From: Thioclava atlantica
GTDB taxonomy: Bacteria > Pseudomonadota > Alphaproteobacteria > Rhodobacterales > Rhodobacteraceae
NCBI RefSeq assembly: GCF_000737065.1
Contig: NZ_AQRC01000006.1
Coordinates: forward strand, 124,001-188,000
Reading direction: 5' to 3'
DNA: 64,000 nt
The position numbers were made by a program, and so were the translations under genes. The notes under the pieces were generated by a model that worked only from the letters and a program-made list of their open reading frames with translations, had not been told where the DNA came from and did no database searches. Numbering within the stretch: position 1 is the stretch's first letter; every line of letters starts with the position of its first letter. Below are positions 1 to 64,000 of this stretch, piece after piece.

Positions 1-46
1 GCAGACGAAGACGAACTCGGAATTCTTCGACTCGATGAACGGCTGA
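1..46 (+). CDS. rho: Transcription termination factor Rho, C-terminal end (partial)
   Basis: Only the last 14 codons and the TGA stop are present, reading [14 protein letters not shown]. This is the characteristic C-terminus of alphaproteobacterial Rho, the RNA-dependent ATPase helicase that ends transcription. Nothing of the catalytic core is visible. Rho immediately before mnmE is the usual arrangement in Rhodobacterales, which supports the call despite the short stretch. Confidence 0.8.
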
Positions 47-80
47 GGCCGTCCTGTCTTCCTCGCGCAAGAGGATTGCG

Positions 81-1364
81 ATGGATACGATCTATGCTCT
101 GGCCACGGCCCGCGGAAAAGCGGGCGTGGCCGTTATTCGTATTTCCGGGCCGCGCGCCTGGGCGGCGGCGCATGCGCTGGCCGGATCTCTGCCGAAACCG
201 CGGATGGCCGGGTTGCGCAAGCTGCGCCTCGAAGGCGAGGAACTCGACGAGGCGGTGGTGCTGTGCTTCGAGGAGGGGGCGAGTTTCACCGGCGAGGACG
301 TGGCCGAGCTGCATATCCATGGCGCGGTCGCGACCGTCTCGGCCGTATTGCGGGCCCTCGGGCAGATCGAGGGGCTGCGGCTGGCCGTGCCCGGCGAGTT
401 CACCCGGCGCGCGCTGGAGAACGAGCGGTTGGATCTCGCGCAGGTCGAGGGGCTGTCGGACCTGATCGAGGCCGAGACCGAGGCGCAGCGCAAGCAGGCA
501 CTCAAGGTTCTGTCCGGCGCGGTCGGCAAGCTGGTGGAGGATTGGCGCTCCAAGCTGATCCGGGCCGGGGCGCTGATCGAGGCCACGATCGACTTCGCCG
601 ATGAGGAGGTTCCCGTCGATGTCTCGCCCGAAGTGCTCGAACTGATCGAGGCGGTGGCCGGGGGGATCTCGGGCGAGCTGCGACGGGTCGGGGCCGCGGA
701 GCGGGTGCGCGAAGGGTTCGAAGTGGCCATCGTCGGCCGTCCGAACGCCGGAAAATCGACGCTTCTCAATGCTTTGGCTGGCCGCGAGGCGGCGATCACC
801 TCAGAGATTGCCGGGACGACGCGTGACGTGATCGAAGTCCGGATGGAGATCGGCGGGCAGGCGGTGACGCTGCTCGACACGGCCGGTCTGCGCGAGACCG
901 AAGATGTCGTCGAGGCGATCGGGGTGGAGCGTGCGCTCGATCGGGCGCGGCAGTCGGATCTGCGGGTTTTCCTCCTTGACGGGGAAGAGGTGCCGCTGAT
1001 CGCGCCCGAACCCGGCGACCTGATCGTGCACGGCAAGGCGGATGTCACCCCGCACGAAGGGCTATGCGTGTCCGGCAAGACCGGCGCGGGCCTCTCGGAA
1101 CTGATCGCGGCGATCGAGGAACGCCTCGCGGGGCTGAGCGCGGGGGCCGGCGTGATGACGCGCGAGCGGCACCGGGTCGCGATGCGCACGGCATTTGAGG
1201 CTTTGGAATCGGCGCGAAATGAGGTATTGCGCGGGCCTGATCGGAGCGAGCTCGCGGCGGAATCGCTGCGCCAGGCGACCTGGGCGCTCGAATCGCTCGT
1301 CGGTCGGGTAGATGTCGAGAACCTTCTGGACGAGATTTTCTCGAGCTTCTGCATCGGTAAGTAA
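81..1364 (+). CDS. mnmE: tRNA uridine-5-carboxymethylaminomethyl modification GTPase MnmE
   Basis: MnmE, 427 aa, works with MnmG to place the carboxymethylaminomethyl group on U34 of certain tRNAs. An N-terminal tetrahydrofolate-binding domain covers about residues 1-115. The GTPase domain shows a P-loop GRPNAGKST (219-227), TTRD (246-249) and DTAG (266-269). The protein ends in the conserved CIGK, whose Cys is typical of the family. The G4 motif reads GKAD (about 318-321) rather than NKxD, so the usual Asn is replaced. The ATG has an AGAGGA ribosome-binding site about 7 bases upstream. mnmG follows directly, as expected for the complex partner. Confidence 0.96.
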
Positions 1365-1368
1365 GGAG

Positions 1369-1384
1369 TGTTTCACGTGAAACA
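1369..1384. promoter_or_regulatory. parS: parS centromere-like site 1
   Basis: The perfect 16-bp palindrome TGTTTCACGTGAAACA is identical to the bacterial parS consensus bound by ParB. It overlaps the start region of mnmG and lies about 3.3 kb upstream of parB. ParB loads here with CTP and spreads to form the segregation complex. Confidence 0.95.
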
Positions 1385-3239
1385 TTACGACGTCATCGTG
1401 ATCGGCGGCGGCCATGCCGGAACCGAAGCAGCGCATGCGGCGGCCCGGATGGGGGCCGAGACCGCATTGGTGACGCTGCGTGCCGATGCGATCGGGGTGA
1501 TGTCGTGCAACCCGGCGATCGGTGGCTTGGGTAAAGGCCATCTGGTGCGCGAAATCGACGCGATGGACGGCGTGATGGGGCAGCTCGCGGATGCGGCGGG
1601 GATCCAGTTTCGCCTTCTGAACCGGCGCAAGGGTCCGGCCGTGCAGGGGCCGCGCGCGCAGGCCGACCGGAAACTCTACCGCGAGGCGGCGCAGCGGGTG
1701 ACTGCGGCGCAACCCAACCTTACCGTGATCGAAGGGGAGGTCACCGATCTGAAGGTGGCGGGCGGACGTGTGAGTGGGGTCGCGCTTGCGGATGGCAGCG
1801 AGATCACTTGCGGCGCGGCGATCCTGACCTCGGGAACCTTCCTAAATGGCGTGATCCATATCGGCGATCAAAAGAGTTCCGGTGGGCGCATCGGCGACAA
1901 GCCCTCGATCGCCCTCGCGGAGCGGCTGAAAGCGCTCGACCTGCCGCTGGGGCGTCTCAAGACCGGGACGCCGCCGCGGCTCGATGGCAAGACGATCGAC
2001 TGGTCGCGGCTCGAAACCCAGCCGGGCGATGAAGATCCGGTGATGTTCTCCTTCCTGAACACGGCGCCGGCCGTGCGCCAGATCGCTTGCGGGATTACCC
2101 ATACCAACGAAAAGACGCATGAGATCATCCGCACGAACCTTGATCGGTCGGCGATGTATGGCGGTCATATCCAGGGCGTCGGACCGCGTTACTGCCCGTC
2201 GATCGAGGACAAGATCGTGCGGTTTGCGGAGAAGGGCTCTCACCAGATCTTCCTCGAGCCCGAAGGTCTCGACGATGACACCGTCTATCCGAACGGGATC
2301 TCGACCTCGCTGCCCGCAGATGTGCAGGAAGATTACGTTCATTCGATCGTCGGGCTTGAGAAGGCTAAGATCCTGCAGCCCGGATATGCGATCGAGTATG
2401 ATTTCGTCGATCCCCGAGCGCTGGATTTGTCGCTTCAGCTGCGTGCGTTTCCTGGACTATATCTTGCGGGTCAAATTAACGGAACCACAGGATATGAGGA
2501 GGCGGCTGCGCAGGGCTTGGTTGCGGGCCTCAATGCGGCCCTGTCCGTTCAGGAGCGCGAGCCTTTCCATTTCAGCCGGACGTCGAGCTATATCGGTGTG
2601 ATGATCGACGATCTCGTCTCGCGCGGGGTGACGGAGCCTTACCGGATGTTCACCTCCCGGGCAGAGTTCCGGCTGTCTCTGCGTGCCGACAATGCCGATC
2701 AGCGACTCACCGGCATGGGCATCGATATCGGCTGCGTGGGCGAGGGGCGCCGCTCGGCGTTCGAGGCGAAGATGGAGGCGCTCGAGGCGGGGCGCGCCTT
2801 GATGGAGGCGACGGTTCTGACGCCCAAGGAGGCGCGCGACAAGGGCTTCCGGGTCAACCAGGATGGCACGCGGCGCTCCGTTTTCGAGCTGCTCTCCTTT
2901 CCCGATATCTCGCTCGAATCGCTCTGCTTGGCTCTGCCCGAACTGACGGCCATTCCTGGCGAGATTGCCAATCAGCTCGCTATCGATGCGCTTTATGCCA
3001 ATTATGTTGAGCGCCAGCAGCAGGATGCGGCTTCGCTCAAGCGCGATGAGGGCTGGGAAATCCCCGAAGCTTTCGATTATTCCGCGCTGAACGGCTTGTC
3101 GAACGAACTCAAGGCGAAACTCGATCGGGCCCGTCCGCGGACGCTCGGGCAGGCGAGCCGAATCGACGGGGTCACGCCTGCGGCGCTGACCTTGATTCTC
3201 GCGAAATTGCGGCAAGCTCGGCGGGACAAGTCCGCATGA
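1377..3239 (+). CDS. mnmG: tRNA uridine-5-carboxymethylaminomethyl modification enzyme MnmG (GidA)
   Basis: FAD-dependent partner of MnmE in U34 tRNA modification, about 620 aa. The N-terminal Rossmann motif is [14 protein letters not shown], followed by the family stretch [23 protein letters not shown] at 1377 is chosen as start because AAGGAG at 1362-1367 lies about 9 bases upstream. The alternative GTG at 1368 would abut the ribosome-binding site. The first bases of the gene are also a parS site. The stop overlaps the rsmG ATG by four bases (ATGA), indicating translational coupling. Confidence 0.96.
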
Positions 3240-3865
3240 GCAGGGCGGAGGCCGAGCGTTTTCAAACGCTCTTTGATGTTTCACGTGAAACATTGGAGCG
3301 ACTGGGGCGCTATGAAGAACTGCTGAAAAAGTGGAACCCGGCGATCAATCTCGTTTCCAAGTCGACATTGGACGAGGTCTGGTCGCGCCATTTCATCGAT
3401 TCGGCCCAGCTTTTCAATCTGGCCCCAGCTGAGGCAAAGACCTGGGCCGATCTCGGGGCAGGGGGCGGGTTTCCCGGGCTCGTGATCGCGATATTAGCGA
3501 AGGAAAATGCGCCGGATCTCGAAGTTGTCCTAGTCGAATCGGATCGTCGGAAATCGGCCTTCCTTGCCTCGGTGAGTCGCGAGCTCGAACTGAAAACACG
3601 GGTTCTGGCCAAGCGAATCGAGGAAATCGCGCCGCTTCACGCGGATGTGCTCTCGGCCCGTGCGCTCGCAGCGTTGCAGGATCTACTTGGATTTGCCGAG
3701 CGGCATCTGCGGCCCGGCGGCGTCGCGCTCTTTCCGAAAGGGGCGCGGTGGCAGGAAGAGCTTGCGCTGGCGCGGCAAAGCTGGTCCTTTGACTGCGAGG
3801 CGAGCCCAAGCCTGAGCGATCCGAACAGTATTGTCCTGAAGATAAACGGAGCCCAGCGTGTCTGA
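3236..3865 (+). CDS. rsmG: 16S rRNA (guanine-527-N7)-methyltransferase RsmG (GidB)
   Basis: SAM-dependent methyltransferase acting on G527 of 16S rRNA, 209 aa, normal length. The SAM-binding glycine loop [10 protein letters not shown] is at residues 72-81. Residues 15-19 (VSRET) are encoded by a perfect parS site, so the same DNA serves as both gene and centromere. The ATG overlaps the mnmG stop, and the gene's own stop overlaps the parA start, so the cluster looks like one operon. Confidence 0.95.
3277..3292. promoter_or_regulatory. parS: parS centromere-like site 2
   Basis: Second perfect copy of the palindrome TGTTTCACGTGAAACA, inside the 5' part of rsmG about 1.4 kb upstream of parB. Two identical 16-mers within 2 kb of parAB cannot be chance. 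They mark an origin-proximal position. Confidence 0.95.
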
Positions 3866-4688
3866 TCCAATTCGCGCGACAGAACCGAAAATCATTGCGG
3901 TCGCGAACCAGAAGGGCGGAGTTGGCAAGACGACGACGGCGATCAACCTGGCCGCCGCGCTCGTCGAAGAAGGTCACAAGGTTCTGCTGATCGATCTCGA
4001 TCCGCAGGGGAATGCGTCCACCGGGCTGGGCGTCGAGCCCGAACATCGCGAACTGACGACCTACGATCTTCTGATCGAGGACGCCCCGGTGTCTGCGGTG
4101 CTGCAAAAGACCGATGTGGCGGGGCTTTACCTCTGTCCGGCGACGACGGACCTGTCTTCCGCGGATATGGAGCTGGTCTCGACGGAGAAGCGGATCTTTC
4201 TTCTGCATGACGCCCTTCGACATCCTGATGTCGATAGCTATGAGTTCGACTATATCTTGATCGACTGCCCCCCTTCGCTCAGCCTTCTGACGGTGAATGC
4301 GATGGTTGCGGCACATTCGGTTCTGGTGCCGTTGCAGGCGGAATTCTTCGCGCTCGAAGGCCTGTCGCAGCTTATGCTCTCGATCCGGGAGATCCGGAGC
4401 ACCGCGAATCGCGACTTGCGGATCGAGGGAATCGTGCTGACGATGTATGATGTGCGCAACAATCTCTCGCAGCAGGTCGAGGCGGACGCGCGCGCGACGC
4501 TCGGAGAGCTTGTTTTTCGGACCATGATCCCGCGCAATGTCCGCATTTCCGAGGCGCCCTCTTACGCAATGCCGGTTCTCACCTATGATAGCTCGTCGCG
4601 CGGCGCGGTCGCCTATCGGTCGCTAGCGCGGGAACTGGTTGCGCGGCACACGGTCGCGAAGAAGGGGAGTTTGGTCGATGGCGGATAA
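3858..4688 (+). CDS. parA: Chromosome-partitioning ATPase ParA
   Basis: Deviant Walker-type ATPase that drives segregation of ParB-parS complexes, 276 aa. The signature KGGVGKTT lies at residues 19-26, and a Walker B-like stretch [10 protein letters not shown] follows. The GTG start at 3858 overlaps the rsmG stop. The 3' end overlaps the parB start by 11 bases. Adjacent parB and two parS sites make this the chromosomal Par system rather than a plasmid copy. Confidence 0.96.
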
Positions 4689-5562
4689 GCGATTGGAGCG
4701 GCGCGGCCTGGGGCGGGGGCTTTCAGCCCTGATGGCGGATGTCGATCTCAACCCGAAGGAAACGAGCGCGGTGCCGCGTCGGGCCGAGCAATATGTCCCC
4801 GTCGAGCGTCTCGAACCCAATCCGGATCAGCCGCGGCGCGATTTCGAACCCGGAGCTCTGGAAGAGCTCGCGGCGTCGATCCGCGAAAAGGGCGTCATTC
4901 AGCCCCTGATCGTTCGGAAACACCCGGCAAAACCCGATCATTTCGAAATCGTCGCCGGCGAACGGCGCTGGCGTGCCTCGCAGATGGCGAAAGTGCACGA
5001 AGTGCCGATCATCGTGCGGGAGTTCAACGATACCGAGGTTCTCGAGGTCGCGATCATCGAAAATATCCAGCGCGCCGATCTGAACGCGTTGGAAGAAGCC
5101 TTGGCCTACAAGCAATTGATGAGCCGTTTTGGCCATACGCAGGAAAAACTGGCCGAAGCGCTTTCGAAAAGCCGAAGCCATATCGCGAACCTGATGCGTC
5201 TTTTGCAGCTGCCCGACGAGGTTCAGGGCTATCTGCGCGAGGGAAAACTCTCCGCCGGCCATGCGCGCGCGATGATCACCGCGCCCGATCCGGTCGCTTT
5301 GGCGCGTCAGACCGTGGCGAAGACGCTTTCGGTGCGCGATGTCGAGCGCCTGGCGAAGAAACAGGCCGAGCCCGAGCGCGCGCCGCGTCCGAAATCGCAA
5401 AAGGATGCGGATACCCGCGCACTCGAGGGGGATCTGTCCGCGACGATCGGGATGAAGGTCTCGATCGAGCACACGAATAGCGGGGCAGGGCGTCTGACCG
5501 TCAATTACGGCGATCTCGAACAGCTCGACAAGATCTGCCAGCTTCTCAGCGGTATCGAGTGA
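4678..5562 (+). CDS. parB: Chromosome-partitioning protein ParB (parS-binding CTPase)
   Basis: 294 aa from ATG 4678, preceded by AAGGGGAG. An upstream in-frame start at 4639 would lie inside parA. The N-terminal LGRGLSALM contains the ParA-interacting region. The CTP-binding domain carries GERRWRA (94-100) and ENIQRADLN (128-136). A helix-turn-helix (about 150-172) recognises parS, and the C-terminus is a dimerisation domain. The gene meets the convergent DUF454 gene end to end with no gap. Confidence 0.96.
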
Positions 5563-5916
5563 TCAGCCGCTCGGCCGCGACCAGATGAAGATCGCCACAG
5601 CCACCAGCGTGATCGCCTGAACCGCGAGAATGATCGGCTTCAGCCCGAGTATCAGCGAAATTCCGAAAGCCGCAGCCATCGAGACGGAGGCCGCGACCTT
5701 TCCGCGCTTCGAAATCGCGCCGCGAGTCTGCCAATCCTCGATCGCCGGTCCGAAGCGTGGGTGGCTGATGAGCCAGTTATGGAGCCGCTCGGACGACCTT
5801 GCGAAGAAAAACGCGGCGAGCAGCATCAGGGGGACGGTCGGGACGAGGGGGAGAAAGACCCCGATCACGCCGATCGCGACCGAAATCAGCCCGAGAATGA
5901 GCCAGAGCACGCGCAT
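5563..5916 (-). CDS. DUF454 (YbaN-like) inner-membrane protein
   Basis: 117-aa membrane protein with hydrophobic segments near residues 1-40 and 80-113 separated by a basic cytoplasmic stretch. The N-terminal LGLISVAIGVIGVFLPLVPT followed by an FFFARSS-type motif is diagnostic of the DUF454/YbaN family. The biochemical role is unknown. Its ATG overlaps the hemW stop (TGATG), so it is probably the last gene of the rph-rdgB-ridA-hemW operon. Confidence 0.85.
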   Translation of the reverse strand: MRVLWLILGLISVAIGVIGVFLPLVPTVPLMLLAAFFFARSSERLHNWLISHPRFGPAIEDWQTRGAISKRGKVAASVSMAAAFGISLILGLKPIILAVQAITLVAVAIFIWSRPSG

Positions 5917-7073
5917 CAGGGGATCAGCTCGCGCAGAATGGCGTTGAGAACCGGGCGGCCCGATTTGGTCGCGAAGATTCGACCCTGTTCCTGCGTAATC
6001 ATGCCGATTTCCTCGAGATAGGCCACGCGCTGCGGATCGAGCGGCGTACCGGAAATCGCGTTGAACCTCTGCATGTCGAGCCCTTCCGAAAGCCGCATCG
6101 CGAAAAGAAGATACTCGATCGCCTGTTCCGCGTCATCCAGCGGCGCGCGCGAGGCCTCCCCGTTCCCTCTGGTTTCCACCTGCTCAAGCCAGGCACCGGG
6201 TTGCTTCGGAGTATCGGTCGCGTGGCGCCGTCCTTCCAGCGTCAGGCGTCCATGAGCCCCGGGACCGATGCCGACATAGTCGCCATAGCGCCAGTAGATG
6301 AGGTTGTGACGGCTTTCCGCGCCGGGACGCGCGTGGTTCGAGACCTCATAGGCCGGAAATCCGAATTCTTCGCAAATTTCCTGCGTTATCAGATACATAT
6401 CGGCGGAGCTGTCGTCCTCGGGCAGGCCTTTCAGCTTTCCCGCGTCGTGGCGGGCGCCGAAAACCGTGCCCGGCTCGATCGTGAGCTGATAGAGCGACAG
6501 GTGATCGATCGCCATGCCGAGCGCCTCGCGCAGCTCGGCCTGCCAGGCTTCGGGCGTCTGGTGCTGACGCGCATAGATCAGATCGAAACTGACGCGCTCG
6601 AAATGGGTCCGCGCGATCTCGAAGGCGCGACGTCCCTCCGCCACGCTGTGCATACGGCCGAGGCGGCGCAGGTCGTCATCGTTGAGCGCCTGCATCCCCA
6701 TCGAAATCCGGTTGATCCCGGCCTCCGAAAAGGCTCTGAACCGGCCTGAATCGATGCTTGTGGGGTTTGCCTCGAGGGTGATTTCCGGATCGTTCGCCTG
6801 CGGCCACGAGGCGCGGATCTTGTCGATGATCGCGGCAACCAGTTCAGGATCCATCAGCGAGGGCGTGCCGCCCCCGAAAAAGACCGTGTTTAGGACGCGG
6901 TCCTTGGTTTCGCGGGCGGCGCGCTCGATTTCGGAGAGATAGGCGGCTTGCCACCGTTTCTGGTCGATGACCCCCGCGACATGGGAGTTGAAATCGCAAT
7001 AGGGGCATTTGGCGGCGCAAAAGGGCCAGTGGATATAGAGCCCGAAGCCGCCGTGGCGCCAGTCCTCGATCAT
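5916..7073 (-). CDS. hemW: Radical SAM heme chaperone HemW (HemN-like)
   Basis: 385 aa. The radical SAM cluster motif CxxxCxxC is at Cys19, Cys23 and Cys26 within WPFCAAKCPYCDF. Downstream are FFGGGTPSL and the EANP motif typical of HemN/HemW proteins. The length and the N-terminus starting directly before the cluster motif fit HemW rather than true coproporphyrinogen dehydrogenase HemN, which is longer at the N-terminus. The likely role is heme delivery or a related SAM reaction. It overlaps ridA by four bases. Confidence 0.9.
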   Translation of the reverse strand: MIEDWRHGGFGLYIHWPFCAAKCPYCDFNSHVAGVIDQKRWQAAYLSEIERAARETKDRVLNTVFFGGGTPSLMDPELVAAIIDKIRASWPQANDPEITLEANPTSIDSGRFRAFSEAGINRISMGMQALNDDDLRRLGRMHSVAEGRRAFEIARTHFERVSFDLIYARQHQTPEAWQAELREALGMAIDHLSLYQLTIEPGTVFGARHDAGKLKGLPEDDSSADMYLITQEICEEFGFPAYEVSNHARPGAESRHNLIYWRYGDYVGIGPGAHGRLTLEGRRHATDTPKQPGAWLEQVETRGNGEASRAPLDDAEQAIEYLLFAMRLSEGLDMQRFNAISGTPLDPQRVAYLEEIGMITQEQGRIFATKSGRPVLNAILRELIP

Positions 7074-7453
7074 CCCCGGAAGGCCGTGACTTCGATCTCG
7101 ATCTTCATCGCCGGGTTGACCAGGCCGGCGACGATCATCGTTGCCGCGGGCCGGATCTCGCCGAAGACCTCGCCGAGGGCAGGGGCGACTTCCTCCATCA
7201 GTGCGGCATCGGTCAGGATGTAATTGGCGCGCACGACATCGCCCATCGAGAAACCTGCTTTCTCAAGCACCGAACCGATCGTTATCAGCGTATTTCGAGC
7301 CTGTTCCAGCGCAGAATCCGGGAAAACGCCGGTATCCGGATCGACGCCCGTGGTGCCCGCGACAAAACACCAGTCGCCCTGCACGACGGCGCGGGAATAG
7401 CCGAGTTTCGGTTCGTAGGGCGATCCGCCCGAGATCAGTTGGCGCTTGGACAT
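7070..7453 (-). CDS. RidA/YjgF-family enamine/imine deaminase
   Basis: 127 aa beginning MSKRQLISGGSPYEP. The reading frame stays open far upstream, but that part overlaps rdgB, and the conserved domain starts here. The family pattern EIRPAATMIV with the C-terminal IEIEVTAF contains the active-site Arg and Glu expected of RidA proteins, which hydrolyse reactive enamines from PLP enzymes. A related role for this divergent member is inferred. It begins one base after the rdgB stop. Confidence 0.88.
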   Translation of the reverse strand: MSKRQLISGGSPYEPKLGYSRAVVQGDWCFVAGTTGVDPDTGVFPDSALEQARNTLITIGSVLEKAGFSMGDVVRANYILTDAALMEEVAPALGEVFGEIRPAATMIVAGLVNPAMKIEIEVTAFRG

Positions 7454-7454
7454 G

Positions 7455-8063
7455 TCAGGCCTCGAAAATCTTGACGAATTCGCGGAAAGCCGCGGCGCGA
7501 TGCGAGATCTCGTTCTTCCGGGCAGGGTCCATCTCCGCAAAGGTGAGATCGAACCCTTCTGGCTGGAACATCGGATCGTAGCCGTGCCCCAGTTCGCCGC
7601 GCACCGGCCAGACCAGCTGACCTTCGACCCGGCCCTCGAAAACCTCGTCATGACCGTCGGGCCAGGCGAGGACGAGGGTCGCACGGAAGCGCGCAGTGCG
7701 CGGCATCGGCGCCTCGATCTCGTCGCAGGCCTTCCAGGTCTTTTCCATCGCCATCGCGAAATCGCGCCCCGTCGGGGTGGTCGCCCAGTCGGCGGTGTAG
7801 ACGCCCGGCGCGCCATCCAGACAATCGACCTCGATCCCGGAGTCGTCAGCGAGCGCGGGCAGCCCCGTCGCCGTCGCGGCGGCATGGGCCTTGATCCGGG
7901 CATTTCCGACGAAGGTGCTCTCGGTTTCCTCGGGCTCGGGAAGGTTCATCTCCTTCGCGCCGACGACCTCGATCCCGTAAGGATCGAGAATCGCACGGAT
8001 TTCCGCGAGCTTCCCGGCATTATGGGTCGCGACGAGCAACTTGCTGTCGGTGAAGGGTCTCAT
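7455..8063 (-). CDS. rdgB: Non-canonical purine NTP pyrophosphatase (RdgB/HAM1)
   Basis: 202 aa. It hydrolyses ITP, dITP and XTP to monophosphates and so cleans the nucleotide pool. The N-terminal THNAGK nucleotide-binding motif and the DDSGIEVD catalytic motif are both visible. The C-terminal [10 protein letters not shown] closes the family signature. It overlaps rph by four bases. This rph-rdgB-hemW order is conserved in alphaproteobacteria. Confidence 0.95.
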
Positions 8064-8773
8064 GCGGTGGCGTCCTTTTGCGCCTCGACCAGACGGGCGA
8101 CACCCGCCTCGGCGAGATCGAGAAGCCGGGTCATCTGATCGCGCGAGAACGTCGCGCCCTCGGCCGACATCTGCACCTCGATCAGCTTGCCCGACCCGGT
8201 CATGATGAAATTGCCGTCGGTGCCCGCTTCGCTATCCTCGGCATAATCGAGATCGGCGACCGGCTGGCCCGCATAGATCCCGCAGGAGATCGCCGCGACA
8301 TGGTCCATCAGCGGATCGGAGACACAGGCGCCGGCTTTCAACAGCTTGTTCACCGCGAGGCGCAGCGCCACCCAGCCACCGGTGATCGAGGCGCAACGGG
8401 TGCCGCCATCGGCTTGGATGACATCGCAATCGACGACGATCTGACGTTCGCCAAGGGCGGACCGATCGACGCCGGCGCGCAGCGCGCGGCCGATCAAGCG
8501 CTGGATCTCGACGGTGCGCCCGCCCTGCTTACCGGCGGCGGCCTCGCGGCGATTGCGGGTATTCGTCGCGCGCGGCAGCATCCCGTATTCCGCGGTCACC
8601 CAGCCAAGCCCGGTACCCTTGAGAAAGGAGGGTGCACGATCCTCGATCGTGGCGGTGCAGAGCACATGGGTATCACCCATCTTGATCAGGCAAGATCCTT
8701 CGGCATGTTTGGTGATGCCGGTCTCGATTGAAATCGGACGAAGTTCGCTTAACTCTCTTCCGGATGGGCGCAT
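8060..8773 (-). CDS. rph: Ribonuclease PH
   Basis: 237 aa, the usual length. Phosphate-dependent 3'-5' exoribonuclease that trims tRNA 3' ends. It begins [14 protein letters not shown] and contains GTRCASITG and the [12 protein letters not shown] motif, which carries the conserved Asp residues of the phosphorolytic active site. First gene of the minus-strand operon, diverging from hrcA. Confidence 0.95.
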
Positions 8774-8845
8774 TTTATGGTCCTCTTCGTGACTTTGCCC
8801 TCATTTGATCCTGACGGACCAGCGATGCAACCCCTAGCGCCGAGA

Positions 8846-8873
8846 TTGACCTTCGGCGTCACGCAGCTTTAAT
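8846..8873 (+). promoter_or_regulatory. Predicted sigma-70-type promoter of hrcA-grpE
   Basis: TTGACC (8846-8851) is followed after 16 bases by TTTAAT (8868-8873). Each hexamer matches the housekeeping consensus at five of six positions. It lies about 20-45 bases upstream of the hrcA ATG. I saw no CIRCE inverted repeat (TTAGCACTC-N9-GAGTGCTAA) in the intergenic region, so HrcA autoregulation is not evident. Confidence 0.4.
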
Positions 8874-8892
8874 TCACGGCAGATGAAGCGCG

Positions 8893-9954
8893 ATGACTGA
8901 CCGTAACGATATCCTTTCCGAACTGAATGACCGCTCGCGGGAGGTTTTCCGCCGGGTGGTCGAAAGCTTTCTGGAGACCGGCGATCCGGTGGGGTCGCGC
9001 ACGCTCACCCGTCAGATGAGCGAGAAGCTCTCGGCGGCGACGATCCGCAACGTGATGCAGGATCTCGAATTCCTCGGACTTCTCGACAGCCCGCATATCT
9101 CGGCCGGCCGGATCCCGACGCAGATGGGGCTGCGGCTTTTCGTCGACGGGGTGATGGAAGTCAGCCGGATCGACGAGGAGGACCGCGCCGCGCTCGACGC
9201 GACGATGGGGGCGAATTCGGGCGATGTCGGGTCGCTGCTCGACCGGGTGTCGAGCGCGCTTTCGGGAATGACGCACGGCGCGAGCCTCGTCCTGACCCCG
9301 AAACACGAGGCGCCGATCCGCCATATCGAGTTTGTCTCGCTCGCGCCGGACCGGGCGCTTGTCGTTCTGGTCTTCGCGGATGGACGGGTGGAGAACCGCG
9401 TCTTCACCCCGCCCCTGGGCCAGACGCCCTCCTCGATGCGCGAAGCGGCGAATTTCCTGAACGCGATCGCGGAGGGGCGGACGCTTTCCGAATTGCGCAG
9501 CCAGATTCAGCGCGAAATCGCCAAGCGCCGCAGCGAAATCGATTCGCTGGCCGCCGAGATGATCGGGAGCGGCCTGGCGGCGTGGGAGAACAAGGGCGAG
9601 CGCTCGGAACGGCTGATCGTGCGGGGGCGGTCGAATCTGATCGGCTCGGAAGAGGATCTCGACCGGATCCGCTCGCTCTTCGACGATCTGGAGCGCAAGC
9701 GGGACATCGCCGAATTCCTCAACCTGACCGAAGAGGGCGAGGGTGTTCGCATTTTTATCGGCTCCGAGAACAAACTTTTCTCTCTTTCGGGTTCCTCTTT
9801 GGTCGTCTCTCCATATATGAACGCTGACCGAAAGATCATCGGCGCGGTGGGCGTGATTGGGCCGACCCGGCTCAATTACGGACGGATCGTGCCGATCGTG
9901 GATTACACAGCGCAACTGGTCGGGCGGATGATTTCCGGCCAGGGCAGAGGATGA
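8893..9954 (+). CDS. hrcA: Heat-inducible transcription repressor HrcA
   Basis: 353 aa. HrcA represses chaperonin genes by binding CIRCE. An N-terminal winged helix covers about residues 1-80, with TIRNVMQDLEFLGLL followed by the conserved SAGRIPT motif. The dimerisation/GAF-like part follows. The 3' end overlaps the first possible grpE start. hrcA-grpE as a unit apart from dnaKJ is common in Rhodobacteraceae. Confidence 0.94.
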   Translation: MTDRNDILSELNDRSREVFRRVVESFLETGDPVGSRTLTRQMSEKLSAATIRNVMQDLEFLGLLDSPHISAGRIPTQMGLRLFVDGVMEVSRIDEEDRAALDATMGANSGDVGSLLDRVSSALSGMTHGASLVLTPKHEAPIRHIEFVSLAPDRALVVLVFADGRVENRVFTPPLGQTPSSMREAANFLNAIAEGRTLSELRSQIQREIAKRRSEIDSLAAEMIGSGLAAWENKGERSERLIVRGRSNLIGSEEDLDRIRSLFDDLERKRDIAEFLNLTEEGEGVRIFIGSENKLFSLSGSSLVVSPYMNADRKIIGAVGVIGPTRLNYGRIVPIVDYTAQLVGRMISGQGRG

Positions 9955-9959
9955 CAGGC

Positions 9960-10508
9960 ATGAGCGAGAAGAAAGACGAGATCGCCGAAGACCAGGCCCA
10001 TATCGACGAGAGCTTCGAAGACGTGATGGCCGAGGAGGCCGATGAACTCGAAGCGCTGCGCGCCGAGCGTGACGAGATGCGCGACAGGTTCATGCGCGCG
10101 CTGGCCGATGCCGAGAACGCGCGCAAGCGGGCCGACAAGGAACGCCAGGAAGCATCGAATTACGGTGGCACGCGACTCGCGCGCGACATGCTGCCGGTGT
10201 TCGACGCGTTGTCGCGTGCGCTCGAGGCCGCGAATGAGGACGTGCGCGCCCAGGCGGGCGCCTTCCTCGAGGGTGTCGAGCTGACCCAACGGGAATTGCT
10301 CAACGTCTTCGCGCGTCACGGCATTACCGCGGTCGCTCCCGAGTTGGGCGAGAAATTCGACCCCAAGATGCATGAGGCGATGTTCGAGGCGCCCGCGCCC
10401 GGCACGCAGGCAGGCGACATCATTCAGGTCATGGAGCAGGGCTTCATGATCCACGACAGGCTCTTGCGGCCGGCCAAGGTGGGCGTCAGCTCCACCCCGA
10501 AATCCTGA
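9960..10508 (+). CDS. grpE: Nucleotide exchange factor GrpE
   Basis: 182 aa from ATG 9960, with AGAGG ending nine bases upstream. An alternative ATG at 9951 sits directly against that ribosome-binding site and is less likely. An acidic N-terminus is followed by a long coiled coil (about residues 30-90, heptads around ALRAERDEMRDRFMRALADAE). A C-terminal beta domain ends in IQVMEQGFMIHDRLLRPAKVGV, the GrpE signature. It promotes ADP release from DnaK. Confidence 0.94.
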   Translation: MSEKKDEIAEDQAHIDESFEDVMAEEADELEALRAERDEMRDRFMRALADAENARKRADKERQEASNYGGTRLARDMLPVFDALSRALEAANEDVRAQAGAFLEGVELTQRELLNVFARHGITAVAPELGEKFDPKMHEAMFEAPAPGTQAGDIIQVMEQGFMIHDRLLRPAKVGVSSTPKS

Positions 10509-10570
10509 TCGGAGAGGCTGGGGGTTTCACACCCCCAGACCCCCGTGGGATATTTCCACAGAACCGAAGA
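10509..10570. repeat. Intergenic hairpin element with GGGATATTT core, copy 1; probable bidirectional terminator
   Basis: Between the convergent grpE and mutS genes lies a hairpin CTGGGGG/CCCCCAG (10518-10538) and then a second dyad GTGGGATATTTCCAC (10545-10559). The string CCCCGTGGGATATTT resembles CCCCCGGGATATTT in the element after maeB, so the two look like members of one repeat family. Such GC-hairpin plus GGGATATTT elements are familiar between Rhodobacteraceae genes. A terminator or mRNA-end role is likely. Confidence 0.6.
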
Positions 10571-13216
10571 TCAATCCGTCAGAAGCCCGCGCAGCTCGTA
10601 GAGTGCGTTGAGGGCTTCTTTCGGTGTCATCTCGTCGGGAATGAGCGCCTTGAGGCGCTCTTCGAGCGCGGAGTCGCCCTGGGGTTTTGGTGCGGATTGA
10701 GGCGTGTTAGAGACTGAAAACAGCGGAAGATCGTCGATCACCGCCTGTTTCTGGGTCCCGCCTTCACGCTCGCCCTTCTCGAGCGCGTCGAGAACGATGC
10801 GCGCGCGTTCCACCACCGAATGGGGAAGGCCCGCGAGCCGGGCGACCTGAACGCCGTAGGAACGGTCGGCGGCGCCCTTGCGCACCTCGTGCAGGAAGAT
10901 CACCTCGCCTTCCCATTCCTTCACCGCGACGGTGGCGTTCTCGACCCCGTCGAGCTTCGCCGAAAGCGCGGTCATCTCGTGGTAATGGGTGGCAAACAGC
11001 GCGCGACAGCGGTTTCCCGCATGCAGATGTTCCATCACCGCCCAGGCGATCGAGAGACCGTCATAGGTCGCGGTGCCGCGGCCGATCTCGTCGAGGATGA
11101 CAAGGGCGCGGTCATCGGCCTGGTTGAGGATCGCCGCGGTTTCGACCATCTCCACCATGAAGGTCGAGCGGCCACGCGCGAGATCGTCTGCCGCGCCGAC
11201 GCGGGAGAACAGCTGCGAGACGAGGCCGATATGGGCGCGCGCGGCGGGCACGAAACTGCCGGCCTGCGCGAGCAGCGCGATCAGGGCGTTCTGGCGCAGG
11301 AAGGTCGATTTACCCGCCATGTTCGGGCCCGTGAGCAGCCAGATCGCAGGCGTCTCGCCCTCGGTCAGGTCGCAATCATTGGCGATGAAGGGCTCGCCGG
11401 TCTTCTTCAGCGCGGCCTCGACCACGGGATGCCGTCCGCCTTCGATGATGAAGGCGTGGCTGTCATCGACCTTGGGCTCGCACCAGCTCTCGGAACGCGC
11501 GAGGGTGGCGAAGGCGGCGGCGAGGTCGATCTCGGCCAATGCGCGCGCGGCCTCGTTGATTTCACCCGCCCGATCCAGAATGGCCTGTCTGAGGCTGGAA
11601 TAGAGCCTTTTCTCGATCTCGAGCGCATGGTTTCCGGCGTTCAGGATCCGGGTTTCCAGCTCGCTCAGCTCTACTGTCGTGAATCGGACCTGGTTCGCGG
11701 TCGTCTGGCGGTGAATGAAGCGCTCCGAAAGTGGCGGCGCCATCATCTTCTCGGCATGGGTCGCGGTGGTCTCGATGAAATAGCCGAGCACATTGTTATG
11801 CTTGATCTTGAGGCTCGAGATGCCGGTGGCCTCGATATATTCCGCCTGCATTTTCGCGATCACGCCCCGGCCTTCGTCGCGCAACTGACGCGTCTGGTCG
11901 AGCTCGTCGTCATACCCGGCGGCGATGAAGCCACCATCGCGGGCGAGAAGCGGCGGATCGGCCACGAGGGCGGCATCGAGCAGGGCGGTGAGTTCGTCAT
12001 GGCCGACCAATGCGCGGCCCGCCTCGCGCAGGAGCGCGGGGGCCTCGCTCTCGGAAAGGGTCTCCGCGATGCGGCCCGCCTGGGCGAGACCGTTGCGGAT
12101 CGCCGCCATGTCGCGCGGCCCGCCCCGTTCGAGCGCGAGACGCGAGAGCGCCCGGTCCATATCGGGGCATCGGCTCAATTCCGCGCGCAGATCTTCGGTG
12201 AATCGACCCTGTTCCAGCAGGAACCGCACAGAATCGTGGCGCGCGTGGATCTCGGAAAGGCTGCGGGAGGGGGCGGAGAGGCGGCGTTCGAGAAGCCGTG
12301 CGCCGCCCGCGGTCACGGTGCGGTCGATCGCGTGCAGCAGCGAGCCGTCGCGCCCGCCCGACAGCGCCTGGGTCAGTTCCAGGTTGCGCCGCGTCGCCGC
12401 GTCGATCTGCATCGCCGAGCCGCTTTCCTCGTGGATCGGGCGGCGCAGGAGCGGCAATTTCCCTTTCTGGGTAATCTCGAGATAATCGACGATCGCGCCC
12501 ATCGCCGCCATTTCGGCGCGGGTGAAGCTGCCGAAGGCATCCAGCGAGCCCACCGAGTAAAGCGCAAGAAGACGATTTTCGGCCGCCTGGCTGTCGAAGC
12601 TCGCGCGGGCGAGCGGCGTGAGCGAGGCACGCATATCAGAGACGATTTCGGCGCAATCTCCCTCTTTCGTCTCGCTCACGAGCACTTCGCGCGGGGCGAG
12701 GCGCGCCAGTTCCGGCCCGAGCCGCGTCAGCGGGCAGGGAGTGACGCGAAACTCGCCGGTCGAGATATCGACCCAGGCCAGCGCCGCCTCGTCGCGCACC
12801 TCGGCCCAGGCGGCGAGGAAATTGTGTCGCCGCGCCTCGAGCAGGCTTTCCTCGGTGAGCGTGCCGGGCGTGACCAGCCGCACCACGTCGCGTTTCACCA
12901 CCGATTTCGAGCCGCGCTTCTTCGCCTCGGCGGGATCTTCCATCTGCTCGGCGATCGCGACGCGGAATCCCTTGCGGATCAGCGTCAGCAGGTAGCCCTC
13001 GGCGGCATGAACGGGCACGCCGCACATCGGGATATCCTCGCCCATATGCTGGCCGCGCTTGGTGAGCGCGATGTCGAGCGCCGCCGCCGCCGCGACGGCG
13101 TCGTCGAAGAACATCTCGTAGAAATCGCCCATCCGGTAGAACAGGAGCGCCCCCGGATTGGCCTCCTTGATCCCCAGAAACTGTTCCATCATCGGTGTGA
13201 CGGTCGGCTTGCCCAT
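10571..13216 (-). CDS. mutS: DNA mismatch repair ATPase MutS
   Basis: 881 aa from the ATG at 13216. An in-frame start 18 codons upstream gives an unconserved extension, so the shorter form is preferred. The mismatch-reading motif GDFYEMF holds the wedge Phe32 and Glu34. The C-terminal ABC-type ATPase has Walker A TGPNMAGKST and Walker B LVILDEIGRGT. The C-terminus ends in ALNALYELRGLL, the tetramerisation tail. It is transcribed towards grpE and diverges from maeB. Confidence 0.97.
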   Translation of the reverse strand: MGKPTVTPMMEQFLGIKEANPGALLFYRMGDFYEMFFDDAVAAAAALDIALTKRGQHMGEDIPMCGVPVHAAEGYLLTLIRKGFRVAIAEQMEDPAEAKKRGSKSVVKRDVVRLVTPGTLTEESLLEARRHNFLAAWAEVRDEAALAWVDISTGEFRVTPCPLTRLGPELARLAPREVLVSETKEGDCAEIVSDMRASLTPLARASFDSQAAENRLLALYSVGSLDAFGSFTRAEMAAMGAIVDYLEITQKGKLPLLRRPIHEESGSAMQIDAATRRNLELTQALSGGRDGSLLHAIDRTVTAGGARLLERRLSAPSRSLSEIHARHDSVRFLLEQGRFTEDLRAELSRCPDMDRALSRLALERGGPRDMAAIRNGLAQAGRIAETLSESEAPALLREAGRALVGHDELTALLDAALVADPPLLARDGGFIAAGYDDELDQTRQLRDEGRGVIAKMQAEYIEATGISSLKIKHNNVLGYFIETTATHAEKMMAPPLSERFIHRQTTANQVRFTTVELSELETRILNAGNHALEIEKRLYSSLRQAILDRAGEINEAARALAEIDLAAAFATLARSESWCEPKVDDSHAFIIEGGRHPVVEAALKKTGEPFIANDCDLTEGETPAIWLLTGPNMAGKSTFLRQNALIALLAQAGSFVPAARAHIGLVSQLFSRVGAADDLARGRSTFMVEMVETAAILNQADDRALVILDEIGRGTATYDGLSIAWAVMEHLHAGNRCRALFATHYHEMTALSAKLDGVENATVAVKEWEGEVIFLHEVRKGAADRSYGVQVARLAGLPHSVVERARIVLDALEKGEREGGTQKQAVIDDLPLFSVSNTPQSAPKPQGDSALEERLKALIPDEMTPKEALNALYELRGLLTD

Positions 13217-13333
13217 AGGTCCCCCAAATCGCTGTCGGGCGACCCTACAAAACCCGGGATTCGGGCGCAATTCCGTTGAGCGACGAGACGCGGGCCGTTA
13301 AGACGGACCGACCGAGAGGAGGAGTATCGGCCC

Positions 13334-15601
13334 ATGTCCAGCAAGAACCGTATCACGCCCGAAGAGGCGCTGGCCTATCACCTCGATCCGCGACCGGGGA
13401 AATATGACATCGTCGCATCGAAACCGATGACCTCGCAGCGCGATCTGTCGCTGGCCTACAGCCCCGGCGTGGCGGTTCCGGTCGAGGCGATCGCGGAGAA
13501 TCCCGAGACCGCCTATGATTACACGGTGAAGGGCAACATGGTGGCCGTGATCTCGAACGGGTCGGCGATCCTCGGGCTCGGCAATCTGGGTGCGCTGGCC
13601 TCGAAGCCGGTGATGGAAGGCAAGGCGGTGCTCTTCAAGCGGTTCGCCGATGTGAACGCGATCGATATCGAGCTCGATACCGAGGATGCCGACGAGATCA
13701 TCAACGCGGTCAAGCTGATGGGGCCCACCTTCGGCGGGATCAATCTGGAGGATATCAAGGCGCCCGAATGCTTCATCATCGAGCAGCGCCTGAAGGAGCT
13801 GATGGATATCCCGGTGTTCCACGACGATCAGCACGGCACGGCGGTGATCTGCGCCGCGGGCCTGATCAACGCGCTCGAACTCTCGGGCAAGAAGATCGAG
13901 GACTGCAAGATCGTGCTCAACGGCGCGGGGGCTGCGGGCATCGCCTGTCTGGAACTCGTGAAGGCGATGGGCGCCAAGCACGACAATTGCATCATGTGCG
14001 ACACCAAGGGCGTGATCTACCAGGGTCGCACCGAGGGCATGAACCAGTGGAAATCGGCCCATGCCGCGGTGACCGAGGCGCGCACGCTCGAGGAGGCGAT
14101 GGCCGGGGCGGACGTGTTCCTCGGCGTGTCGGCTAAGGGCGCGGTGACGCAGGAGATGGTGCAGTCGATGGCCGACAATCCGGTCATCTTCGCGATGGCC
14201 AATCCCGATCCGGAAATCACGCCCGAAGAGGCCCATGCCGTGCGGCCCGATGCGATCGTGGCGACGGGGCGGTCGGACTACCCCAACCAGGTGAACAACG
14301 TCCTCGGGTTTCCCTACCTTTTCCGCGGCGCGCTCGACATCCATGCGCGCGCGATCAATGACGAGATGAAGATCGCCTGCGCCCGCGCGCTGGCCGAGCT
14401 TGCCCGCGAGGACGTGCCCGACGAGGTGGCGATGGCCTATGGGCGCAAGCTGACCTTCGGGCGCGACTACATCATCCCGACGCCGTTCGACCCGCGGCTG
14501 ATCCACGTGATCCCCCCGGCGGTCGCGAAGGCGGGGATGGATACCGGCGTCGCGCGGCGCCCGATCATCGACATGGACGGCTATGCGCAGAGCCTCAAGG
14601 CGCGGATGGACCCGACCGCCTCGATCCTGCAGGGCATCCATGCCCGGGCGCGTCAGGCGCAGGCGGCGATGATCTTCGCGGAAGGCGACGACCCGCGCGT
14701 GCTGCGTGCCGCGGTGGCCTATCAGCGCTCCGGCATGGGCCGGGCGCTGGTGGTCGGTCGCGAGACGGATGTGCGCGAGAAGCTCGAAGCTGCGGGGCTC
14801 GGCGACGCCTATCGCGAATTGCAGATCGTGAACTCGGCGAATTCCAAGCATATCGAGGCCTACAAGGAGTTCCTCTATACCCGGCTGCAGCGCAAGGGGG
14901 TGGACCGGGTCGATGCTCACAAGCTCGCCACGCGCGACCGGCATGTCTTCGCCGCGCTGATGCTGGTGCATGGGCACGGCGACGGGATGATCACGGGGGC
15001 GACGCGGAAATCGGCCCATGTGCTCGAACTGGTCAACAAGGTGATCGACGCGAACCCGTCAGACGGTGCGGTGGGCATCACGGCGGTGCTCAACAACGGG
15101 CGCGTCGTCCTGATCGGCGATACGCTGGTGCATGAATGGCCCGACGAGAACGACCTGGCCGATATCGCGACCTCCGGAGCGCAGGTGGCGCGGGGGCTGG
15201 GGCTCGAGCCGCGCGTGGCGTTCTGCTCCTTCTCGACCTTCGGCTATCCGGTCTCGGAGCGCGCGACGAAGATGCATATCGCGCCGAAAGTGCTCGACGC
15301 GCGCGGGGTCGATTTCGAGTATGATGGCGAGATGACCGTCGATGTGGCGCTGAACATGGACCAGATGAAGAACTACCCGTTCTGCCGTCTCAGCGGTCCG
15401 GCGAATATCCTCGTCGTTCCCGCGCGTCACTCGGCCTCGATCTCGGTGAAGCTGATGCAGGAGACGGCAGGGGCGACGGTGATCGGCCCGATCCTGACCG
15501 GAACGCCGCATGCGGTGCAGCTCTGCTCGACCTCCTCGACGGTCAACGACATTCTCAACATGGCGGCGATTGCGGCGTGCAAGCTCGGGCACGCGAAATG
15601 A
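13334..15601 (+). CDS. maeB: NADP-dependent malic enzyme with C-terminal phosphotransacetylase-like domain
   Basis: 755 aa. Oxidative decarboxylation of malate to pyruvate. The N-terminal malic enzyme domain (about 1-430) shows SLAYSPGVA, HDDQHGTAVI and the NAD(P)-binding NGAGAAGIACL. The C-terminal about 320 residues resemble phosphate acetyltransferase, the hybrid architecture of MaeB in Gram-negatives, where this domain is regulatory. A strong AGGAGGAG ribosome-binding site precedes the ATG by nine bases. Confidence 0.95.
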   Translation: MSSKNRITPEEALAYHLDPRPGKYDIVASKPMTSQRDLSLAYSPGVAVPVEAIAENPETAYDYTVKGNMVAVISNGSAILGLGNLGALASKPVMEGKAVLFKRFADVNAIDIELDTEDADEIINAVKLMGPTFGGINLEDIKAPECFIIEQRLKELMDIPVFHDDQHGTAVICAAGLINALELSGKKIEDCKIVLNGAGAAGIACLELVKAMGAKHDNCIMCDTKGVIYQGRTEGMNQWKSAHAAVTEARTLEEAMAGADVFLGVSAKGAVTQEMVQSMADNPVIFAMANPDPEITPEEAHAVRPDAIVATGRSDYPNQVNNVLGFPYLFRGALDIHARAINDEMKIACARALAELAREDVPDEVAMAYGRKLTFGRDYIIPTPFDPRLIHVIPPAVAKAGMDTGVARRPIIDMDGYAQSLKARMDPTASILQGIHARARQAQAAMIFAEGDDPRVLRAAVAYQRSGMGRALVVGRETDVREKLEAAGLGDAYRELQIVNSANSKHIEAYKEFLYTRLQRKGVDRVDAHKLATRDRHVFAALMLVHGHGDGMITGATRKSAHVLELVNKVIDANPSDGAVGITAVLNNGRVVLIGDTLVHEWPDENDLADIATSGAQVARGLGLEPRVAFCSFSTFGYPVSERATKMHIAPKVLDARGVDFEYDGEMTVDVALNMDQMKNYPFCRLSGPANILVVPARHSASISVKLMQETAGATVIGPILTGTPHAVQLCSTSSTVNDILNMAAIAACKLGHAK

Positions 15602-15604
15602 GGC

Positions 15605-15680
15605 GAAGCGGGGAGGGGCTCTGCCCCGCTGCGCCTGCGCGCAGCCCCCGGGATATTTGAGATCAAGAGGAAGCAGGGGC
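15605..15680. repeat. Intergenic hairpin element with GGGATATTT core, copy 2
   Basis: Between maeB and the ribokinase-like gene is a run of GC hairpins, for example GCGGGG...CCCCGC near 15607-15628 and TGCGCCTGCGCGCA, followed by CCCCCGGGATATTTGA and then GATCAAGAGGAAGCAGG running into the next ribosome-binding site. The GGGATATTT core and preceding C-tract match the element after grpE. It probably ends or processes the maeB transcript. Confidence 0.55.
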
Positions 15681-15681
15681 G

Positions 15682-16566
15682 ATGATCTACAATCTCGGTT
15701 CGATCAATGCCGATCACGTCTATCGCCTGGCGCGCCTGCCCGCGCCGGGCGAGACGGTTGCCGCCGAGAGCTATTCCCTGGGACTGGGGGGCAAGGGCGC
15801 GAACCAGTCGGTCGCCATCGCGAAATCGGGCGGCAAGGTGCGTCATATCGGAGCGGTGGGGGGCGACGGCCGCTGGATGGTCGAGCGGCTGGAGGAGGCG
15901 GGCGTGGATTGCACCCCGGTTCTTCAGCTCGAGGCAGCTTCGGGGCATGCGATCATCACGGTCGATGCGGCGGGCGAGAATGCGATCGTCATCCATGCGG
16001 GTGCAAATCGTGCGATTGCCGAGGATCACGTGAAGCAGGCTCTGGCCGAGGCCGGGCCTGGCGATGCGCTGATCTTGCAGAACGAGACCGGGTTGCAGGT
16101 CGAAACGGCCCGTCTTGCGCAGGAACAGGGTCTGTTCGTGGTCTATTCCGCCGCGCCCTTCGAGGCCGAGGCCGCGCGCGCGGTGCTGCCCTATCTGTCG
16201 CTTCTGATCGTCAACGAACTGGAGGCGGCGCAGCTCTGCGCGGCGCTCGGGATCACGCTTGACGCGCTGGAGGTGGAGAACGTGCTGGTCACGCTCGGGG
16301 CGCGGGGCGCGGTCTGGCACGATCTGGCGCGCGGCCACGAGATCCGGGTTCCGGGATTTGCCGTCGAGGCGGTGGACACGACCGGCGCGGGCGACACCTA
16401 TGCGGGGTACCTGCTTGCGGGCCTGTCCGAGGGGCTCGCCGTCGACGAGGCGATGCGGGTGGCCGCGGCCGCGGCGGCGCTGCAGGTGACGCGGCCGGGG
16501 GCGGCGGAGGCGATCCCGACCGGGGCCGAGGTCGCCGAGTTTCTCGCGGCTCAGCCGAGCGCGTAA
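15682..16566 (+). CDS. Ribokinase-like PfkB-family sugar kinase
   Basis: 294 aa. The N-terminal GSINADHVYRL and GLGGKGANQSVA are PfkB signature 1. The C-terminal DTTGAGDTYAGYLLAGL is signature 2 and holds the catalytic Asp and anion hole. Overall it is closest to ribokinase, which phosphorylates ribose at O5, but there are no ribose transport genes nearby, so the exact substrate is uncertain. The 3' end overlaps the convergent phoB 3' end by 16 bases. Confidence 0.85.
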   Translation: MIYNLGSINADHVYRLARLPAPGETVAAESYSLGLGGKGANQSVAIAKSGGKVRHIGAVGGDGRWMVERLEEAGVDCTPVLQLEAASGHAIITVDAAGENAIVIHAGANRAIAEDHVKQALAEAGPGDALILQNETGLQVETARLAQEQGLFVVYSAAPFEAEAARAVLPYLSLLIVNELEAAQLCAALGITLDALEVENVLVTLGARGAVWHDLARGHEIRVPGFAVEAVDTTGAGDTYAGYLLAGLSEGLAVDEAMRVAAAAAALQVTRPGAAEAIPTGAEVAEFLAAQPSA

Positions 16567-17243
16567 CCGGTGCCGCGCACCGTGCGCACCGGATCCGAGC
16601 CGCCATGCACCATCAGCGCCTTGCGCAGGCGGCCGACATGGACGTCGATCGTGCGGGTATCGACATAGATGTCGCGTCCCCAGACCCGGTCGAGAAGCTG
16701 GTCGCGGGTCCAGACCCGGCCCGGTTTCTCCATCAGTGTCGAGAGCAGCCGGAACTCGGTCGGGCCGAGCTTGAGCGGCTTGCCGTCGCGGAAGACGCGG
16801 TGCTCCTCGGCATCGAGGACGATATCCTCGAAGGAGAGCCGCTCGCCCATCGTCGAGGGGCGGGTGCGGCGCAATTGCGTGCGCACCCGCGCCATCAGTT
16901 CCACGACCGAATAGGGTTTCACGACATAGTCGTCGGCCCCGGTTTCGAGCCCGCGGACCCGGTCCACCTCTTCGGAGCGGGCCGAGAGCATGATGATCGG
17001 GATGCCGCGGGTCTCGGTATTGGATTTCACCCGGCGGCAGATCTCGATCCCCGAGACATTGGGCAGCATCCAGTCGAGGACGATGAGATCGGGCTTTTCC
17101 TCTTTCACGAGGAGCAGCCCCTCATCGCCATTCTCTGCCATCACGACGCGGAAGCCCTCGGCTTCGAGATTGTAGCTGAGGACCTCGCGCTGCGCGGATT
17201 CGTCCTCGACGACAAGCACACAAGGCTGTTGGGCAGGCGACAT
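16551..17243 (-). CDS. phoB: Phosphate regulon response regulator PhoB
   Basis: 230 aa. The receiver domain carries the phosphorylation site Asp57 in IVLDWML and the acidic pair VEDE near the N-terminus. The OmpR-type winged helix follows, ending VRTVRGTGYAL. Phosphorylated PhoB would bind the Pho box before pstS. It lies three bases after phoU at the end of the pst operon. The cognate sensor PhoR is not in this window. Confidence 0.94.
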   Translation of the reverse strand: MSPAQQPCVLVVEDESAQREVLSYNLEAEGFRVVMAENGDEGLLLVKEEKPDLIVLDWMLPNVSGIEICRRVKSNTETRGIPIIMLSARSEEVDRVRGLETGADDYVVKPYSVVELMARVRTQLRRTRPSTMGERLSFEDIVLDAEEHRVFRDGKPLKLGPTEFRLLSTLMEKPGRVWTRDQLLDRVWGRDIYVDTRTIDVHVGRLRKALMVHGGSDPVRTVRGTGYALG

Positions 17244-17246
17244 CTA

Positions 17247-17948
17247 TCAGGCCTCCGTCTTCACCACGCTCGAACTCTTGGGCCGCGATTCCTCGGGCAT
17301 CTCGCCGGTGACGAGATAGATCACCTGCTCGGCGATCGAGGTCGCGTGGTCGCCCATCCGTTCGATGTTCTTGGCGATGAAATGCAGATGCATGCAGGGG
17401 GTGATGTTGCGCGGGTCTTCCATCATGTAGGTCAGGAATTCGCGGAACAGCGCGTTGTACATCTGATCGACTTCGATATCGCGGCCGCGCACGTCGTGGG
17501 CGAGATCCGCGTCACGCTGGATATAGGCGTCGAGCGCGTCCTTGAGCATCGACTCGACCGCGGAGGCCATGCGGCGGATCGCGGCGGCGGTGCCGTTGAT
17601 CTGCGGACCGTCCGACAGCACCTGCGAGCGCTTGGCGATATTCTTCGCGTAATCGCCGACGCGTTCGAGGCTGGCGGAGATCTTGATCACCGAGAGCGTC
17701 ATGCGCAGGTCGCGCGCGGCGGGGGCGCGCAGGGCGATGAGTCGGGCGGCCTCGTCGTTGATCCGCTCCTCGAGCGCATCGACCGTCTTGTCCTGATCGC
17801 GGACCTGTTGCGCGAGATCGGGGTCACGCTCCTCGAGTGCGCGGGCGCTTTCGAGGATCTGTTCCTCGACCAGCCCGCCCATCTTCACCACCAGCGCCTG
17901 CACGGCCTCGAGGTCGCGGTCGAATGCCGAAAGAATATGCTCGCTCAT
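17247..17948 (-). CDS. phoU: Phosphate signalling protein PhoU
   Basis: 233 aa all-helical protein made of two PhoU repeats, with the typical VGDYAKNIAKR and MGDHATSIAEQ metal-binding motifs, one per repeat. It mediates inhibition of PhoR/PhoB signalling by the Pst transporter when phosphate is plentiful. It is located between pstB and phoB, the canonical position. Confidence 0.95.
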   Translation of the reverse strand: MSEHILSAFDRDLEAVQALVVKMGGLVEEQILESARALEERDPDLAQQVRDQDKTVDALEERINDEAARLIALRAPAARDLRMTLSVIKISASLERVGDYAKNIAKRSQVLSDGPQINGTAAAIRRMASAVESMLKDALDAYIQRDADLAHDVRGRDIEVDQMYNALFREFLTYMMEDPRNITPCMHLHFIAKNIERMGDHATSIAEQVIYLVTGEMPEESRPKSSSVVKTEA

Positions 17949-17959
17949 TTTTTGTCTCC

Positions 17960-18757
17960 TCAGCCGATCCGGCCGGTAATGTAGCTTTCCGTCCGCGGAT
18001 CGGACGGATTGGTGAAAATCTTGTCCGTGTCGTCGTATTCCACCAGGTGTCCGAGGTGGAAGAACGCGGTCTTCTGGGAAACACGCGCGGCCTGTTGCAT
18101 CGAGTGGGTCACGATGACCACCGAGAAATTGGCGCGCAACTCGTCAATCAACTCCTCCACCTGCGCCGTCGCGATTGGATCGAGCGCAGAGCAGGGTTCG
18201 TCCATCAGCAGCACTTCGGGCGAGGTCGCGATCGCGCGTGCAATGCACAGGCGCTGCTGCTGGCCACCCGAGAGGCCGGTGCCGGGCGCATGAAGGCGGT
18301 CCTTCACCTCGTTCCACAGCGCGGCCTTGCGCAGCGCGCTTTCGACGACCTCTTCGAGCTCGGCGCGCGAACGCGTCAGGCCGTGGATCTTGGGCCCGTA
18401 GGCGACATTGTCATAGATCGATTTCGGGAAGGGGTTGGGTTTCTGGAACACCATGCCCACCTTCGCGCGCAGCTGCACCGGATCGACGCGCTTGTCGTAG
18501 ATATCCTCGCCATCGAGCAGGATCTCGCCCTCGATCCGGGCGATGTCGATGGTGTCGTTCATCCGGTTGAGGCAGCGCAGGAAGGTCGATTTCCCGCAGC
18601 CCGACGGGCCGATGAAGGCCGTGACCGTCTTGTCGAGGATGTCGACATCGACATCCTTGATCGCATGATTTTCGCCGTAATAGACCTGCACGCCGCGCGC
18701 GGTGATCTTCGTTTCGGTGTTGGCCACGGCTCTCTCCGTAAAACTCATATCGTTCAT
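17960..18757 (-). CDS. pstB: Phosphate ABC transporter ATP-binding protein PstB
   Basis: 265 aa. Cytoplasmic ATPase of the high-affinity phosphate transporter. Walker [13 protein letters not shown] signature [14 protein letters not shown] and Walker [13 protein letters not shown] are all intact. The start could be the first ATG or Met4. It follows pstA by 12 bases. Confidence 0.96.
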
Positions 18758-18769
18758 GATCCCGCTTCC

Positions 18770-20119
18770 TTACCAGCGGCGCTCGAATTTGCGGCGCAGC
18801 ACCACAGCGATGATGTTCATCCCCAGCAGGAACACCAGCAGGATGATGATACCGCCCCAGGCGCGTTCGTAGAAGGCCGGGTCGGCGCGCTTCGCCCATT
18901 CGTAGATCTGTGCCGGCATCGCCGAGTTGGGCGAGACGAACCCGTCCCAGAACCCGTCCGGGGTGTTGGTCGCGATGAAGCCCACCATGCCGATCAGCAG
19001 CAGCGGCGCGGTCTCGCCAAGCGCCTGCGCGAGCCCGATGATCGTGCCGGTCAGGATGCCCGGCATCGCCAGCGGCAGGACGTGGTGGAACACCGCCTGC
19101 ATTTTCGAGGCACCCACCCCGAGCGCGGCGTCGCGGATCGAGGGCGGCACGGCCTTCAGGGCCGCGCGGGTCGAGATGATGATCGTCGGCAGCGTCATCA
19201 GCGTCAGCACGAGCCCGCCGACCAGCGGCGCCGATTGCGGCAGATGCGCGAACTGGATGAAGATCGCGAGGCCGAGGATACCGAAGACGATCGAGGGCAC
19301 GGCGGCGAGGTTCGAGATGTTCACCTCGATCAGGTCGGTGAACCGGTTCTTCGGCGCGAATTCCTCGAGATAGATCGAGGCGGCGACGCCGATCGGGAGC
19401 GACAGCACCAGCACGACCAGCATCATGTAGAACGAGCCCAGCATCGCGATGCCGATCCCGGCCTGTTCGGCGCGGCTGTCCGAGGCGTCGGCACCGAAGA
19501 TGAAGTCCCAGTTGAAGCTCTTGTGCAGAATGCCCGCCTTGAGCAGCGCATCGGCAAGGTCGAGCTGCTCGACCGAGATGTTCTTGTCCTGGGCGACCTG
19601 ATCGCGTTTCACGCGACCCTTGAGATAGCCGTCGACGCGCGAGGAGGCGAGGATCTCGGCGGTGACCGTCTGGCCGACCAGATCGGGATTGGCCAGCACG
19701 CGGTCGCGCAGCTGCGCCGCCGCGGAGGACGAGATCAGGTTCTTCATGTCCCCCGATTTCGTCAGCGGCGTCTCGATACCGGCCTTTTGCACCGCGTCGA
19801 GAAGACCTTGCTGGATCAGCGGGGCATAGGTGAAGGTTGTCGCCTTCTTCAGATCGGCCGGGTCACGGTTGCCTTTCTTGTCGAGCTTCGCGGCGTCGAG
19901 ATGGACCGGAACGCGCAGGAAGCTCTGTTCGAAGGCGGAGGCGCCGTTCATGAAGATCGTCGAGAGAAGGATCACCAGGAAGGTGATACCGACAGCGATC
20001 GCGCCGATGCCGAGCGCCTTGAACCGGGTCTCGGCGGCGTTGCGGCGCTTGGTGCGCGCGTCGACATGGTGCAGCGACCGGCTGACCGGGCGCGCCGTGT
20101 TCGGGCTCGCGTCGCTCAT
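18770..20119 (-). CDS. pstA: Phosphate ABC transporter permease PstA
   Basis: 449 aa, longer than the roughly 300 aa of E. coli PstA. Between the first membrane helix (about 35-60) and the permease domain there is an insertion of about 180 residues, rich in charged and Ala residues, likely periplasmic. The permease core has the EAA-like loop ALGVGASKMQAVFHHVLP. Long PstA proteins of this kind are usual in alphaproteobacteria. It overlaps pstC by four bases. Confidence 0.93.
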   Translation of the reverse strand: MSDASPNTARPVSRSLHHVDARTKRRNAAETRFKALGIGAIAVGITFLVILLSTIFMNGASAFEQSFLRVPVHLDAAKLDKKGNRDPADLKKATTFTYAPLIQQGLLDAVQKAGIETPLTKSGDMKNLISSSAAAQLRDRVLANPDLVGQTVTAEILASSRVDGYLKGRVKRDQVAQDKNISVEQLDLADALLKAGILHKSFNWDFIFGADASDSRAEQAGIGIAMLGSFYMMLVVLVLSLPIGVAASIYLEEFAPKNRFTDLIEVNISNLAAVPSIVFGILGLAIFIQFAHLPQSAPLVGGLVLTLMTLPTIIISTRAALKAVPPSIRDAALGVGASKMQAVFHHVLPLAMPGILTGTIIGLAQALGETAPLLLIGMVGFIATNTPDGFWDGFVSPNSAMPAQIYEWAKRADPAFYERAWGGIIILLVFLLGMNIIAVVLRRKFERRW

Positions 20120-21324
20120 TCGTATTGCTCCCGGTATTTGCGCACGATGTAGAGCGCGAAGATATTGAGCCCGAGCGTGACGACGAACAGCGTCATGCCG
20201 AGAGAGAAGGCGACGAGCGCCTCGGGCGAGGCGAAATCGGCGTCGCCGGTCAGCTGGCTGACGATCTTGGCCGTCACCGTGGTCATCGCGTCGAACGGGT
20301 TGAGCGAGAGCCGTGCGGCGGCGCCGGCGCCCAGCACCACGATCATCGTCTCGCCGATCGCGCGCGAGGCCGCGAGCAGGATCGCACCGACGATGCCGGG
20401 CAGGGCGGCGGGCATGACGACCTGGCGGATCGTCTCGGATTTGGTCGCGCCGAGCCCGTAGGAGCCGTCGCGCAGGGCCTGCGGAACGGCGTTGATGATG
20501 TCATCGGAGAGCGAGCTGACGAAGGGGATGAGCATGATCCCCATCACGAGGCCGGCGGTCATCACCGCGGTTCCCGCATGCATCCAGCCGCCATCGGCAA
20601 ATGCCGCGGTCGGGCCCTTGGGGCCGAAGATCGAGAGCAGGAACGGACCCACGGTCAGCAGCGCGAAAAGGCCGTAGACGATGGTGGGGATGCCGGCGAG
20701 CACCTCGAGCAGCGGCTTGACCGCGCCGCGCACTGTCCTGCTCGCGTATTCCGAGAGATAGATCGCGGCGAAGAGGCCGATCGGCACCGCCACCGCGAGG
20801 GCGACGAAGGAGATGTAGAGCGTGCCCCACAGCAGCGGCAGGATCCCGAGCTCGGAGCCGCCGCCGAAGCTGGGCGTCCATTCGGTGCCGAAGAAGAATT
20901 TGGTGAGCGGGTAGAGACGGAAGAATTCGATGGTGTTGAAGACGAGCGAGAGCACGATCCCGAGCGTGGTCAGGATCGCAAGGCTCGCCGCCGCGATCAG
21001 AAGCCCCTTGATCACCGCCTCGACCGCGTTGCGGGCACGGAAATCACGTCCGATCAGGCGCAGGCTGAGCGCGAAGCCGATCACCCCCGCCAGGATCGTC
21101 GCGCCCCAGAGCACCGCCGGGGCGACGCCGAAAGCTGCGAGAAGGATCGAAAGCGCGAACGCGGGCAGCGCGGCGGACAGCGCGACCAGCGTGCCCGAAT
21201 AGTTCGGCACGGAGTGCAATACGCGCGTGTCGCCACCCGCGGCCTTCAGAGCGCGAAATCGCCCGGCGAGGAAACCGCCGAGCGCCAGCGCCGCAAGAAG
21301 CGCACCGATCCACAAGACTTCCAT
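20116..21324 (-). CDS. pstC: Phosphate ABC transporter permease PstC
   Basis: 402 aa membrane permease, with an N-terminal extension carrying extra helices before the canonical region. The cytoplasmic coupling loop SYGLGATKSETIRQVVMPAA is clear, followed by GAILLAASRAIGETM. It pairs with PstA to form the phosphate channel. A GC-rich hairpin separates it from pstS. Confidence 0.94.
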   Translation of the reverse strand: MEVLWIGALLAALALGGFLAGRFRALKAAGGDTRVLHSVPNYSGTLVALSAALPAFALSILLAAFGVAPAVLWGATILAGVIGFALSLRLIGRDFRARNAVEAVIKGLLIAAASLAILTTLGIVLSLVFNTIEFFRLYPLTKFFFGTEWTPSFGGGSELGILPLLWGTLYISFVALAVAVPIGLFAAIYLSEYASRTVRGAVKPLLEVLAGIPTIVYGLFALLTVGPFLLSIFGPKGPTAAFADGGWMHAGTAVMTAGLVMGIMLIPFVSSLSDDIINAVPQALRDGSYGLGATKSETIRQVVMPAALPGIVGAILLAASRAIGETMIVVLGAGAAARLSLNPFDAMTTVTAKIVSQLTGDADFASPEALVAFSLGMTLFVVTLGLNIFALYIVRKYREQYE

Positions 21325-21360
21325 GAATAACCCGTAAGTTCGAAAAGGTCCTAAAAGGTC

Positions 21361-21384
21361 GGGACGGCGGCGTACCGCCGTCCC
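21361..21384 (-). terminator. Hairpin between pstS and pstC (attenuating terminator or mRNA stabiliser)
   Basis: A perfect 10-bp stem GGGACGGCGG/CCGCCGTCCC with a four-base loop lies 11 bases after the pstS stop. On the minus strand it is followed by GACCTTTT, a short weak T-run. Such structures let the abundant binding protein be made in excess of the membrane components, by partial termination or by protecting the pstS 3' end. Confidence 0.55.
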
Positions 21385-21394
21385 GGGGCATGAA

Positions 21395-22435
21395 TTACAT
21401 GCCGCTGTTCATCGTGACTTCGTTGGCCACGGCTTCCTGGGTCTTCGCCAGTTCCGGGTCCGACACGAGGCCGTAGGCGGCCAGCGGGCCTTCCGCGCCA
21501 GCCATGTCGTCGGAGACGAAGAACTCGGCATATTCCTTCAGGCCGGGGACCTGACCGATATGGGCTTTCTTGACATAGAAGAAGAGCGGACGCGAGACCG
21601 GGTAGTCGCCCGAAGCGATGGTGTCGGTCGACGGGGTGACGCCCGACATGGTCGCCACTTTCAGCTTGTCGGTGTTGTTCTCGTAGAAGGCGAGACCGAA
21701 GACGCCGATGCCGTTCGGGTTCGAACCGATGCGGGCGAGGGTCTCGGTGTAGTCACCGTCGATATCCACGGCCTTGCCGTCGGTGCGGACCTTCATGCAC
21801 TCTTTCGAGGCGGCTTTCTCGTCCATGCCCGAAGCGACATAGGCTTCCTTGGCGCCGGTCGCTTCACAGCCAGCTTCCAGAACCTTCTCTTCGAAGACTT
21901 CGCGGGTGCCGTGCTTGGTGCCCGGGATGAAGGCGACGATGTCGGCTTCCGGCAGGTCGGCGTTGAATTCGTTCCACTTGGCGTAGGTGTTGTCGACCAG
22001 CTTGCCGTCCTTCAGCACCTTCGCGCCGAGCGCGTTGTAGATGTCGGCGGGTTCGAACGCGGTGAAGGCCGGGCCGTCCTTCTGGCTGGCGAAGACGATG
22101 CCGTCATAGCCGATGCGGACTTCCATGATGTCCTTCACGCCGTTCTCGGCGCAGGTCGCGATTTCGCTGTCCTTGATCTTGCGCGACGCGTTCGCGACGT
22201 CGATCGTGTTCTCGCCCACGCCTTCGCAGAAACGCTTCAGGCCGGCCGAGGAACCGCCGGACTCGACCACCGGGGTCGGGAAGTCGAAGTTCTCGCCGAA
22301 AGCTTCGGCGACGATCGAGGCGTAGGGCAGCACGGTGGACGAGCCGGCGACCTGGAGGTTGTCGCGCGCGAAGGCGGCGGTGCCGGAAGCGGCAGCAAGC
22401 GCGATCGCGGAGGCGGCGATGGTGACGAATTTCAT
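21395..22435 (-). CDS. pstS: Phosphate ABC transporter periplasmic binding protein PstS
   Basis: 346 aa with a Sec signal peptide cleaved after TAAFA (about residue 23). The phosphate-binding loops are recognisable as AGSSTVLPY near the mature N-terminus, GGSSAGL, and GTREVF. It captures phosphate in the periplasm and delivers it to PstCA. First gene of the pst operon, directly behind the Pho box. Confidence 0.95.
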   Translation of the reverse strand: MKFVTIAASAIALAAASGTAAFARDNLQVAGSSTVLPYASIVAEAFGENFDFPTPVVESGGSSAGLKRFCEGVGENTIDVANASRKIKDSEIATCAENGVKDIMEVRIGYDGIVFASQKDGPAFTAFEPADIYNALGAKVLKDGKLVDNTYAKWNEFNADLPEADIVAFIPGTKHGTREVFEEKVLEAGCEATGAKEAYVASGMDEKAASKECMKVRTDGKAVDIDGDYTETLARIGSNPNGIGVFGLAFYENNTDKLKVATMSGVTPSTDTIASGDYPVSRPLFFYVKKAHIGQVPGLKEYAEFFVSDDMAGAEGPLAAYGLVSDPELAKTQEAVANEVTMNSGM

Positions 22436-22522
22436 AGATCACTCCCAGTGTTCTGATACACGGGCCCAGCAGGGCCTCGGGGGCGTCGTAGGACGGTTTC
22501 GTGACGCTTATGCAAACCTTAT

Positions 22523-22540
22523 GTAACCGGTTTATGACAT
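22523..22540 (-). promoter_or_regulatory. Pho box upstream of pstS
   Basis: On the minus strand the sequence ATGTCAT-AAAC-CGGTTAC forms two 7-bp direct repeats spaced by 4, against the consensus CTGTCAT-N4-CTGTCAT/C. The left half matches 6/7 and the right half 5/7. It ends about 88 bases upstream of the pstS ATG, the expected place for PhoB activation. A further half-like GCGTCAC lies downstream. Confidence 0.7.
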
Positions 22541-22565
22541 TCCACGTTTTCGTGAGGTCACGTGA

Positions 22566-23252
22566 TTACCCGCGGGCAATGGCCTTTGCCACAAGGGCGG
22601 GGACCTCACGATGGGCGCCGATCTCCGCAAGACGCAGGCCCCGGTAGCCAGCCTGTTGCAATGCCTCGGGAATATCGCCCTGAACATGCCCGGCGCGAAG
22701 GGCGAAGAAGGGCAGGCAGATCCCGTCCCCCAGCTCTTTCGCGACGTCTTCGAGGTAAGGCGGTTCTTCGATCAGGGCGACGTGGATCGGCGGCATGTCG
22801 CGCCTTTGGGCAAGGGATTCGGCCATGTCATAGACCGAATCGCGCGACCGGCGGGCGACCTTCGACCCGTGCGCGACAAGGATCAGCGGCAAGTCGGAGA
22901 TCGGGCGATCGCTCTCGGTTGCGGCAGAGATCACCACGCGGGCGATCAGATCGGACAGCTCAGGATCGACGCCGAACGGCCGCAAGACGCGCGCCTTAAC
23001 CCCCATATCCGCGATGCGCCGCGGCAATTCGGTCTTGGTGAACCAGCCTTCGGCCATGAAGAACGGGTAGATCCAGGGGTCGTCGAGCCCGTCGAGGGCG
23101 GCCTCGAGCGCGCCCCGGGATGCGAGCGTCGCACTCCGCACCGTGCGGCCGGGCAGCAAGTCGCCCACTGAGCTGGCCAGCGATTTCAGCGCGGCTTCCT
23201 GCGTTTCGGGATCGGAAGGAGATCCGTGGGCGACGATCACGACCGGGTTCAT
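22566..23252 (-). CDS. CbiX-type sirohydrochlorin chelatase family protein
   Basis: 228 aa with two tandem CbiX-like halves. It begins with VVIVAHGSPSDPETQ, where the His of AHGS is the conserved metal-chelation residue, and a second copy VAHGSKVARRS appears mid-protein. The family inserts Co or Fe into sirohydrochlorin for cobalamin or siroheme. No cobalamin or siroheme genes are adjacent, so the metal is not decided here. Confidence 0.8.
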   Translation of the reverse strand: MNPVVIVAHGSPSDPETQEAALKSLASSVGDLLPGRTVRSATLASRGALEAALDGLDDPWIYPFFMAEGWFTKTELPRRIADMGVKARVLRPFGVDPELSDLIARVVISAATESDRPISDLPLILVAHGSKVARRSRDSVYDMAESLAQRRDMPPIHVALIEEPPYLEDVAKELGDGICLPFFALRAGHVQGDIPEALQQAGYRGLRLAEIGAHREVPALVAKAIARG

Positions 23253-23313
23253 GGTTTCAGCCTATCGCTTTTTCCGCCCCGTGCAAATGAGCGCCTCGTC
23301 GGCCGCGATGTTC

Positions 23314-23330
23314 GTTAACATACTGTAAAC
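23314..23330. promoter_or_regulatory. Palindromic operator-like site
   Basis: GTTAACA-TAC-TGTAAAC is a near-perfect 17-bp dyad: the arms GTTAACA and GTTTACA (reverse complement of the right arm) agree at 6 of 7 positions. It sits in the intergenic region between cbiX (minus) and a probable plus-strand small transcript, and could control either. The binding regulator is unknown. Confidence 0.4.
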
Positions 23331-23333
23331 GTG

Positions 23334-23498
23334 TTGAATTTTCGAGACTTCGTGATTGCATGGAGAGCCTGCAGGCTGTATCACGAACATACCGGCCAGG
23401 ATGGCCAGACCCGAGATATCAGTTTCACGTGTGGTGCGAAGGGGAGCACGTGGGTGAGGGAGGGTTCTGGTAGGGGTGCCGGAACCCTCCTGTCTTTT
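23334..23498 (+). ncRNA. Candidate small transcript (sRNA or leader) with 37-codon ORF
   Basis: In the 265-bp gap between two minus-strand genes, a plus-strand unit ends in a strong Rho-independent terminator although no plus-strand gene precedes it. A short ORF at 23360-23473 begins MESLQAVSRTYRPG and ends HVGEGGFW, with its TAG in the terminator loop. It has no convincing ribosome-binding site. The 5' end is a guess based on TTGAAT at 23334. It could be a regulatory RNA or encode a small protein; I do not recognise a known RNA family. Confidence 0.4.
23459..23498 (+). terminator. Strong intrinsic terminator
   Basis: Stem GGAGGGTTCTGG/CCGGAACCCTCC, 12 bp including one G-U pair, with an eight-base loop, followed by TGTCTTTT. 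This is one of the clearest intrinsic terminators in the window. It faces the plus strand, towards the 3' end of the minus-strand EVE gene. Confidence 0.8.
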
Positions 23499-23517
23499 CA
23501 GCACGAAGATATCGCGA

Positions 23518-23937
23518 TCAGGGGTCGATACCGCCCATCTCGCAGACGATCTTCCATTCCTCCTCGGTCACCGGCTGGACCGAGAGCCGCATCGAGGTGA
23601 CCAGCGCCATCTCTGACAGGCGCGGCTCGCCCTTCACATCGGCCAGCGTCACCGGCGTCTTCAGCGGCTTCACCGCCTTGATGTCCACGCAATCCCAGCG
23701 GGGATCGTCGGTGGTGCTGTCGGGATGCGATTGCGCAACCACCTCGGCGATGCCCACGACTTCCTTTCCGATATTCGAATGGTAGAAGAAGCCGCGATCG
23801 CCGATCTTCATCTCGCGCATGTTGTTGCGCGCGAGATAGTTGCGCACGCCGTCCCATTCCTCGCCCTGCTCGCCCTTGGCGACCAGATCGTCCCAGGAAA
23901 ACTTGTTGGGCTCCGATTTGAACAGCCAGTAGCGCAT
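23518..23937 (-). CDS. EVE-domain protein (thymocyte nuclear protein 1-like)
   Basis: 139 aa. It starts MRYWLFKSEP, the classic EVE-domain opening, and contains W-D-GVRNYLARNNMR and FYHSN motifs that line the PUA-like pocket. EVE domains bind modified bases in DNA or RNA; the specific ligand here is unknown. The ATG overlaps the yciI-like stop (TGATG), so an in-frame start seven codons upstream is disfavoured. Confidence 0.9.
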   Translation of the reverse strand: MRYWLFKSEPNKFSWDDLVAKGEQGEEWDGVRNYLARNNMREMKIGDRGFFYHSNIGKEVVGIAEVVAQSHPDSTTDDPRWDCVDIKAVKPLKTPVTLADVKGEPRLSEMALVTSMRLSVQPVTEEEWKIVCEMGGIDP

Positions 23938-24206
23938 CAGCCGATCACCTTCTTCCATTCCTGAACGCTCACGGTCTCGAAGAGGCCTGCCTTGGCATAG
24001 GGATCATTCGCGGCCCAGTCCTGCGCGGCCTGAAGGCTGTCGGTCTCGAGGATCACGAGGGAGCCCGCCATCTGACCGTTCTCGATGAAGGGCCCCGCCA
24101 TGAAGACGATGCCGGTCTCCTCGATATAGGCGAGGTGTTTCTCGCGATTGTCGAGACGGGTCTGAAGCGCGCCGGACTTGTCGCGGCAAATGACGGCAAA
24201 ATACAT
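23937..24206 (-). CDS. YciI-like protein
   Basis: 89 aa, a single YciI (dimeric ferredoxin-like) domain. It has MYFAVICRDKSGAL at the N-terminus, the conserved HLAYIEE and the WAANDPYAKAGLFETV motif carrying the family's His/Asp-region residues (Asp present in NDPY). The function is unknown beyond a probable small-molecule enzyme role. It sits one base after gpsA in the tsaD-gpsA-yciI-EVE operon. Confidence 0.9.
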   Translation of the reverse strand: MYFAVICRDKSGALQTRLDNREKHLAYIEETGIVFMAGPFIENGQMAGSLVILETDSLQAAQDWAANDPYAKAGLFETVSVQEWKKVIG

Positions 24207-24207
24207 C

Positions 24208-25164
24208 TCATTCCTCCTTCAGGGGGCGCGCGAGAAGGCTCTGCATCGCCTCGCTCACGCCGATTTTCTCTTCGGTCAGGGCTCTCACCATGGCGGCGAT
24301 CGGAGTCTCGATTCCGCGCTCGCGGGCCAGCCGGTCGAGTGCTTTCGCGGTGGCGACGCCCTCGACGGTGATCGACGGGTCGAAGCCCTCGCCCGAACCG
24401 ATCGCCCGGCCCAGCCGGAAATTGCGCGACTGCGCCGAGGTGCAGGTCAGGACGAGATCGCCGAAACCGGACAGCCCCGAGAGCGTTTCGGGCCGGGCGC
24501 CGAGCGCGAGCGCGATCCGCTGCATCTCGGCGAAACTGCGGGTCATCAGGGCCGCGCGCGCGGACTCGCCGAGGCCGGCCCCGATCACGGTTCCGGCGGC
24601 GATTGCGTAGACATTCTTGAGCGCACCGCCAAGCTCCGCCCCCGTCGTGTCGGTGGTGCGATAGAGCCGCAGCGTCGGGGTCGAGAGTTCGGCCTGCAGC
24701 TCTTCCGAATGATCGGTGCAGGCCAGGGTGAGCGCGGTCGGAAGCCCCCGCGCGATATCGGCGGCAAAGCTCGGCCCGGTCAGGACGGCGGCGCGCGCTC
24801 CGGCGACATGGGCGCGGATGAGCCCGGTCGGACCCTGTCCCGTGGCCAGGTCGATGCCCTTCGCGCAGGAAACGAGGGTCTTTCCCGCCAGCGCCTCTGC
24901 ATGGGCCTGAAGAAAGCCCGCCATCTGCTGCATCGGCATCGCCAGAAGAAGGGTCTCGGCGCTCAGGGCGGTTTCGATATCCGATGTCACCGTAAGCGTC
25001 TCGGGCAGTTTCACCCCCGGCAGGCGGCGCGCGTTTTCCCGGCTCTCGGCCATCTCGTGCACCTGCTCCGCGCCGCGGGCCCACAGCGTGACAGGGCCCT
25101 TCCGGGCGAGGCTGACCGCAAGCGCGGTGCCGAAAGCGCCCGCTCCGAGAACCGCGATGCTCAT
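24208..25164 (-). CDS. gpsA: NAD(P)-dependent glycerol-3-phosphate dehydrogenase GpsA
   Basis: 318 aa. It makes sn-glycerol-3-phosphate for phospholipid synthesis. The N-terminal nucleotide-binding [10 protein letters not shown], the catalytic-site Lys region SCAKGID and [12 protein letters not shown] are present. The usual length is about 330 aa. The start overlaps the tsaD stop by four bases. Confidence 0.95.
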
Positions 25165-26255
25165 GCCTTCGCCCCCTTCTTGCCCGAGCCCAGAAGCGGC
25201 GCCGCGCTTTGGTCGAGCGGCCAGCGGGGGCGCGCCATCAGATTCATCCCGTCGCGCGCCCCGAGCCGGAATCGCTCGATTCCGGCCCAGGCGATCATCG
25301 CCGCGTTATCGGTGCAAAGCCGCAGGGGCGGGGCGCGGAATTCGACGCCCATTTCCCGTGAAACAGTCTCTAATCCGGCCCGGATGGCGCTATTTGCCGC
25401 GACGCCGCCCGCCACAGCGAAAGCAGGATGAGCGGGCGCATGGGTCAGATAGTCCGTCAGCGCCCGGCGCGATTTCTCGACGAGGACATCGGCCACCGCC
25501 TGCTGGAACGAAGCGCAGAGATCGGCCCGGACCGCGCGCGGCAGCCCGCCATGCTCGGCCACGACCTGATCGCGGGCGCGCAGAAGCGCCGTCTTGAGAC
25601 CGGAAAAGGACATGTCGCATCCGGGCCGGTCCAGCAGCGGGCGCGGAAAGGCGAACGCCTTGGGATCGCCGGACCTCGCCTCGGCCTCGACGGCGGGGCC
25701 GCCCGGTTGCGGCAATGCCATCAGTTTCGCGGCCTTGTCGAAGGCCTCGCCCGGCGCGTCGTCAATCGTTCCGCCCAGCCGGGTGAACTCCTCGGGCCCA
25801 TGCGCGATCAGAAACTGGCAATGCCCACCCGAGACCAGCAGCATCAGATAGGGATAGGCCAGCGCGTCGGTCAGCCGCGGGGTCAGCGCGTGTCCGGCCA
25901 GATGGTTCACGCCGACAAGCGGCAGACCGGCGCCCGCGGCAATTCCCTTTGCGCACATCACGCCCGACATCACCCCGCCGATCAGGCCCGGCCCCGCAGT
26001 CACCGCGATCCCGTCGAGATCCTCGATGCCGATCCCCGCCTGGCTCAGCGCCTCTTCGACGCAAAGATCGAGCTTCTCCGCATGGGCGCGCGCGGCGATC
26101 TCGGGCACGACGCCGCCATAGGGCGCGTGCAGTTCGGTCTGGCCGGCCACCACCGAGGACAGGATCTCGGGAGTGTCGTCGCGCAGGCGCACGATCGCCG
26201 CCGCGGTATCGTCGCAGCTCGATTCCAGTCCCAGGAAGGTGAGCGATCTCGTCAT
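25161..26255 (-). CDS. tsaD: tRNA N6-threonylcarbamoyladenosine (t6A) synthase subunit TsaD
   Basis: 364 aa ASKHA-fold protein transferring threonylcarbamoyl to A37 of ANN-decoding tRNAs. The metal-binding motif HAEKL is near residue 55, and VNHLAGHA contains the second His pair. The nucleotide-binding GLIGGVM and [10 protein letters not shown] are conserved. Its partner TsaE is encoded elsewhere in the window (57.2 kb). It diverges from hemD across a 73-bp intergenic region. Confidence 0.96.
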
Positions 26256-26328
26256 CGGGCGCCATGTTGCGTGGCTGTTGCATCGCAGGTAACACCGGGG
26301 AGAGGTTCACACAATCCCGGGGCGGCGC

Positions 26329-27051
26329 ATGGTCGGCAGCGAAGAACGACCGATTCTTCTGGTGACGCGGCCCGGAGAGGGGGCGACACGCTTTGCCGAG
26401 GCCTTCCGGGCGCGCTTCGGAGCGGATTGGCCGGTGATCCTCTCGCCCCTGATGCAGATGTGTCCCCTCGCGGGAGATCTGCCGGGGGCGGGTGTCCTGA
26501 TCTTTACCTCGCAACATGCGGTGTCGGCCTTTGCCGCGCGCGAAGAGGGGCGGGGTCGGCGCGCCTATTGCGTGGGGCGGCGCACGGCCGAGGCCGCCCG
26601 CGCGGCGGGCTTCGACCCGATCACGGGGGCGGGGGATGCGCGCGCGCTCGCGAGCAGGATTATCGGCGATCGTCCGGCGGGCCTGCTTTTGCATGCACGC
26701 GGCGAGGAGGTGGCCTTCGATCTCGCAAAAGCGCTCAATTCCGCTGGAATAGAGACGAAAAAGGCGATCCTCTACCGCCAGGAAGCGATCCCCCCGAGCC
26801 CGGAAGCGCAGGCGGCCCTTGCGGGAGTCCGGCCCTGCCTCGTGCCGCTCTTTTCTCCCAACGCGGCGCGGCGCATGTGCGACATCTTGCCGAGCGCGCC
26901 CGCTCCGCTTCTGGTCGCCGTGATGAGCGAGGCGGTGGCGGCGGCCTGTCGCGGCGTTGAATTCAAGGCTCTCGAATGCGCCGCACGCCCCGATGAGGAG
27001 GCCATGCTCGACGCGCTCGCCACTTTGCTGCAGCGGCAAAACGCGGGTTGA
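26329..27051 (+). CDS. hemD: Uroporphyrinogen-III synthase
   Basis: 240 aa, normal length. HemD proteins diverge strongly in sequence. Supporting features are the opening ILLVTRPGEGATRFAEAF, the LIFTSQHAVSAFA motif typical of domain 2, and ILYRQEAIPPSPEA. It cyclises hydroxymethylbilane in tetrapyrrole synthesis. The divergent tsaD and downstream mitofilin/HemY order is a conserved alphaproteobacterial block. It carries one GGAATAGAGAC motif (26746) using a rare ATA codon. Confidence 0.88.
   Translation: MVGSEERPILLVTRPGEGATRFAEAFRARFGADWPVILSPLMQMCPLAGDLPGAGVLIFTSQHAVSAFAAREEGRGRRAYCVGRRTAEAARAAGFDPITGAGDARALASRIIGDRPAGLLLHARGEEVAFDLAKALNSAGIETKKAILYRQEAIPPSPEAQAALAGVRPCLVPLFSPNAARRMCDILPSAPAPLLVAVMSEAVAAACRGVEFKALECAARPDEEAMLDALATLLQRQNAG
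26746..26756 (+). repeat. Interspersed motif GGAATAGAGAC, copy 1 (in hemD)
   Basis: An exact copy of an 11-base motif found four times in the window. Here it reads GGA-ATA-GAG-AC within hemD and requires the rare Ile codon ATA. Function unknown. Confidence 0.45.
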
Positions 27052-27120
27052 GCCGGACGGGGCGCGCTTCTAGATTGATGCATGCGCGTAATTTTGGCGT
27101 GGTAGTGGAGGGCGCAGGTC

Positions 27121-28422
27121 ATGGCGAAACGGACAACCCGGAAATCTCAGACCGAGGGGCAGCCGGAAGACGCGCCGGAAAAGGACGAGACGACCGCCGC
27201 TGCGAGCGAGGTCGACAACGCGCCCGCTGAGAGCGACGAGACCGCGGCAGGCGAAACTCCTCCGCAAAGCGATGCAGCGCCGAGCGCCGATCGCGTGACG
27301 TCCGAGGAGCCGGAAGCCCCCTCCGGGCAGGCGCCGGAGACGACCGCAGCAGAGGCTGAAACCACGGCCGAGCCCAGCGAAGAGACCGCAGCCGTCCCCG
27401 CGGGCGAAAGCGCCGCTGCCGAAGAGCAAGCGCGGAGCGAAACGGAAACCGGCCCGGCACCCGCACCGCCGCCCCCCGTCATCGTGAAGCGCGGCGGATT
27501 CGTTCCGGTCGTGCTCGGCGGTGTCGTCGCTGCGGCGATCGGCGCGGGGGCTGTCATCTACGCGCTGCCGCATCTTCCCCCGCAGCTTTCCGGCCTGCTG
27601 CCCCAGCCACCGCAACAGACTGACCTTCAGGCGGCGCTGGATGCGAAGCTCGCCGCCCAGACCAAGAAGATCGACGCGCTGGGCGAAGAACTCGCGAGCC
27701 TGAAATCCGCAACTCCGCCCGCGCCCGATCTGTCGGGTGTGAAATCGGTGCTCGACCAGATCACCGCGGATGTGGAGGCGAACAAGTCGGCGATCGCGGA
27801 TCTGGGCCAGCAGATCAAGGCCCTGCCGCAGCAAGGTGACGGCTCCTCGCAGGCGCAGATCGAAGCGGCCGCGAAGGCGGCCGAGGATCGGATCAAGCAG
27901 GCCGAGGCGCAGGCCGAGCAGCTCAAGGCGCAATCCGAGGCGGCGGCGAAGGCGGCGATGGTTCAAGCGGCCGCCGCACGGGCCAAAGCCGCGCTCGAGA
28001 TGGGCGCGCCGCTCGGTCCCGCTCTGGCGGATCTGAGCGCAGCCGGGGCATCGGTTCCCGCCGCGCTCAGCGCCGAGATCCCCAGCCAGCAATCGTTGCA
28101 GCAAAGCTTCCCGGATGCGGCGCGGGCCGCACTGGCCGCCGCGCGTCGTACCAAGGCGGGCACCACGCTGAGCGACCGGATCGGCGCTTTCCTTCTGGCG
28201 CAGACGGGCGCGCGTTCGGTTGCGCCGCGCGAAGGCAACAGCCCGGACGCGGTTCTGTCGCGGGCACAGGCCGATGTCGATGCGGGTCGTCTGGGGGCGG
28301 CTCTCGACGAGATCTCCAAGCTTCCCGATGTCGCGCAGGCTCCGCTTTCCGACTGGGTCGCCAAGGCGAAGACGCGGCTTGCCGCGATCGACGCGGTCAC
28401 CCAACTCGGCGCGACGCAGTAA
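27121..28422 (+). CDS. Mitofilin/Mic60 homologue (COG4223 family)
   Basis: 433 aa. Residues 1-120 are a highly acidic Ala/Glu/Thr/Pro-rich low-complexity stretch. One membrane helix (about 123-147) follows, then a coiled coil about 170-290, and a C-terminal helical domain with the mitofilin-like DVDAGRLGAALDEISKLP motif. This is the bacterial relative of mitochondrial Mic60, which bends membranes at cristae junctions; alphaproteobacterial homologues are tied to inner-membrane architecture. The hemD neighbour and downstream hemY match the known gene order. Confidence 0.88.
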   Translation: MAKRTTRKSQTEGQPEDAPEKDETTAAASEVDNAPAESDETAAGETPPQSDAAPSADRVTSEEPEAPSGQAPETTAAEAETTAEPSEETAAVPAGESAAAEEQARSETETGPAPAPPPPVIVKRGGFVPVVLGGVVAAAIGAGAVIYALPHLPPQLSGLLPQPPQQTDLQAALDAKLAAQTKKIDALGEELASLKSATPPAPDLSGVKSVLDQITADVEANKSAIADLGQQIKALPQQGDGSSQAQIEAAAKAAEDRIKQAEAQAEQLKAQSEAAAKAAMVQAAAARAKAALEMGAPLGPALADLSAAGASVPAALSAEIPSQQSLQQSFPDAARAALAAARRTKAGTTLSDRIGAFLLAQTGARSVAPREGNSPDAVLSRAQADVDAGRLGAALDEISKLPDVAQAPLSDWVAKAKTRLAAIDAVTQLGATQ

Positions 28423-28432
28423 GGAGGCGGGA

Positions 28433-29914
28433 ATGGTCTGGTCTTTCATCAAAATCGCGCTGTTCATCGTGGTCGTAGCGGCGGCGACGCTCGGCTTCGC
28501 GCATCTGGCCGACATGTCGGGCGGGCTGCGGGTCACCACGATGGGAATGGAATTCAGCCTCGGGCCGCTGCAAACGGTGATCGTCGCGATCCTCGCCTTC
28601 GTGCTGGTCTGGTTCACGATCAAGCTGGTGGGGCTCGTCGTGGCCTTCCTGCGCTTCCTCACCGGCGACGAGACGGCGCTCACCCGCTATTTCGACCGCA
28701 ATCGCGAGCGCAAGGGTTACAAGGCGCTCTCTGAGGGGATGATGGCGGCCGCGGCGGGCGAGGGGCGTCTGGCGCTTTCGAAGGCCGCCAAGGCGGAGCG
28801 CTTTCTTCAGAAGCCGGAACTGACCAATCTGCTCACCGCGCAGGCGGCGGAGATCACCGGCGACCGGAGCAAGGCCACCGAGGTCTACAAGCGGCTTCTT
28901 CAGGACGAGCGGACGCGGTTCGTCGGGATCCGAGGATTGCTGCGGCAGCGCCTCGACGAGGGCGATACCGACACGGCGCTCAAACTCGCGCAGAAAGCCT
29001 ATGCGCTCAAGCCCGGCCATCGCGAGGTGCAGGACACGCTGCTCGACCTTCAGACCCGCAAGGGCGACTGGAAAGGCGCGCGCGAGGTTCTCAAGACCAA
29101 GCTGCGCCAGGGCGAGTTGCCGCGCGACGTTCACAAGCGCCGCGATGCCGTTCTTGCCCTGCAGGAAGCCAAGGGCGTGATGGAGGAAGGCGCGAGCCTC
29201 GAGGCCCGCGAAGCCGCGATCTCGGCGGCGAAATCCTCGCCCGACCTGATCCCGGCGGTGGTGATGGCCGCGCGCGCCTATCTCGACAAGGACAAGCCGA
29301 AGGCAGCGGACCGAATCCTGCGCAAGGCCTGGGAGGTCCAGCCGCATCCCGATCTTGCCGCGGCCTATGCCGAGATCGCGCCGAACGAGACTGCCGAGGC
29401 ACGTCTCAAGCGGTTCGGCAAGCTGCTTGCGCTGCGGCCGGATCACGAGGAAACCCGGCTCCTGAAAGCCGAGCTCTCGATTGCGGCGGAAGATTTCCCC
29501 GCGGCGCGCCGTGCGCTCGGCGATCTGGTGGAAACCCATCCGACGGCGCGGGTGCTGACCATCATGGCGGCGGTCGAGCGCGGCGAGGGCGCCGATGACA
29601 TGGTCGTACGCGGCTGGCTCGCCCGAGCCCTGACGGCCCCGCGGGGCCCGCAATGGTGCTGTGACAAATGCCACAACATCCAGGCGGAGTGGGCGCCGGT
29701 TTGCGACAATTGCGGCGGCTTCGACACGCTGAGCTGGCGCGAGCCGCAACAGGCCCAAGCGCCGCTCCCGCATGGGGCCGAGATGCTGCCCCTGATCGTC
29801 GGGAAACCCGACAAGCCGAAGGCCAGCGAGACGGAGAAAGCCGAAATCGCCGAGGCCGAGATCGTCGAAAGCGAGGAGCAGTCGGCAGGAGAGGCGGAAA
29901 CCGCGCCGAAGTGA
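28433..29914 (+). CDS. hemY: HemY-like membrane TPR protein with C-terminal zinc ribbon
   Basis: 493 aa from ATG 28433, with AAGGAGG six bases upstream. Two N-terminal membrane helices (about 5-25 and 40-62) are followed by the HemY_N region and TPR-like helices to about residue 400. Near the C-terminus is a four-cysteine ribbon with CDKC and CDNC flanked by Trp, resembling the rubredoxin-like domain of LapB/YciM. An acidic tail closes the protein. The role in heme synthesis is historical and unproven; partnership with the upstream Mic60 homologue is inferred. Confidence 0.88.
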   Translation: MVWSFIKIALFIVVVAAATLGFAHLADMSGGLRVTTMGMEFSLGPLQTVIVAILAFVLVWFTIKLVGLVVAFLRFLTGDETALTRYFDRNRERKGYKALSEGMMAAAAGEGRLALSKAAKAERFLQKPELTNLLTAQAAEITGDRSKATEVYKRLLQDERTRFVGIRGLLRQRLDEGDTDTALKLAQKAYALKPGHREVQDTLLDLQTRKGDWKGAREVLKTKLRQGELPRDVHKRRDAVLALQEAKGVMEEGASLEAREAAISAAKSSPDLIPAVVMAARAYLDKDKPKAADRILRKAWEVQPHPDLAAAYAEIAPNETAEARLKRFGKLLALRPDHEETRLLKAELSIAAEDFPAARRALGDLVETHPTARVLTIMAAVERGEGADDMVVRGWLARALTAPRGPQWCCDKCHNIQAEWAPVCDNCGGFDTLSWREPQQAQAPLPHGAEMLPLIVGKPDKPKASETEKAEIAEAEIVESEEQSAGEAETAPK

Positions 29915-29966
29915 GCATTTTGGGGCTACACATCCCCGATCGGTCATGCTAATCGCCCGCCACGGC

Positions 29967-30042
29967 GCCGGTGTAGCTCAGCTGGTAGAGCACGTCATTC
30001 GTAATGATGGGGTCGGGGGTTCGAGTCCCTTCACCGGCACCA
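29967..30042 (+). tRNA. tRNA-Thr (anticodon CGT)
   Basis: A 76-base cloverleaf including encoded CCA. The acceptor stem GCCGGTG pairs with CACCGGC, the anticodon stem CGTCA with TGATG, and the loop TTCGTAA places CGT at positions 34-36 (30000-30002), decoding ACG. The D arm has AGCTGGTA and the T loop TTCGAGT. It lies between hemY and the minus-strand flgI. Confidence 0.97.
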
Positions 30043-30112
30043 GTTTTCCCGCTCCGAGCGGGCGCACGGCGGGGCCTCTGGCCCCGTTTCGTGTTTTCCG
30101 GGCCTGCGTTCT

Positions 30113-31210
30113 TCAGTTCACGAGAAATTCCGCATGGAGCGCGCCCGCGGCATTGATGCTTTTCAGGATATCGATCATGTCGCGCGGGCTGACGCCGAGC
30201 GCGTTGAGCCCGGCCACGACCTGGGACAGCGAGCTGCCCTCGGCCATTTCGGCCATGCGGATCCCCGGCTCCTCCGTGAGCGTCGCCTGCGAGCGCGGGA
30301 CCACCACGGTTTCGCCGCGGGCGAAGGGGTTGGGTTGTACGACGAGCGGGCTTTCCTCGATCTTGAGGGTCAGGTTGCCCTGGCTGACCGCGACGCGGGA
30401 GATCCGCACATCCTCGCCCATCACGATCGTCCCCGAGCGCTGATCGACGACGACCCGCGCGCGCTGTTCGGGTTCGACCCCCAGCGTTTCGATGCGGCCG
30501 ATCGCATGGGCCACGGAACGCGCGCCCGTCGCCTTGATCGACACGGCGACCGTTCCGCCATCGAGCATCTCGGCAACGCGCTGGCCGAAGGCGCGGTTGA
30601 TCGCGGTCTCGATCCGGCCTGCAGTGGTGAAATCGGGGCTGCGCAGAGCGAGCCGAATCATCGACAGATCGTTGATGGCGAAGTCGATCTCGCGCTCGAC
30701 ACGGCCGCCCGAGGGGATGTTTCCCGAGGTCGGAACGCCCTGCGTGACCGAAGCGCCTTCGCCCTGGGCCGAGACCCCGCCGGCGATGATCGTGCCCTGG
30801 GCCACCGCGTAGATCTCTCCGTCGGCGGCCTTGAGGGGCGTCATCACCAATGTGCCGCCAAGCAGGCTCTTGGCGTCGCCGATGGCCGAGACCGTGACGT
30901 CGATCCGGCTTCCGGCGCGGGCGAAGGGCGGAAGGGCGGCAGTGATCATCACCGCGGCGACGTTCTTGGGGCGGAATTGCTCTCCGGTAACGTTAACGCC
31001 GAGGCGCTCGAGCATGTTCGACATGATTTCTTCGGTGAACGGGGCGTTGCGCAGCCCGTCCCCCGTGCCATTGAGGCCGACGACGAGGCCGTAACCGATC
31101 AGGTCATTGCCGCGCACCCCATCGAATTCCACGAGGTCCTTGATCCGGATCGGAGCGGCTGCGGCGAATGATGGGAGCAGGAGGGCCAGGATCAGCAGGA
31201 GCCGTGTCAT
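30113..31210 (-). CDS. flgI: Flagellar P-ring protein FlgI
   Basis: 365 aa, normal length. The signal peptide is cleaved after AAAA (about residue 19). The mature protein begins PIRIKDLVEFDGVRGNDLIGYG, the FlgI hallmark, and has LGGTLVMTPLKAADGEIYAVAQG. It forms the periplasmic P-ring around the flagellar rod. It overlaps flgL by four bases and is the last gene of this flagellar run. Confidence 0.95.
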   Translation of the reverse strand: MTRLLLILALLLPSFAAAAPIRIKDLVEFDGVRGNDLIGYGLVVGLNGTGDGLRNAPFTEEIMSNMLERLGVNVTGEQFRPKNVAAVMITAALPPFARAGSRIDVTVSAIGDAKSLLGGTLVMTPLKAADGEIYAVAQGTIIAGGVSAQGEGASVTQGVPTSGNIPSGGRVEREIDFAINDLSMIRLALRSPDFTTAGRIETAINRAFGQRVAEMLDGGTVAVSIKATGARSVAHAIGRIETLGVEPEQRARVVVDQRSGTIVMGEDVRISRVAVSQGNLTLKIEESPLVVQPNPFARGETVVVPRSQATLTEEPGIRMAEMAEGSSLSQVVAGLNALGVSPRDMIDILKSINAAGALHAEFLVN

Positions 31211-32211
31211 CGCATGTACTCCGTCATCGAGAGGGCCGAGAGTCGCGAGGTGAGCGTGTAGAGCGTCTCGATCTGGCTCCGCACGGCCTCGAGCGCAGTG
31301 GCGCTCTCGTATGGATCGGCGCCTATCAGGCTTGCCCGCGCGAGATCGAGCGCGGCGCTTTCGGCGCCGTTGCGGGTGGTCGTGGCTGCAATGCGGGCCT
31401 CGATCGTGCCGATCTCCGCGGCGAGATCGGTCAGCGCGAAATCGGCCGCGGCAATCTGCTCTCCGGCTGCGGCAGTCATCGTGCTGCGGGCCGGCAGGTC
31501 ACCGGCGAAGAGCCCGCCATCGAGGAGAGCCGCGGTCGCGAAGCCTTGCATAGCACTCAGAAGGCGCGGGTCGGTAGCGGTGACATCGAGGCGCAGACTG
31601 TCTCCCTCTCCGAGGCGGAAGACGGTTTGCGACGCGCTGCCCTGGTAGACGGTGGCGGCAAAGCCGGTCGGTTGCGCGAACCAGTCCGCGATCCGCGCGA
31701 GCGCATCTGCAGGATCGGTTGCCCCGGCGAGTTCCGTGGAAAGCGCCGAGAGGATCGCTTGCGGATCGGGCAGGGGCGCGGTGTCGATCGCGGCACCGGA
31801 AAACGCATAGCGGCCGGCCGCATTGGTGTTGAGCGTGGCGACGAGGGTGGAAAATTTCGTCGCGGCATCGGCGACGCTCGCGTCGATCATCGTTGCCGTG
31901 CCCGTCGCGGCCGCCGAAAGCAGCGGCACGCTCGATCCGCTCGCGAGCGAACGGATCGTTTCGACGGCGCGCTGCATCGTTCCGGCGTGGAGATCGGCCT
32001 CGACCGCGGCGGTCCGATAAGCGGCAAGCGTGGAGCGGCTCTGATCGATCTTCGCCAGGGCGGTGAAATCGCCTGACACGGCGGCTCCGAGATCGGAGCG
32101 GATGCCGGTCATCACCTCTTTGGTAAGCGAAGTCATCGCCGTCTTGAGCTGCTGATCGTGGCGGCGGAGCTGGAAGGCCTGGGCCATATCCCCGAAGGAA
32201 ACGTAATTCAT
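31207..32211 (-). CDS. flgL: Flagellar hook-filament junction protein FlgL (HAP3-like)
   Basis: 334 aa. The flagellin-type N-terminal helix (residues 1-60, MAQAFQLRRHDQQLKTAMTSL) and C-terminal helix (ATALEAVRSQIETLYTLTSR) pair as in HAP3 and flagellin. The middle is variable. Position after flgK and before flgI supports the call; sequence conservation is modest. It starts one base after the flgK stop. Confidence 0.85.
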   Translation of the reverse strand: MNYVSFGDMAQAFQLRRHDQQLKTAMTSLTKEVMTGIRSDLGAAVSGDFTALAKIDQSRSTLAAYRTAAVEADLHAGTMQRAVETIRSLASGSSVPLLSAAATGTATMIDASVADAATKFSTLVATLNTNAAGRYAFSGAAIDTAPLPDPQAILSALSTELAGATDPADALARIADWFAQPTGFAATVYQGSASQTVFRLGEGDSLRLDVTATDPRLLSAMQGFATAALLDGGLFAGDLPARSTMTAAAGEQIAAADFALTDLAAEIGTIEARIAATTTRNGAESAALDLARASLIGADPYESATALEAVRSQIETLYTLTSRLSALSMTEYMR

Positions 32212-32212
32212 C

Positions 32213-33667
32213 CTACAACTCCAGAAGTTGTTTGATCAACGTGTCGACGGTCTGGATCACCCGGGCATTCGCGGCATAGGCCTCTTCGATCTGAAGGAGT
32301 TTCTGCAACTCGCGATCGGTGTCGACGCCATCGGCGAGCGCCATTTCCTTGAGCGCGCCATGGCGCGTCGCCGTGAAGCTTTCCCGGGCATCGGCCGAGA
32401 GACGGGCGCTGGCGCTCGCGGAGAGAAGATCGGCCGCGAGGCCGGCGCTGGAACGCGCTCGCGGACCGAAACCGCCCGAGGAGGGCGTCACTTCGCGCGC
32501 GAAGGCATCGGCCAGGCGCGAGAGTTGCTCGGAATTGCCGGGCGCGCCGGGCAGTGCGGCGCCAAGCCCGTCGCGCAGCCGCCAGAGTGCGCCGCCGCGC
32601 TCGGGATCGGCCAGGGCAGTGACCTCGATCCGGCCGCCAAGCCCGATCTCGTCGGCAGGGTCGACGGGGTTTCCACTATCGGTGAAAAGACCCGGCGCAC
32701 CAGGCAGGAGGCTCGGGTCGGTCGCCGGATCGGAGAAACGCTCGATCAGGTTGCGGGCATAGCCGTCGATCCTGCTCTGGGCCTGCGGCGCCAGCTCGTC
32801 GCGGATCGCGAAGAGGGCGCCGAGCGAGCCCCCGCCCAGGGTACGATCATCCGCGCTTGAAACGGGCATGTCGTTGAGCGTGAGACCCGAGAGCGCGCCG
32901 CTCGCCTGAGTCATGTCCGCGGTAATCACGCCGACGGGTTCGAACCCGATTTTCGCGGGGCTGCCCTCGAGAAGGATTGCACCGCCGGAGGTGAAAAGCG
33001 CGATCCGGCCGTTCTCGCGGGCAACCTGCCGGACCGGGACGATCCGTGAAATGTCGTCGACAAGGGCCTGACGCTGATCGAGCAGCGCGTTCGCATCATG
33101 GCCCGAGGCCCGCTCCGCCACAATTTTTGCATTGAGATCGTCGATCCGGACGAGGGACTCGTTGAGGTGGCCCACCTCCTGGGCGATCCGCCGATCCGCT
33201 AGGGCCCGGCTGTCCTGAACATGATCGGTGAGCCTGTTGAGATGATCGGAGATGGAGGTGGCCGCGTCGAGAACCGCGGCAAGGCGCGCATCGCTTTCGG
33301 GCCGGCTTGTCGCCTCGATCAGGCGGGACTCGAAAGTGGCGAGCTTTTGCGAGAGGGAGGCTGGATCTTCCGGATCTCCGATCCTGCTTTCGAGATCGGC
33401 ATGGAAGCCTTGGCGCAAAGAAGCGTTCTGCATCTCCGCATCGGCGAGTCTCAGGTCGCTGCGCAGGCTTTCGTTCACGATCCGGTCGACCGAGAGCACG
33501 GCCACGCCCGCGCCCTGACGGCCGAGCATCTGTGCGCCCAGACGCACCTCTCGGCGGGCATAGCCCTCGGTCATCACATTGGCCGTGTTCGAGGCCACGG
33601 CCTCGGCCATGCGCGAGGCGGCAGTGAGCCCGGATACAGCGTTCGATAGGGTCTGCGAAATGCTCAT
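32213..33667 (-). CDS. flgK: Flagellar hook-associated protein FlgK (HAP1)
   Basis: 484 aa. The N-terminal rod-domain motif ALSNAVSGL...ASNTANVMTEGYARREV is diagnostic of axial flagellar proteins (ANPDLT-like region). The C-terminal EEAYAANARVIQTVDTLIKQLLEL is the FlgK/FlgE C-terminal helix. It joins hook to filament together with FlgL. Confidence 0.93.
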   Translation of the reverse strand: MSISQTLSNAVSGLTAASRMAEAVASNTANVMTEGYARREVRLGAQMLGRQGAGVAVLSVDRIVNESLRSDLRLADAEMQNASLRQGFHADLESRIGDPEDPASLSQKLATFESRLIEATSRPESDARLAAVLDAATSISDHLNRLTDHVQDSRALADRRIAQEVGHLNESLVRIDDLNAKIVAERASGHDANALLDQRQALVDDISRIVPVRQVARENGRIALFTSGGAILLEGSPAKIGFEPVGVITADMTQASGALSGLTLNDMPVSSADDRTLGGGSLGALFAIRDELAPQAQSRIDGYARNLIERFSDPATDPSLLPGAPGLFTDSGNPVDPADEIGLGGRIEVTALADPERGGALWRLRDGLGAALPGAPGNSEQLSRLADAFAREVTPSSGGFGPRARSSAGLAADLLSASASARLSADARESFTATRHGALKEMALADGVDTDRELQKLLQIEEAYAANARVIQTVDTLIKQLLEL

Positions 33668-33697
33668 CGTGCTCTCCTGGTGCCGCCCCGTTCAGGG

Positions 33698-35032
33698 TCA
33701 GCGTTTGATATTCGTCGTCTCCTGCAACATCTCGTCCACCGTCTGGATCACCTTCGCGTTCGAGGTATAGGCGCGCTGGGTCTGGATCAGGTTCGTCAGT
33801 TCCCGCGCGACATCAACCGTCGATCCTTCGCGCGCATAGCCCTCGATCGAGCCGGTCGGTCCGTCGCCGGCATCCCACAGGAAGAAGGAGCCCGAGGTGG
33901 GCGAGACCTGGAATGTCTGGTTGTCGAGGGCGATCAGACCGTTCTGATTGGGCACGTCGACGAGCGGGATCTGGTAGACGGTTCGGATGAAGCCGGTGTC
34001 GTAGGTCGCCTTGAGATACCCGTTCTCGTCGATCTCGACCGCCGTGAGGTTGCCCACGGGCGATCCGTCCTTCGTGATCGAGGTCGGCGCGAAACTGTCG
34101 GAGAGTTGGGTCAGGCCGTTGGTGTCGCCGATCGTGCCGATCGTCATCTCGAGCGGGCCGCCCGCGACGGTGAGGTCCAGCAGCCCGGACGCGGGATCGT
34201 AAGCGCCGCCCGAAACGACCGTCACCGAGGCCAGGGTGCCGCCATTGCCGCGGCTGGCGTCGAAGGTGAGAGTGTATTCGCCGATGATGCTTTCGTCGAC
34301 GGCGGGGGTCGCGGGATCGTCCACCGAGGCGGAATCTCGGATCACCATCGTCCATTCATTCGAGGAGCCGGTTGCCGGAACGCTGGGCGTGAAGGTGATG
34401 TCGAGCGTCTCCGAGGTGCCGAGATTGCCGAAATATTCGACCGAGAGCGGCAGCGCCTCCCCCGTCGAGCCGGCCTCGGTGTCGACGGCGGGCAGGTTGA
34501 CGCCGAGATTCATCCGCGTCGTCGGGTCGCCGGCGGTCTGGTTCGCGTTGATCATGACCGGGGCGAGCCCGGAGGTGGTGTCGCGCGGCAGGACCGGGAT
34601 CGAGCCATCGGCATTGGCGGGCCAGCCGAGCAGAACGAGGCCCGACTCGGTCCGCAAGGTGCCGTTCGCATCGGTCCGGAACGCGCCCGTCGTCGTCATC
34701 ATCAGGGGTTGTTCGCCGGTCGTGTTGTCGACCGAGACCGAGGGAACGACCGGCAGCATCCCGCGACCCGCAACGGCGATATCGAGGGCGTTGGCCGTGC
34801 CGATAAGGGCGCCCCTCTCCTCGATCAGGCGGGTCGTGTCGGCGCGCACGCCGCCCGCGGAATAGGCCCCCGCGCCACGTGCCTGATTGATCACCATGCT
34901 TTCGAATTCGGCGATGGCGCGCTTGTAGCCATAGGTGCCCGAATTCGCGATATTGTCCGAGATCGTGGCGAGCCGGGTGGCATTCGCGGCCAACCCGGCG
35001 ACGCCCGCGTTCAGCGAGGAGGAAATCGACAT
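33698..35032 (-). CDS. flgE: Flagellar hook protein FlgE
   Basis: 444 aa from the ATG at 35032; the 16 upstream in-frame codons are Arg/His-rich and unconserved. The N-terminus MSISSSLNAGVAGLAANATRLATISDNIANS is the flagellar rod/hook motif, and the C-terminus has the paired EGSTVDVARELTNLIQTQRAYTSNAKVIQTVDEMLQ helix. The central beta-rich region is hook-type. It lies between motB and flgK in the flagellar transcription unit. Confidence 0.93.
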   Translation of the reverse strand: MSISSSLNAGVAGLAANATRLATISDNIANSGTYGYKRAIAEFESMVINQARGAGAYSAGGVRADTTRLIEERGALIGTANALDIAVAGRGMLPVVPSVSVDNTTGEQPLMMTTTGAFRTDANGTLRTESGLVLLGWPANADGSIPVLPRDTTSGLAPVMINANQTAGDPTTRMNLGVNLPAVDTEAGSTGEALPLSVEYFGNLGTSETLDITFTPSVPATGSSNEWTMVIRDSASVDDPATPAVDESIIGEYTLTFDASRGNGGTLASVTVVSGGAYDPASGLLDLTVAGGPLEMTIGTIGDTNGLTQLSDSFAPTSITKDGSPVGNLTAVEIDENGYLKATYDTGFIRTVYQIPLVDVPNQNGLIALDNQTFQVSPTSGSFFLWDAGDGPTGSIEGYAREGSTVDVARELTNLIQTQRAYTSNAKVIQTVDEMLQETTNIKR

Positions 35033-35126
35033 GTTGCGCCTTTCTGCTGCGTGCCTACTCTTGCGGGCAGAGTGGCGCACGGAGGCTTAAGATCCTCCTA
35101 AGCTCCAGGATCTTTCGCCGACATGG

Positions 35127-35975
35127 TTAGCGCAGGCCGCGCAGGAGAACGATCTCCAGCCGGTTGTTGCGCGGGTCCATGGGCCGCGGGACGCTTGGCT
35201 TGCGGTCGGCAAATCCGGTGACGCGTTCGATCCGCGAAGGCTCGAACCCGGCCCCTTCGAGCAATTCGCGGGCTTGCTGGGCCCGGGCGGAGGAGAGCTG
35301 CCAGACCGGGTCGCGTACGAGCATCTTGGGATAGGCGCGGACATGGCCGTTGAGCGCGATATCGTTGCGCACCAGCGCGAAGACCCGCGCCAGCATTCCG
35401 GCAAGCTCGCGCAGGACGGGCCTGGGCGTGGCGCTGTCCGCCTCGAAGAGCGGCGCTCCGGGAAGGTCGTAGAACTCGACGATCAGACCCTCGTCGGTGA
35501 CCCGTGTGACAATATGCCGGGCGAGCTGACGGCTGACCATCGATTCACCGCCGCCCCCCTTCAGGGCCTGTTCGATCGCGCGCGCGGTCTTTTCGAATTC
35601 GGCATGGTCGGTGTCGCGCTTGTCCTCCGCCGAGCCTTGCCCGCGGGCCTGCCTCTCTTCGGTAGGACGCTGCGCGCTGGCGCCGGTCCCGGTCTGCGCG
35701 ATCTGATCCTCGGAGAAGACCGAGTCGCCGCCGAAGGCACCCTCGCCCCCGCCGGAAATGCGATTGATCGGGATCGTCGGATTGAAATAATCCGCAATCC
35801 CCTTGCGTTGTTTCTCGGTCGTCGCGTTCAGCAACCACATCAGCATGAAGAAGGCCATCATCGCGGTGACGAAATCGGCATAGGCCACTTTCCACGCCCC
35901 ACCGTGGTGCCCGTCGCCGCCGGAAACCTTCTTGCGCTTGATGATGATTGGCGCCGCATTGTCGCGGTTGCTCAT
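35127..35975 (-). CDS. motB: Flagellar motor stator protein MotB
   Basis: 282 aa. A basic N-terminus is followed by one membrane helix (about 32-50) whose Asp34 in AYADFVTAMMAFF is the proton-binding residue of MotB. A periplasmic linker and a C-terminal OmpA-like peptidoglycan-binding domain (RNDIALNGHVRAYP...SSARAQQARELL) follow. motA is not in this window, unusual because it commonly adjoins motB. First gene of the minus-strand flagellar run. Confidence 0.93.
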   Translation of the reverse strand: MSNRDNAAPIIIKRKKVSGGDGHHGGAWKVAYADFVTAMMAFFMLMWLLNATTEKQRKGIADYFNPTIPINRISGGGEGAFGGDSVFSEDQIAQTGTGASAQRPTEERQARGQGSAEDKRDTDHAEFEKTARAIEQALKGGGGESMVSRQLARHIVTRVTDEGLIVEFYDLPGAPLFEADSATPRPVLRELAGMLARVFALVRNDIALNGHVRAYPKMLVRDPVWQLSSARAQQARELLEGAGFEPSRIERVTGFADRKPSVPRPMDPRNNRLEIVLLRGLR

Positions 35976-36098
35976 CCCACCACCTCATTTCACCCGCCCC
36001 CGGTCTAACAAGGCTCGCTTAAGGCATCGTTGACAGCTAAAATGCTTCGATTTCTCGCGACGGCTTGTCGCGCCCAAGGCATTCGCTAGGTTTGTTCA

Positions 36099-36734
36099 AT
36101 GGCCGAAACTTCCGCCCCCGCGAAACTGGACCCGGCAGAGCTGATCGCCTGTCCGCAATGCGACGCGCTGCACCGCGCTGAGCATCTCCCCGAGGGTACC
36201 CGTGCGCGCTGCGTCCGGTGCAAGACGCTGCTCATCGTGCCGAGGGAGCGCTCGTTCCTGCATGTGATCGCGCTTTCCTTCACCGGGATGATCCTGATGA
36301 TCGGGGCGATCTTCTTTCCCTTCCTCGAGATCTCGGCGCGCGGGCTGACCCATGAAAGCTCGATCTTCGGCGTCGCGATGGCCTTTTCCGACGGGTGGCT
36401 CGCGCCGCTGGCCTTCGCGGTGCTATCGATGATCGTCGCGATCCCGGTCTTTCGGTTCCTGGCGCTGATCTACACGCTCTGGCCGCTGGCCAATGGCCAG
36501 CCCGCCTGGCCCCATGCGGCGCTGATCTTCCGGCTCGCCGAAGAGGCGCAGCCCTGGGCGATGGCCGAGATCTTCATCATCGGCACCGCGGTCGCGCTGG
36601 TGAAGATCGCCGGGCTCGCGCAAGTGTCGCTCGGGCCCGCCTTCTGGGCCTTCTGCGTGCTGATCATTGTCACCACGCTCAAGAATTCCTTTGTCAGCAA
36701 ATGGGTCATATGGGACGAGATCGAGCAGAAATGA
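36099..36734 (+). CDS. PqiA-type membrane protein, N-terminal half (zinc ribbon plus membrane domain)
   Basis: 211 aa. The N-terminal zinc ribbon has Cys18, Cys21, Cys38 and Cys41, followed by about four membrane helices with the PqiA-family GAIFFPFLEI motif. E. coli PqiA has two such domains in one polypeptide; here they are two overlapping genes (ATGA junction), so this is the first of a split pair. PqiABC bridges inner and outer membranes for lipid transport. It diverges from motB. Confidence 0.88.
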   Translation: MAETSAPAKLDPAELIACPQCDALHRAEHLPEGTRARCVRCKTLLIVPRERSFLHVIALSFTGMILMIGAIFFPFLEISARGLTHESSIFGVAMAFSDGWLAPLAFAVLSMIVAIPVFRFLALIYTLWPLANGQPAWPHAALIFRLAEEAQPWAMAEIFIIGTAVALVKIAGLAQVSLGPAFWAFCVLIIVTTLKNSFVSKWVIWDEIEQK

Positions 36735-37348
36735 ACGTGCTGACCGCCACCGATGCCGGCTTCACCGGCTGCACGCGCTGCGGCCGGGTCTGGCCTCGTG
36801 AGGACAGCCATTGCGGGCGTTGCGGGGCCAAGCTGCATACCGTGGACCGGCACGGTCTGCAGGCGGTCTGGGCGTGGTGGCTCGCCGGCCTGATCTTCTA
36901 CATCCCGGCCAATTTCTATCCGATGCTGCTGACCCAGACGCTGACCGGGGAACAGAAGAACACCATCGTCGGCGGGGCGATCGAACTCTGGCGCCATCAC
37001 AATTACGGGGTGGCGCTGATCGTTTTCGGCGCGTCGGTGCTGATCCCGATCGGCAAGTTCATCGCGATCGCCTATCTCGCCCTCGCGGTGGGCAACGAGC
37101 GTCGCCGCGGCGGCCATCCGCATCTGCACCTCTACGAGGTGGTCGAGTTCATCGGGCGCTGGTCGATGATCGACGTCTTCGTGGTCGCGATCCTCTCGGC
37201 GCTGGTGCAGCTTGGCTTCGTGGCATCGATTCATCCCGGGCCTGCCGCGGCGTCTTTCGCCCTTTCTGTTGCATTCACCATGCTCTCGGCCCAAAGCTTC
37301 GACCCGCGCCTGATCTGGCGCGGCCCTGAAAGAGTGACTTCTGCATGA
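36731..37348 (+). CDS. PqiA-type membrane protein, C-terminal half
   Basis: 205 aa from ATG 36731, overlapping the preceding stop. The second zinc ribbon has Cys14, Cys17, Cys28 and Cys31, followed by membrane helices with IPANFYPMLLT and GRWSMIDVFVVAIL, the PqiA signature. Its stop overlaps the PqiB-like ATG by four bases, indicating tight coupling. Together with the previous gene it would form the inner-membrane component of a Pqi/Let-type system. Confidence 0.88.
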   Translation: MNVLTATDAGFTGCTRCGRVWPREDSHCGRCGAKLHTVDRHGLQAVWAWWLAGLIFYIPANFYPMLLTQTLTGEQKNTIVGGAIELWRHHNYGVALIVFGASVLIPIGKFIAIAYLALAVGNERRRGGHPHLHLYEVVEFIGRWSMIDVFVVAILSALVQLGFVASIHPGPAAASFALSVAFTMLSAQSFDPRLIWRGPERVTSA

Positions 37349-39369
37349 ACGACACGCCCGAGCCCGGCCCCGCGAAACTCGAGACCTCGCAAGCGCCGCG
37401 TCCGATCTGGACGCGGCTCTCGGTGGTCTGGATCGTGCCGCTTCTGGCGCTCGTGGTGACGCTCGGCGTCGCCTGGAAGACATTCGCGGACCGGGGCGCG
37501 CTGATCGAGATCGACTTCAAGGATGCCACGGGGGTCGAGATCGGCACCCCGCTGAAGTTCCGCGAGGTTCAGGTCGGCAAGGTCGAGACGATCGGCTTCA
37601 CCGCGGACCTCACGCAGGTGCGGCTCGGCGTCCGGGTCGACAAGGACGTCGTGCCCTATATCGACACCGAGGCGAAGTTCTGGCTGGTGCGTCCTGAGGT
37701 TTCGGCGCGCGGCATCCAGAATCTCGGGACGGTGCTTTCGGGCACCTATATCGAGGGCTACTGGAACGACAAGCCGAAGGGCCAGAAGGCCCTGTTCGAG
37801 GGGCTCGACCAGCCGCCGATTTCCCCGGATTCGACGAAGGGCACCCTGATCGAACTGCGCGCGAAGGAGGCGGGCGGCATCGCCGATGGCGCACCGGTTC
37901 TCTATCACGGGCTCACTGCCGGGCATCTGCAGAACCTGCGGCTCGACAAGGACGGCTCGGGCGTCGTCGTCGATGCCTTCATCGACGCCCCCTACAACAA
38001 GCTCCTCTCGACCCAGACGCGGTTCTGGGACACGTCCGGCTTCTCGGTGAAGTTCGACGCCTCCGGCCTGAGCCTCGACGTGCAGTCCCTGGCGACGCTC
38101 GTGCAGGGCGGCGTGGAGTTCGAGACCTTCACCAGCGGCGGCGACATCGTCGATAGCGGTCACGCGTTCCGGCTCTTCACCAGCCGCGATACGGCGGAGA
38201 ATTCGGTGTTCCAGTCCGATGTCGTCGATCCGCCGCGCTACACGCTTCTCTTCGACGATCCGGTGCAGGGGCTCGAGGTCGGGTCGAAGGTTCAGTTCCG
38301 CGGGGTCGAGGCGGGCGAGGTGACAGCCCTCGCGATCAAGATCCGCACCGATTCCTCCGGGCAGCGCTACGCGCAGCAGCAGGTGACGATCGCGCTCTCG
38401 CCCGACCGTCTGGGGCTTGCGCGCGATTCCAAATCGGATGCCGTCACGCAATTCCTGCAAGGCGAGGTCGAGAACGGCCTGCGCGCACGGATCGCGGCGA
38501 TCGGGCTGCTGGGCGGGACGATGGTGATCGAACTGAGCGACGTGCCGGACCAGCCCAAGGCCGAGATGAACCTGAACGCGGACCCCTTCCCGACCATTCC
38601 GACCGCGCCCGCGGCCGAGAACGATCTGGCGAAATCCGCCGAGGGCGTCTTCAAGCGCATCGAGGGGCTGCCGATCGAGGAAGTCCTCAGCTCCGCGATC
38701 CGCGCGCTCGACTCGATCTCGGCTGTGGCCGAGAGCGAGGACACGCGCAAAGTGCCGGGAGAACTGGCGGGGCTGCTGGAGCAGCTGCGCACCTTCGCGG
38801 GCGATCTCAACAAGAAGGATGCGGCGGAAAAGACGGTGAAGGCGCTCGACCGGGTGACCGAGGCGGCCTCCTCGGTGCTCGAGGAAATCGACGGTCTGCA
38901 CGAGACGCTGGCCTCGGCCGACCGGGCGGCGACCGCGATCGCGGACATGCCGCTCAACGATATCGGGCAGAAGATCGACCTGATTCTCGCGGATATCAAC
39001 GGTCTCCTGAACAAGCCGGGCACGCAGGACCTGCCGCAATCGCTCAACGCGACGCTGGAACAGACCGCGAGCCTGCTCAAGGAGCTGCGCGACGCCGGCG
39101 CCGCCGAGAAGCTGAACCAGACGCTCGATGCGACGCAGCAGGCGGCCGGGTCGATCTCGCAGGCGGCCGACCGCCTTCCCGACCTGACCGAGAAGCTCCA
39201 GGCCCTGATCGACCAGGCCCGCGCGCTGGTCTCGACCTATGGGCAGGGCTCGAACTTCTCGAGCGAAACCCTCACCACCCTGCGCGAGCTGCGCCGGTCG
39301 ATCGCGGATATCGGCTCGCTCGCGCGGATGATCGAACGTAACCCCCGCGCCTTCCTGCTGGGCCGCTGA
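37345..39369 (+). CDS. pqiB: MCE-domain protein PqiB
   Basis: 674 aa. One N-terminal membrane anchor (about 24-44) is followed by three MCE (MlaD) domains, starting near residues 50, 160 and 295. Each has the hallmark pattern of a D/E-rich beta strand and G-x-V-x-F/Y-R/H-G-V/L-x-x-G (for example GAPVLYHGLTAGHL, GSKVQFRGVEAGEV). A long helical C-terminus (about 420-660) forms the needle as in E. coli PqiB. It tunnels lipids across the periplasm. Confidence 0.92.
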   Translation: MNDTPEPGPAKLETSQAPRPIWTRLSVVWIVPLLALVVTLGVAWKTFADRGALIEIDFKDATGVEIGTPLKFREVQVGKVETIGFTADLTQVRLGVRVDKDVVPYIDTEAKFWLVRPEVSARGIQNLGTVLSGTYIEGYWNDKPKGQKALFEGLDQPPISPDSTKGTLIELRAKEAGGIADGAPVLYHGLTAGHLQNLRLDKDGSGVVVDAFIDAPYNKLLSTQTRFWDTSGFSVKFDASGLSLDVQSLATLVQGGVEFETFTSGGDIVDSGHAFRLFTSRDTAENSVFQSDVVDPPRYTLLFDDPVQGLEVGSKVQFRGVEAGEVTALAIKIRTDSSGQRYAQQQVTIALSPDRLGLARDSKSDAVTQFLQGEVENGLRARIAAIGLLGGTMVIELSDVPDQPKAEMNLNADPFPTIPTAPAAENDLAKSAEGVFKRIEGLPIEEVLSSAIRALDSISAVAESEDTRKVPGELAGLLEQLRTFAGDLNKKDAAEKTVKALDRVTEAASSVLEEIDGLHETLASADRAATAIADMPLNDIGQKIDLILADINGLLNKPGTQDLPQSLNATLEQTASLLKELRDAGAAEKLNQTLDATQQAAGSISQAADRLPDLTEKLQALIDQARALVSTYGQGSNFSSETLTTLRELRRSIADIGSLARMIERNPRAFLLGR

Positions 39370-39381
39370 CAGGAGATGACG

Positions 39382-39945
39382 ATGTCCGGACTGCGCCTGC
39401 TCCCGCTCTGCCTATTGGCTCTGGCGGCCTGTTCCGACCCGGAGAAGGTCGCACGCTACCCGATCGACCCTCCCACCGCGCAAAAGGTTCTGCCCGACCG
39501 CCTGGGCCGGGCTGAGCTGCGCGAGGTGACGATGCCGCAATACGCGACCGCGCAGGAGATCCCTTACCAGACGGCGGACGGGGCGCTGCGCTCCAATCCC
39601 GACAACCTCTGGGCCAACGATCCGGCGCAGGCGGTGACGCAGGCTCTGGCGCGGCAGATCTCGGGGCTCACCGGGGCGACGGTTCTGGCAGAACCCTGGC
39701 CGCTCTCGTCGCCGCCCGCGCGCCGCATCGAGGTGCGGATCGAGCAGATGCTGCCCGGTTCCGACGGATTGCTGCATGTGGCCGGGGTCTATTTCGTCAC
39801 GCCGGCCGGCGGCGAGATCGGACGCGACATCGTGCGGCGGTTCGATTTCACCGTGCCGATTGCGGATCAGGAACCGGGAACGATCGCGAAGGCGCAAAGT
39901 CTCGCTGTGACCGAGCTCGCCCGGCGGATCGCTCAGCTCGGCTGA
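39382..39945 (+). CDS. pqiC: PqiC-like lipoprotein (ABC-type transport auxiliary domain)
   Basis: 187 aa from ATG 39382, because AGGAG lies six bases upstream; ATG 39376 would abut it. The lipobox LAAC places the lipid-modified Cys at residue 17. The mature domain matches the PqiC/YmbA fold, with RYPIDPPT and RRIEVRIEQML stretches. PqiC is the outer-membrane lipoprotein that meets the PqiB needle. The 3' end overlaps the convergent flavin reductase by 13 bases. Confidence 0.87.
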   Translation: MSGLRLLPLCLLALAACSDPEKVARYPIDPPTAQKVLPDRLGRAELREVTMPQYATAQEIPYQTADGALRSNPDNLWANDPAQAVTQALARQISGLTGATVLAEPWPLSSPPARRIEVRIEQMLPGSDGLLHVAGVYFVTPAGGEIGRDIVRRFDFTVPIADQEPGTIAKAQSLAVTELARRIAQLG

Positions 39946-40499
39946 GCGTCGGGGACGAAGCCGCCGAACTGGCCGCCCGAGAAGATGAGCGGCGTGCCGT
40001 CCGGGTCGGCGGTGAAACGGGTGACGCGGCCGATGATGATGGTGTGATCGCCGCCGTCATGGCGCGCCTCGGTCACGCATTCGAACCGCGCCAGCGTATC
40101 GGCCAGCAGCGGCACGCCATCCTCGTTCATCGTGTAATCGAGCCCGTCGAAACGATCCCCGCTGCGCGTGAAGCGGCGCGCGAGACCGGATTGATCGTGG
40201 CGCAGCACATGCACCGCGAAGGCGGGGGCTTCGGTGTAATGCGCGTGGCGCATCGAGGAGCGCGCGGCCGACCACAGGATCAAAGCGGGCGACAGCGAGA
40301 CCGAGGCGAAGCTGTTCACCGTGATTCCGATCGGGTTGCCCTCTCCGCCGCATTCGCAGGCGGTGACCACCGTCACGCCGGTCGCGAACCGTCCGAGCGC
40401 GTCACGCAACAGGCGCGGTTCGGCCGGATCCGGCACATGGCCCCGCCCCGAAGCTTCGGCCCGGTCCATCGCGGCTTCGATATCGTCGCTCTCGCGCAT
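39933..40499 (-). CDS. Flavin reductase-like domain protein
   Basis: 188 aa from ATG 40499, with AAGGGAG seven bases upstream. FMN-binding split-barrel family: LRDALGRFATGVTVVT, GITVNSFASVSLSPALILW and FAVHVL are the classic motifs of two-component monooxygenase reductases. It lies 51 bases after the DoxX gene of the bufferin operon with no T-rich terminator between, so it may be co-transcribed. Whether it supplies reduced flavin or iron-reducing power to the bufferin enzyme is speculation. Confidence 0.87.
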   Translation of the reverse strand: MRESDDIEAAMDRAEASGRGHVPDPAEPRLLRDALGRFATGVTVVTACECGGEGNPIGITVNSFASVSLSPALILWSAARSSMRHAHYTEAPAFAVHVLRHDQSGLARRFTRSGDRFDGLDYTMNEDGVPLLADTLARFECVTEARHDGGDHTIIIGRVTRFTADPDGTPLIFSGGQFGGFVPDAQPS

Positions 40500-40550
40500 G
40501 CGCTCTCCCTTCGGACCCACAGATAAGGGCCCGGGCCGGGAGGGCAAGCC

Positions 40551-41018
40551 TCAACGTTCCAAACCGAGCGCCCGGTCGAGGGAAAACCGTCCCGGTCCCT
40601 TCGTGATCACGACGAGAAAGGCAGTGGCCCAGAGCCCATGCGTGACCCAGGCGCCCGGATAGACGAAGATCTGGATCACCAGCGTCATTCCCAGAAGGGC
40701 GAGCGCGGCGGCGCGGCTGGCAAACCCGAGAATGAGCAGCACGGGAAAGAGATGCTCGGCCGTCGTTGCCATCACCGCCGCCCATTCATGCGGAAGGAAA
40801 GGCAGGTCGTATTCGTATTCGAAGAGCGTGTAGGTCGCGTCGCGGATCGAGAACCCCTCGACCTTGGTGCGGCCCGACATCCAGAACACCACCGCGGGAA
40901 ACACCCGTGCGGCGATCAACAGGATATCCTCGGGGAGCGCCGATAGCGCGGAGGCGAACGTCCGGTAGAGGCGAAACAGAGGCTGTTTCGGCGCCGAAGC
41001 GCGGGGTGTGCCCATCAT
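40551..41018 (-). CDS. bufD: DoxX-family membrane protein of the bufferin operon (BufD-like)
   Basis: 155 aa, four predicted membrane helices (about 30-48, 70-88, 95-115 and 122-145). DoxX features are LLIAARVFPAVVFWMSGRTKVEG and the HLFPVLLILGFASRAAALALL helix. ATG 41018 overlaps the bufC stop and is preceded by GGGAGG eight bases upstream. DoxX proteins are the usual fourth gene of bufferin operons; the molecular role is not established. Confidence 0.85.
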   Translation of the reverse strand: MMGTPRASAPKQPLFRLYRTFASALSALPEDILLIAARVFPAVVFWMSGRTKVEGFSIRDATYTLFEYEYDLPFLPHEWAAVMATTAEHLFPVLLILGFASRAAALALLGMTLVIQIFVYPGAWVTHGLWATAFLVVITKGPGRFSLDRALGLER

Positions 41019-41785
41019 GTCTGATCCTCCCTGTGGCCCGCGCCGACGATCAGCGCGTTCTCCAATAGCAGCGCGAAGGCGGCGTTGAGATCGAAGCCGT
41101 CCCCGGCATGCGAATGCGCTTCCGCGACGTTCGCGCCCTCCATCAGATGGGCGAGAAACCGTCCGGTCGCGGGCGTGATCACCACCGTGATCACATGGGC
41201 GATCCCCCTGCGCGCCACCAGCACGGTTTCGGCGCACCATTGATCGGGCGCGGGCGGCCGCGGCCCGTCAGGCTGCTGCGAGGCCCAGATCGACCCTGCC
41301 GGCGTGGCGAGCTGCAGGATCTGGGTGGACGGGTGCAGGTAGAGCTGAAGACCCTCACCGATACGTTCCGCGAACCGGCGCAGATCCTCGGGGCGCAGGG
41401 GAGCGGCATCCTGCGCATGATAGGCGCGGCTGCGCGCCCATTCGATCCGGGCGATGTCCGGAAGATAGGGAAGATCGGAAAGCGTCTCTGTTTCCGCCAG
41501 AAACAGCGCGAACCGACCGCCCCATTCGGTCAGGATCGGGGTGCGGGGCGGATGGCGCTCGATATAGAGCGCGGCGAGGCCTGCGAAACATTCGGGGCCG
41601 ACCAGTCGCTCCACAACCGGGTAATGCCGGGCGAGCGCCCGCGATAGCCCGTGCGCGACGTTGTTGCGGTAGACGCGGAAGCGGTGTTCCGTCTCCGAAG
41701 GCGCAGTGCTCGTCGCGCCTTCGGGTACCGGCCCACCGGAAATCCCGCCAAGGAAATTCCGCGCGAATTTACGATGCGAGCGCAT
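41015..41785 (-). CDS. bufC: DUF2063 protein, partner of the bufferin-modifying enzyme (BufC-like)
   Basis: 256 aa. The N-terminal DUF2063 region contains [29 protein letters not shown] and [13 protein letters not shown], the family's conserved blocks. The C-terminal half is a separate domain. In MNIO-dependent RiPP pathways the DUF2063 partner contacts precursor and enzyme. It overlaps bufB by 17 bases, indicating stoichiometric co-translation. Confidence 0.9.
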
Positions 41786-42611
41786 GGGACGCCCCCGCCA
41801 ATATGCCTCCGGCGCGCTCGGCCTCCGCCATCAGCGTCGCGAAATCGGGCAGGTCGTTATCCCATTCGATCAGGCTTGCGACAGGCCCGGTTTTCGACAC
41901 TGTTTCGGCGAAAAGTGCCCAAACCGGTTCGGCGACGGAGCGCCCGTGACTGTCGATCAGAAGCGGACCCGAGGGAAGCTCCTCCTCCTCGTGGCCCGCC
42001 AGATGGATCTCGCCCACCTTCTCCAGCGGGAACCGGGCCAGGTAGCCCCGCGGATCGCTCCGGTGGTTCACGCAGGAGACGAAGACATTGTTCACATCAA
42101 GCAGCAGACCGTAGCCGGTGCGCGCCGAGATCTCCGCCAGAAACGCGGTCTCGGGAATGTCGGATTCCTCGAACAGCAGATAGGTCGCGGGATTTTCGAG
42201 CAGGACCTGCCGACCCAGATGGGTCTGAAGCTGGTCGATGTGATCGCAGATGAGGTTCAGCGTCTCCCGGGTGTAGGGCAGGGGCAGCAGATCGTGCATC
42301 CAGATCCCGTTATGGCTGGCCCAGGCGAGATGTTCGGAGAAGCTTTCGGGTTCGTAGCGGGCGCAAAGTGCGCTGAGCCGGTCGAGATGGTCCGTATCGA
42401 GAGGGTCCGGGCCGCCGATCGACAGGCCGACGCCGTGGATCGAGATCGCATAATCCTGTCGCAGCCGCTCGAGCATCGCGTGGGGCATCCCGCCCGCACC
42501 CATGTAATTCTCGGCATGGATCTCGAAAAACCCCAGATCGGGTTTCGTTTCGGCGATCGCGGGGTAATGTTCGGGTTTGAACCCGAGCCCCGGTTTTGCT
42601 GGCAGTCGCAT
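41769..42611 (-). CDS. bufB: DUF692 multinuclear non-heme iron oxidative enzyme (BufB-like MNIO)
   Basis: 280 aa from ATG 42611, with GGAGGAGA just upstream. TIM-barrel DUF692 family. Conserved metal-site residues lie in FEIHAEN (30-35), SIHG (His59), EHLAW (His94), LLDVNN (Asp172, Asn174-175), HLAGHE (His203, His207), DSHG (220-223) and IEWDN (Glu249). Related MNIOs (MbnB, BufB) oxidise precursor cysteines to heterocycles. The neighbouring DUF2282 precursor defines the substrate. Confidence 0.93.
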
Positions 42612-42664
42612 CTCGTCTCCTCCCTGAAGAGGCGGGGAGGGCCTGGCCCACCCCGCGCCTGTGA

Positions 42665-42943
42665 TCACATCTCCTTGGGCTTCAGCGACCCCATGCCGTG
42701 CGGAGTCTCGATCGACTCGCAGGTGCCGGCGGGAACGAGTTTCCAGGCATTCGCCTGATAGTCCTTCGTCGCGGTCCCCGCGCAGGTCGTGCCCGGACCG
42801 GCCGCGCAATCGTTCTGGCCGGCGAGCGCGACGCCGTAGCACTTCTCCATATCCTTCGACATGTCGTCGGCGTGAGCCGCGCTGGCGAGCCCGAGCGCGC
42901 AGGTCAGAGCGGTGGCGATGCCAAGGGTGGTTTCGGTCTTCAT
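42665..42943 (-). CDS. bufA: DUF2282 bufferin precursor peptide (BufA-like)
   Basis: 92 aa from ATG 42943, with AGGGAG upstream. A Sec signal peptide is cleaved after SAAHA (about residue 24). The mature part carries four cysteines (35, 46, 54, 75) in the DUF2282 signature [38 protein letters not shown]. Bufferins of this family are exported RiPPs whose central cysteines are converted to thiooxazoles and which bind copper. Here Cys46 and Cys54 would be the central pair. First gene of the operon. Confidence 0.92.
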
Positions 42944-42990
42944 TCTTGATCTCCCTGATTGGATCGGACCCGGAATGGTCCTGACTGCTC

Positions 42991-43017
42991 TTCGCAACGG
43001 ATCGCGAATGCGTTACA
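42991..43017 (-). promoter_or_regulatory. Predicted ECF promoter of the bufferin operon
   Basis: On the minus strand TGTAAC (43012-43017) and CGAA (42991-42994) are separated by 17 bases. TGTAAC-type -35 and CGAA-like -10 elements are typical of ECF sigma factors. The predicted start site would leave a leader of about 40 bases before bufA. The same signature faces the sigma gene on the other strand. Confidence 0.6.
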
Positions 43018-43057
43018 TGCTCACGGCAGCGTGATCGAAAAAGTTTTTCCCTCGCGC

Positions 43058-43084
43058 TGTAACGAATGCATGATCGGCGCCGAA
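43058..43084 (+). promoter_or_regulatory. Predicted autoregulatory ECF promoter of the sigma gene
   Basis: TGTAAC (43058-43063), a 17-base spacer and CGAA (43081-43084), identical in elements and spacing to the bufA-facing copy. Transcription would begin only a few bases before ATG 43094, implying a very short leader or leaderless message. Confidence 0.55.
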
Positions 43085-43093
43085 AGGAAGGCG

Positions 43094-43645
43094 ATGATGC
43101 ATGATCGGAAGGCTGACTGGTCGCAGCTCTTGCGGGCTGCCAACGCAGGCGATACCCGCGCCTACGGGCTCTTCCTGCATGCGGTGACCCCGGTCCTGCG
43201 CAGTGTCGTCCGGTCCCGGGGGACGGGGCTCGGCGAGGCCGATTGCGAGGATGTTGTGCAAGAGGTGCTGCTCGCCATTCATCTGAAGCGTCACACCTGG
43301 CGCGAGGACGAGCCCGCCGCGCCCTGGTGCTACGCGATCGCGCGTCACAAGGTCGTGGATGCGTTCCGGCGGCGCGGCCGGCGCATTCATCTCCCGGTGG
43401 AGGATTTCGCCGAGGTCCTGCCCGCCGCGCCCGAGGCCGATCCTACGGAAAAGGCCGATATAGAGAGGTTTATTTCCCATCTCGAGCCGCGCGCCGCGCA
43501 ATTGGTGCGCGCGATCGGGCTCGATGGGAAGAGCATCGCCGAGACCGGCGAGGAACTTGAAATGAGCGAGGGCGCCGTGCGGGTCATGCTGCATCGCAGC
43601 CTGAAGAAACTGGCGGCGCTTCGAGAGAGGCTGATCGAGATATGA
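43094..43645 (+). CDS. ECF-family RNA polymerase sigma factor (SigF-like)
   Basis: 183 aa from ATG 43094 (ATG 43097 equally possible); upstream in-frame codons overlap the promoter region. Region 2 contains [20 protein letters not shown] and the -10-reading [18 protein letters not shown]. Region 4 has the helix-turn-helix [31 protein letters not shown]. It lies divergent to bufA and is followed by an NrsF-type anti-sigma, as for Caulobacter SigF, whose regulon includes DUF2282 genes. It is likely to switch on the bufferin operon under metal stress. Confidence 0.9.
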
Positions 43646-44271
43646 AAACGGACGAGTTGCTGACACTTCTGGAACGCGACAAGCTGCGTGAGCCGCAGGC
43701 GGGTCAGGCGCTGCGCGTGTGGCTGGGGCCTGCGCTCATCCTCTCGGCCGTGGCGATGATGCTGCTTTTCGGGATCCGTTTTCCGATGCAGAAGACCCTG
43801 TTGACGCCGGAAATCGCGCCGAAATTCTATCTTCCGCTCCTCATTGGCCTGATCGCGACGCCGGTCGCATTGCGTCTGGCGCGTCCGCTTGGGCGCGTGC
43901 GGCTCGGCTGGATCTGGATTTTCCCGCTGCTCGGGATCGCCTTGCTCGGCTATGCCTATGTGACGACGCCGGCGGATGAGCGGGTGGCGGATTTCACCGG
44001 GCAGACGATTCTGCCCTGCCTCCTCTCGGTGCCGCTTTTCTCGGCCCCGATGCTCGGTGCGCTCATTCTGAGCCTGCGCAAGGGCGCGGTGATGGCGCCC
44101 GAACGCGCCGGAGCTCTTGCCGGGCTTGCGGCGGGCGGGCTCGGCACGGCGATCTATGCGCTCCATTGCACCGAGGACAGCCCGCTCTTCTATGTCACCT
44201 GGTACGGGGCCGGGATCGGGTTGACCGTCCTGATCGGGATGTTTCTGGGGCGTAAATTCCTGCGCTGGTAG
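43642..44271 (+). CDS. nrsF: NrsF/DUF1109-type membrane anti-sigma factor
   Basis: 209 aa, six predicted membrane helices after a 25-residue cytoplasmic N-terminus that could hold the sigma factor. DUF1109 features include KFYLPLLIGL and HCTEDSPLFYVTWYG. The two conserved cysteines of this family are present at Cys126 (LPCLLSVP) and Cys176 (HCTED), as in Caulobacter NrsF, where they are needed for the metal-stress response. The ATG overlaps the sigma stop by four bases. Confidence 0.92.
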   Translation: MKTDELLTLLERDKLREPQAGQALRVWLGPALILSAVAMMLLFGIRFPMQKTLLTPEIAPKFYLPLLIGLIATPVALRLARPLGRVRLGWIWIFPLLGIALLGYAYVTTPADERVADFTGQTILPCLLSVPLFSAPMLGALILSLRKGAVMAPERAGALAGLAAGGLGTAIYALHCTEDSPLFYVTWYGAGIGLTVLIGMFLGRKFLRW

Positions 44272-44274
44272 GCT

Positions 44275-45060
44275 CTATCCCGGCCAAGAGGCGAGTTTTT
44301 CCAGGAAAGCATCATGCAGCGACGGGTTGGAGACGATCAGCCCGTCGGATTGCGGCAAGGCGCGATTGAAGCGCAGCGGCGCGCCGCGCTGGTCGGTCGC
44401 GCGAAGCCCGGCGCGCTCGGCGATGAGGCTGCCCGCGGCGATGTCCCATTCCCAGGCCTTGCGCAGCGAAATCGTCGCGTCGAACTTCCCCTCGGCCACG
44501 AGGCAGAGCCGCCAGGCGAGCGAGGGCCGGAAGCTGCGCCGATAGGCTGGCGGTCCGTCGCGCCAATGCGCAGGGTCGTCGGAGAGTTTCGAGGTCAGGA
44601 CGCTCGCGCCCTCCAAAGCCGCGCGCGTGCCGGGCTGCAGCGGTTTGCCGTTGAGCAGCGCGGGACCGTCGACGGTGGCGCTGTAGGTCAGGCCATGCAC
44701 CGGGAGATGCACGACGCCGGCGACGATCTCCCCCTCGCGTGCCACCGCCAGCGCATGGGAAAACCCGCCATCGCCATTGAGAAAGGCGCGCGTCCCGTCG
44801 ATCGGATCAACGATGAAGGTCGCGCTTGCAGCCAGTCGCGCGGGGTCGTCGGCACTTTCCTCCGACAGCCAGCCGTAATCGGGACGGGCGCCGCGCAGCT
44901 TGTCCTCGAGGAGCGCATTCACCGCGAGATCGGCCTCCGAGACCGGGCCGGCGCCGCCGCCCTTGTCCCAGGCTTCGGGCGCCTTCTTCCAGAAGGAGAG
45001 CGCAAGCTCACCGGCCTTAACGGCGGCCTCGCTCAGCAATTCGAGATCAGTCTCCGGCAA
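44275..45060 (-). CDS. Inositol monophosphatase-family phosphatase (CysQ-like)
   Basis: 261 aa. The lithium-sensitive phosphatase motif DPIDGTRAFLNG and the upstream EE metal ligands (LSEES) are present, with the C-terminal WEWDIAAGSLIAERAG. Members hydrolyse 3'-phosphoadenosine 5'-phosphate or inositol phosphates. Length and motif details favour the CysQ type, but the substrate is not proven. The end lies three bases from the convergent nrsF stop. The start overlaps pmbA by 14 bases. Confidence 0.85.
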   Translation of the reverse strand: MPETDLELLSEAAVKAGELALSFWKKAPEAWDKGGGAGPVSEADLAVNALLEDKLRGARPDYGWLSEESADDPARLAASATFIVDPIDGTRAFLNGDGGFSHALAVAREGEIVAGVVHLPVHGLTYSATVDGPALLNGKPLQPGTRAALEGASVLTSKLSDDPAHWRDGPPAYRRSFRPSLAWRLCLVAEGKFDATISLRKAWEWDIAAGSLIAERAGLRATDQRGAPLRFNRALPQSDGLIVSNPSLHDAFLEKLASWPG

Positions 45061-46396
45061 GGGTCATCCCCTCGACGAGAAGTGAGGGCACGACATGGCT
45101 CAGATGAAGCCGCGCGTCGTTGGCCGGGCGCAGGCTGCGCAGCATGTCGCGCAGATTTCCCGCGATCGTGCATTCATTGACCGGGTAGACCGGGACGCCG
45201 TTCTCGACCCAGAAGCCGGAAGCGCCGCGCGAATAATCCCCGGTATTGGGGTTGATCGTGGCCCCGATGAAGGAGGTCACCAGCAGGCCGGTTCCCATCT
45301 CCGCGAGAAGATCGTCGCGGCTCTGCGTGCCCTGGGTGAGACGCACGTTTCCGACACCGGGCGAGGGCGGGGCGGAGGTGCCTCGGCCGGCATTGGCGGT
45401 CGATTGCAGCCCGAGCTTGCGGGCGGTGGCGAGATCGAGCGTCCAGCTGCGCAGAACGCCGTTCTCCACGATGGCGCGCGGTGCGGTGCGAAGCCCTTCC
45501 GCATCGAAGGGGCGCGAGCCGGAGGTCCGCTTGCGATGCGGCTCCTCGGTGAGCGAGAGCGCTTCGGGCAGCACCTGTTCGTCCATCGCATCGCGCAGCC
45601 AGGAGGCCCCGCGCGCGATCGCCTGCCCGTTGATCGCCGCGAGCAGATGGCCGATCAGGCTGCCCGAGACCCGCTCGTCGATCAGCACCGGATAGGCGCC
45701 GGTCTTGGGACGGCGCGGGTTCGCGCGGGCCACGGCGCGTTCGCCCGCGAGTTCGCCGACCTCGCGCGCGCTCGGCAGATCGGCCTGGAAGACGCGGCTC
45801 TCGGCGGCCCAGTCGCGTTCCATCGACAGGCCCTCGCCGGAGATCGCGACCGCCGAGACCGAGCGCGAACTGCGATCATAGCCGCCCTCGAAACCGTTCG
45901 AGGCGGCGAGATGCATTCGGCGGTAGGAATAGGCGGCGGAGGCCGATTGCACCTGCGATACCCCCGAGACGGCGAGCGCGGCGGCCTCGGCTTCGAGCGC
46001 ATCGCTCTGCAGCTCGGCGGCCGAGGGCTCGCGGCCCGGATCGGCCAGCTCCATGTCGTGAGCGTCGCGGATATCCGAAAGCTGGGCGGGATCGGCGAGC
46101 CCGATGAAAGGATCCTCGGGGGCCTCGCGGGCCATCGCCACGGCGCGTTCGGCCATCTCGGTCATCGTGCGCTCCGAGATGTCGGAGGCCGAGACGCAGG
46201 CCTGCTTGCCGCCGAAAAGGACGCGCAGGCCCAGCTCGATCCCCTCGGAGCGTTCGGCCTGTTCCAGCTTGCCCTCGCGCACGTCGATCGCGACCGATCT
46301 TCCATCCACCGCGATCGCGTCCGCCGCGGGCGCGCCTGCACGCTTGGCCGCCGCCAGCAGGGCCTGCGTGAGATCGGGGAGTGACTGCTCGCTCAT
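45047..46396 (-). CDS. pmbA: TldD/PmbA-family protease subunit
   Basis: 449 aa from ATG 46396 with AAGAGG upstream; a GTG two codons earlier is also possible. It contains the PmbA pattern of an N-terminal domain with QAERSEGIELGLRV, and the C-terminal GTSAPPSPGVGNVRLTQG and FIGATINPNTGDYSRGASGFWVENG. PmbA (TldE) lacks the metal-protease HExxxH of TldD and forms a heterodimer with it; no tldD is in the window. Confidence 0.92.
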   Translation of the reverse strand: MSEQSLPDLTQALLAAAKRAGAPAADAIAVDGRSVAIDVREGKLEQAERSEGIELGLRVLFGGKQACVSASDISERTMTEMAERAVAMAREAPEDPFIGLADPAQLSDIRDAHDMELADPGREPSAAELQSDALEAEAAALAVSGVSQVQSASAAYSYRRMHLAASNGFEGGYDRSSRSVSAVAISGEGLSMERDWAAESRVFQADLPSAREVGELAGERAVARANPRRPKTGAYPVLIDERVSGSLIGHLLAAINGQAIARGASWLRDAMDEQVLPEALSLTEEPHRKRTSGSRPFDAEGLRTAPRAIVENGVLRSWTLDLATARKLGLQSTANAGRGTSAPPSPGVGNVRLTQGTQSRDDLLAEMGTGLLVTSFIGATINPNTGDYSRGASGFWVENGVPVYPVNECTIAGNLRDMLRSLRPANDARLHLSHVVPSLLVEGMTLAGD

Positions 46397-46415
46397 GTTC
46401 ACCTCTTGAGAAAGA

Positions 46416-46448
46416 GTGAAGCCGCCCGGTCCACCCGGACGGCTTCAC
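46416..46448 (-). terminator. Terminator of the DUF2125 gene
   Basis: On the minus strand, directly after the DUF2125 stop, a long stem GTGAAGCCGTCCGG/CCGGGCGGCTTCAC (one mismatch) with a short loop is followed by TCTTTCTC. It separates the DUF2125 transcript from pmbA. Confidence 0.7.
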
Positions 46449-46465
46449 GCCCTGTTGGAGCTTTC

Positions 46466-47950
46466 TTACTGGACGCGCTGGCCGTTGACGAGGATTTCTC
46501 CGCCATCCTTGAACTCGACCTTCGATTCATAGGCGTCTTCGCCCGTCGGTTTGGCATAGAGCCCAAGCATCATGCGCGCGAACATGATCTGGTCCTGCGG
46601 CACGAGGCCCATCTCGACCAGCTTGTCCATCAACCCGTTCGCGCCGCTGAGGGTCAGGTCGATCACGCCCTTGGGCATCGGGAGCGGGCCGCCATTGCGG
46701 ATCTCGAGCGAACCGGTACCGTTCAGGTCCGCCCCGACCATCGAGAGCTTGAGCCTGTTGATATCGACCGTCTTCACCTCGATTGGCGGGCTGGGCATCT
46801 TCGCCACTTCCGGCGAGAAGAGATCCGCGCCGAGCGTCATCTGGCCGCTCAGGTCGATCGCGAGCGTCGCCGGATCGCGCGGCAGTTTTCCGGTCGGGTC
46901 GAACATGTTCCAAAGATCGTCGGTGGCGGTCAGGCCATTCAGCGAGAGCTTCGCCTTGAAGGGCTGCGCCGCCTCATCCTTGGAGACCGGCATCATGAAA
47001 TCCATATCGGCGGAGTCGATGGCGAGCTTGACCGGGAAGGGAAGCTCCTTCGTCGTCATCTCGAGAGCGCTGCCCTTGCTGGCCCCGGAGAAATGCATGC
47101 CCTCCTTGGAGAAGGTCATATCGAGGTTGCCGCCCTCGCCCGAGCTCTTCTGCGAGACCGGTCCGTCGGGACTGTCGATATTCACCGAATGGCTTGAGCT
47201 GGCAAATTTGATCGCCATCTCGATCTTCGCCCCGGCATTGAGCGCCTCGTCGAGCTTCTCCATCGGCACGCCGCTCGGCAGGAGGAAATTGCCGTCATAG
47301 GTGACGTCGGTGAACTCGCCGTCGAAATTGAACGTGCCGCCGGATTCGGGATCGGCCCCGGAGGCGGAGTATTTCACCAGGCCCGTCTTGACCGAGGACT
47401 TCACGCTATCCGCGTCGCCCTTCAGCATCTCGTAGCGCCCGGTCGTGTTCTCCATCGAGAGCCAGATCTTGATCGGCAGGTTCTTGTCCTGCGTGCTCGC
47501 CTGATCCATCTCGAGCGTGATCTTCGGCGCGTCGATATCGTAGATCATGTCCTCGGGCGTGCCCGAAACCACCAGCTTGGTGCCGGTCTGGGTCATCACC
47601 ATGTCGAGCTCCACCGGGGGCTCGTCGGGCACATCGGCGCGGGCGATGCCGGTCATCTTCTCGGAGACGCTCGCCTCGACCGAGCCGTCGCCGCGATCGC
47701 GCAGGCGGATCTCGGGGATCGTCATGTCGAAGCTTGACCCTTCGACGGAATTGACGAGCTTCACATCCGAGATCGTGAGCACATCGCCCGCCCGGTCGCT
47801 CTTGCCGACGGTGACGTCGTAGCCATAGGTTTCGTAGCCCTTTTCCCAGGCTTGCCAGACCTGTTCGGGCGTCACATCCGCGAAGGCCGCCGTGCCCGAG
47901 AGCAATGCCGCGCAGACCGTGCCCGATGCAGCGGTTTTCAACCAAGCCAT
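46466..47950 (-). CDS. DUF2125 periplasmic protein
   Basis: 494 aa from ATG 47950, with GAGGAAAGG upstream. A signal peptide is cleaved after TAAFA (about residue 24). The rest is beta-rich, with repeated glycolipid-binding-like strands (KLVVSGTPEDMIYDIDAPKI, KVEFKDGGEI at the end) typical of alphaproteobacterial DUF2125 proteins. Function unknown. It is followed by an intrinsic terminator. Confidence 0.8.
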   Translation of the reverse strand: MAWLKTAASGTVCAALLSGTAAFADVTPEQVWQAWEKGYETYGYDVTVGKSDRAGDVLTISDVKLVNSVEGSSFDMTIPEIRLRDRGDGSVEASVSEKMTGIARADVPDEPPVELDMVMTQTGTKLVVSGTPEDMIYDIDAPKITLEMDQASTQDKNLPIKIWLSMENTTGRYEMLKGDADSVKSSVKTGLVKYSASGADPESGGTFNFDGEFTDVTYDGNFLLPSGVPMEKLDEALNAGAKIEMAIKFASSSHSVNIDSPDGPVSQKSSGEGGNLDMTFSKEGMHFSGASKGSALEMTTKELPFPVKLAIDSADMDFMMPVSKDEAAQPFKAKLSLNGLTATDDLWNMFDPTGKLPRDPATLAIDLSGQMTLGADLFSPEVAKMPSPPIEVKTVDINRLKLSMVGADLNGTGSLEIRNGGPLPMPKGVIDLTLSGANGLMDKLVEMGLVPQDQIMFARMMLGLYAKPTGEDAYESKVEFKDGGEILVNGQRVQ

Positions 47951-48066
47951 GACGAAACCTTTCCTCAAACCCGAAATCGCGCTCATCCTCCCCTTGCCAT
48001 GCGTGATGGTCAAGGGCCCGGAGCGCTGATAGATCGGTTGGGGGATAGCGAATTCGGGAGGGAGAC

Positions 48067-48681
48067 ATGATCCGCCACGAGACCAGGGACCGGCTGTGGA
48101 TCGTCACGATAGACCGGCCCGAGAAGGCCAATTCGCTCACGCGCGAAATGCTGGGTCAGATCGCGGATCTCGCGGACCGCGCGGCCGAAGACGGGGCGCG
48201 GGTCTTCGTTCTGACCGGCGCGGGCAAGGTGTTCTCGGCCGGGGCGGATCTCGACGAGGCGCGGGCCGGGCTGGCGACCGATCCGATCTGGGAACGGCTC
48301 TCGGGCGCGATCGCCGCGCTGCCCTGCCTGACCATCGCCGCGCTCAACGGCACGCTGGCGGGAGGCGCGATGGGGATGGTCCTCGCCTGCGATCTGCGTA
48401 TCGCGGTGCCGGGCGCGAAATTCTTCTATCCGGTGATGAAGCTGGGCTTCCTGCCCCAGCCTTCCGATCCTGCGCGCATGGCCGCCCTGATCGGCCCGGC
48501 GCGCAGCAAGATGATCCTGATGGCCGGGCAGAAGATCGAGGCCGAGGAGGCGCGTCAGTGGGGCCTGATCGACCGGGTCGTCGCCCCCGAGGCGCTCGCT
48601 CAGGCGGTCGAGGATCTCGCGGCCGATGCGCTTGGCGCGACACCCACCCATGTGGCCGGGATCAAGCTTCTGGTGCCCTGA
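48067..48681 (+). CDS. Short enoyl-CoA hydratase/isomerase-family protein
   Basis: 204 aa, shorter than typical crotonases (about 260 aa). Present are the N-terminal IVTIDRPEKANSLTREML, the oxyanion-hole motifs FSAGADL and NGTLAGGAMGMVLACD. The C-terminal helical part is reduced. The canonical glutamates are not both evident, so hydratase activity is not certain; isomerase or thioesterase-like activity is possible. A hairpin follows the stop. Confidence 0.8.
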   Translation: MIRHETRDRLWIVTIDRPEKANSLTREMLGQIADLADRAAEDGARVFVLTGAGKVFSAGADLDEARAGLATDPIWERLSGAIAALPCLTIAALNGTLAGGAMGMVLACDLRIAVPGAKFFYPVMKLGFLPQPSDPARMAALIGPARSKMILMAGQKIEAEEARQWGLIDRVVAPEALAQAVEDLAADALGATPTHVAGIKLLVP

Positions 48682-48689
48682 CAGGAAAA

Positions 48690-48712
48690 CGGCCCGGCGG
48701 GGTGCCGGGCCG
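48690..48712 (-). terminator. Intrinsic terminator of the DUF2853 gene (bidirectional hairpin)
   Basis: A perfect 9-bp stem CGGCCCGGC/GCCGGGCCG with a five-base loop. On the minus strand it is followed by TTTTCC, giving an intrinsic terminator for the DUF2853 gene. On the plus strand it also caps the crotonase-like transcript. Confidence 0.75.
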
Positions 48713-48737
48713 AACGGGATTTCGAGGGTGCGTCCGC

Positions 48738-49079
48738 TCAGGCGTAGACGCTTTCCTTCCCGAAATGCTTGGTCAGCATGTAGTAGACCACCGCGCGATA
48801 CTTGTTGCGCTCCGAACGGCCGTAGGTCTCGATCACGGAGTCGATCGCGTCCATCAGTTGAGGGCTGTCCGAGAGGCCGAGTTTCTTGACGAGGAAGTTG
48901 TTCTTCACCGTTTCAAGCTCGCCCTTGTCCGAGCCCGCCACGGTCGAGGCGTCGGCATCGTAGATCGAAGGGCCGCAGCCGATCGTGACCTTGGTCAGAA
49001 GGCCCATATCCGGATCCATGCCACATTTGTTCTTGAGATCATCGGCGTATTTCGCGATCAGCTCGTCTCTTTTTCCCAT
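48738..49079 (-). CDS. DUF2853 family small protein
   Basis: 113 aa from ATG 49079 (MGKRDELIAKYADDLKNKCG). The family signature VKNNFLVKKLGL and YRAVVYYMLTKHFGKE is present. All-helical and cytoplasmic by appearance; the role is unknown. It is single-gene, closed by its own terminator. Confidence 0.82.
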   Translation of the reverse strand: MGKRDELIAKYADDLKNKCGMDPDMGLLTKVTIGCGPSIYDADASTVAGSDKGELETVKNNFLVKKLGLSDSPQLMDAIDSVIETYGRSERNKYRAVVYYMLTKHFGKESVYA

Positions 49080-49163
49080 TTGTCTCACCTGTTGGAAGTC
49101 TTGCCGTCCGAAATTGAGGCTCGGGAAGCGTAAGACGAGATAGACAAATTACAAAGACAAAAC

Positions 49164-49505
49164 TCAGCCGCTGCGGCAGGCGACGCATTGGGTGAAGGTC
49201 GGGTCGAGTTCGAGGCGCTTGAAGGGGATCGGCTCGCCGCAGCTTTCGCAATAGCCGAACTCACCCTCGGCCATGCGCGCAAGCGCGGCCTCTATCGCGG
49301 TGATCCGGCTCTGGCGGCGCGCATCGACGGCGTTCGCCATCGCCTGGTTCTGCATCGCATCCATGCGCGAGAGCCTCCCGACGCTTTGCTGGTCGAGTTC
49401 GACCGGACGGCGCGCTTCGGCGGTGCCCGCCGAGTCCGCCCGCAGATGGGCAAGCTCGCGTTCCAGTTCCGGACGGAAGAGTTCGGCCATTTGCTCCGGG
49501 TTCAT
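49164..49505 (-). CDS. DksA/TraR-family zinc-finger protein
   Basis: 113 aa from ATG 49505 after GGAGGAAG. N-terminal coiled-coil helices contain MDAMQNQAMANAVDARRQ, whose DxxxA-like tip resembles the DksA type. The C4 zinc finger has CESCG and CVAC with FKRLELDP between. Such proteins enter the RNA polymerase secondary channel. It is shorter than E. coli DksA (151 aa), so a DksA-like paralogue is more likely than the main DksA. Confidence 0.85.
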   Translation of the reverse strand: MNPEQMAELFRPELERELAHLRADSAGTAEARRPVELDQQSVGRLSRMDAMQNQAMANAVDARRQSRITAIEAALARMAEGEFGYCESCGEPIPFKRLELDPTFTQCVACRSG

Positions 49506-49572
49506 CTCCGCTTCCTCCGTCTGTCGCGTTGGGCGAAGCGTAGCAAGGCAGGAGAGGTCCGACAAATGAAGA

Positions 49573-49592
49573 ACCGCGCCCGAAGGCGCGGT
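49573..49592 (-). terminator. Intrinsic terminator of ahcY
   Basis: On the minus strand, after the ahcY stop and a small preceding hairpin, the stem ACCGCGCC/GGCGCGGT with a TTCG tetraloop is followed by TCTTCATTT. A strong hairpin with a moderate T-run. Confidence 0.7.
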
Positions 49593-49617
49593 CCCGGATG
49601 ACGCCTTTTGGCGGGCG

Positions 49618-51009
<1,392 letters not shown>

Positions 51010-51014
51010 GTACG

Positions 51015-51038
51015 GCTCCCGGATTTGATTTCGGGAGC
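51015..51038 (-). promoter_or_regulatory. Hairpin enclosing the ahcY ribosome-binding site
   Basis: In the ahcY leader the minus strand reads GCTCCCG, a ten-base loop AAATCAAATC, then CGGGAGC, a perfect 7-bp stem. The 3' arm contains GGGAG, which lies six bases before the ATG and is the evident ribosome-binding site. Folding would block initiation, so this may be a translational switch. It does not match the SAH or SAM/SAH riboswitch cores that I recall. Confidence 0.5.
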
Positions 51039-51084
51039 TATGTAGCACCGGGTCCTTAACGCGGCAACAAAGCGCCAGAATCCG

Positions 51085-51582
51085 TTACGTCGCGGGAAGG
51101 ATACCCTCGCGATGGAGCAGAGCGACGGGGTTCTGCCCCTGTTTCCAGCCCATGCCCGAGGACACGACGCAAGACACGCCGTCGGGACGCGTATAGACCG
51201 CCGTCCAGGTCCCCATCATCGAGGACGCCCAGAGTTCGACCGACCGCCGGTTGTCGATCGCCTGCTTCACGCGCGGGGATTCCGCGAAATCGTGCTTGAG
51301 GACCTCAAGCAGTTTCGGCCGGTGATCGCAAAACGGGGTCTCGGCGTTCTGCGCCTCGCCGATGGTTTCGATCTTGTCGAAGGCCGACAGGTCGCCATAG
51401 GGGATGTTCCCGCCGATATCGTCCATCGGCCGGCCGTCACCCTGATAGCCGTCGAGCATGATCTCGCGCGGCGTCCGGTCGAGTGGATTCATATCGTTGC
51501 TGACCCGTGCCAGCGAGATCGTGGCCGGGACGCTCATCGCGATAATGCCAGCCGCCAGAATGGTTTTTTTCGAGGCCTTCAT
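51085..51582 (-). CDS. Hypothetical secreted or membrane-anchored protein
   Basis: 165 aa, family not recognised. Basic residues followed by a hydrophobic segment (residues 6-26, ILAAGIIAMSVPATISLA) indicate a signal peptide or anchor. The remainder is soluble, with two cysteines in FCDHRP and GVSCVVSSGMGW that could form a disulphide, and an ELWASSMMGTWTAVYTRPDG stretch. It lies 75 bases upstream of ahcY on the same strand. Probably a lineage-specific conserved protein. Confidence 0.65.
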   Translation of the reverse strand: MKASKKTILAAGIIAMSVPATISLARVSNDMNPLDRTPREIMLDGYQGDGRPMDDIGGNIPYGDLSAFDKIETIGEAQNAETPFCDHRPKLLEVLKHDFAESPRVKQAIDNRRSVELWASSMMGTWTAVYTRPDGVSCVVSSGMGWKQGQNPVALLHREGILPAT

Positions 51583-51759
51583 CGGAGTCCTCCACGTTTG
51601 TCTGTCTTGGGAGGCAAACTCACGCCGGGTTCAAATGTTCCCTCTTGACTGCGCGTTTACACCGGGGGCGGGCTTGGGTAGTGACGTCGCAGCCATGTCC
51701 GGCGAGGGCCGCCCGGCCCTGGCGACCCGCATTTTTTCGAGGAAACAGACGGTGATCTC

Positions 51760-52344
51760 ATGAAACGCGCCTGGCAGAGAATGCTTTCGGGACGCAGACT
51801 CGACCTGCTGGATCCGACCCCTGTCGATATCGAGATCGAGGATATCGCGCATGGGCTCGCCTTCGTTGCGCGATGGAACGGGCAGACCTTCGGCGACTGG
51901 CCCTATTCGGTGGCCGAGCACTCGCTGCTCGTCGAACAGATCTTCTCGCAACAGAACCCGAAAACCGATCCGCGCTGGAAGCTCGCGGCGCTTTTGCACG
52001 ATGCGCCCGAATATGTGCTGGGGGATATGATCAGCCCGGTCAAGGCGACGATCGGCGAGGGCTATGGCGCGCTCGATGCGAAACTCATCGCGGCGGTGCA
52101 TATCCGGTTCGGCCTGCCTGCCGCATTGCCCGTGAGGATCAAGCGGGCGATCAAGAAGGCCGATATCGTTTCGGCACGACTCGAGGCGGAACAGATCGCC
52201 GGATTTTCCGCCAAGGAAGCGGACAAGATATTCGGCCGGATCGACTCCGAATATGGCGAGAGTTTCAAGATCCGGTTGCGCCCGCCATCCGAAGTGCGCG
52301 CGGATTACACGGCGCGGCACGCAGCGCTTCTGACCGAGATCTGA
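51760..52344 (+). CDS. HD-domain hydrolase (YfbR-like)
   Basis: 194 aa. HD-family metal ligands are seen as SVAEHSLLV (His), LLHDAPEYVLGD (HD pair) and IKKADIVSARLEAEQI (final Asp). This matches the YfbR/5'-deoxynucleotidase type, which also carries E in the HDxxE stretch. The ribosome-binding site is weak (GGTGA). A TGA of a short upstream frame overlaps the ATG, but that frame is not convincing as a gene. Confidence 0.82.
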   Translation: MKRAWQRMLSGRRLDLLDPTPVDIEIEDIAHGLAFVARWNGQTFGDWPYSVAEHSLLVEQIFSQQNPKTDPRWKLAALLHDAPEYVLGDMISPVKATIGEGYGALDAKLIAAVHIRFGLPAALPVRIKRAIKKADIVSARLEAEQIAGFSAKEADKIFGRIDSEYGESFKIRLRPPSEVRADYTARHAALLTEI

Positions 52345-52352
52345 AACGAATT

Positions 52353-52375
52353 ATCCCCGCCAAAAGGGCGGGGAT
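52353..52375. terminator. Bidirectional terminator
   Basis: A 9-bp stem ATCCCCGCC/GGCGGGGAT with loop AAAAG lies between the convergent HD-domain and H-NS-like genes. Flanks are A/T-rich on both sides (ATTCAAATCTTT, and AATTCGTTT on the minus strand). Confidence 0.65.
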
Positions 52376-52394
52376 ATTCAAATCTTTCGATTTG

Positions 52395-52703
52395 TCAGAT
52401 TTTCAGATCGTCGAGCGATTTTCCGCTGTCGAGCGCTTCCTGCACCCAGCGGGGCTTGCGGCCGCGACCGGTCCAGGTCTGGCTCTGATCGTCCGGATTG
52501 GCGTATTTCGGCGCGACGATGCGGCGCGGCTTGTTCGATCCGGCGCCGGTCAGTTCCGCCAGAGAAAAGCCCATGTCGCGCGCGGCCTTTTCAAGCTTGT
52601 CGAGCGCTTCTTTCTTCTTGCGCTCTTCGAAATTGTCGATCGCCTTGTCAACTTGCTTGCGCAGGGTTTTCAGTTCTTCAAGAGACATATTTTCAAGGTT
52701 CAT
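52395..52703 (-). CDS. hvrA: H-NS family DNA-binding protein (HvrA-like)
   Basis: 102 aa. An N-terminal coiled coil (about 5-45) serves for oligomerisation. The C-terminal DNA-binding motif TWTGRGRKPRWV is the H-NS/HvrA signature, binding curved AT-rich DNA. In Rhodobacter capsulatus hvrA, a light-response regulator, adjoins regA, and the same placement is seen here, supporting the name. Confidence 0.88.
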   Translation of the reverse strand: MNLENMSLEELKTLRKQVDKAIDNFEERKKKEALDKLEKAARDMGFSLAELTGAGSNKPRRIVAPKYANPDDQSQTWTGRGRKPRWVQEALDSGKSLDDLKI

Positions 52704-52772
52704 TCGGTCGCTCCTGATGTTTTCAGGAGCTATAATCGCATGTTTTATTAATTTTCAATCAATATTTTTAAA

Positions 52773-53327
52773 TCAGCGCGGACTGCGCTTTGCCAGAATG
52801 CGTTGAAGCGTCCGGCGATGCATATTCAGACGGCGGGCCGTTTCCGAGACATTCCGGTCGCACAGTTCGTATACGCGCTGGATATGTTCCCACCGGACGC
52901 GGTCGGCGCTCATCGGATTTTCCGGAGGCGGCGGGGCGGTCTCGCCCTTTGCCAGAAGCGCATTGGTCACGTCGGTCGCATCGGCGGGTTTCGAGATGTA
53001 ATCGGTCGCGCCCATTTTCACCGCGGCCACGGCGGTCGCGATCGCGCCATAGCCGGTCAGCACCACGATGCGCGCATCCTGGCGTTTCTCGCGCAGCGCC
53101 TCGACCACGTCGAGACCGTTGCCGTCCTCGAGACGGAGGTCGATCACTGCATAGGCAGGCGGATCGCTCTGCACGATCGCGAGCCCCGCCGCGACGGTCT
53201 CGGCGGTCTTGGGCTCGAAGCCGCGCTTTTCCATCGCGCGGGCGAGCCGCGTGAGGAAGGGTACGTCGTCATCGACGAGAAGAAGAGACTTGTCCGGCCC
53301 GATATCCGCGCTGCTATCCTCGGCCAT
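52773..53327 (-). CDS. regA: Global redox response regulator RegA/PrrA/ActR
   Basis: 184 aa, the exact family length. The receiver domain has the acidic triad at VDDD (19-21) and phospho-acceptor Asp63 (VIDLRLEDGNGL), plus VVLTGY and SKPAD. A four-proline linker (PPPPEN) leads to the Fis-type helix-turn-helix ending in NVSETARRLNMHRRTLQRILAKRSPR. It governs photosynthesis, respiration and carbon/nitrogen fixation genes in relatives. Confidence 0.95.
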   Translation of the reverse strand: MAEDSSADIGPDKSLLLVDDDVPFLTRLARAMEKRGFEPKTAETVAAGLAIVQSDPPAYAVIDLRLEDGNGLDVVEALREKRQDARIVVLTGYGAIATAVAAVKMGATDYISKPADATDVTNALLAKGETAPPPPENPMSADRVRWEHIQRVYELCDRNVSETARRLNMHRRTLQRILAKRSPR

Positions 53328-53388
53328 GAAAGATCTCCGATCCGTTATTCCCCATGCGTTTTAAGCGCTGGCTTCGCCGTGGTCAAAC

Positions 53389-54045
53389 TCAGCTTGCGCT
53401 ATCGGCGCCCGCCTCATTCCACGCGTCGATGAAACAGCCGATCCGGTCCGCCATGTCTTCCGGTTTCGCATCGCGGTTGAAGTATTCGACAAAGCCGATC
53501 TTCGGAAAGACGAGATAGCTCTGCGTCGAGTGGTCGATCAGCGTGTAGGGGTCGTTCGGGTCCTGAACCTTGAAATAGGTGCGGTATTCCTGCGAGACCT
53601 TCTTGACCTGTTCGGGCGTGCCGGTGAGGCCGATCATCTTCGGATGCATCAGGTCGGTGAACTGGCGCAGCAGTTCCGGAGTGTCGCGCGCCGGGTCGAT
53701 CGAGATGAAGACCGGGGTGATCGAATAGCCGTGATCTTCCAGAAGCGTGACGGCCTCGGCGTTGCGCGCATTGTCGAGCGGGCAGACATCCGGGCAATAG
53801 GTATAACCGAAATAGAGAAGGCTGGGCTCGGTGATGACATCCTTATCCGTCACCGTCTTGCCGTTCTCGTCGGTCAGTGTGAACGGCCCGCCGATCGCGC
53901 CCGCACCACCGGCCACCACGCTCGAGCGGCATTGCGCAAAGATGTCTTCGCCGGCATGGCGCGTGCTCGCAAACCAGGTGAAACCAAGACCCGCGACCAC
54001 GGCAAGCGCGGCGCCGATCGCCGAAAATTTCGCGATATTCTTCAT
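53389..54045 (-). CDS. senC: SCO1/SenC-family copper chaperone
   Basis: 218 aa from ATG 54045 (an earlier ATG at 54072 is possible). One N-terminal membrane anchor (about 8-26) and a thioredoxin-like periplasmic domain with the copper ligands Cys84 and Cys88 (YCPDVCP) and His172 (DHSTQSYL). It assembles the CuA/CuB centre of cytochrome oxidase. It lies between regA and regB, as in Rhodobacter. Confidence 0.94.
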   Translation of the reverse strand: MKNIAKFSAIGAALAVVAGLGFTWFASTRHAGEDIFAQCRSSVVAGGAGAIGGPFTLTDENGKTVTDKDVITEPSLLYFGYTYCPDVCPLDNARNAEAVTLLEDHGYSITPVFISIDPARDTPELLRQFTDLMHPKMIGLTGTPEQVKKVSQEYRTYFKVQDPNDPYTLIDHSTQSYLVFPKIGFVEYFNRDAKPEDMADRIGCFIDAWNEAGADSAS

Positions 54046-54151
54046 TCGTCCCTGAGCTCCCTTGCCGTGCATTGATTGCGCGAAGAGGGACGATTATCAA
54101 TGATTTCGTGCCGTGCTCGGCCAAATTGTGCGCTTTTGACGCGGAGGTGAC

Positions 54152-55534
54152 ATGGCCCGAAGCCTGGAGGTCCGACCGGGACCGGCCGAGATGCATCACG
54201 ACTGGGTCCGCCTGCGCACGCTGATCTTTCTGCGCTGGACCGCGATTGCGGGGCAGCTCGGCGCGATCTTCGTCACCTATTACGTCTACGATATCGCGCT
54301 CGACCTGCCGCTCTGTCTGGCGACGGTCGGGGCGTCGGTCGCGGCCAATATCGTCTCGATCCTTCTGTTTCCGGACACCAAGCGCCTCACCCAGACCGAG
54401 GCCGCGGCGATGCTCCTGTTCGACATGGCGCAGCTCGCATTGCTGCTCTCGATAACGGGCGGGATGAACAACCCCTTCGCGCTGCTGATCCTCGTGCCGG
54501 TGACGATCGGGGCGACCGCGCTCGAACGCTCCGCCACGATCTTCCTCGGCCTTGCGACAATGGTGATGATCTCGGTCGTGGCACTGGTCTACCTGCCGCT
54601 GGTCACGAAGACCGGCGAGGTGATCGCGGTCCCCGTCGTCTTCGAATTCGGCTACTGGCTGGCGATCGTCATCGGCGTGGCCTTTCTCGGGGCCTATGCG
54701 CACAAGGTCTCGAGCGAGATCCGTTCGATGGGAGAGGCGCTGAGGGCGACGCAGCTGGCCCTTGCGCGCGAGCAGAAGCTGACCGATCTGGGCGGCGTTG
54801 TGGCCGCGGCCGCGCATGAGCTGGGAACGCCGCTCGCCACCATCAAACTGGTCAGCTCGGAACTTGCCGACGAGCTCGACGACGCGCCCGAACTTCGCGA
54901 GGACGCGCTGCTGATCCGGCAGCAGGCCGAGCGGTGCCGCGACATCCTCCAGTCGATGGGCCGGGTCGGCAAGGACGACCTGCATATGCGCAGCGCGCCC
55001 TTGATCGCGGTGCTGCGCGAGGCGGCCGAACCGCATCTCGCCCGGGGGATCGACGTGCGCTTCGATGCCCATCCCGCCCCCGGCGGGAGCGAACGCCAGC
55101 CGACCGTCTATCGCTATCCGGAACTGATCCACGCCCTACGCAACTTCATCCAGAACGCGGTGGATTTCGCCCGCACCACGGTCTGGATCGAGGCCGAATG
55201 GCGCGCCGAGACGATCACCGTGAGGGTGAGCGACGACGGCAAGGGCTTTCCCGCGAACGTGCTCAGCCGGATCGGCGACCCGTTCCTGCAGCCGCGCGCC
55301 AACGCGTCCGAACGCAAGGAATACGAGGGGATGGGCCTCGGGGTCTTCATCGCGAAGACGCTCCTCGAACGTACCGGTGGCCGGCTCAGATTCGCGAATG
55401 GTGCAGGCCCGCGCGCCGTCGATCCCGACAATCCCCGGCCGACGGGGGCGATGGTGGAGGTGACATGGCCCGCCGCGCGGCTTCTTGCACGCAAGGAGGA
55501 TGCGCTCGGGTTCAACCAGCCCATCGAGCTCTGA
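54152..55534 (+). CDS. regB: Redox-sensing histidine kinase RegB/PrrB
   Basis: 460 aa. Six membrane helices cover about 25-190, with the quinone-sensing loop GGMNNPF at 103-109. The phospho-acceptor His222 is in AAAHELGTPLATI. The redox-active Cys262 lies in EQAERCRDIL, the position used for disulphide control in RegB. The HATPase domain shows NFIQNAVDFA and DDGKGFP. It diverges from senC and partners RegA. Confidence 0.95.
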   Translation: MARSLEVRPGPAEMHHDWVRLRTLIFLRWTAIAGQLGAIFVTYYVYDIALDLPLCLATVGASVAANIVSILLFPDTKRLTQTEAAAMLLFDMAQLALLLSITGGMNNPFALLILVPVTIGATALERSATIFLGLATMVMISVVALVYLPLVTKTGEVIAVPVVFEFGYWLAIVIGVAFLGAYAHKVSSEIRSMGEALRATQLALAREQKLTDLGGVVAAAAHELGTPLATIKLVSSELADELDDAPELREDALLIRQQAERCRDILQSMGRVGKDDLHMRSAPLIAVLREAAEPHLARGIDVRFDAHPAPGGSERQPTVYRYPELIHALRNFIQNAVDFARTTVWIEAEWRAETITVRVSDDGKGFPANVLSRIGDPFLQPRANASERKEYEGMGLGVFIAKTLLERTGGRLRFANGAGPRAVDPDNPRPTGAMVEVTWPAARLLARKEDALGFNQPIEL

Positions 55535-55619
55535 GCGGCAGCACCCGCAACGGGCTTAACGGGCCATTAACTGTTTCGAGCGCAGTCTCGGGGCGGAATA
55601 GGTTCGAGAGGTCTTGGCT

Positions 55620-57206
55620 ATGGCGAATCCGTGGCTCGAAGCGGCGTTGATCGCGCTCACCTCGGTCGTCGCGGCGATCGTGGGATTGCTCGTCATCTGG
55701 TTCGCGATCGGGCGACGCCGGGCGCACCAGCTCGACAGGGGCGAGGCGGCGGCGCTGGAAGAGACGGTGTACCTGTTCGAGGATCAGACGCTGGTGGACG
55801 CGACGGCCCCGGCGCGCCAGCTGCTCGAGGCGACCCCGATGGGGCAGAGCGACTGGGCGCGGCTCTCGGCTTTCGTCGCGCCGCGCTTCACGAATTTCGC
55901 CGAGCGGATCGCGATGCTCGCGCAAAACGGCCGGATCGAGATGACCGAGACCGTGGACGGGCTCGGGGAGGGACGTTTGCGCCTCATCGCAGAGGATGTC
56001 GGCGGGCTGGCGCGCATCACTCTCGTCGATCCGCAGGCGGAGGGGCGCGGTGTACGCGTCGACGGGCTGTCACAACGCGCGCTCGAGGATGAACTGGAAC
56101 TGATGCGGGTCACGCTCGACCGCTCGCCGGTGCTGATCTGGCGCAGCGATCCCTCGGGGTCGATCAGCTGGGCGAACCGGGCCTATCTGGTGAAATCGGG
56201 GGCGTTCGACGCGAATGAGGACGGCTTCGCCTGGCCCCTGCCATGCCTCTTTCAATGTCCAAAAGACATGGGAACGGGCCCGCACCGGCTTCAGCAGGCC
56301 GGGATGACGGGGGATGCGGGCTGGTATGAATGCCACTCGCTGCCCGTGAAGGGCGGCGCGCTCCATTTCGCGATCCCCGCAGATGCCACGGTGCGCGCGG
56401 AAAAGGCCCTGCGCGATTTCGTGCAGACCCTGACCAAGACTTTCGCCGACCTGCCGATCGGCCTGGCGATCTTCGACCGGGACCGGCAGTTGCGGCTCTT
56501 CAATCCCGCGCTGATCGACCTTCTGCAGCTCGGCCCCGAATTTCTCTCCGCGCGGCCCACGCTCTATGCCTTTCTCGACCGTCTGCGCGAAACCCGGATG
56601 ATGCCCGAGCCGAAGGATTACCGCAGCTGGCGGCTTCGGATGACGGAGCTCGAGCAGGCCGCCGCCTCGGGCTTTCATGCCGAGACCTGGAACCTGTCGG
56701 GCGGGCAGACCTATCGCGTGACCGGGCGTCCGCATCCCGACGGCGCGGTGGCGTTCCTGTTCGAGGATATCTCGGCCGAAACGTCTCTGACCCGGCGCTT
56801 TCGCGGCGAGATCGAGATGGGGCAGGAGGTTCTCGACCAGATCGACGACGCGATCGCGGTATTCCACCCTTCGGGGGAGTTGGCGATGGCGAACGCGGGC
56901 TATTGCGCGCTCTGGGGCGTGGAGCCCGAAACGACGCTGGGCCGGGTGACGCTGCGCGACGCGGTCGCTCAGTGGCGGGCTCAGGCAGAGCCGAGCGTGG
57001 TCTGGGACCGGCTGCACGCTCTCACCCAGCAGATCGGGACGCGCGCCGCGCTCGACGCCGAGATCGTGCTGCGCGACGGTCGCTCGCTGCGTTGCCGGCT
57101 CTCGACGCTTACGGGCGGGGCCTTCCTTCTGCGCTTCTCCGCGCCGGCGCTGCCGCAGGGTCAGAAGGGCGTCCGCGACGGCAAGAGCCTCATTCCCTCC
57201 GGCTAA
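55620..57206 (+). CDS. Membrane-anchored PAS-repeat protein lacking a kinase domain
   Basis: 528 aa from ATG 55620, with AGAGGT upstream. One N-terminal membrane helix (about 8-30). Three PAS-like regions are discernible: about 160-250 (MRVTLDRSPVLIWRSDPSG), 265-385 (FADLPIGLAIFDRDRQLRLFNPAL) and 400-500 (LDQIDDAIAVFHPSGELAMANAGYCALWG). The end shows no HisKA or HATPase domain and reads directly to the stop. It may be a sensor acting through another protein. Neighbour regB is suggestive only. Confidence 0.75.
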   Translation: MANPWLEAALIALTSVVAAIVGLLVIWFAIGRRRAHQLDRGEAAALEETVYLFEDQTLVDATAPARQLLEATPMGQSDWARLSAFVAPRFTNFAERIAMLAQNGRIEMTETVDGLGEGRLRLIAEDVGGLARITLVDPQAEGRGVRVDGLSQRALEDELELMRVTLDRSPVLIWRSDPSGSISWANRAYLVKSGAFDANEDGFAWPLPCLFQCPKDMGTGPHRLQQAGMTGDAGWYECHSLPVKGGALHFAIPADATVRAEKALRDFVQTLTKTFADLPIGLAIFDRDRQLRLFNPALIDLLQLGPEFLSARPTLYAFLDRLRETRMMPEPKDYRSWRLRMTELEQAAASGFHAETWNLSGGQTYRVTGRPHPDGAVAFLFEDISAETSLTRRFRGEIEMGQEVLDQIDDAIAVFHPSGELAMANAGYCALWGVEPETTLGRVTLRDAVAQWRAQAEPSVVWDRLHALTQQIGTRAALDAEIVLRDGRSLRCRLSTLTGGAFLLRFSAPALPQGQKGVRDGKSLIPSG

Positions 57207-57245
57207 GCGCTTGCAGCGCCCGCAGGGCAGGGTAAAACTTGCCCC

Positions 57246-57716
57246 ATGCCCGCGCGTCCTCCCTGCCTCGACCTGTCCGATCCGGATGCCACGACCCGCC
57301 TCGGCGCGCTGTTCGCGCGCCATGCCGGGCCGGGTGACGTCATCCTGCTCGAAGGGCCGATCGGCGCGGGCAAGACCCATTTCGCCCGGGCGCTGATCCA
57401 GGCGCGGCTGGGCCGTGCCGAAGACGTCCCCTCGCCGACCTTCACCCTGGTGCAGACCTACGAGGCCGATTGCGAGATCTGGCATGCCGATCTCTATCGT
57501 CTCACCCATCCCGACGAGGTGCTCGAGCTCGGTCTCGATCACGCCTTCGACACCGCGATCTGCCTGATCGAATGGCCCGACCGGCTCGGCTCGGCGGTGC
57601 CCGACGGCGCGCTCCGGCTGCGGTTTTTCCAAACCGAAGACGGGGCCGCGCGGCGGGTCTGTTTCGAGACCCTGACCCCATTGGCGGAGGCGGTGCTGGA
57701 GACGTGGAATGGCTGA
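57246..57716 (+). CDS. tsaE: tRNA t6A biosynthesis ATPase TsaE
   Basis: 156 aa. Walker A EGPIGAGKTHFARAL, the conserved DVPSPTFTLVQTYE and HADLYRL motifs are intact. It is the small ATPase that works with TsaB and TsaD in threonylcarbamoyladenosine synthesis. It overlaps the start of the next gene by eight bases. The tsaE-amgK-murU order is conserved in alphaproteobacteria. Confidence 0.95.
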   Translation: MPARPPCLDLSDPDATTRLGALFARHAGPGDVILLEGPIGAGKTHFARALIQARLGRAEDVPSPTFTLVQTYEADCEIWHADLYRLTHPDEVLELGLDHAFDTAICLIEWPDRLGSAVPDGALRLRFFQTEDGAARRVCFETLTPLAEAVLETWNG

Positions 57717-58695
57717 TCGCGCCGAAATAGAGACGTTTCTCGCCTCATCGGGCTGGGCCGGCGCCGCGCGGGCGCCGTTGGCCGGGGACGCCTCGTCGCG
57801 CAGCTATGACCGGCTTTCGCGCGGCACGGCGCGCGCGGTGCTGATGAAGGCGCCGCCCGGGACCGAGATCGCCCGCTTCGTCCGGATCGGGGCGTGGCTG
57901 GCCGAGGCGGGCTATTCGTCCCCGGCCATTCTCGCGCGCGACGATGACAAGGGGCTCCTGCTGCTCGAGGATTTCGGCGATGCGCTGATGGCGCGCCGGC
58001 TCGAGACCCATCCCGAGGACGAAGCCGGCCTTTATGCCGCGATCACCGAATTTCTCGCCGATCTGCACCGCCACACGCCGCCCGCCGATCTGTCCCGGCT
58101 CGATGGCGAGGGGCTCGCGGCGCTGCTCGATCTCGTGCCGGAGCACTATCCCCGCGCCGATCGCGGCGCGGCCCGCGAGGTCGCGCAGCGGATCGCGGAC
58201 ACTTTCGAGGCGCTCTCGCAAGAGCCCTTCGTGATGTGCCTGCGCGATTTCCATGCCGAGAACATCATCCTGCTCGAGCGGCCCGGCCATGCCCGTCTGG
58301 GCCTGCTCGATTTCCAGGACGCGGTGCAGGCCCATCCCGCCTATGATCTCGTCTCGGCCTTGCAGGACGCGCGGCGCGACGTCTCGCCCGAGGTCGAGGC
58401 GCGCGAACTCGCCCGCTATGCCGCGCTCTGCGGGATCGACGCGGACCGATTCTCGGCCATCTATGCCCTGATCGGGGTGCAACGCGCGCTGCGCATCATG
58501 GGGATCTTCGCGAAACTCGCCCGCGTCGATCGCAAACCGCGCTATCTGGGGTTCATGCCGCGCGTCTGGGGCTATGTTGAGCGCAATCTTGCCCATCCCG
58601 AACTGGCCGGTCTCGCGCGATGCGTCGAGGCCGCCTATCCCGCCCCGACACCTGACCTGATCGAGGAGCTTCGCCACGATGCCGACCGCACCTGA
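57709..58695 (+). CDS. amgK: N-acetylmuramate/N-acetylglucosamine kinase AmgK
   Basis: 328 aa aminoglycoside-phosphotransferase fold. Nucleotide site SRSYDRL and DDKGLLLLEDFGD; catalytic loop CLRDFHAENIILL with LGLLDFQDAVQAHPAYDLVSALQDARRD, the AmgK form of the HxDxxxxN plus DFQDA motif. It phosphorylates MurNAc at C1 for recycling into UDP-MurNAc. murU follows with a 17-base overlap. It contains the near-motif GAAATAGAGAC (57724) with an ATA codon. Confidence 0.93.
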   Translation: MADRAEIETFLASSGWAGAARAPLAGDASSRSYDRLSRGTARAVLMKAPPGTEIARFVRIGAWLAEAGYSSPAILARDDDKGLLLLEDFGDALMARRLETHPEDEAGLYAAITEFLADLHRHTPPADLSRLDGEGLAALLDLVPEHYPRADRGAAREVAQRIADTFEALSQEPFVMCLRDFHAENIILLERPGHARLGLLDFQDAVQAHPAYDLVSALQDARRDVSPEVEARELARYAALCGIDADRFSAIYALIGVQRALRIMGIFAKLARVDRKPRYLGFMPRVWGYVERNLAHPELAGLARCVEAAYPAPTPDLIEELRHDADRT

Positions 58696-59365
58696 CGCCC
58701 TGATGCTTTTCGCCGCGGGGTTCGGCACGCGGATGGGAGCGCTGACCAAGGACCGGCCCAAGCCGCTGATCGAGGTCGCGGGTCGGCCGCTGATCGACCA
58801 TGCGCTGAACCTCGCCCGTGCGGGCGGGGCGCGCCGGATCGTGGCGAATGTCCATTACCACGCCGATCAGGTGATCGCGCATCTGGCGCAGGAGGAGGTC
58901 GCGATCTCGGACGAGCGCGGCGCGCTCCTCGAGACCGGAGGCGGGTTGCGCGCCGCGTTGCCGATGCTCGGACCGGGACCGGTGATGACCCTCAATACCG
59001 ATGCGATCTGGCGCGGACCCAACGCGGTGGAGCGTCTGCGCGCGGCCTGGGAACCCGGCCGGATGGGTGCGCTCCTGATGCTCGTGGCGCCCGAAAAGGC
59101 GCTCGGGCATGCAGGGCAGGGCGATTTCACCCTCGATCCCGAGGGGCGCCTGATCCGGGGTCCGGGCTATGTCTATACCGGCGCGCAGATCATCGATCCG
59201 GCCGGAATAGAGACGATCGAGGAGGATTTCTTCTCGCTCAACCGGCTGTGGGACCGGATGATCTCGGAAGGGCGCCTGTTCGGGATCGTGCATGAGGGCC
59301 ACTGGTGCGATGTCGGGCGCCCCGAGTCGATTCCGCTGGCCGAGGGGTTGCTCGATGAGCGTTGA
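58679..59365 (+). CDS. murU: N-acetylmuramate-1-phosphate uridylyltransferase MurU
   Basis: 228 aa. Nucleotidyltransferase motif LFAAGFGTRMGALTKDRPKPL is the G-x-G-T-R-x-x-P/K-K-P loop, with ETGGGLRAALP and the metal-binding NTDAIW downstream. It uses MurNAc-1-P from AmgK to form UDP-MurNAc, bypassing de novo synthesis. It overlaps amgK and addB. Confidence 0.94.
   Translation: MPTAPDALMLFAAGFGTRMGALTKDRPKPLIEVAGRPLIDHALNLARAGGARRIVANVHYHADQVIAHLAQEEVAISDERGALLETGGGLRAALPMLGPGPVMTLNTDAIWRGPNAVERLRAAWEPGRMGALLMLVAPEKALGHAGQGDFTLDPEGRLIRGPGYVYTGAQIIDPAGIETIEEDFFSLNRLWDRMISEGRLFGIVHEGHWCDVGRPESIPLAEGLLDER
59204..59214 (+). repeat. Interspersed motif GGAATAGAGAC, copy 2 (in murU)
   Basis: Exact 11-base copy preceded by GCC. 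It reads GGA-ATA-GAG-AC in murU, again using the rare ATA codon. Confidence 0.45.
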
Positions 59366-62312
59366 TCCCGCCTCGGTCTACGCCCTGCCGCCCGGCGTGG
59401 ATTTCCCGCGCGAGCTGGTTGCGGGTCTGATCGAGCGGTTCGCGCATGAGCCGCCCGAGGCCATGGCGCGGCTGAGGCTTTACCTCAACTCGTCCCGGAT
59501 GCGGCGGCGGGTGCGCGAGGCGTTCCTGGACAATGGCGCGCGCTACCTGCCGCGGCTTCTGCTGATCAGCGATCTCGGCGCCGACCCGCTCGCGGGGCTG
59601 CCGATGCCGGTCCCGGCGCTGCGGCGCAAGCTCGAGCTGACCCGTCTGGTCGAGCATCTCACCCGCGCCCTGCCCGAATTCGAGGCCGGATCGAGCCATT
59701 TCGCGCTGGCCGAGAGCCTGATGACGCTGATGGCCGAGATGCAGAGCGAAGGCGCGCATCTCGACGATCTCGACCGGCTCGAGATCGCCGAGACCCATGC
59801 GCGGCACTGGCAGGAGAGCTTGACCTTCATTCGCATCATCGCGCGCTATTTCGAAACCGATGCCGGGCTCGACAAGGAGGCCCGCCAGCGCCGTGTCGTC
59901 GAGGCGCTGATCGAGACATGGGAGACCGAGCCGCCCGCCGATCCGGTGATCGTGGCGGGCTCGACCGGGTCGCACGGGGCGACGGCCTTGTTCATGCGGG
60001 CGGTGGCGCGGCTGTCGAACGGGGCGATCGTGCTGCCGGGCTTCGACCGCGACATGAGCGATGCGGCCTGGAACAGTCTCTATTCCGGCCGATATCCGAT
60101 CGAGGACCACCCGCAATTCCGCTATCGCGCGCTGCTCGACAAGCTGGAAATGAAACCCGCTTCGGTGCGGCCCTGGCGCGATGTCGCCCCGCCCGATCCC
60201 GAGCGCAACCGCCTGGTCTCGCTCGCGCTGCGGCCCGCCCCCGTCACCGATCAATGGCGGCGCGAGGGGGGGAGCCTCGGCGATCTGCGCAAGGCCGTGG
60301 CCGGGATCACGCTGATCGAGGCCCGCGATCCGCGCGAGGAGGCGCTTGCCATCGCGCTCGCCCTGCGCGAGGCGGCCGAACGGCAGATCCGGGCGGCGCT
60401 GATCACGCCGGATCGTCTGCTCGCGCGGCGGGTGACGGCGGCGCTCGACCGCTGGGGGATCGTTCCCGATGACAGCGCGGGCGAGCCGCTGCAACAGACC
60501 GCGACGGGGCGTCTTCTGCGCCATGTCGCCGACCTCTCGGACCGACCGGTGCCGATTTCCGAACTGATGGTGCTGCTCAAGCATCCGCTCGCCGCGACCG
60601 GGGCGGGCGGCGAGGCGCGCGGTCGTCACCTTCTCAATACCCGCGAGCTGGAACTGCATCTGCGGCGCAAGGGCCCGGCCTTTCCCGATGCCGCGGCGCT
60701 TGACGCCTGGGCGCAACACCGGCCTGACGAACGGGCGGGGTGGGCGGCCTGGCTCGGTGCGCTGCTCGACGCGCTCGCGACACCGCTGCCCGACAGCCTG
60801 CCCGAGCGGGTCGCGGCGCATCTGTCGCTTTGCGAACGACTCGCGGCGGGGCCGGGCGGAACCGCGGATCAAAGCACGCTCTGGACCGGCACCGGCGGGC
60901 GCGAGGCGTTGCGCCTGATGAGCGATCTTCGCGAAGAGGCCGACCATGCCGGCGCGGTCACCGCCGGGGATTACGCCGATCTGGTCAATCGCCACCTGCA
61001 GGCGGGCATGGTGCGCCAGACCGTCGCCGCCCATCCGCTGATCGCGATCTGGGGCACGCTCGAGGCGCGCGCGCAGGGCGCGGAGCTGGTGATCTGCGGC
61101 GGCCTGAACGAGGGAAGCTGGCCCGAAGGCCCCGCACCCGATCCGTGGTTCAGCCGCCAGATGCGGCTCGATGCGGGTCTGTTGCTGCCCGAAAGGCAGA
61201 TCGGGCTTTCGGCGCATGACTTCCAGATGGCGGTGGCGGCGCCCGAAGTGATCCTCAGCCGCGCCGCCCGCGATGCCGAGGCGCAGACGATCCCCTCGCG
61301 CTGGCTCAACCGGCTCATGAACCTCGTGAAGGGGCTTCCGGGGCAGGGGGGCGAGGCGGCGCTGGCCGAGATGCAGGCGCGCGGCCGGCAGTGGATCGAC
61401 ATGGCCGCGGTGCTCGAGACGCCCAGGATCGACCTGCCCGCCGCGCAGCGACCGTCGCCGCGCCCGCCGCTCGCCGCGCGGCCGCGCGAATTGCCGGTTA
61501 CCGCGATCCAGACCCTGATCCGCGATCCTTACGCGGTCTATGCGCGCCGGATCTTGCGGCTCTATCCGCTCGACCCGCTGCATCCCGAGCCCGATCCCGC
61601 GCAGCGCGGGCAGGTTCTGCATGCGATCGTCGAACGTTTCGTGAAGGAATACCCCGAAGGTGAGACGCTTGAGGCTGCCCAGGCGCGGCTGCTCGGCGTG
61701 GCCCAGGAGGTGCTCGAGGCCGAGATCCCCTGGCCCAGCACGCGCGCGATCTGGCTGGCCCGGATCCGCGGGATCGCCGCGAAATTCTGCGCCGACGAGG
61801 CCACGCGCCGGGCGCAGGGCGCGCCGGCCGTCATCGAGAAAAAAGGCTCTGTTTCACTGAAAACCGTGGAATTCACCCTCTCGGCCAAGCCCGACCGGAT
61901 CGACATTTTGCACGACGGGCGGGCGCAGATCTTCGATTACAAGTCGGGCAGCCCGCCCAGCGAACCCGAGATCCTGTCCTTCGACAAGCAGATGCTGCTC
62001 GAGGCCGAGATGGTCGCGCGCGGCGCTTTCGAGGCGATCGGTCCGCGCGAGGTCGCCGCGATGACCTATATCCGGCTCGGCGGCGAGGGCGAGACGCGCG
62101 ATGTGAAGGGCAAGTCGAAGGATCGCGAAGAGACCCCCGCCGAAAGCTGGGCCAAGCTCGAACGGCTGATCGCCCGATATCTGCGCCCCGATCAGGGCTT
62201 CACCGCCCGCCGGGCGATGCAGAAGGCGCGTGCGCGCAGCGATTACGACCAGCTCGCGCGGTTCGGCGAATGGGACATCACCGACCCTGCCTGCCCGGAG
62301 GACCTCGAATGA
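59355..62312 (+). CDS. addB: Double-strand break repair protein AddB (helicase/nuclease subunit)
   Basis: 985 aa from ATG 59355, overlapping the murU stop by 11 bases. The N-terminal part is a divergent UvrD-like region without a clear Walker A. Around residue 750 the PD-(D/E)XK nuclease begins with GQVLHAIVERF, followed by KPDRIDIL and IFDYKSGSPP with catalytic Asp and Lys. With AddA it processes double-strand breaks to recombinogenic ends. Contains a minus-strand GGAATAGAGAC. Confidence 0.94.
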   Translation: MSVDPASVYALPPGVDFPRELVAGLIERFAHEPPEAMARLRLYLNSSRMRRRVREAFLDNGARYLPRLLLISDLGADPLAGLPMPVPALRRKLELTRLVEHLTRALPEFEAGSSHFALAESLMTLMAEMQSEGAHLDDLDRLEIAETHARHWQESLTFIRIIARYFETDAGLDKEARQRRVVEALIETWETEPPADPVIVAGSTGSHGATALFMRAVARLSNGAIVLPGFDRDMSDAAWNSLYSGRYPIEDHPQFRYRALLDKLEMKPASVRPWRDVAPPDPERNRLVSLALRPAPVTDQWRREGGSLGDLRKAVAGITLIEARDPREEALAIALALREAAERQIRAALITPDRLLARRVTAALDRWGIVPDDSAGEPLQQTATGRLLRHVADLSDRPVPISELMVLLKHPLAATGAGGEARGRHLLNTRELELHLRRKGPAFPDAAALDAWAQHRPDERAGWAAWLGALLDALATPLPDSLPERVAAHLSLCERLAAGPGGTADQSTLWTGTGGREALRLMSDLREEADHAGAVTAGDYADLVNRHLQAGMVRQTVAAHPLIAIWGTLEARAQGAELVICGGLNEGSWPEGPAPDPWFSRQMRLDAGLLLPERQIGLSAHDFQMAVAAPEVILSRAARDAEAQTIPSRWLNRLMNLVKGLPGQGGEAALAEMQARGRQWIDMAAVLETPRIDLPAAQRPSPRPPLAARPRELPVTAIQTLIRDPYAVYARRILRLYPLDPLHPEPDPAQRGQVLHAIVERFVKEYPEGETLEAAQARLLGVAQEVLEAEIPWPSTRAIWLARIRGIAAKFCADEATRRAQGAPAVIEKKGSVSLKTVEFTLSAKPDRIDILHDGRAQIFDYKSGSPPSEPEILSFDKQMLLEAEMVARGAFEAIGPREVAAMTYIRLGGEGETRDVKGKSKDREETPAESWAKLERLIARYLRPDQGFTARRAMQKARARSDYDQLARFGEWDITDPACPEDLE
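60076..60086 (-). repeat. Interspersed motif GGAATAGAGAC, copy 3 (in addB, minus strand)
   Basis: Exact 11-base copy on the minus strand, extended as GGCCGGAATAGAGACTGTT. In the coding strand of addB it falls in a frame unrelated to the hemD and murU copies, so no shared peptide explains it. Confidence 0.45.
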
Positions 62313-64000
62313 CGGCTGATCTTGCAAGTCAAAGGCAGATCCGCGCCTCGGAACCGCATGACTCGGTCTGGCTCGCGGCGAATGCGGGCTCGGGCAAGAC
62401 CAAGGTGCTCACCGACCGGGTGGCGCGCATGCTGCTCGAGGGGACCGAGCCGCATCGCATCCTGTGTCTGACCTATACCAAGGCCGCCGCCGCCGAGATG
62501 CAGAACCGGTTGCTCGCGCTGCTGGGCGGCTGGGCGATGATGGAGGAAGACGCGTTGCGCGCGCGGCTCGATGCGCTCGGGGCGCCCGGTCCGCTTTCCG
62601 ACGAGCAACTGGCCGAGGCGCGGCGGCTCTTCGCGAAGGCGATCGAGACGCCGGGCGGGCTGAAGATCCAGACGATCCACGCGTTTTGCGCGGCGCTCCT
62701 GCGGCGCTTCCCGCTCGAGGCGCGGGTGCCGCATGGCTTCACCGAGATGGATGATCGCGCGGGCGAACTGATGCGCGAGGAGATCCTCGAGGAGATGGCC
62801 GACGGGCCGGACCGCGCCACGCTCGACGCACTGCTCGGGGTCTATTCCGGTGAGGATCTGGGCGCGATTTGTGCCGAAATCAGCCGGAATAGAGACGGTT
62901 TCGCAGGCAATCTCTGCTTCGACGACCTGCTCGTGGCCTATGGGCTTCCCTCCGGCTTTGACGACGCCCGCCTTTTGGCCGAGGCGTTCCGGCCGGGCGA
63001 TCTGGCGTTGATGCGCGAACTTGCGCCGCTTTGCCTGGCGAGCGGTGCCAATGACAAGAAACTCGGTGCGGTTCTCGGGGCCATCACCGAACTCGATCTG
63101 GCGGCGATGCGGGCGCTCGAAGAGGTGCTGTGCGTCAAGAAACCGAAGGAGGGCCCGCCCTATCAGGCGAAGGGCGAGGCCGTCCTGACCCAGGGCTTGC
63201 GCAAGACGGCCGGGGCGGGGCTCGTCGAGGGGATCGCGGATCTCTCCGAGCGGATCGCCGCGGTCCGTCCCGACCGTCTCGCACTGATGGCCGCGAAGCG
63301 CACCCAGCTGCTGCATCGCTTCGCGCAGGCCTTCCTGCCGAGGCTCGATGCCTACAAGGCCGCGCGCGGCTGGCTCGATTTCGACGACCTGATCGACCGG
63401 GCGGCGGCGCTTCTGGAAGAGCCGTCGGTCGCGCAATGGGTCCTGTTCCGGCTCGATGGCGGGATCGACCACATCCTCGTCGACGAGGCGCAGGATACGA
63501 GCCCGCGGCAATGGCGGGTGATCGAGCGCATCGCGGAGGAATTCACCTCCGGGGAGGGCGCGCGCGAGGGGACGCGGACGCTTTTCGTCGTGGGGGATCG
63601 CAAGCAGTCGATCTATTCCTTCCAGGGGGCGGATCTGGCCCAGTTCGAGACTGTTCGGGCCCATTTCCGCGAAAAATTCGAGGGGATCGGGCGGGCATTG
63701 GTGCCGCTCGAGCTCGAACATTCGTTCCGCTCGGCCGCGGCCGTCCTGCGCGCGGTCGATCAGAGCTTCGCGCTAGGAGCCACCGAGGGCCTGGGCGGCG
63801 CGCCCACGCATATCGCCTTTCACGAAGCGCTTCCCGGCCGGGTCGATCTCTGGCCCCCGGTCGCGAAACCCGAGGCCGATCCCGATGGCGACTGGGAGGA
63901 CCCGGTCGATCACATCAGCGAGGCCTCGGATATTTCGGTGCTCGCGCGCACCATCGCGGACGAGATCAAGGCGATGGTCGCGCAAGGGGTGCAGATCCCC
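62309..64000 (+). CDS. addA: Double-strand break repair helicase AddA (partial, 3' end beyond window)
   Basis: 564 codons are visible from ATG 62309, which overlaps the addB stop by four bases. There is no stop before the window end. Walker A ANAGSGKT at residues 24-31, motif Ia LTYTKAAAAEM, the GGLKIQTIHAFC motif, Walker B ILVDEAQDTS near 390, and VVGDRKQSIYSFQGAD mark a UvrD/Rep-type helicase. The C-terminal nuclease domain lies outside. Confidence 0.95.
   Translation, partial: MTADLASQRQIRASEPHDSVWLAANAGSGKTKVLTDRVARMLLEGTEPHRILCLTYTKAAAAEMQNRLLALLGGWAMMEEDALRARLDALGAPGPLSDEQLAEARRLFAKAIETPGGLKIQTIHAFCAALLRRFPLEARVPHGFTEMDDRAGELMREEILEEMADGPDRATLDALLGVYSGEDLGAICAEISRNRDGFAGNLCFDDLLVAYGLPSGFDDARLLAEAFRPGDLALMRELAPLCLASGANDKKLGAVLGAITELDLAAMRALEEVLCVKKPKEGPPYQAKGEAVLTQGLRKTAGAGLVEGIADLSERIAAVRPDRLALMAAKRTQLLHRFAQAFLPRLDAYKAARGWLDFDDLIDRAAALLEEPSVAQWVLFRLDGGIDHILVDEAQDTSPRQWRVIERIAEEFTSGEGAREGTRTLFVVGDRKQSIYSFQGADLAQFETVRAHFREKFEGIGRALVPLELEHSFRSAAAVLRAVDQSFALGATEGLGGAPTHIAFHEALPGRVDLWPPVAKPEADPDGDWEDPVDHISEASDISVLARTIADEIKAMVAQGVQIP
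62886..62896 (+). repeat. Interspersed motif GGAATAGAGAC, copy 4 (in addA)
   Basis: Exact copy extended as CCGGAATAGAGACGGTTTC. In addA it reads C-GGA-ATA frame-shifted as CGG-AAT-AGA-GAC, using the rare Arg codon AGA. This is a third reading context for the same DNA word. Confidence 0.45.

Follow-up and report, generated by a model that had tools for sequence, protein, structure and literature searches.

A very probable Buf1-type bufferin operon adjoining sigF-nrsF in Thioclava atlantica, predicted to respond to copper

We find that a 64,000-nucleotide stretch of the Thioclava atlantica genome (the window) very probably carries a Buf1-type bufferin system under the control of its own SigF/NrsF switch, which would respond to copper or to another thiol-reactive metal or oxidant. 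An earlier note, made from the letters alone, had read the region as a bufferin operon with a dedicated SigF/NrsF pair, and both assignments agree with the profile searches, the conservation among relatives and the published literature. The case rests on intact genes of the expected families, on catalytic residues and cysteines that are invariant in relatives, and on promoter-like sites that are conserved together with sigF.

Gene content and layout of the locus

Positions 40551-44271 hold six adjacent intact genes, each an open reading frame at the position listed, and two putative promoters:

40551..41018, minus strand: doxX, DoxX-family membrane protein, 155 aa (Pfam DoxX 6.7e-17)
41015..41785, minus strand: bufC, DUF2063 partner of the MNIO enzyme, 256 aa (Pfam DUF2063 5.3e-22)
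41769..42611, minus strand: bufB, MNIO/DUF692 bufferin maturase, 280 aa (Pfam 3.6e-103)
42665..42943, minus strand: bufA, DUF2282 precursor, 92 aa (Pfam DUF2282 1e-26)
42991..43016, minus strand: putative SigF-type promoter of bufABC-doxX, GTAACGcattcgcgatccgttgCGAA, 47 nt upstream of the bufA ATG
43059..43084, plus strand: putative SigF-type promoter of sigF-nrsF, GTAACGaatgcatgatcggcgcCGAA, 9 nt upstream of the sigF ATG
43094..43645, plus strand: sigF, ECF sigma factor of the ECF16/SigF type, 183 aa (Pfam Sigma70_r2/r4_2)
43642..44271, plus strand: nrsF, DUF1109/NrsF membrane anti-sigma factor, 209 aa (Pfam NrsF 6.8e-48)

Minus-strand transcription runs from bufA through bufB and bufC to doxX, the last gene of the operon, and sigF and nrsF, which overlap by 4 nt, diverge from it on the plus strand. 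The overlaps between bufB and bufC (a few bases) and between bufC and doxX (4 nt) are as in a translationally coupled operon, and the most likely start codon of bufB is the ATG at 42611 rather than the first codon of the longer open frame. The earlier note had described these same six genes, and had suggested profile searches for DUF2282, DUF692, DUF2063, DoxX and DUF1109. When these were run, every family scored above its Pfam gathering cut-off (cut-offs in brackets, all in bits): DoxX 62 (23.6), DUF2063 78 (27.2), MbnB_TglH_ChrH/MNIO 345 (25), DUF2282 93 (22.4), Sigma70_r2/r4_2 40/43 (24/25.7) and NrsF 164 (26.8). A flavin reductase gene downstream (39936-40499) and a convergent inositol-monophosphatase gene (44275-45060) were considered as further parts of the system and excluded, since of the 27 best bufferin loci only the three from Thioclava have them.

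Maturase, partner and precursor

BufB scores 376.7 against the NCBIfam bufferin-maturase equivalog model MNIO_BufB (cut-off 310), is the product of the only MNIO gene in the genome, and has its closest named relatives in Thioclava species, at 82% identity. When BufB is aligned with relatives that come from named genomes (81 sequences in all), the residues at the positions of the MNIO metal site and catalytic base, H59, H94, E139, D172, N175, H203, D220, H222, E249 and D251, show no variation; they also align with the solved Histophilus homologue 3BWW. The metal-site motifs attributed to this enzyme in the earlier note, which had named a lack of metal ligands on alignment as grounds for abandoning its reading, are thus all in place. 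Alignment through 3BWW equates N175, D220 and H222 with the HvfB site-3 residues N175, D242 and H244, whose replacement abolishes activity (PMC13419390), and the local motif suggests that D251 is the counterpart of D249 in FonB, the proposed catalytic base (PMC12668002).

The MNIO gene is adjoined by the gene for its DUF2063-type partner (PME-type 1). BufC scores below the NCBIfam cut-off for HvfC, and a sequence-profile search with it against PDB chains returned no match; its AlphaFold2 model (pLDDT 94.7) has as its only significant structural matches TglHI (8hi7_A) and NGO1945 (3dee), both of them MNIO partner structures. DoxX is weakly similar to the HvfX family, with a score below the NCBIfam HvfX cut-off. 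Together, the Pfam scores of both proteins and the fold matches of BufC bear out the DUF2063 partner and the DoxX membrane protein of the original description.

The genome has a single DUF2282 gene, bufA. Its product was expected to be a precursor with a signal peptide and four mature cysteines, and this description holds: the N-terminal Lys, the hydrophobic stretch and an AHA/DD cleavage motif can be read as a Sec signal peptide, in which an extra Cys15 lies, and the mature cysteines 35, 46, 54 and 75 are 100% conserved in an alignment of 87 sequences. As Buf1 bufferins are modified at the central cysteines and form a disulphide between the outer two (PMC12452194), the earlier choice of Cys46 and Cys54 as the expected modification sites follows the literature, and it agrees with the conservation. 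An AlphaFold2 model of BufA was of low confidence (pLDDT 53.6); it is unreliable on the predicted disulphide of the outer cysteines and was left aside.

We consider it extremely improbable that the locus is what remains of a decayed or inactivated bufferin operon. No positive sign of this was found; the DUF2282 gene is present in 14 of 16 genomes of the genus and missing from the other two, so a bufferin locus can be absent. Against a remnant stand the intact state of all genes and the invariance of catalytic residues and promoter elements, a degree of conservation that largely refutes it.

SigF, NrsF and the predicted regulon

SigF scores above the cut-off of NCBIfam PRK12512, and NrsF scores below a narrow NCBIfam equivalog cut-off. 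NrsF has exactly two cysteines, Cys126 and Cys176, which are 50 residues apart and both invariant in a 28-row alignment; with the Pfam hits, this upholds the reading of the divergent pair as an ECF sigma factor followed by a two-cysteine DUF1109 anti-sigma factor. The spacing is that of C131 and C181 in NrsF of Caulobacter, where the protein acts as an inhibitor of SigF until stress inactivates it (PMC3511200).

Between bufA and sigF lie 150 nt in which GTAACG-N16-CGAA occurs twice, in divergent orientation, with one copy upstream of each gene. Both copies resemble the Caulobacter SigF site GTAACC-N16-CGAA (PMC3511200); at the sixth position of the -35 element this genome has G or A, and the Caulobacter consensus has C. 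Both sites are promoter-like, and we treat them as predicted SigF promoters. They are the only matches to GTAACN17CGAA in the 64-kb window, for which 0.12 are expected, and none of 100 shuffles contained two. All 13 loci of the genus with linked sigF-nrsF have the motif upstream of bufA, and the divergent site on the sigF side reads CGAA in 11 of them and CGTA in two; across this footprint the -35 and -10 elements are fixed and the spacer sequence is variable. One genome of the genus has an additional bufA copy without sigF, and upstream of that copy the motif is missing. Among bufferin loci gathered by MNIO similarity, it precedes bufA in 17/28 loci linked to sigF-nrsF and in 4/51 unlinked ones (Fisher p = 7.6e-7, a value that overstates the independent evidence because the loci are related by descent). 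One locus was counted as unlinked solely because its contig breaks off within sigF or directly behind it, and its reassignment would sharpen the contrast.

Across the 3.9-Mb genome GTAACN17CGAA has nine matches, three of them convincingly placed as promoters, at bufA, sigF and msrP. A wider SigF regulon was rejected, as the remaining six of the nine lie inside coding sequence or are poorly placed. The pattern written backward, used as a control, is commoner than the motif itself (19 matches versus nine), so that across the genome a match to the motif predicts nothing by itself, and our claims are limited to sites backed by conservation. The third putative promoter lies 50 nt upstream of msrP, which encodes a periplasmic methionine-sulfoxide reductase and is followed by msrQ, on a separate small contig. 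This site is conserved in all three Thioclava genomes tested and absent from 15 genomes of the family that lack NrsF; in most other sigF-bearing genomes outside the genus it is weak or absent, and as a family-wide feature it is unsupported beyond the genus. From these sites, the SigF regulon probably extends to periplasmic methionine-sulfoxide repair through msrPQ, as in Caulobacter. Since msrPQ is already a SigF target there (PMC3511200, PMC8224329), it would be a conserved member of the regulon and not a new one. The system is therefore not wholly self-contained, as the earlier note had supposed, a slight error, given that the predicted regulon includes genes on another contig.

The predicted promoter at msrPQ also bears on the nature of the signal. 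The same machinery could have another trigger, with SigF/NrsF answering mainly to oxidants such as hypochlorous acid and governing an envelope-oxidation regulon, with the bufferin there to curb damage driven by copper and MsrPQ to repair methionines. This account gains some weight from Brucella and Azospira, whose ECF16 systems have MsrPQ-type genes under their control and respond to HOCl or reactive chlorine (PMC8315932); however, in Caulobacter the regulon is responsive to Cu, Cr and Cd but not to compounds that generate reactive oxygen species (PMC8224329, PMC3511200), and the gene set that adjoins sigF, here and in relatives, is bufABC-doxX. We therefore see an oxidant trigger as possible, if unlikely. 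Doubtful, too, is the proposal that Thioclava-like bacteria couple the buffering of copper by their one bufferin to methionine-sulfoxide repair by MsrPQ, as a single periplasmic stress response with about three promoters and one SigF/NrsF switch, which a thiol-oxidising signal would throw rather than copper itself.

Proposed mechanism and relation to known systems

For the system that we favour, the inducer, sensing by NrsF, modification chemistry, export and copper binding are proposed by analogy with homologues, and we infer the order of events from Caulobacter (PMC8224329) and from the chemistry of bufferin, fontiphorin and oxazolin (PMC12452194, PMC12668002). In the resting state SigF would be kept at the membrane by the multi-helix membrane protein NrsF. 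A surplus of copper, or a different metal or oxidant that reacts with thiols, would perturb the two periplasmic cysteines of NrsF and so set SigF free. SigF would then transcribe sigF-nrsF, bufABC-doxX and, on the other contig, msrPQ from GTAAC-N17-CGAA promoters. In the cytoplasm, BufB, an iron oxidase, and its partner BufC would turn Cys46 and Cys54 of BufA into 5-thiooxazoles, as borne by characterised bufferin (PMC12452194, PMC12668002), and BufA would be exported by Sec, with Cys35 and Cys75 pairing as the outer cysteines. Once in the periplasm, the thiooxazoles would chelate copper while MsrPQ mends oxidised methionines.

Metal inducibility of the operon, which the earlier note had proposed, can soundly be inferred. 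In Caulobacter the regulon belongs to the small group of genes that copper induces under every condition, and cells with a mutated sigF are sensitive to copper (PMC8224329). In S. meliloti, Cd, chromate and H2O2 all failed to elicit a response from the orthologue (PMC6180224), so that different species may have different inducers. A bufferin-type system for a metal other than copper (gold, silver, zinc or cadmium) is very unlikely: homologous "gig" operons answer to gold and silver besides copper, according to the passages of PMC8224329 and PMC12452194 that cite Cupriavidus work, but the Buf1 bufferin that has been characterised binds Cu(I)/Cu(II) and confers copper protection (PMC12452194), and this sequence holds no pointer to another metal.

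In the bufferin loci that we surveyed, sigF-nrsF is divergent from bufA in many from Rhodobacterales and rhizobia, lies downstream of doxX in others and is missing in most of the rest; a 2025 survey of MNIO clusters counts genes for a sigma factor and for NrsF among the components of Buf1 clusters (PMC12452194). DNA relatives of the locus also occur on plasmids. The architecture is thus already described and widespread, the operon belongs to a known type, and knowledge of the bufferin family is unchanged by it. What it offers is a clean, minimal example, with a single precursor, maturase and sigma factor and a predicted three-promoter regulon, which makes Thioclava-type bacteria convenient for questions of NrsF sensing and of why methionine repair is co-regulated with the buffering of copper.

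The Caulobacter SigF locus and S. meliloti RpoE7 agree with this locus in their genes and the order of these, in promoter motif, in anti-sigma cysteines and in regulon. In Caulobacter crescentus/vibrioides, CC3252-CC3257 comprise the same genes in the same order (nrsF and sigF beside DUF2282-DUF692-DUF2063-DoxX), with the same promoter motif and with msrPQ (msrP being CC2748) likewise in the regulon (PMC3511200, PMC8224329). Sinorhizobium meliloti has the same set as RpoE7-EcfR7 and SMb20530-SMb20527, with GTAAC...CGAA promoters upstream of rpoE7 and of the first target gene, as here; its inducer was not found among Cd, chromate and H2O2 (PMC6180224). Homologous bufferin gene sets in different hosts answer to Cu, Ag and Au (passages in PMC8224329 and PMC12452194). 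More distantly, the HvfABC-X oxazolin system of Haemophilus influenzae and related captophorins have in common with this locus an MNIO enzyme, a DUF2063 partner and a DoxX-like protein, and yield an exported peptide bearing 5-thiooxazoles (PMC12668002, PMC13419390), whereas the oxazolin precursor has EGKCG repeats where BufA has a DUF2282 domain. The closest counterpart differs in number: Caulobacter has a second SigF-controlled bufferin operon (CC2907-2905), and so two in all, whereas T. atlantica has one, with a single MNIO gene and a single DUF2282 gene.

SigF-type promoters of msrPQ and sigF

Upstream of the periplasmic methionine-sulfoxide reductase genes, msrP and the msrQ that follows it, a small contig of the same genome carries a promoter of the SigF type (GTAAC-N17-CGAA):

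G000:C25:8690-8715 (compared loci L010/L120), SigF-type promoter, 50 nt 5' of msrP

Because this promoter is kept in three Thioclava genomes, we propose that msrPQ is likely a member of the same SigF regulon. At sigF itself (window 43059-43094), only 9 nt separate the end of the promoter -10 element from the start codon, and given that so short a spacing is retained in several relatives, the sigF mRNA may, judging from the sequence, be nearly leaderless.

The BufA signal peptide and neighbouring genes

Codon 15 of bufA (window 42899-42901) encodes an additional cysteine within the BufA signal peptide, which is shared by approximately 20% of homologues; this residue does not conform to a lipobox. 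Two further loci lie near the bufferin operon:

36099-39945, PqiABC-like genes (for PqiA, a protein with an MlaD domain and an ABC-type auxiliary lipoprotein), adjoining the operon
53392-54048, SCO1/SenC family protein of copper-chaperone type, ~9 kb from the operon

The former represents another envelope-related locus, at which the SigF motif was not present, and the latter adjoins apparent RegA/RegB-type regulator genes.

Bufferin loci of other architecture

Within the genus, one genome carries a second DUF2282 gene (L180, G171:C23) without linked sigF-nrsF, and the promoter motif is absent upstream of this copy. In other Rhodobacterales, sigF-nrsF is found 3' of doxX on the same strand (L047, L050, L051, L053, L054, L057, L060, L062 and L065), rather than divergent from bufA. 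Rhizobial-type loci (L061, L066, L067 and L068) possess one MNIO gene preceded by two tandem DUF2282 precursor genes.
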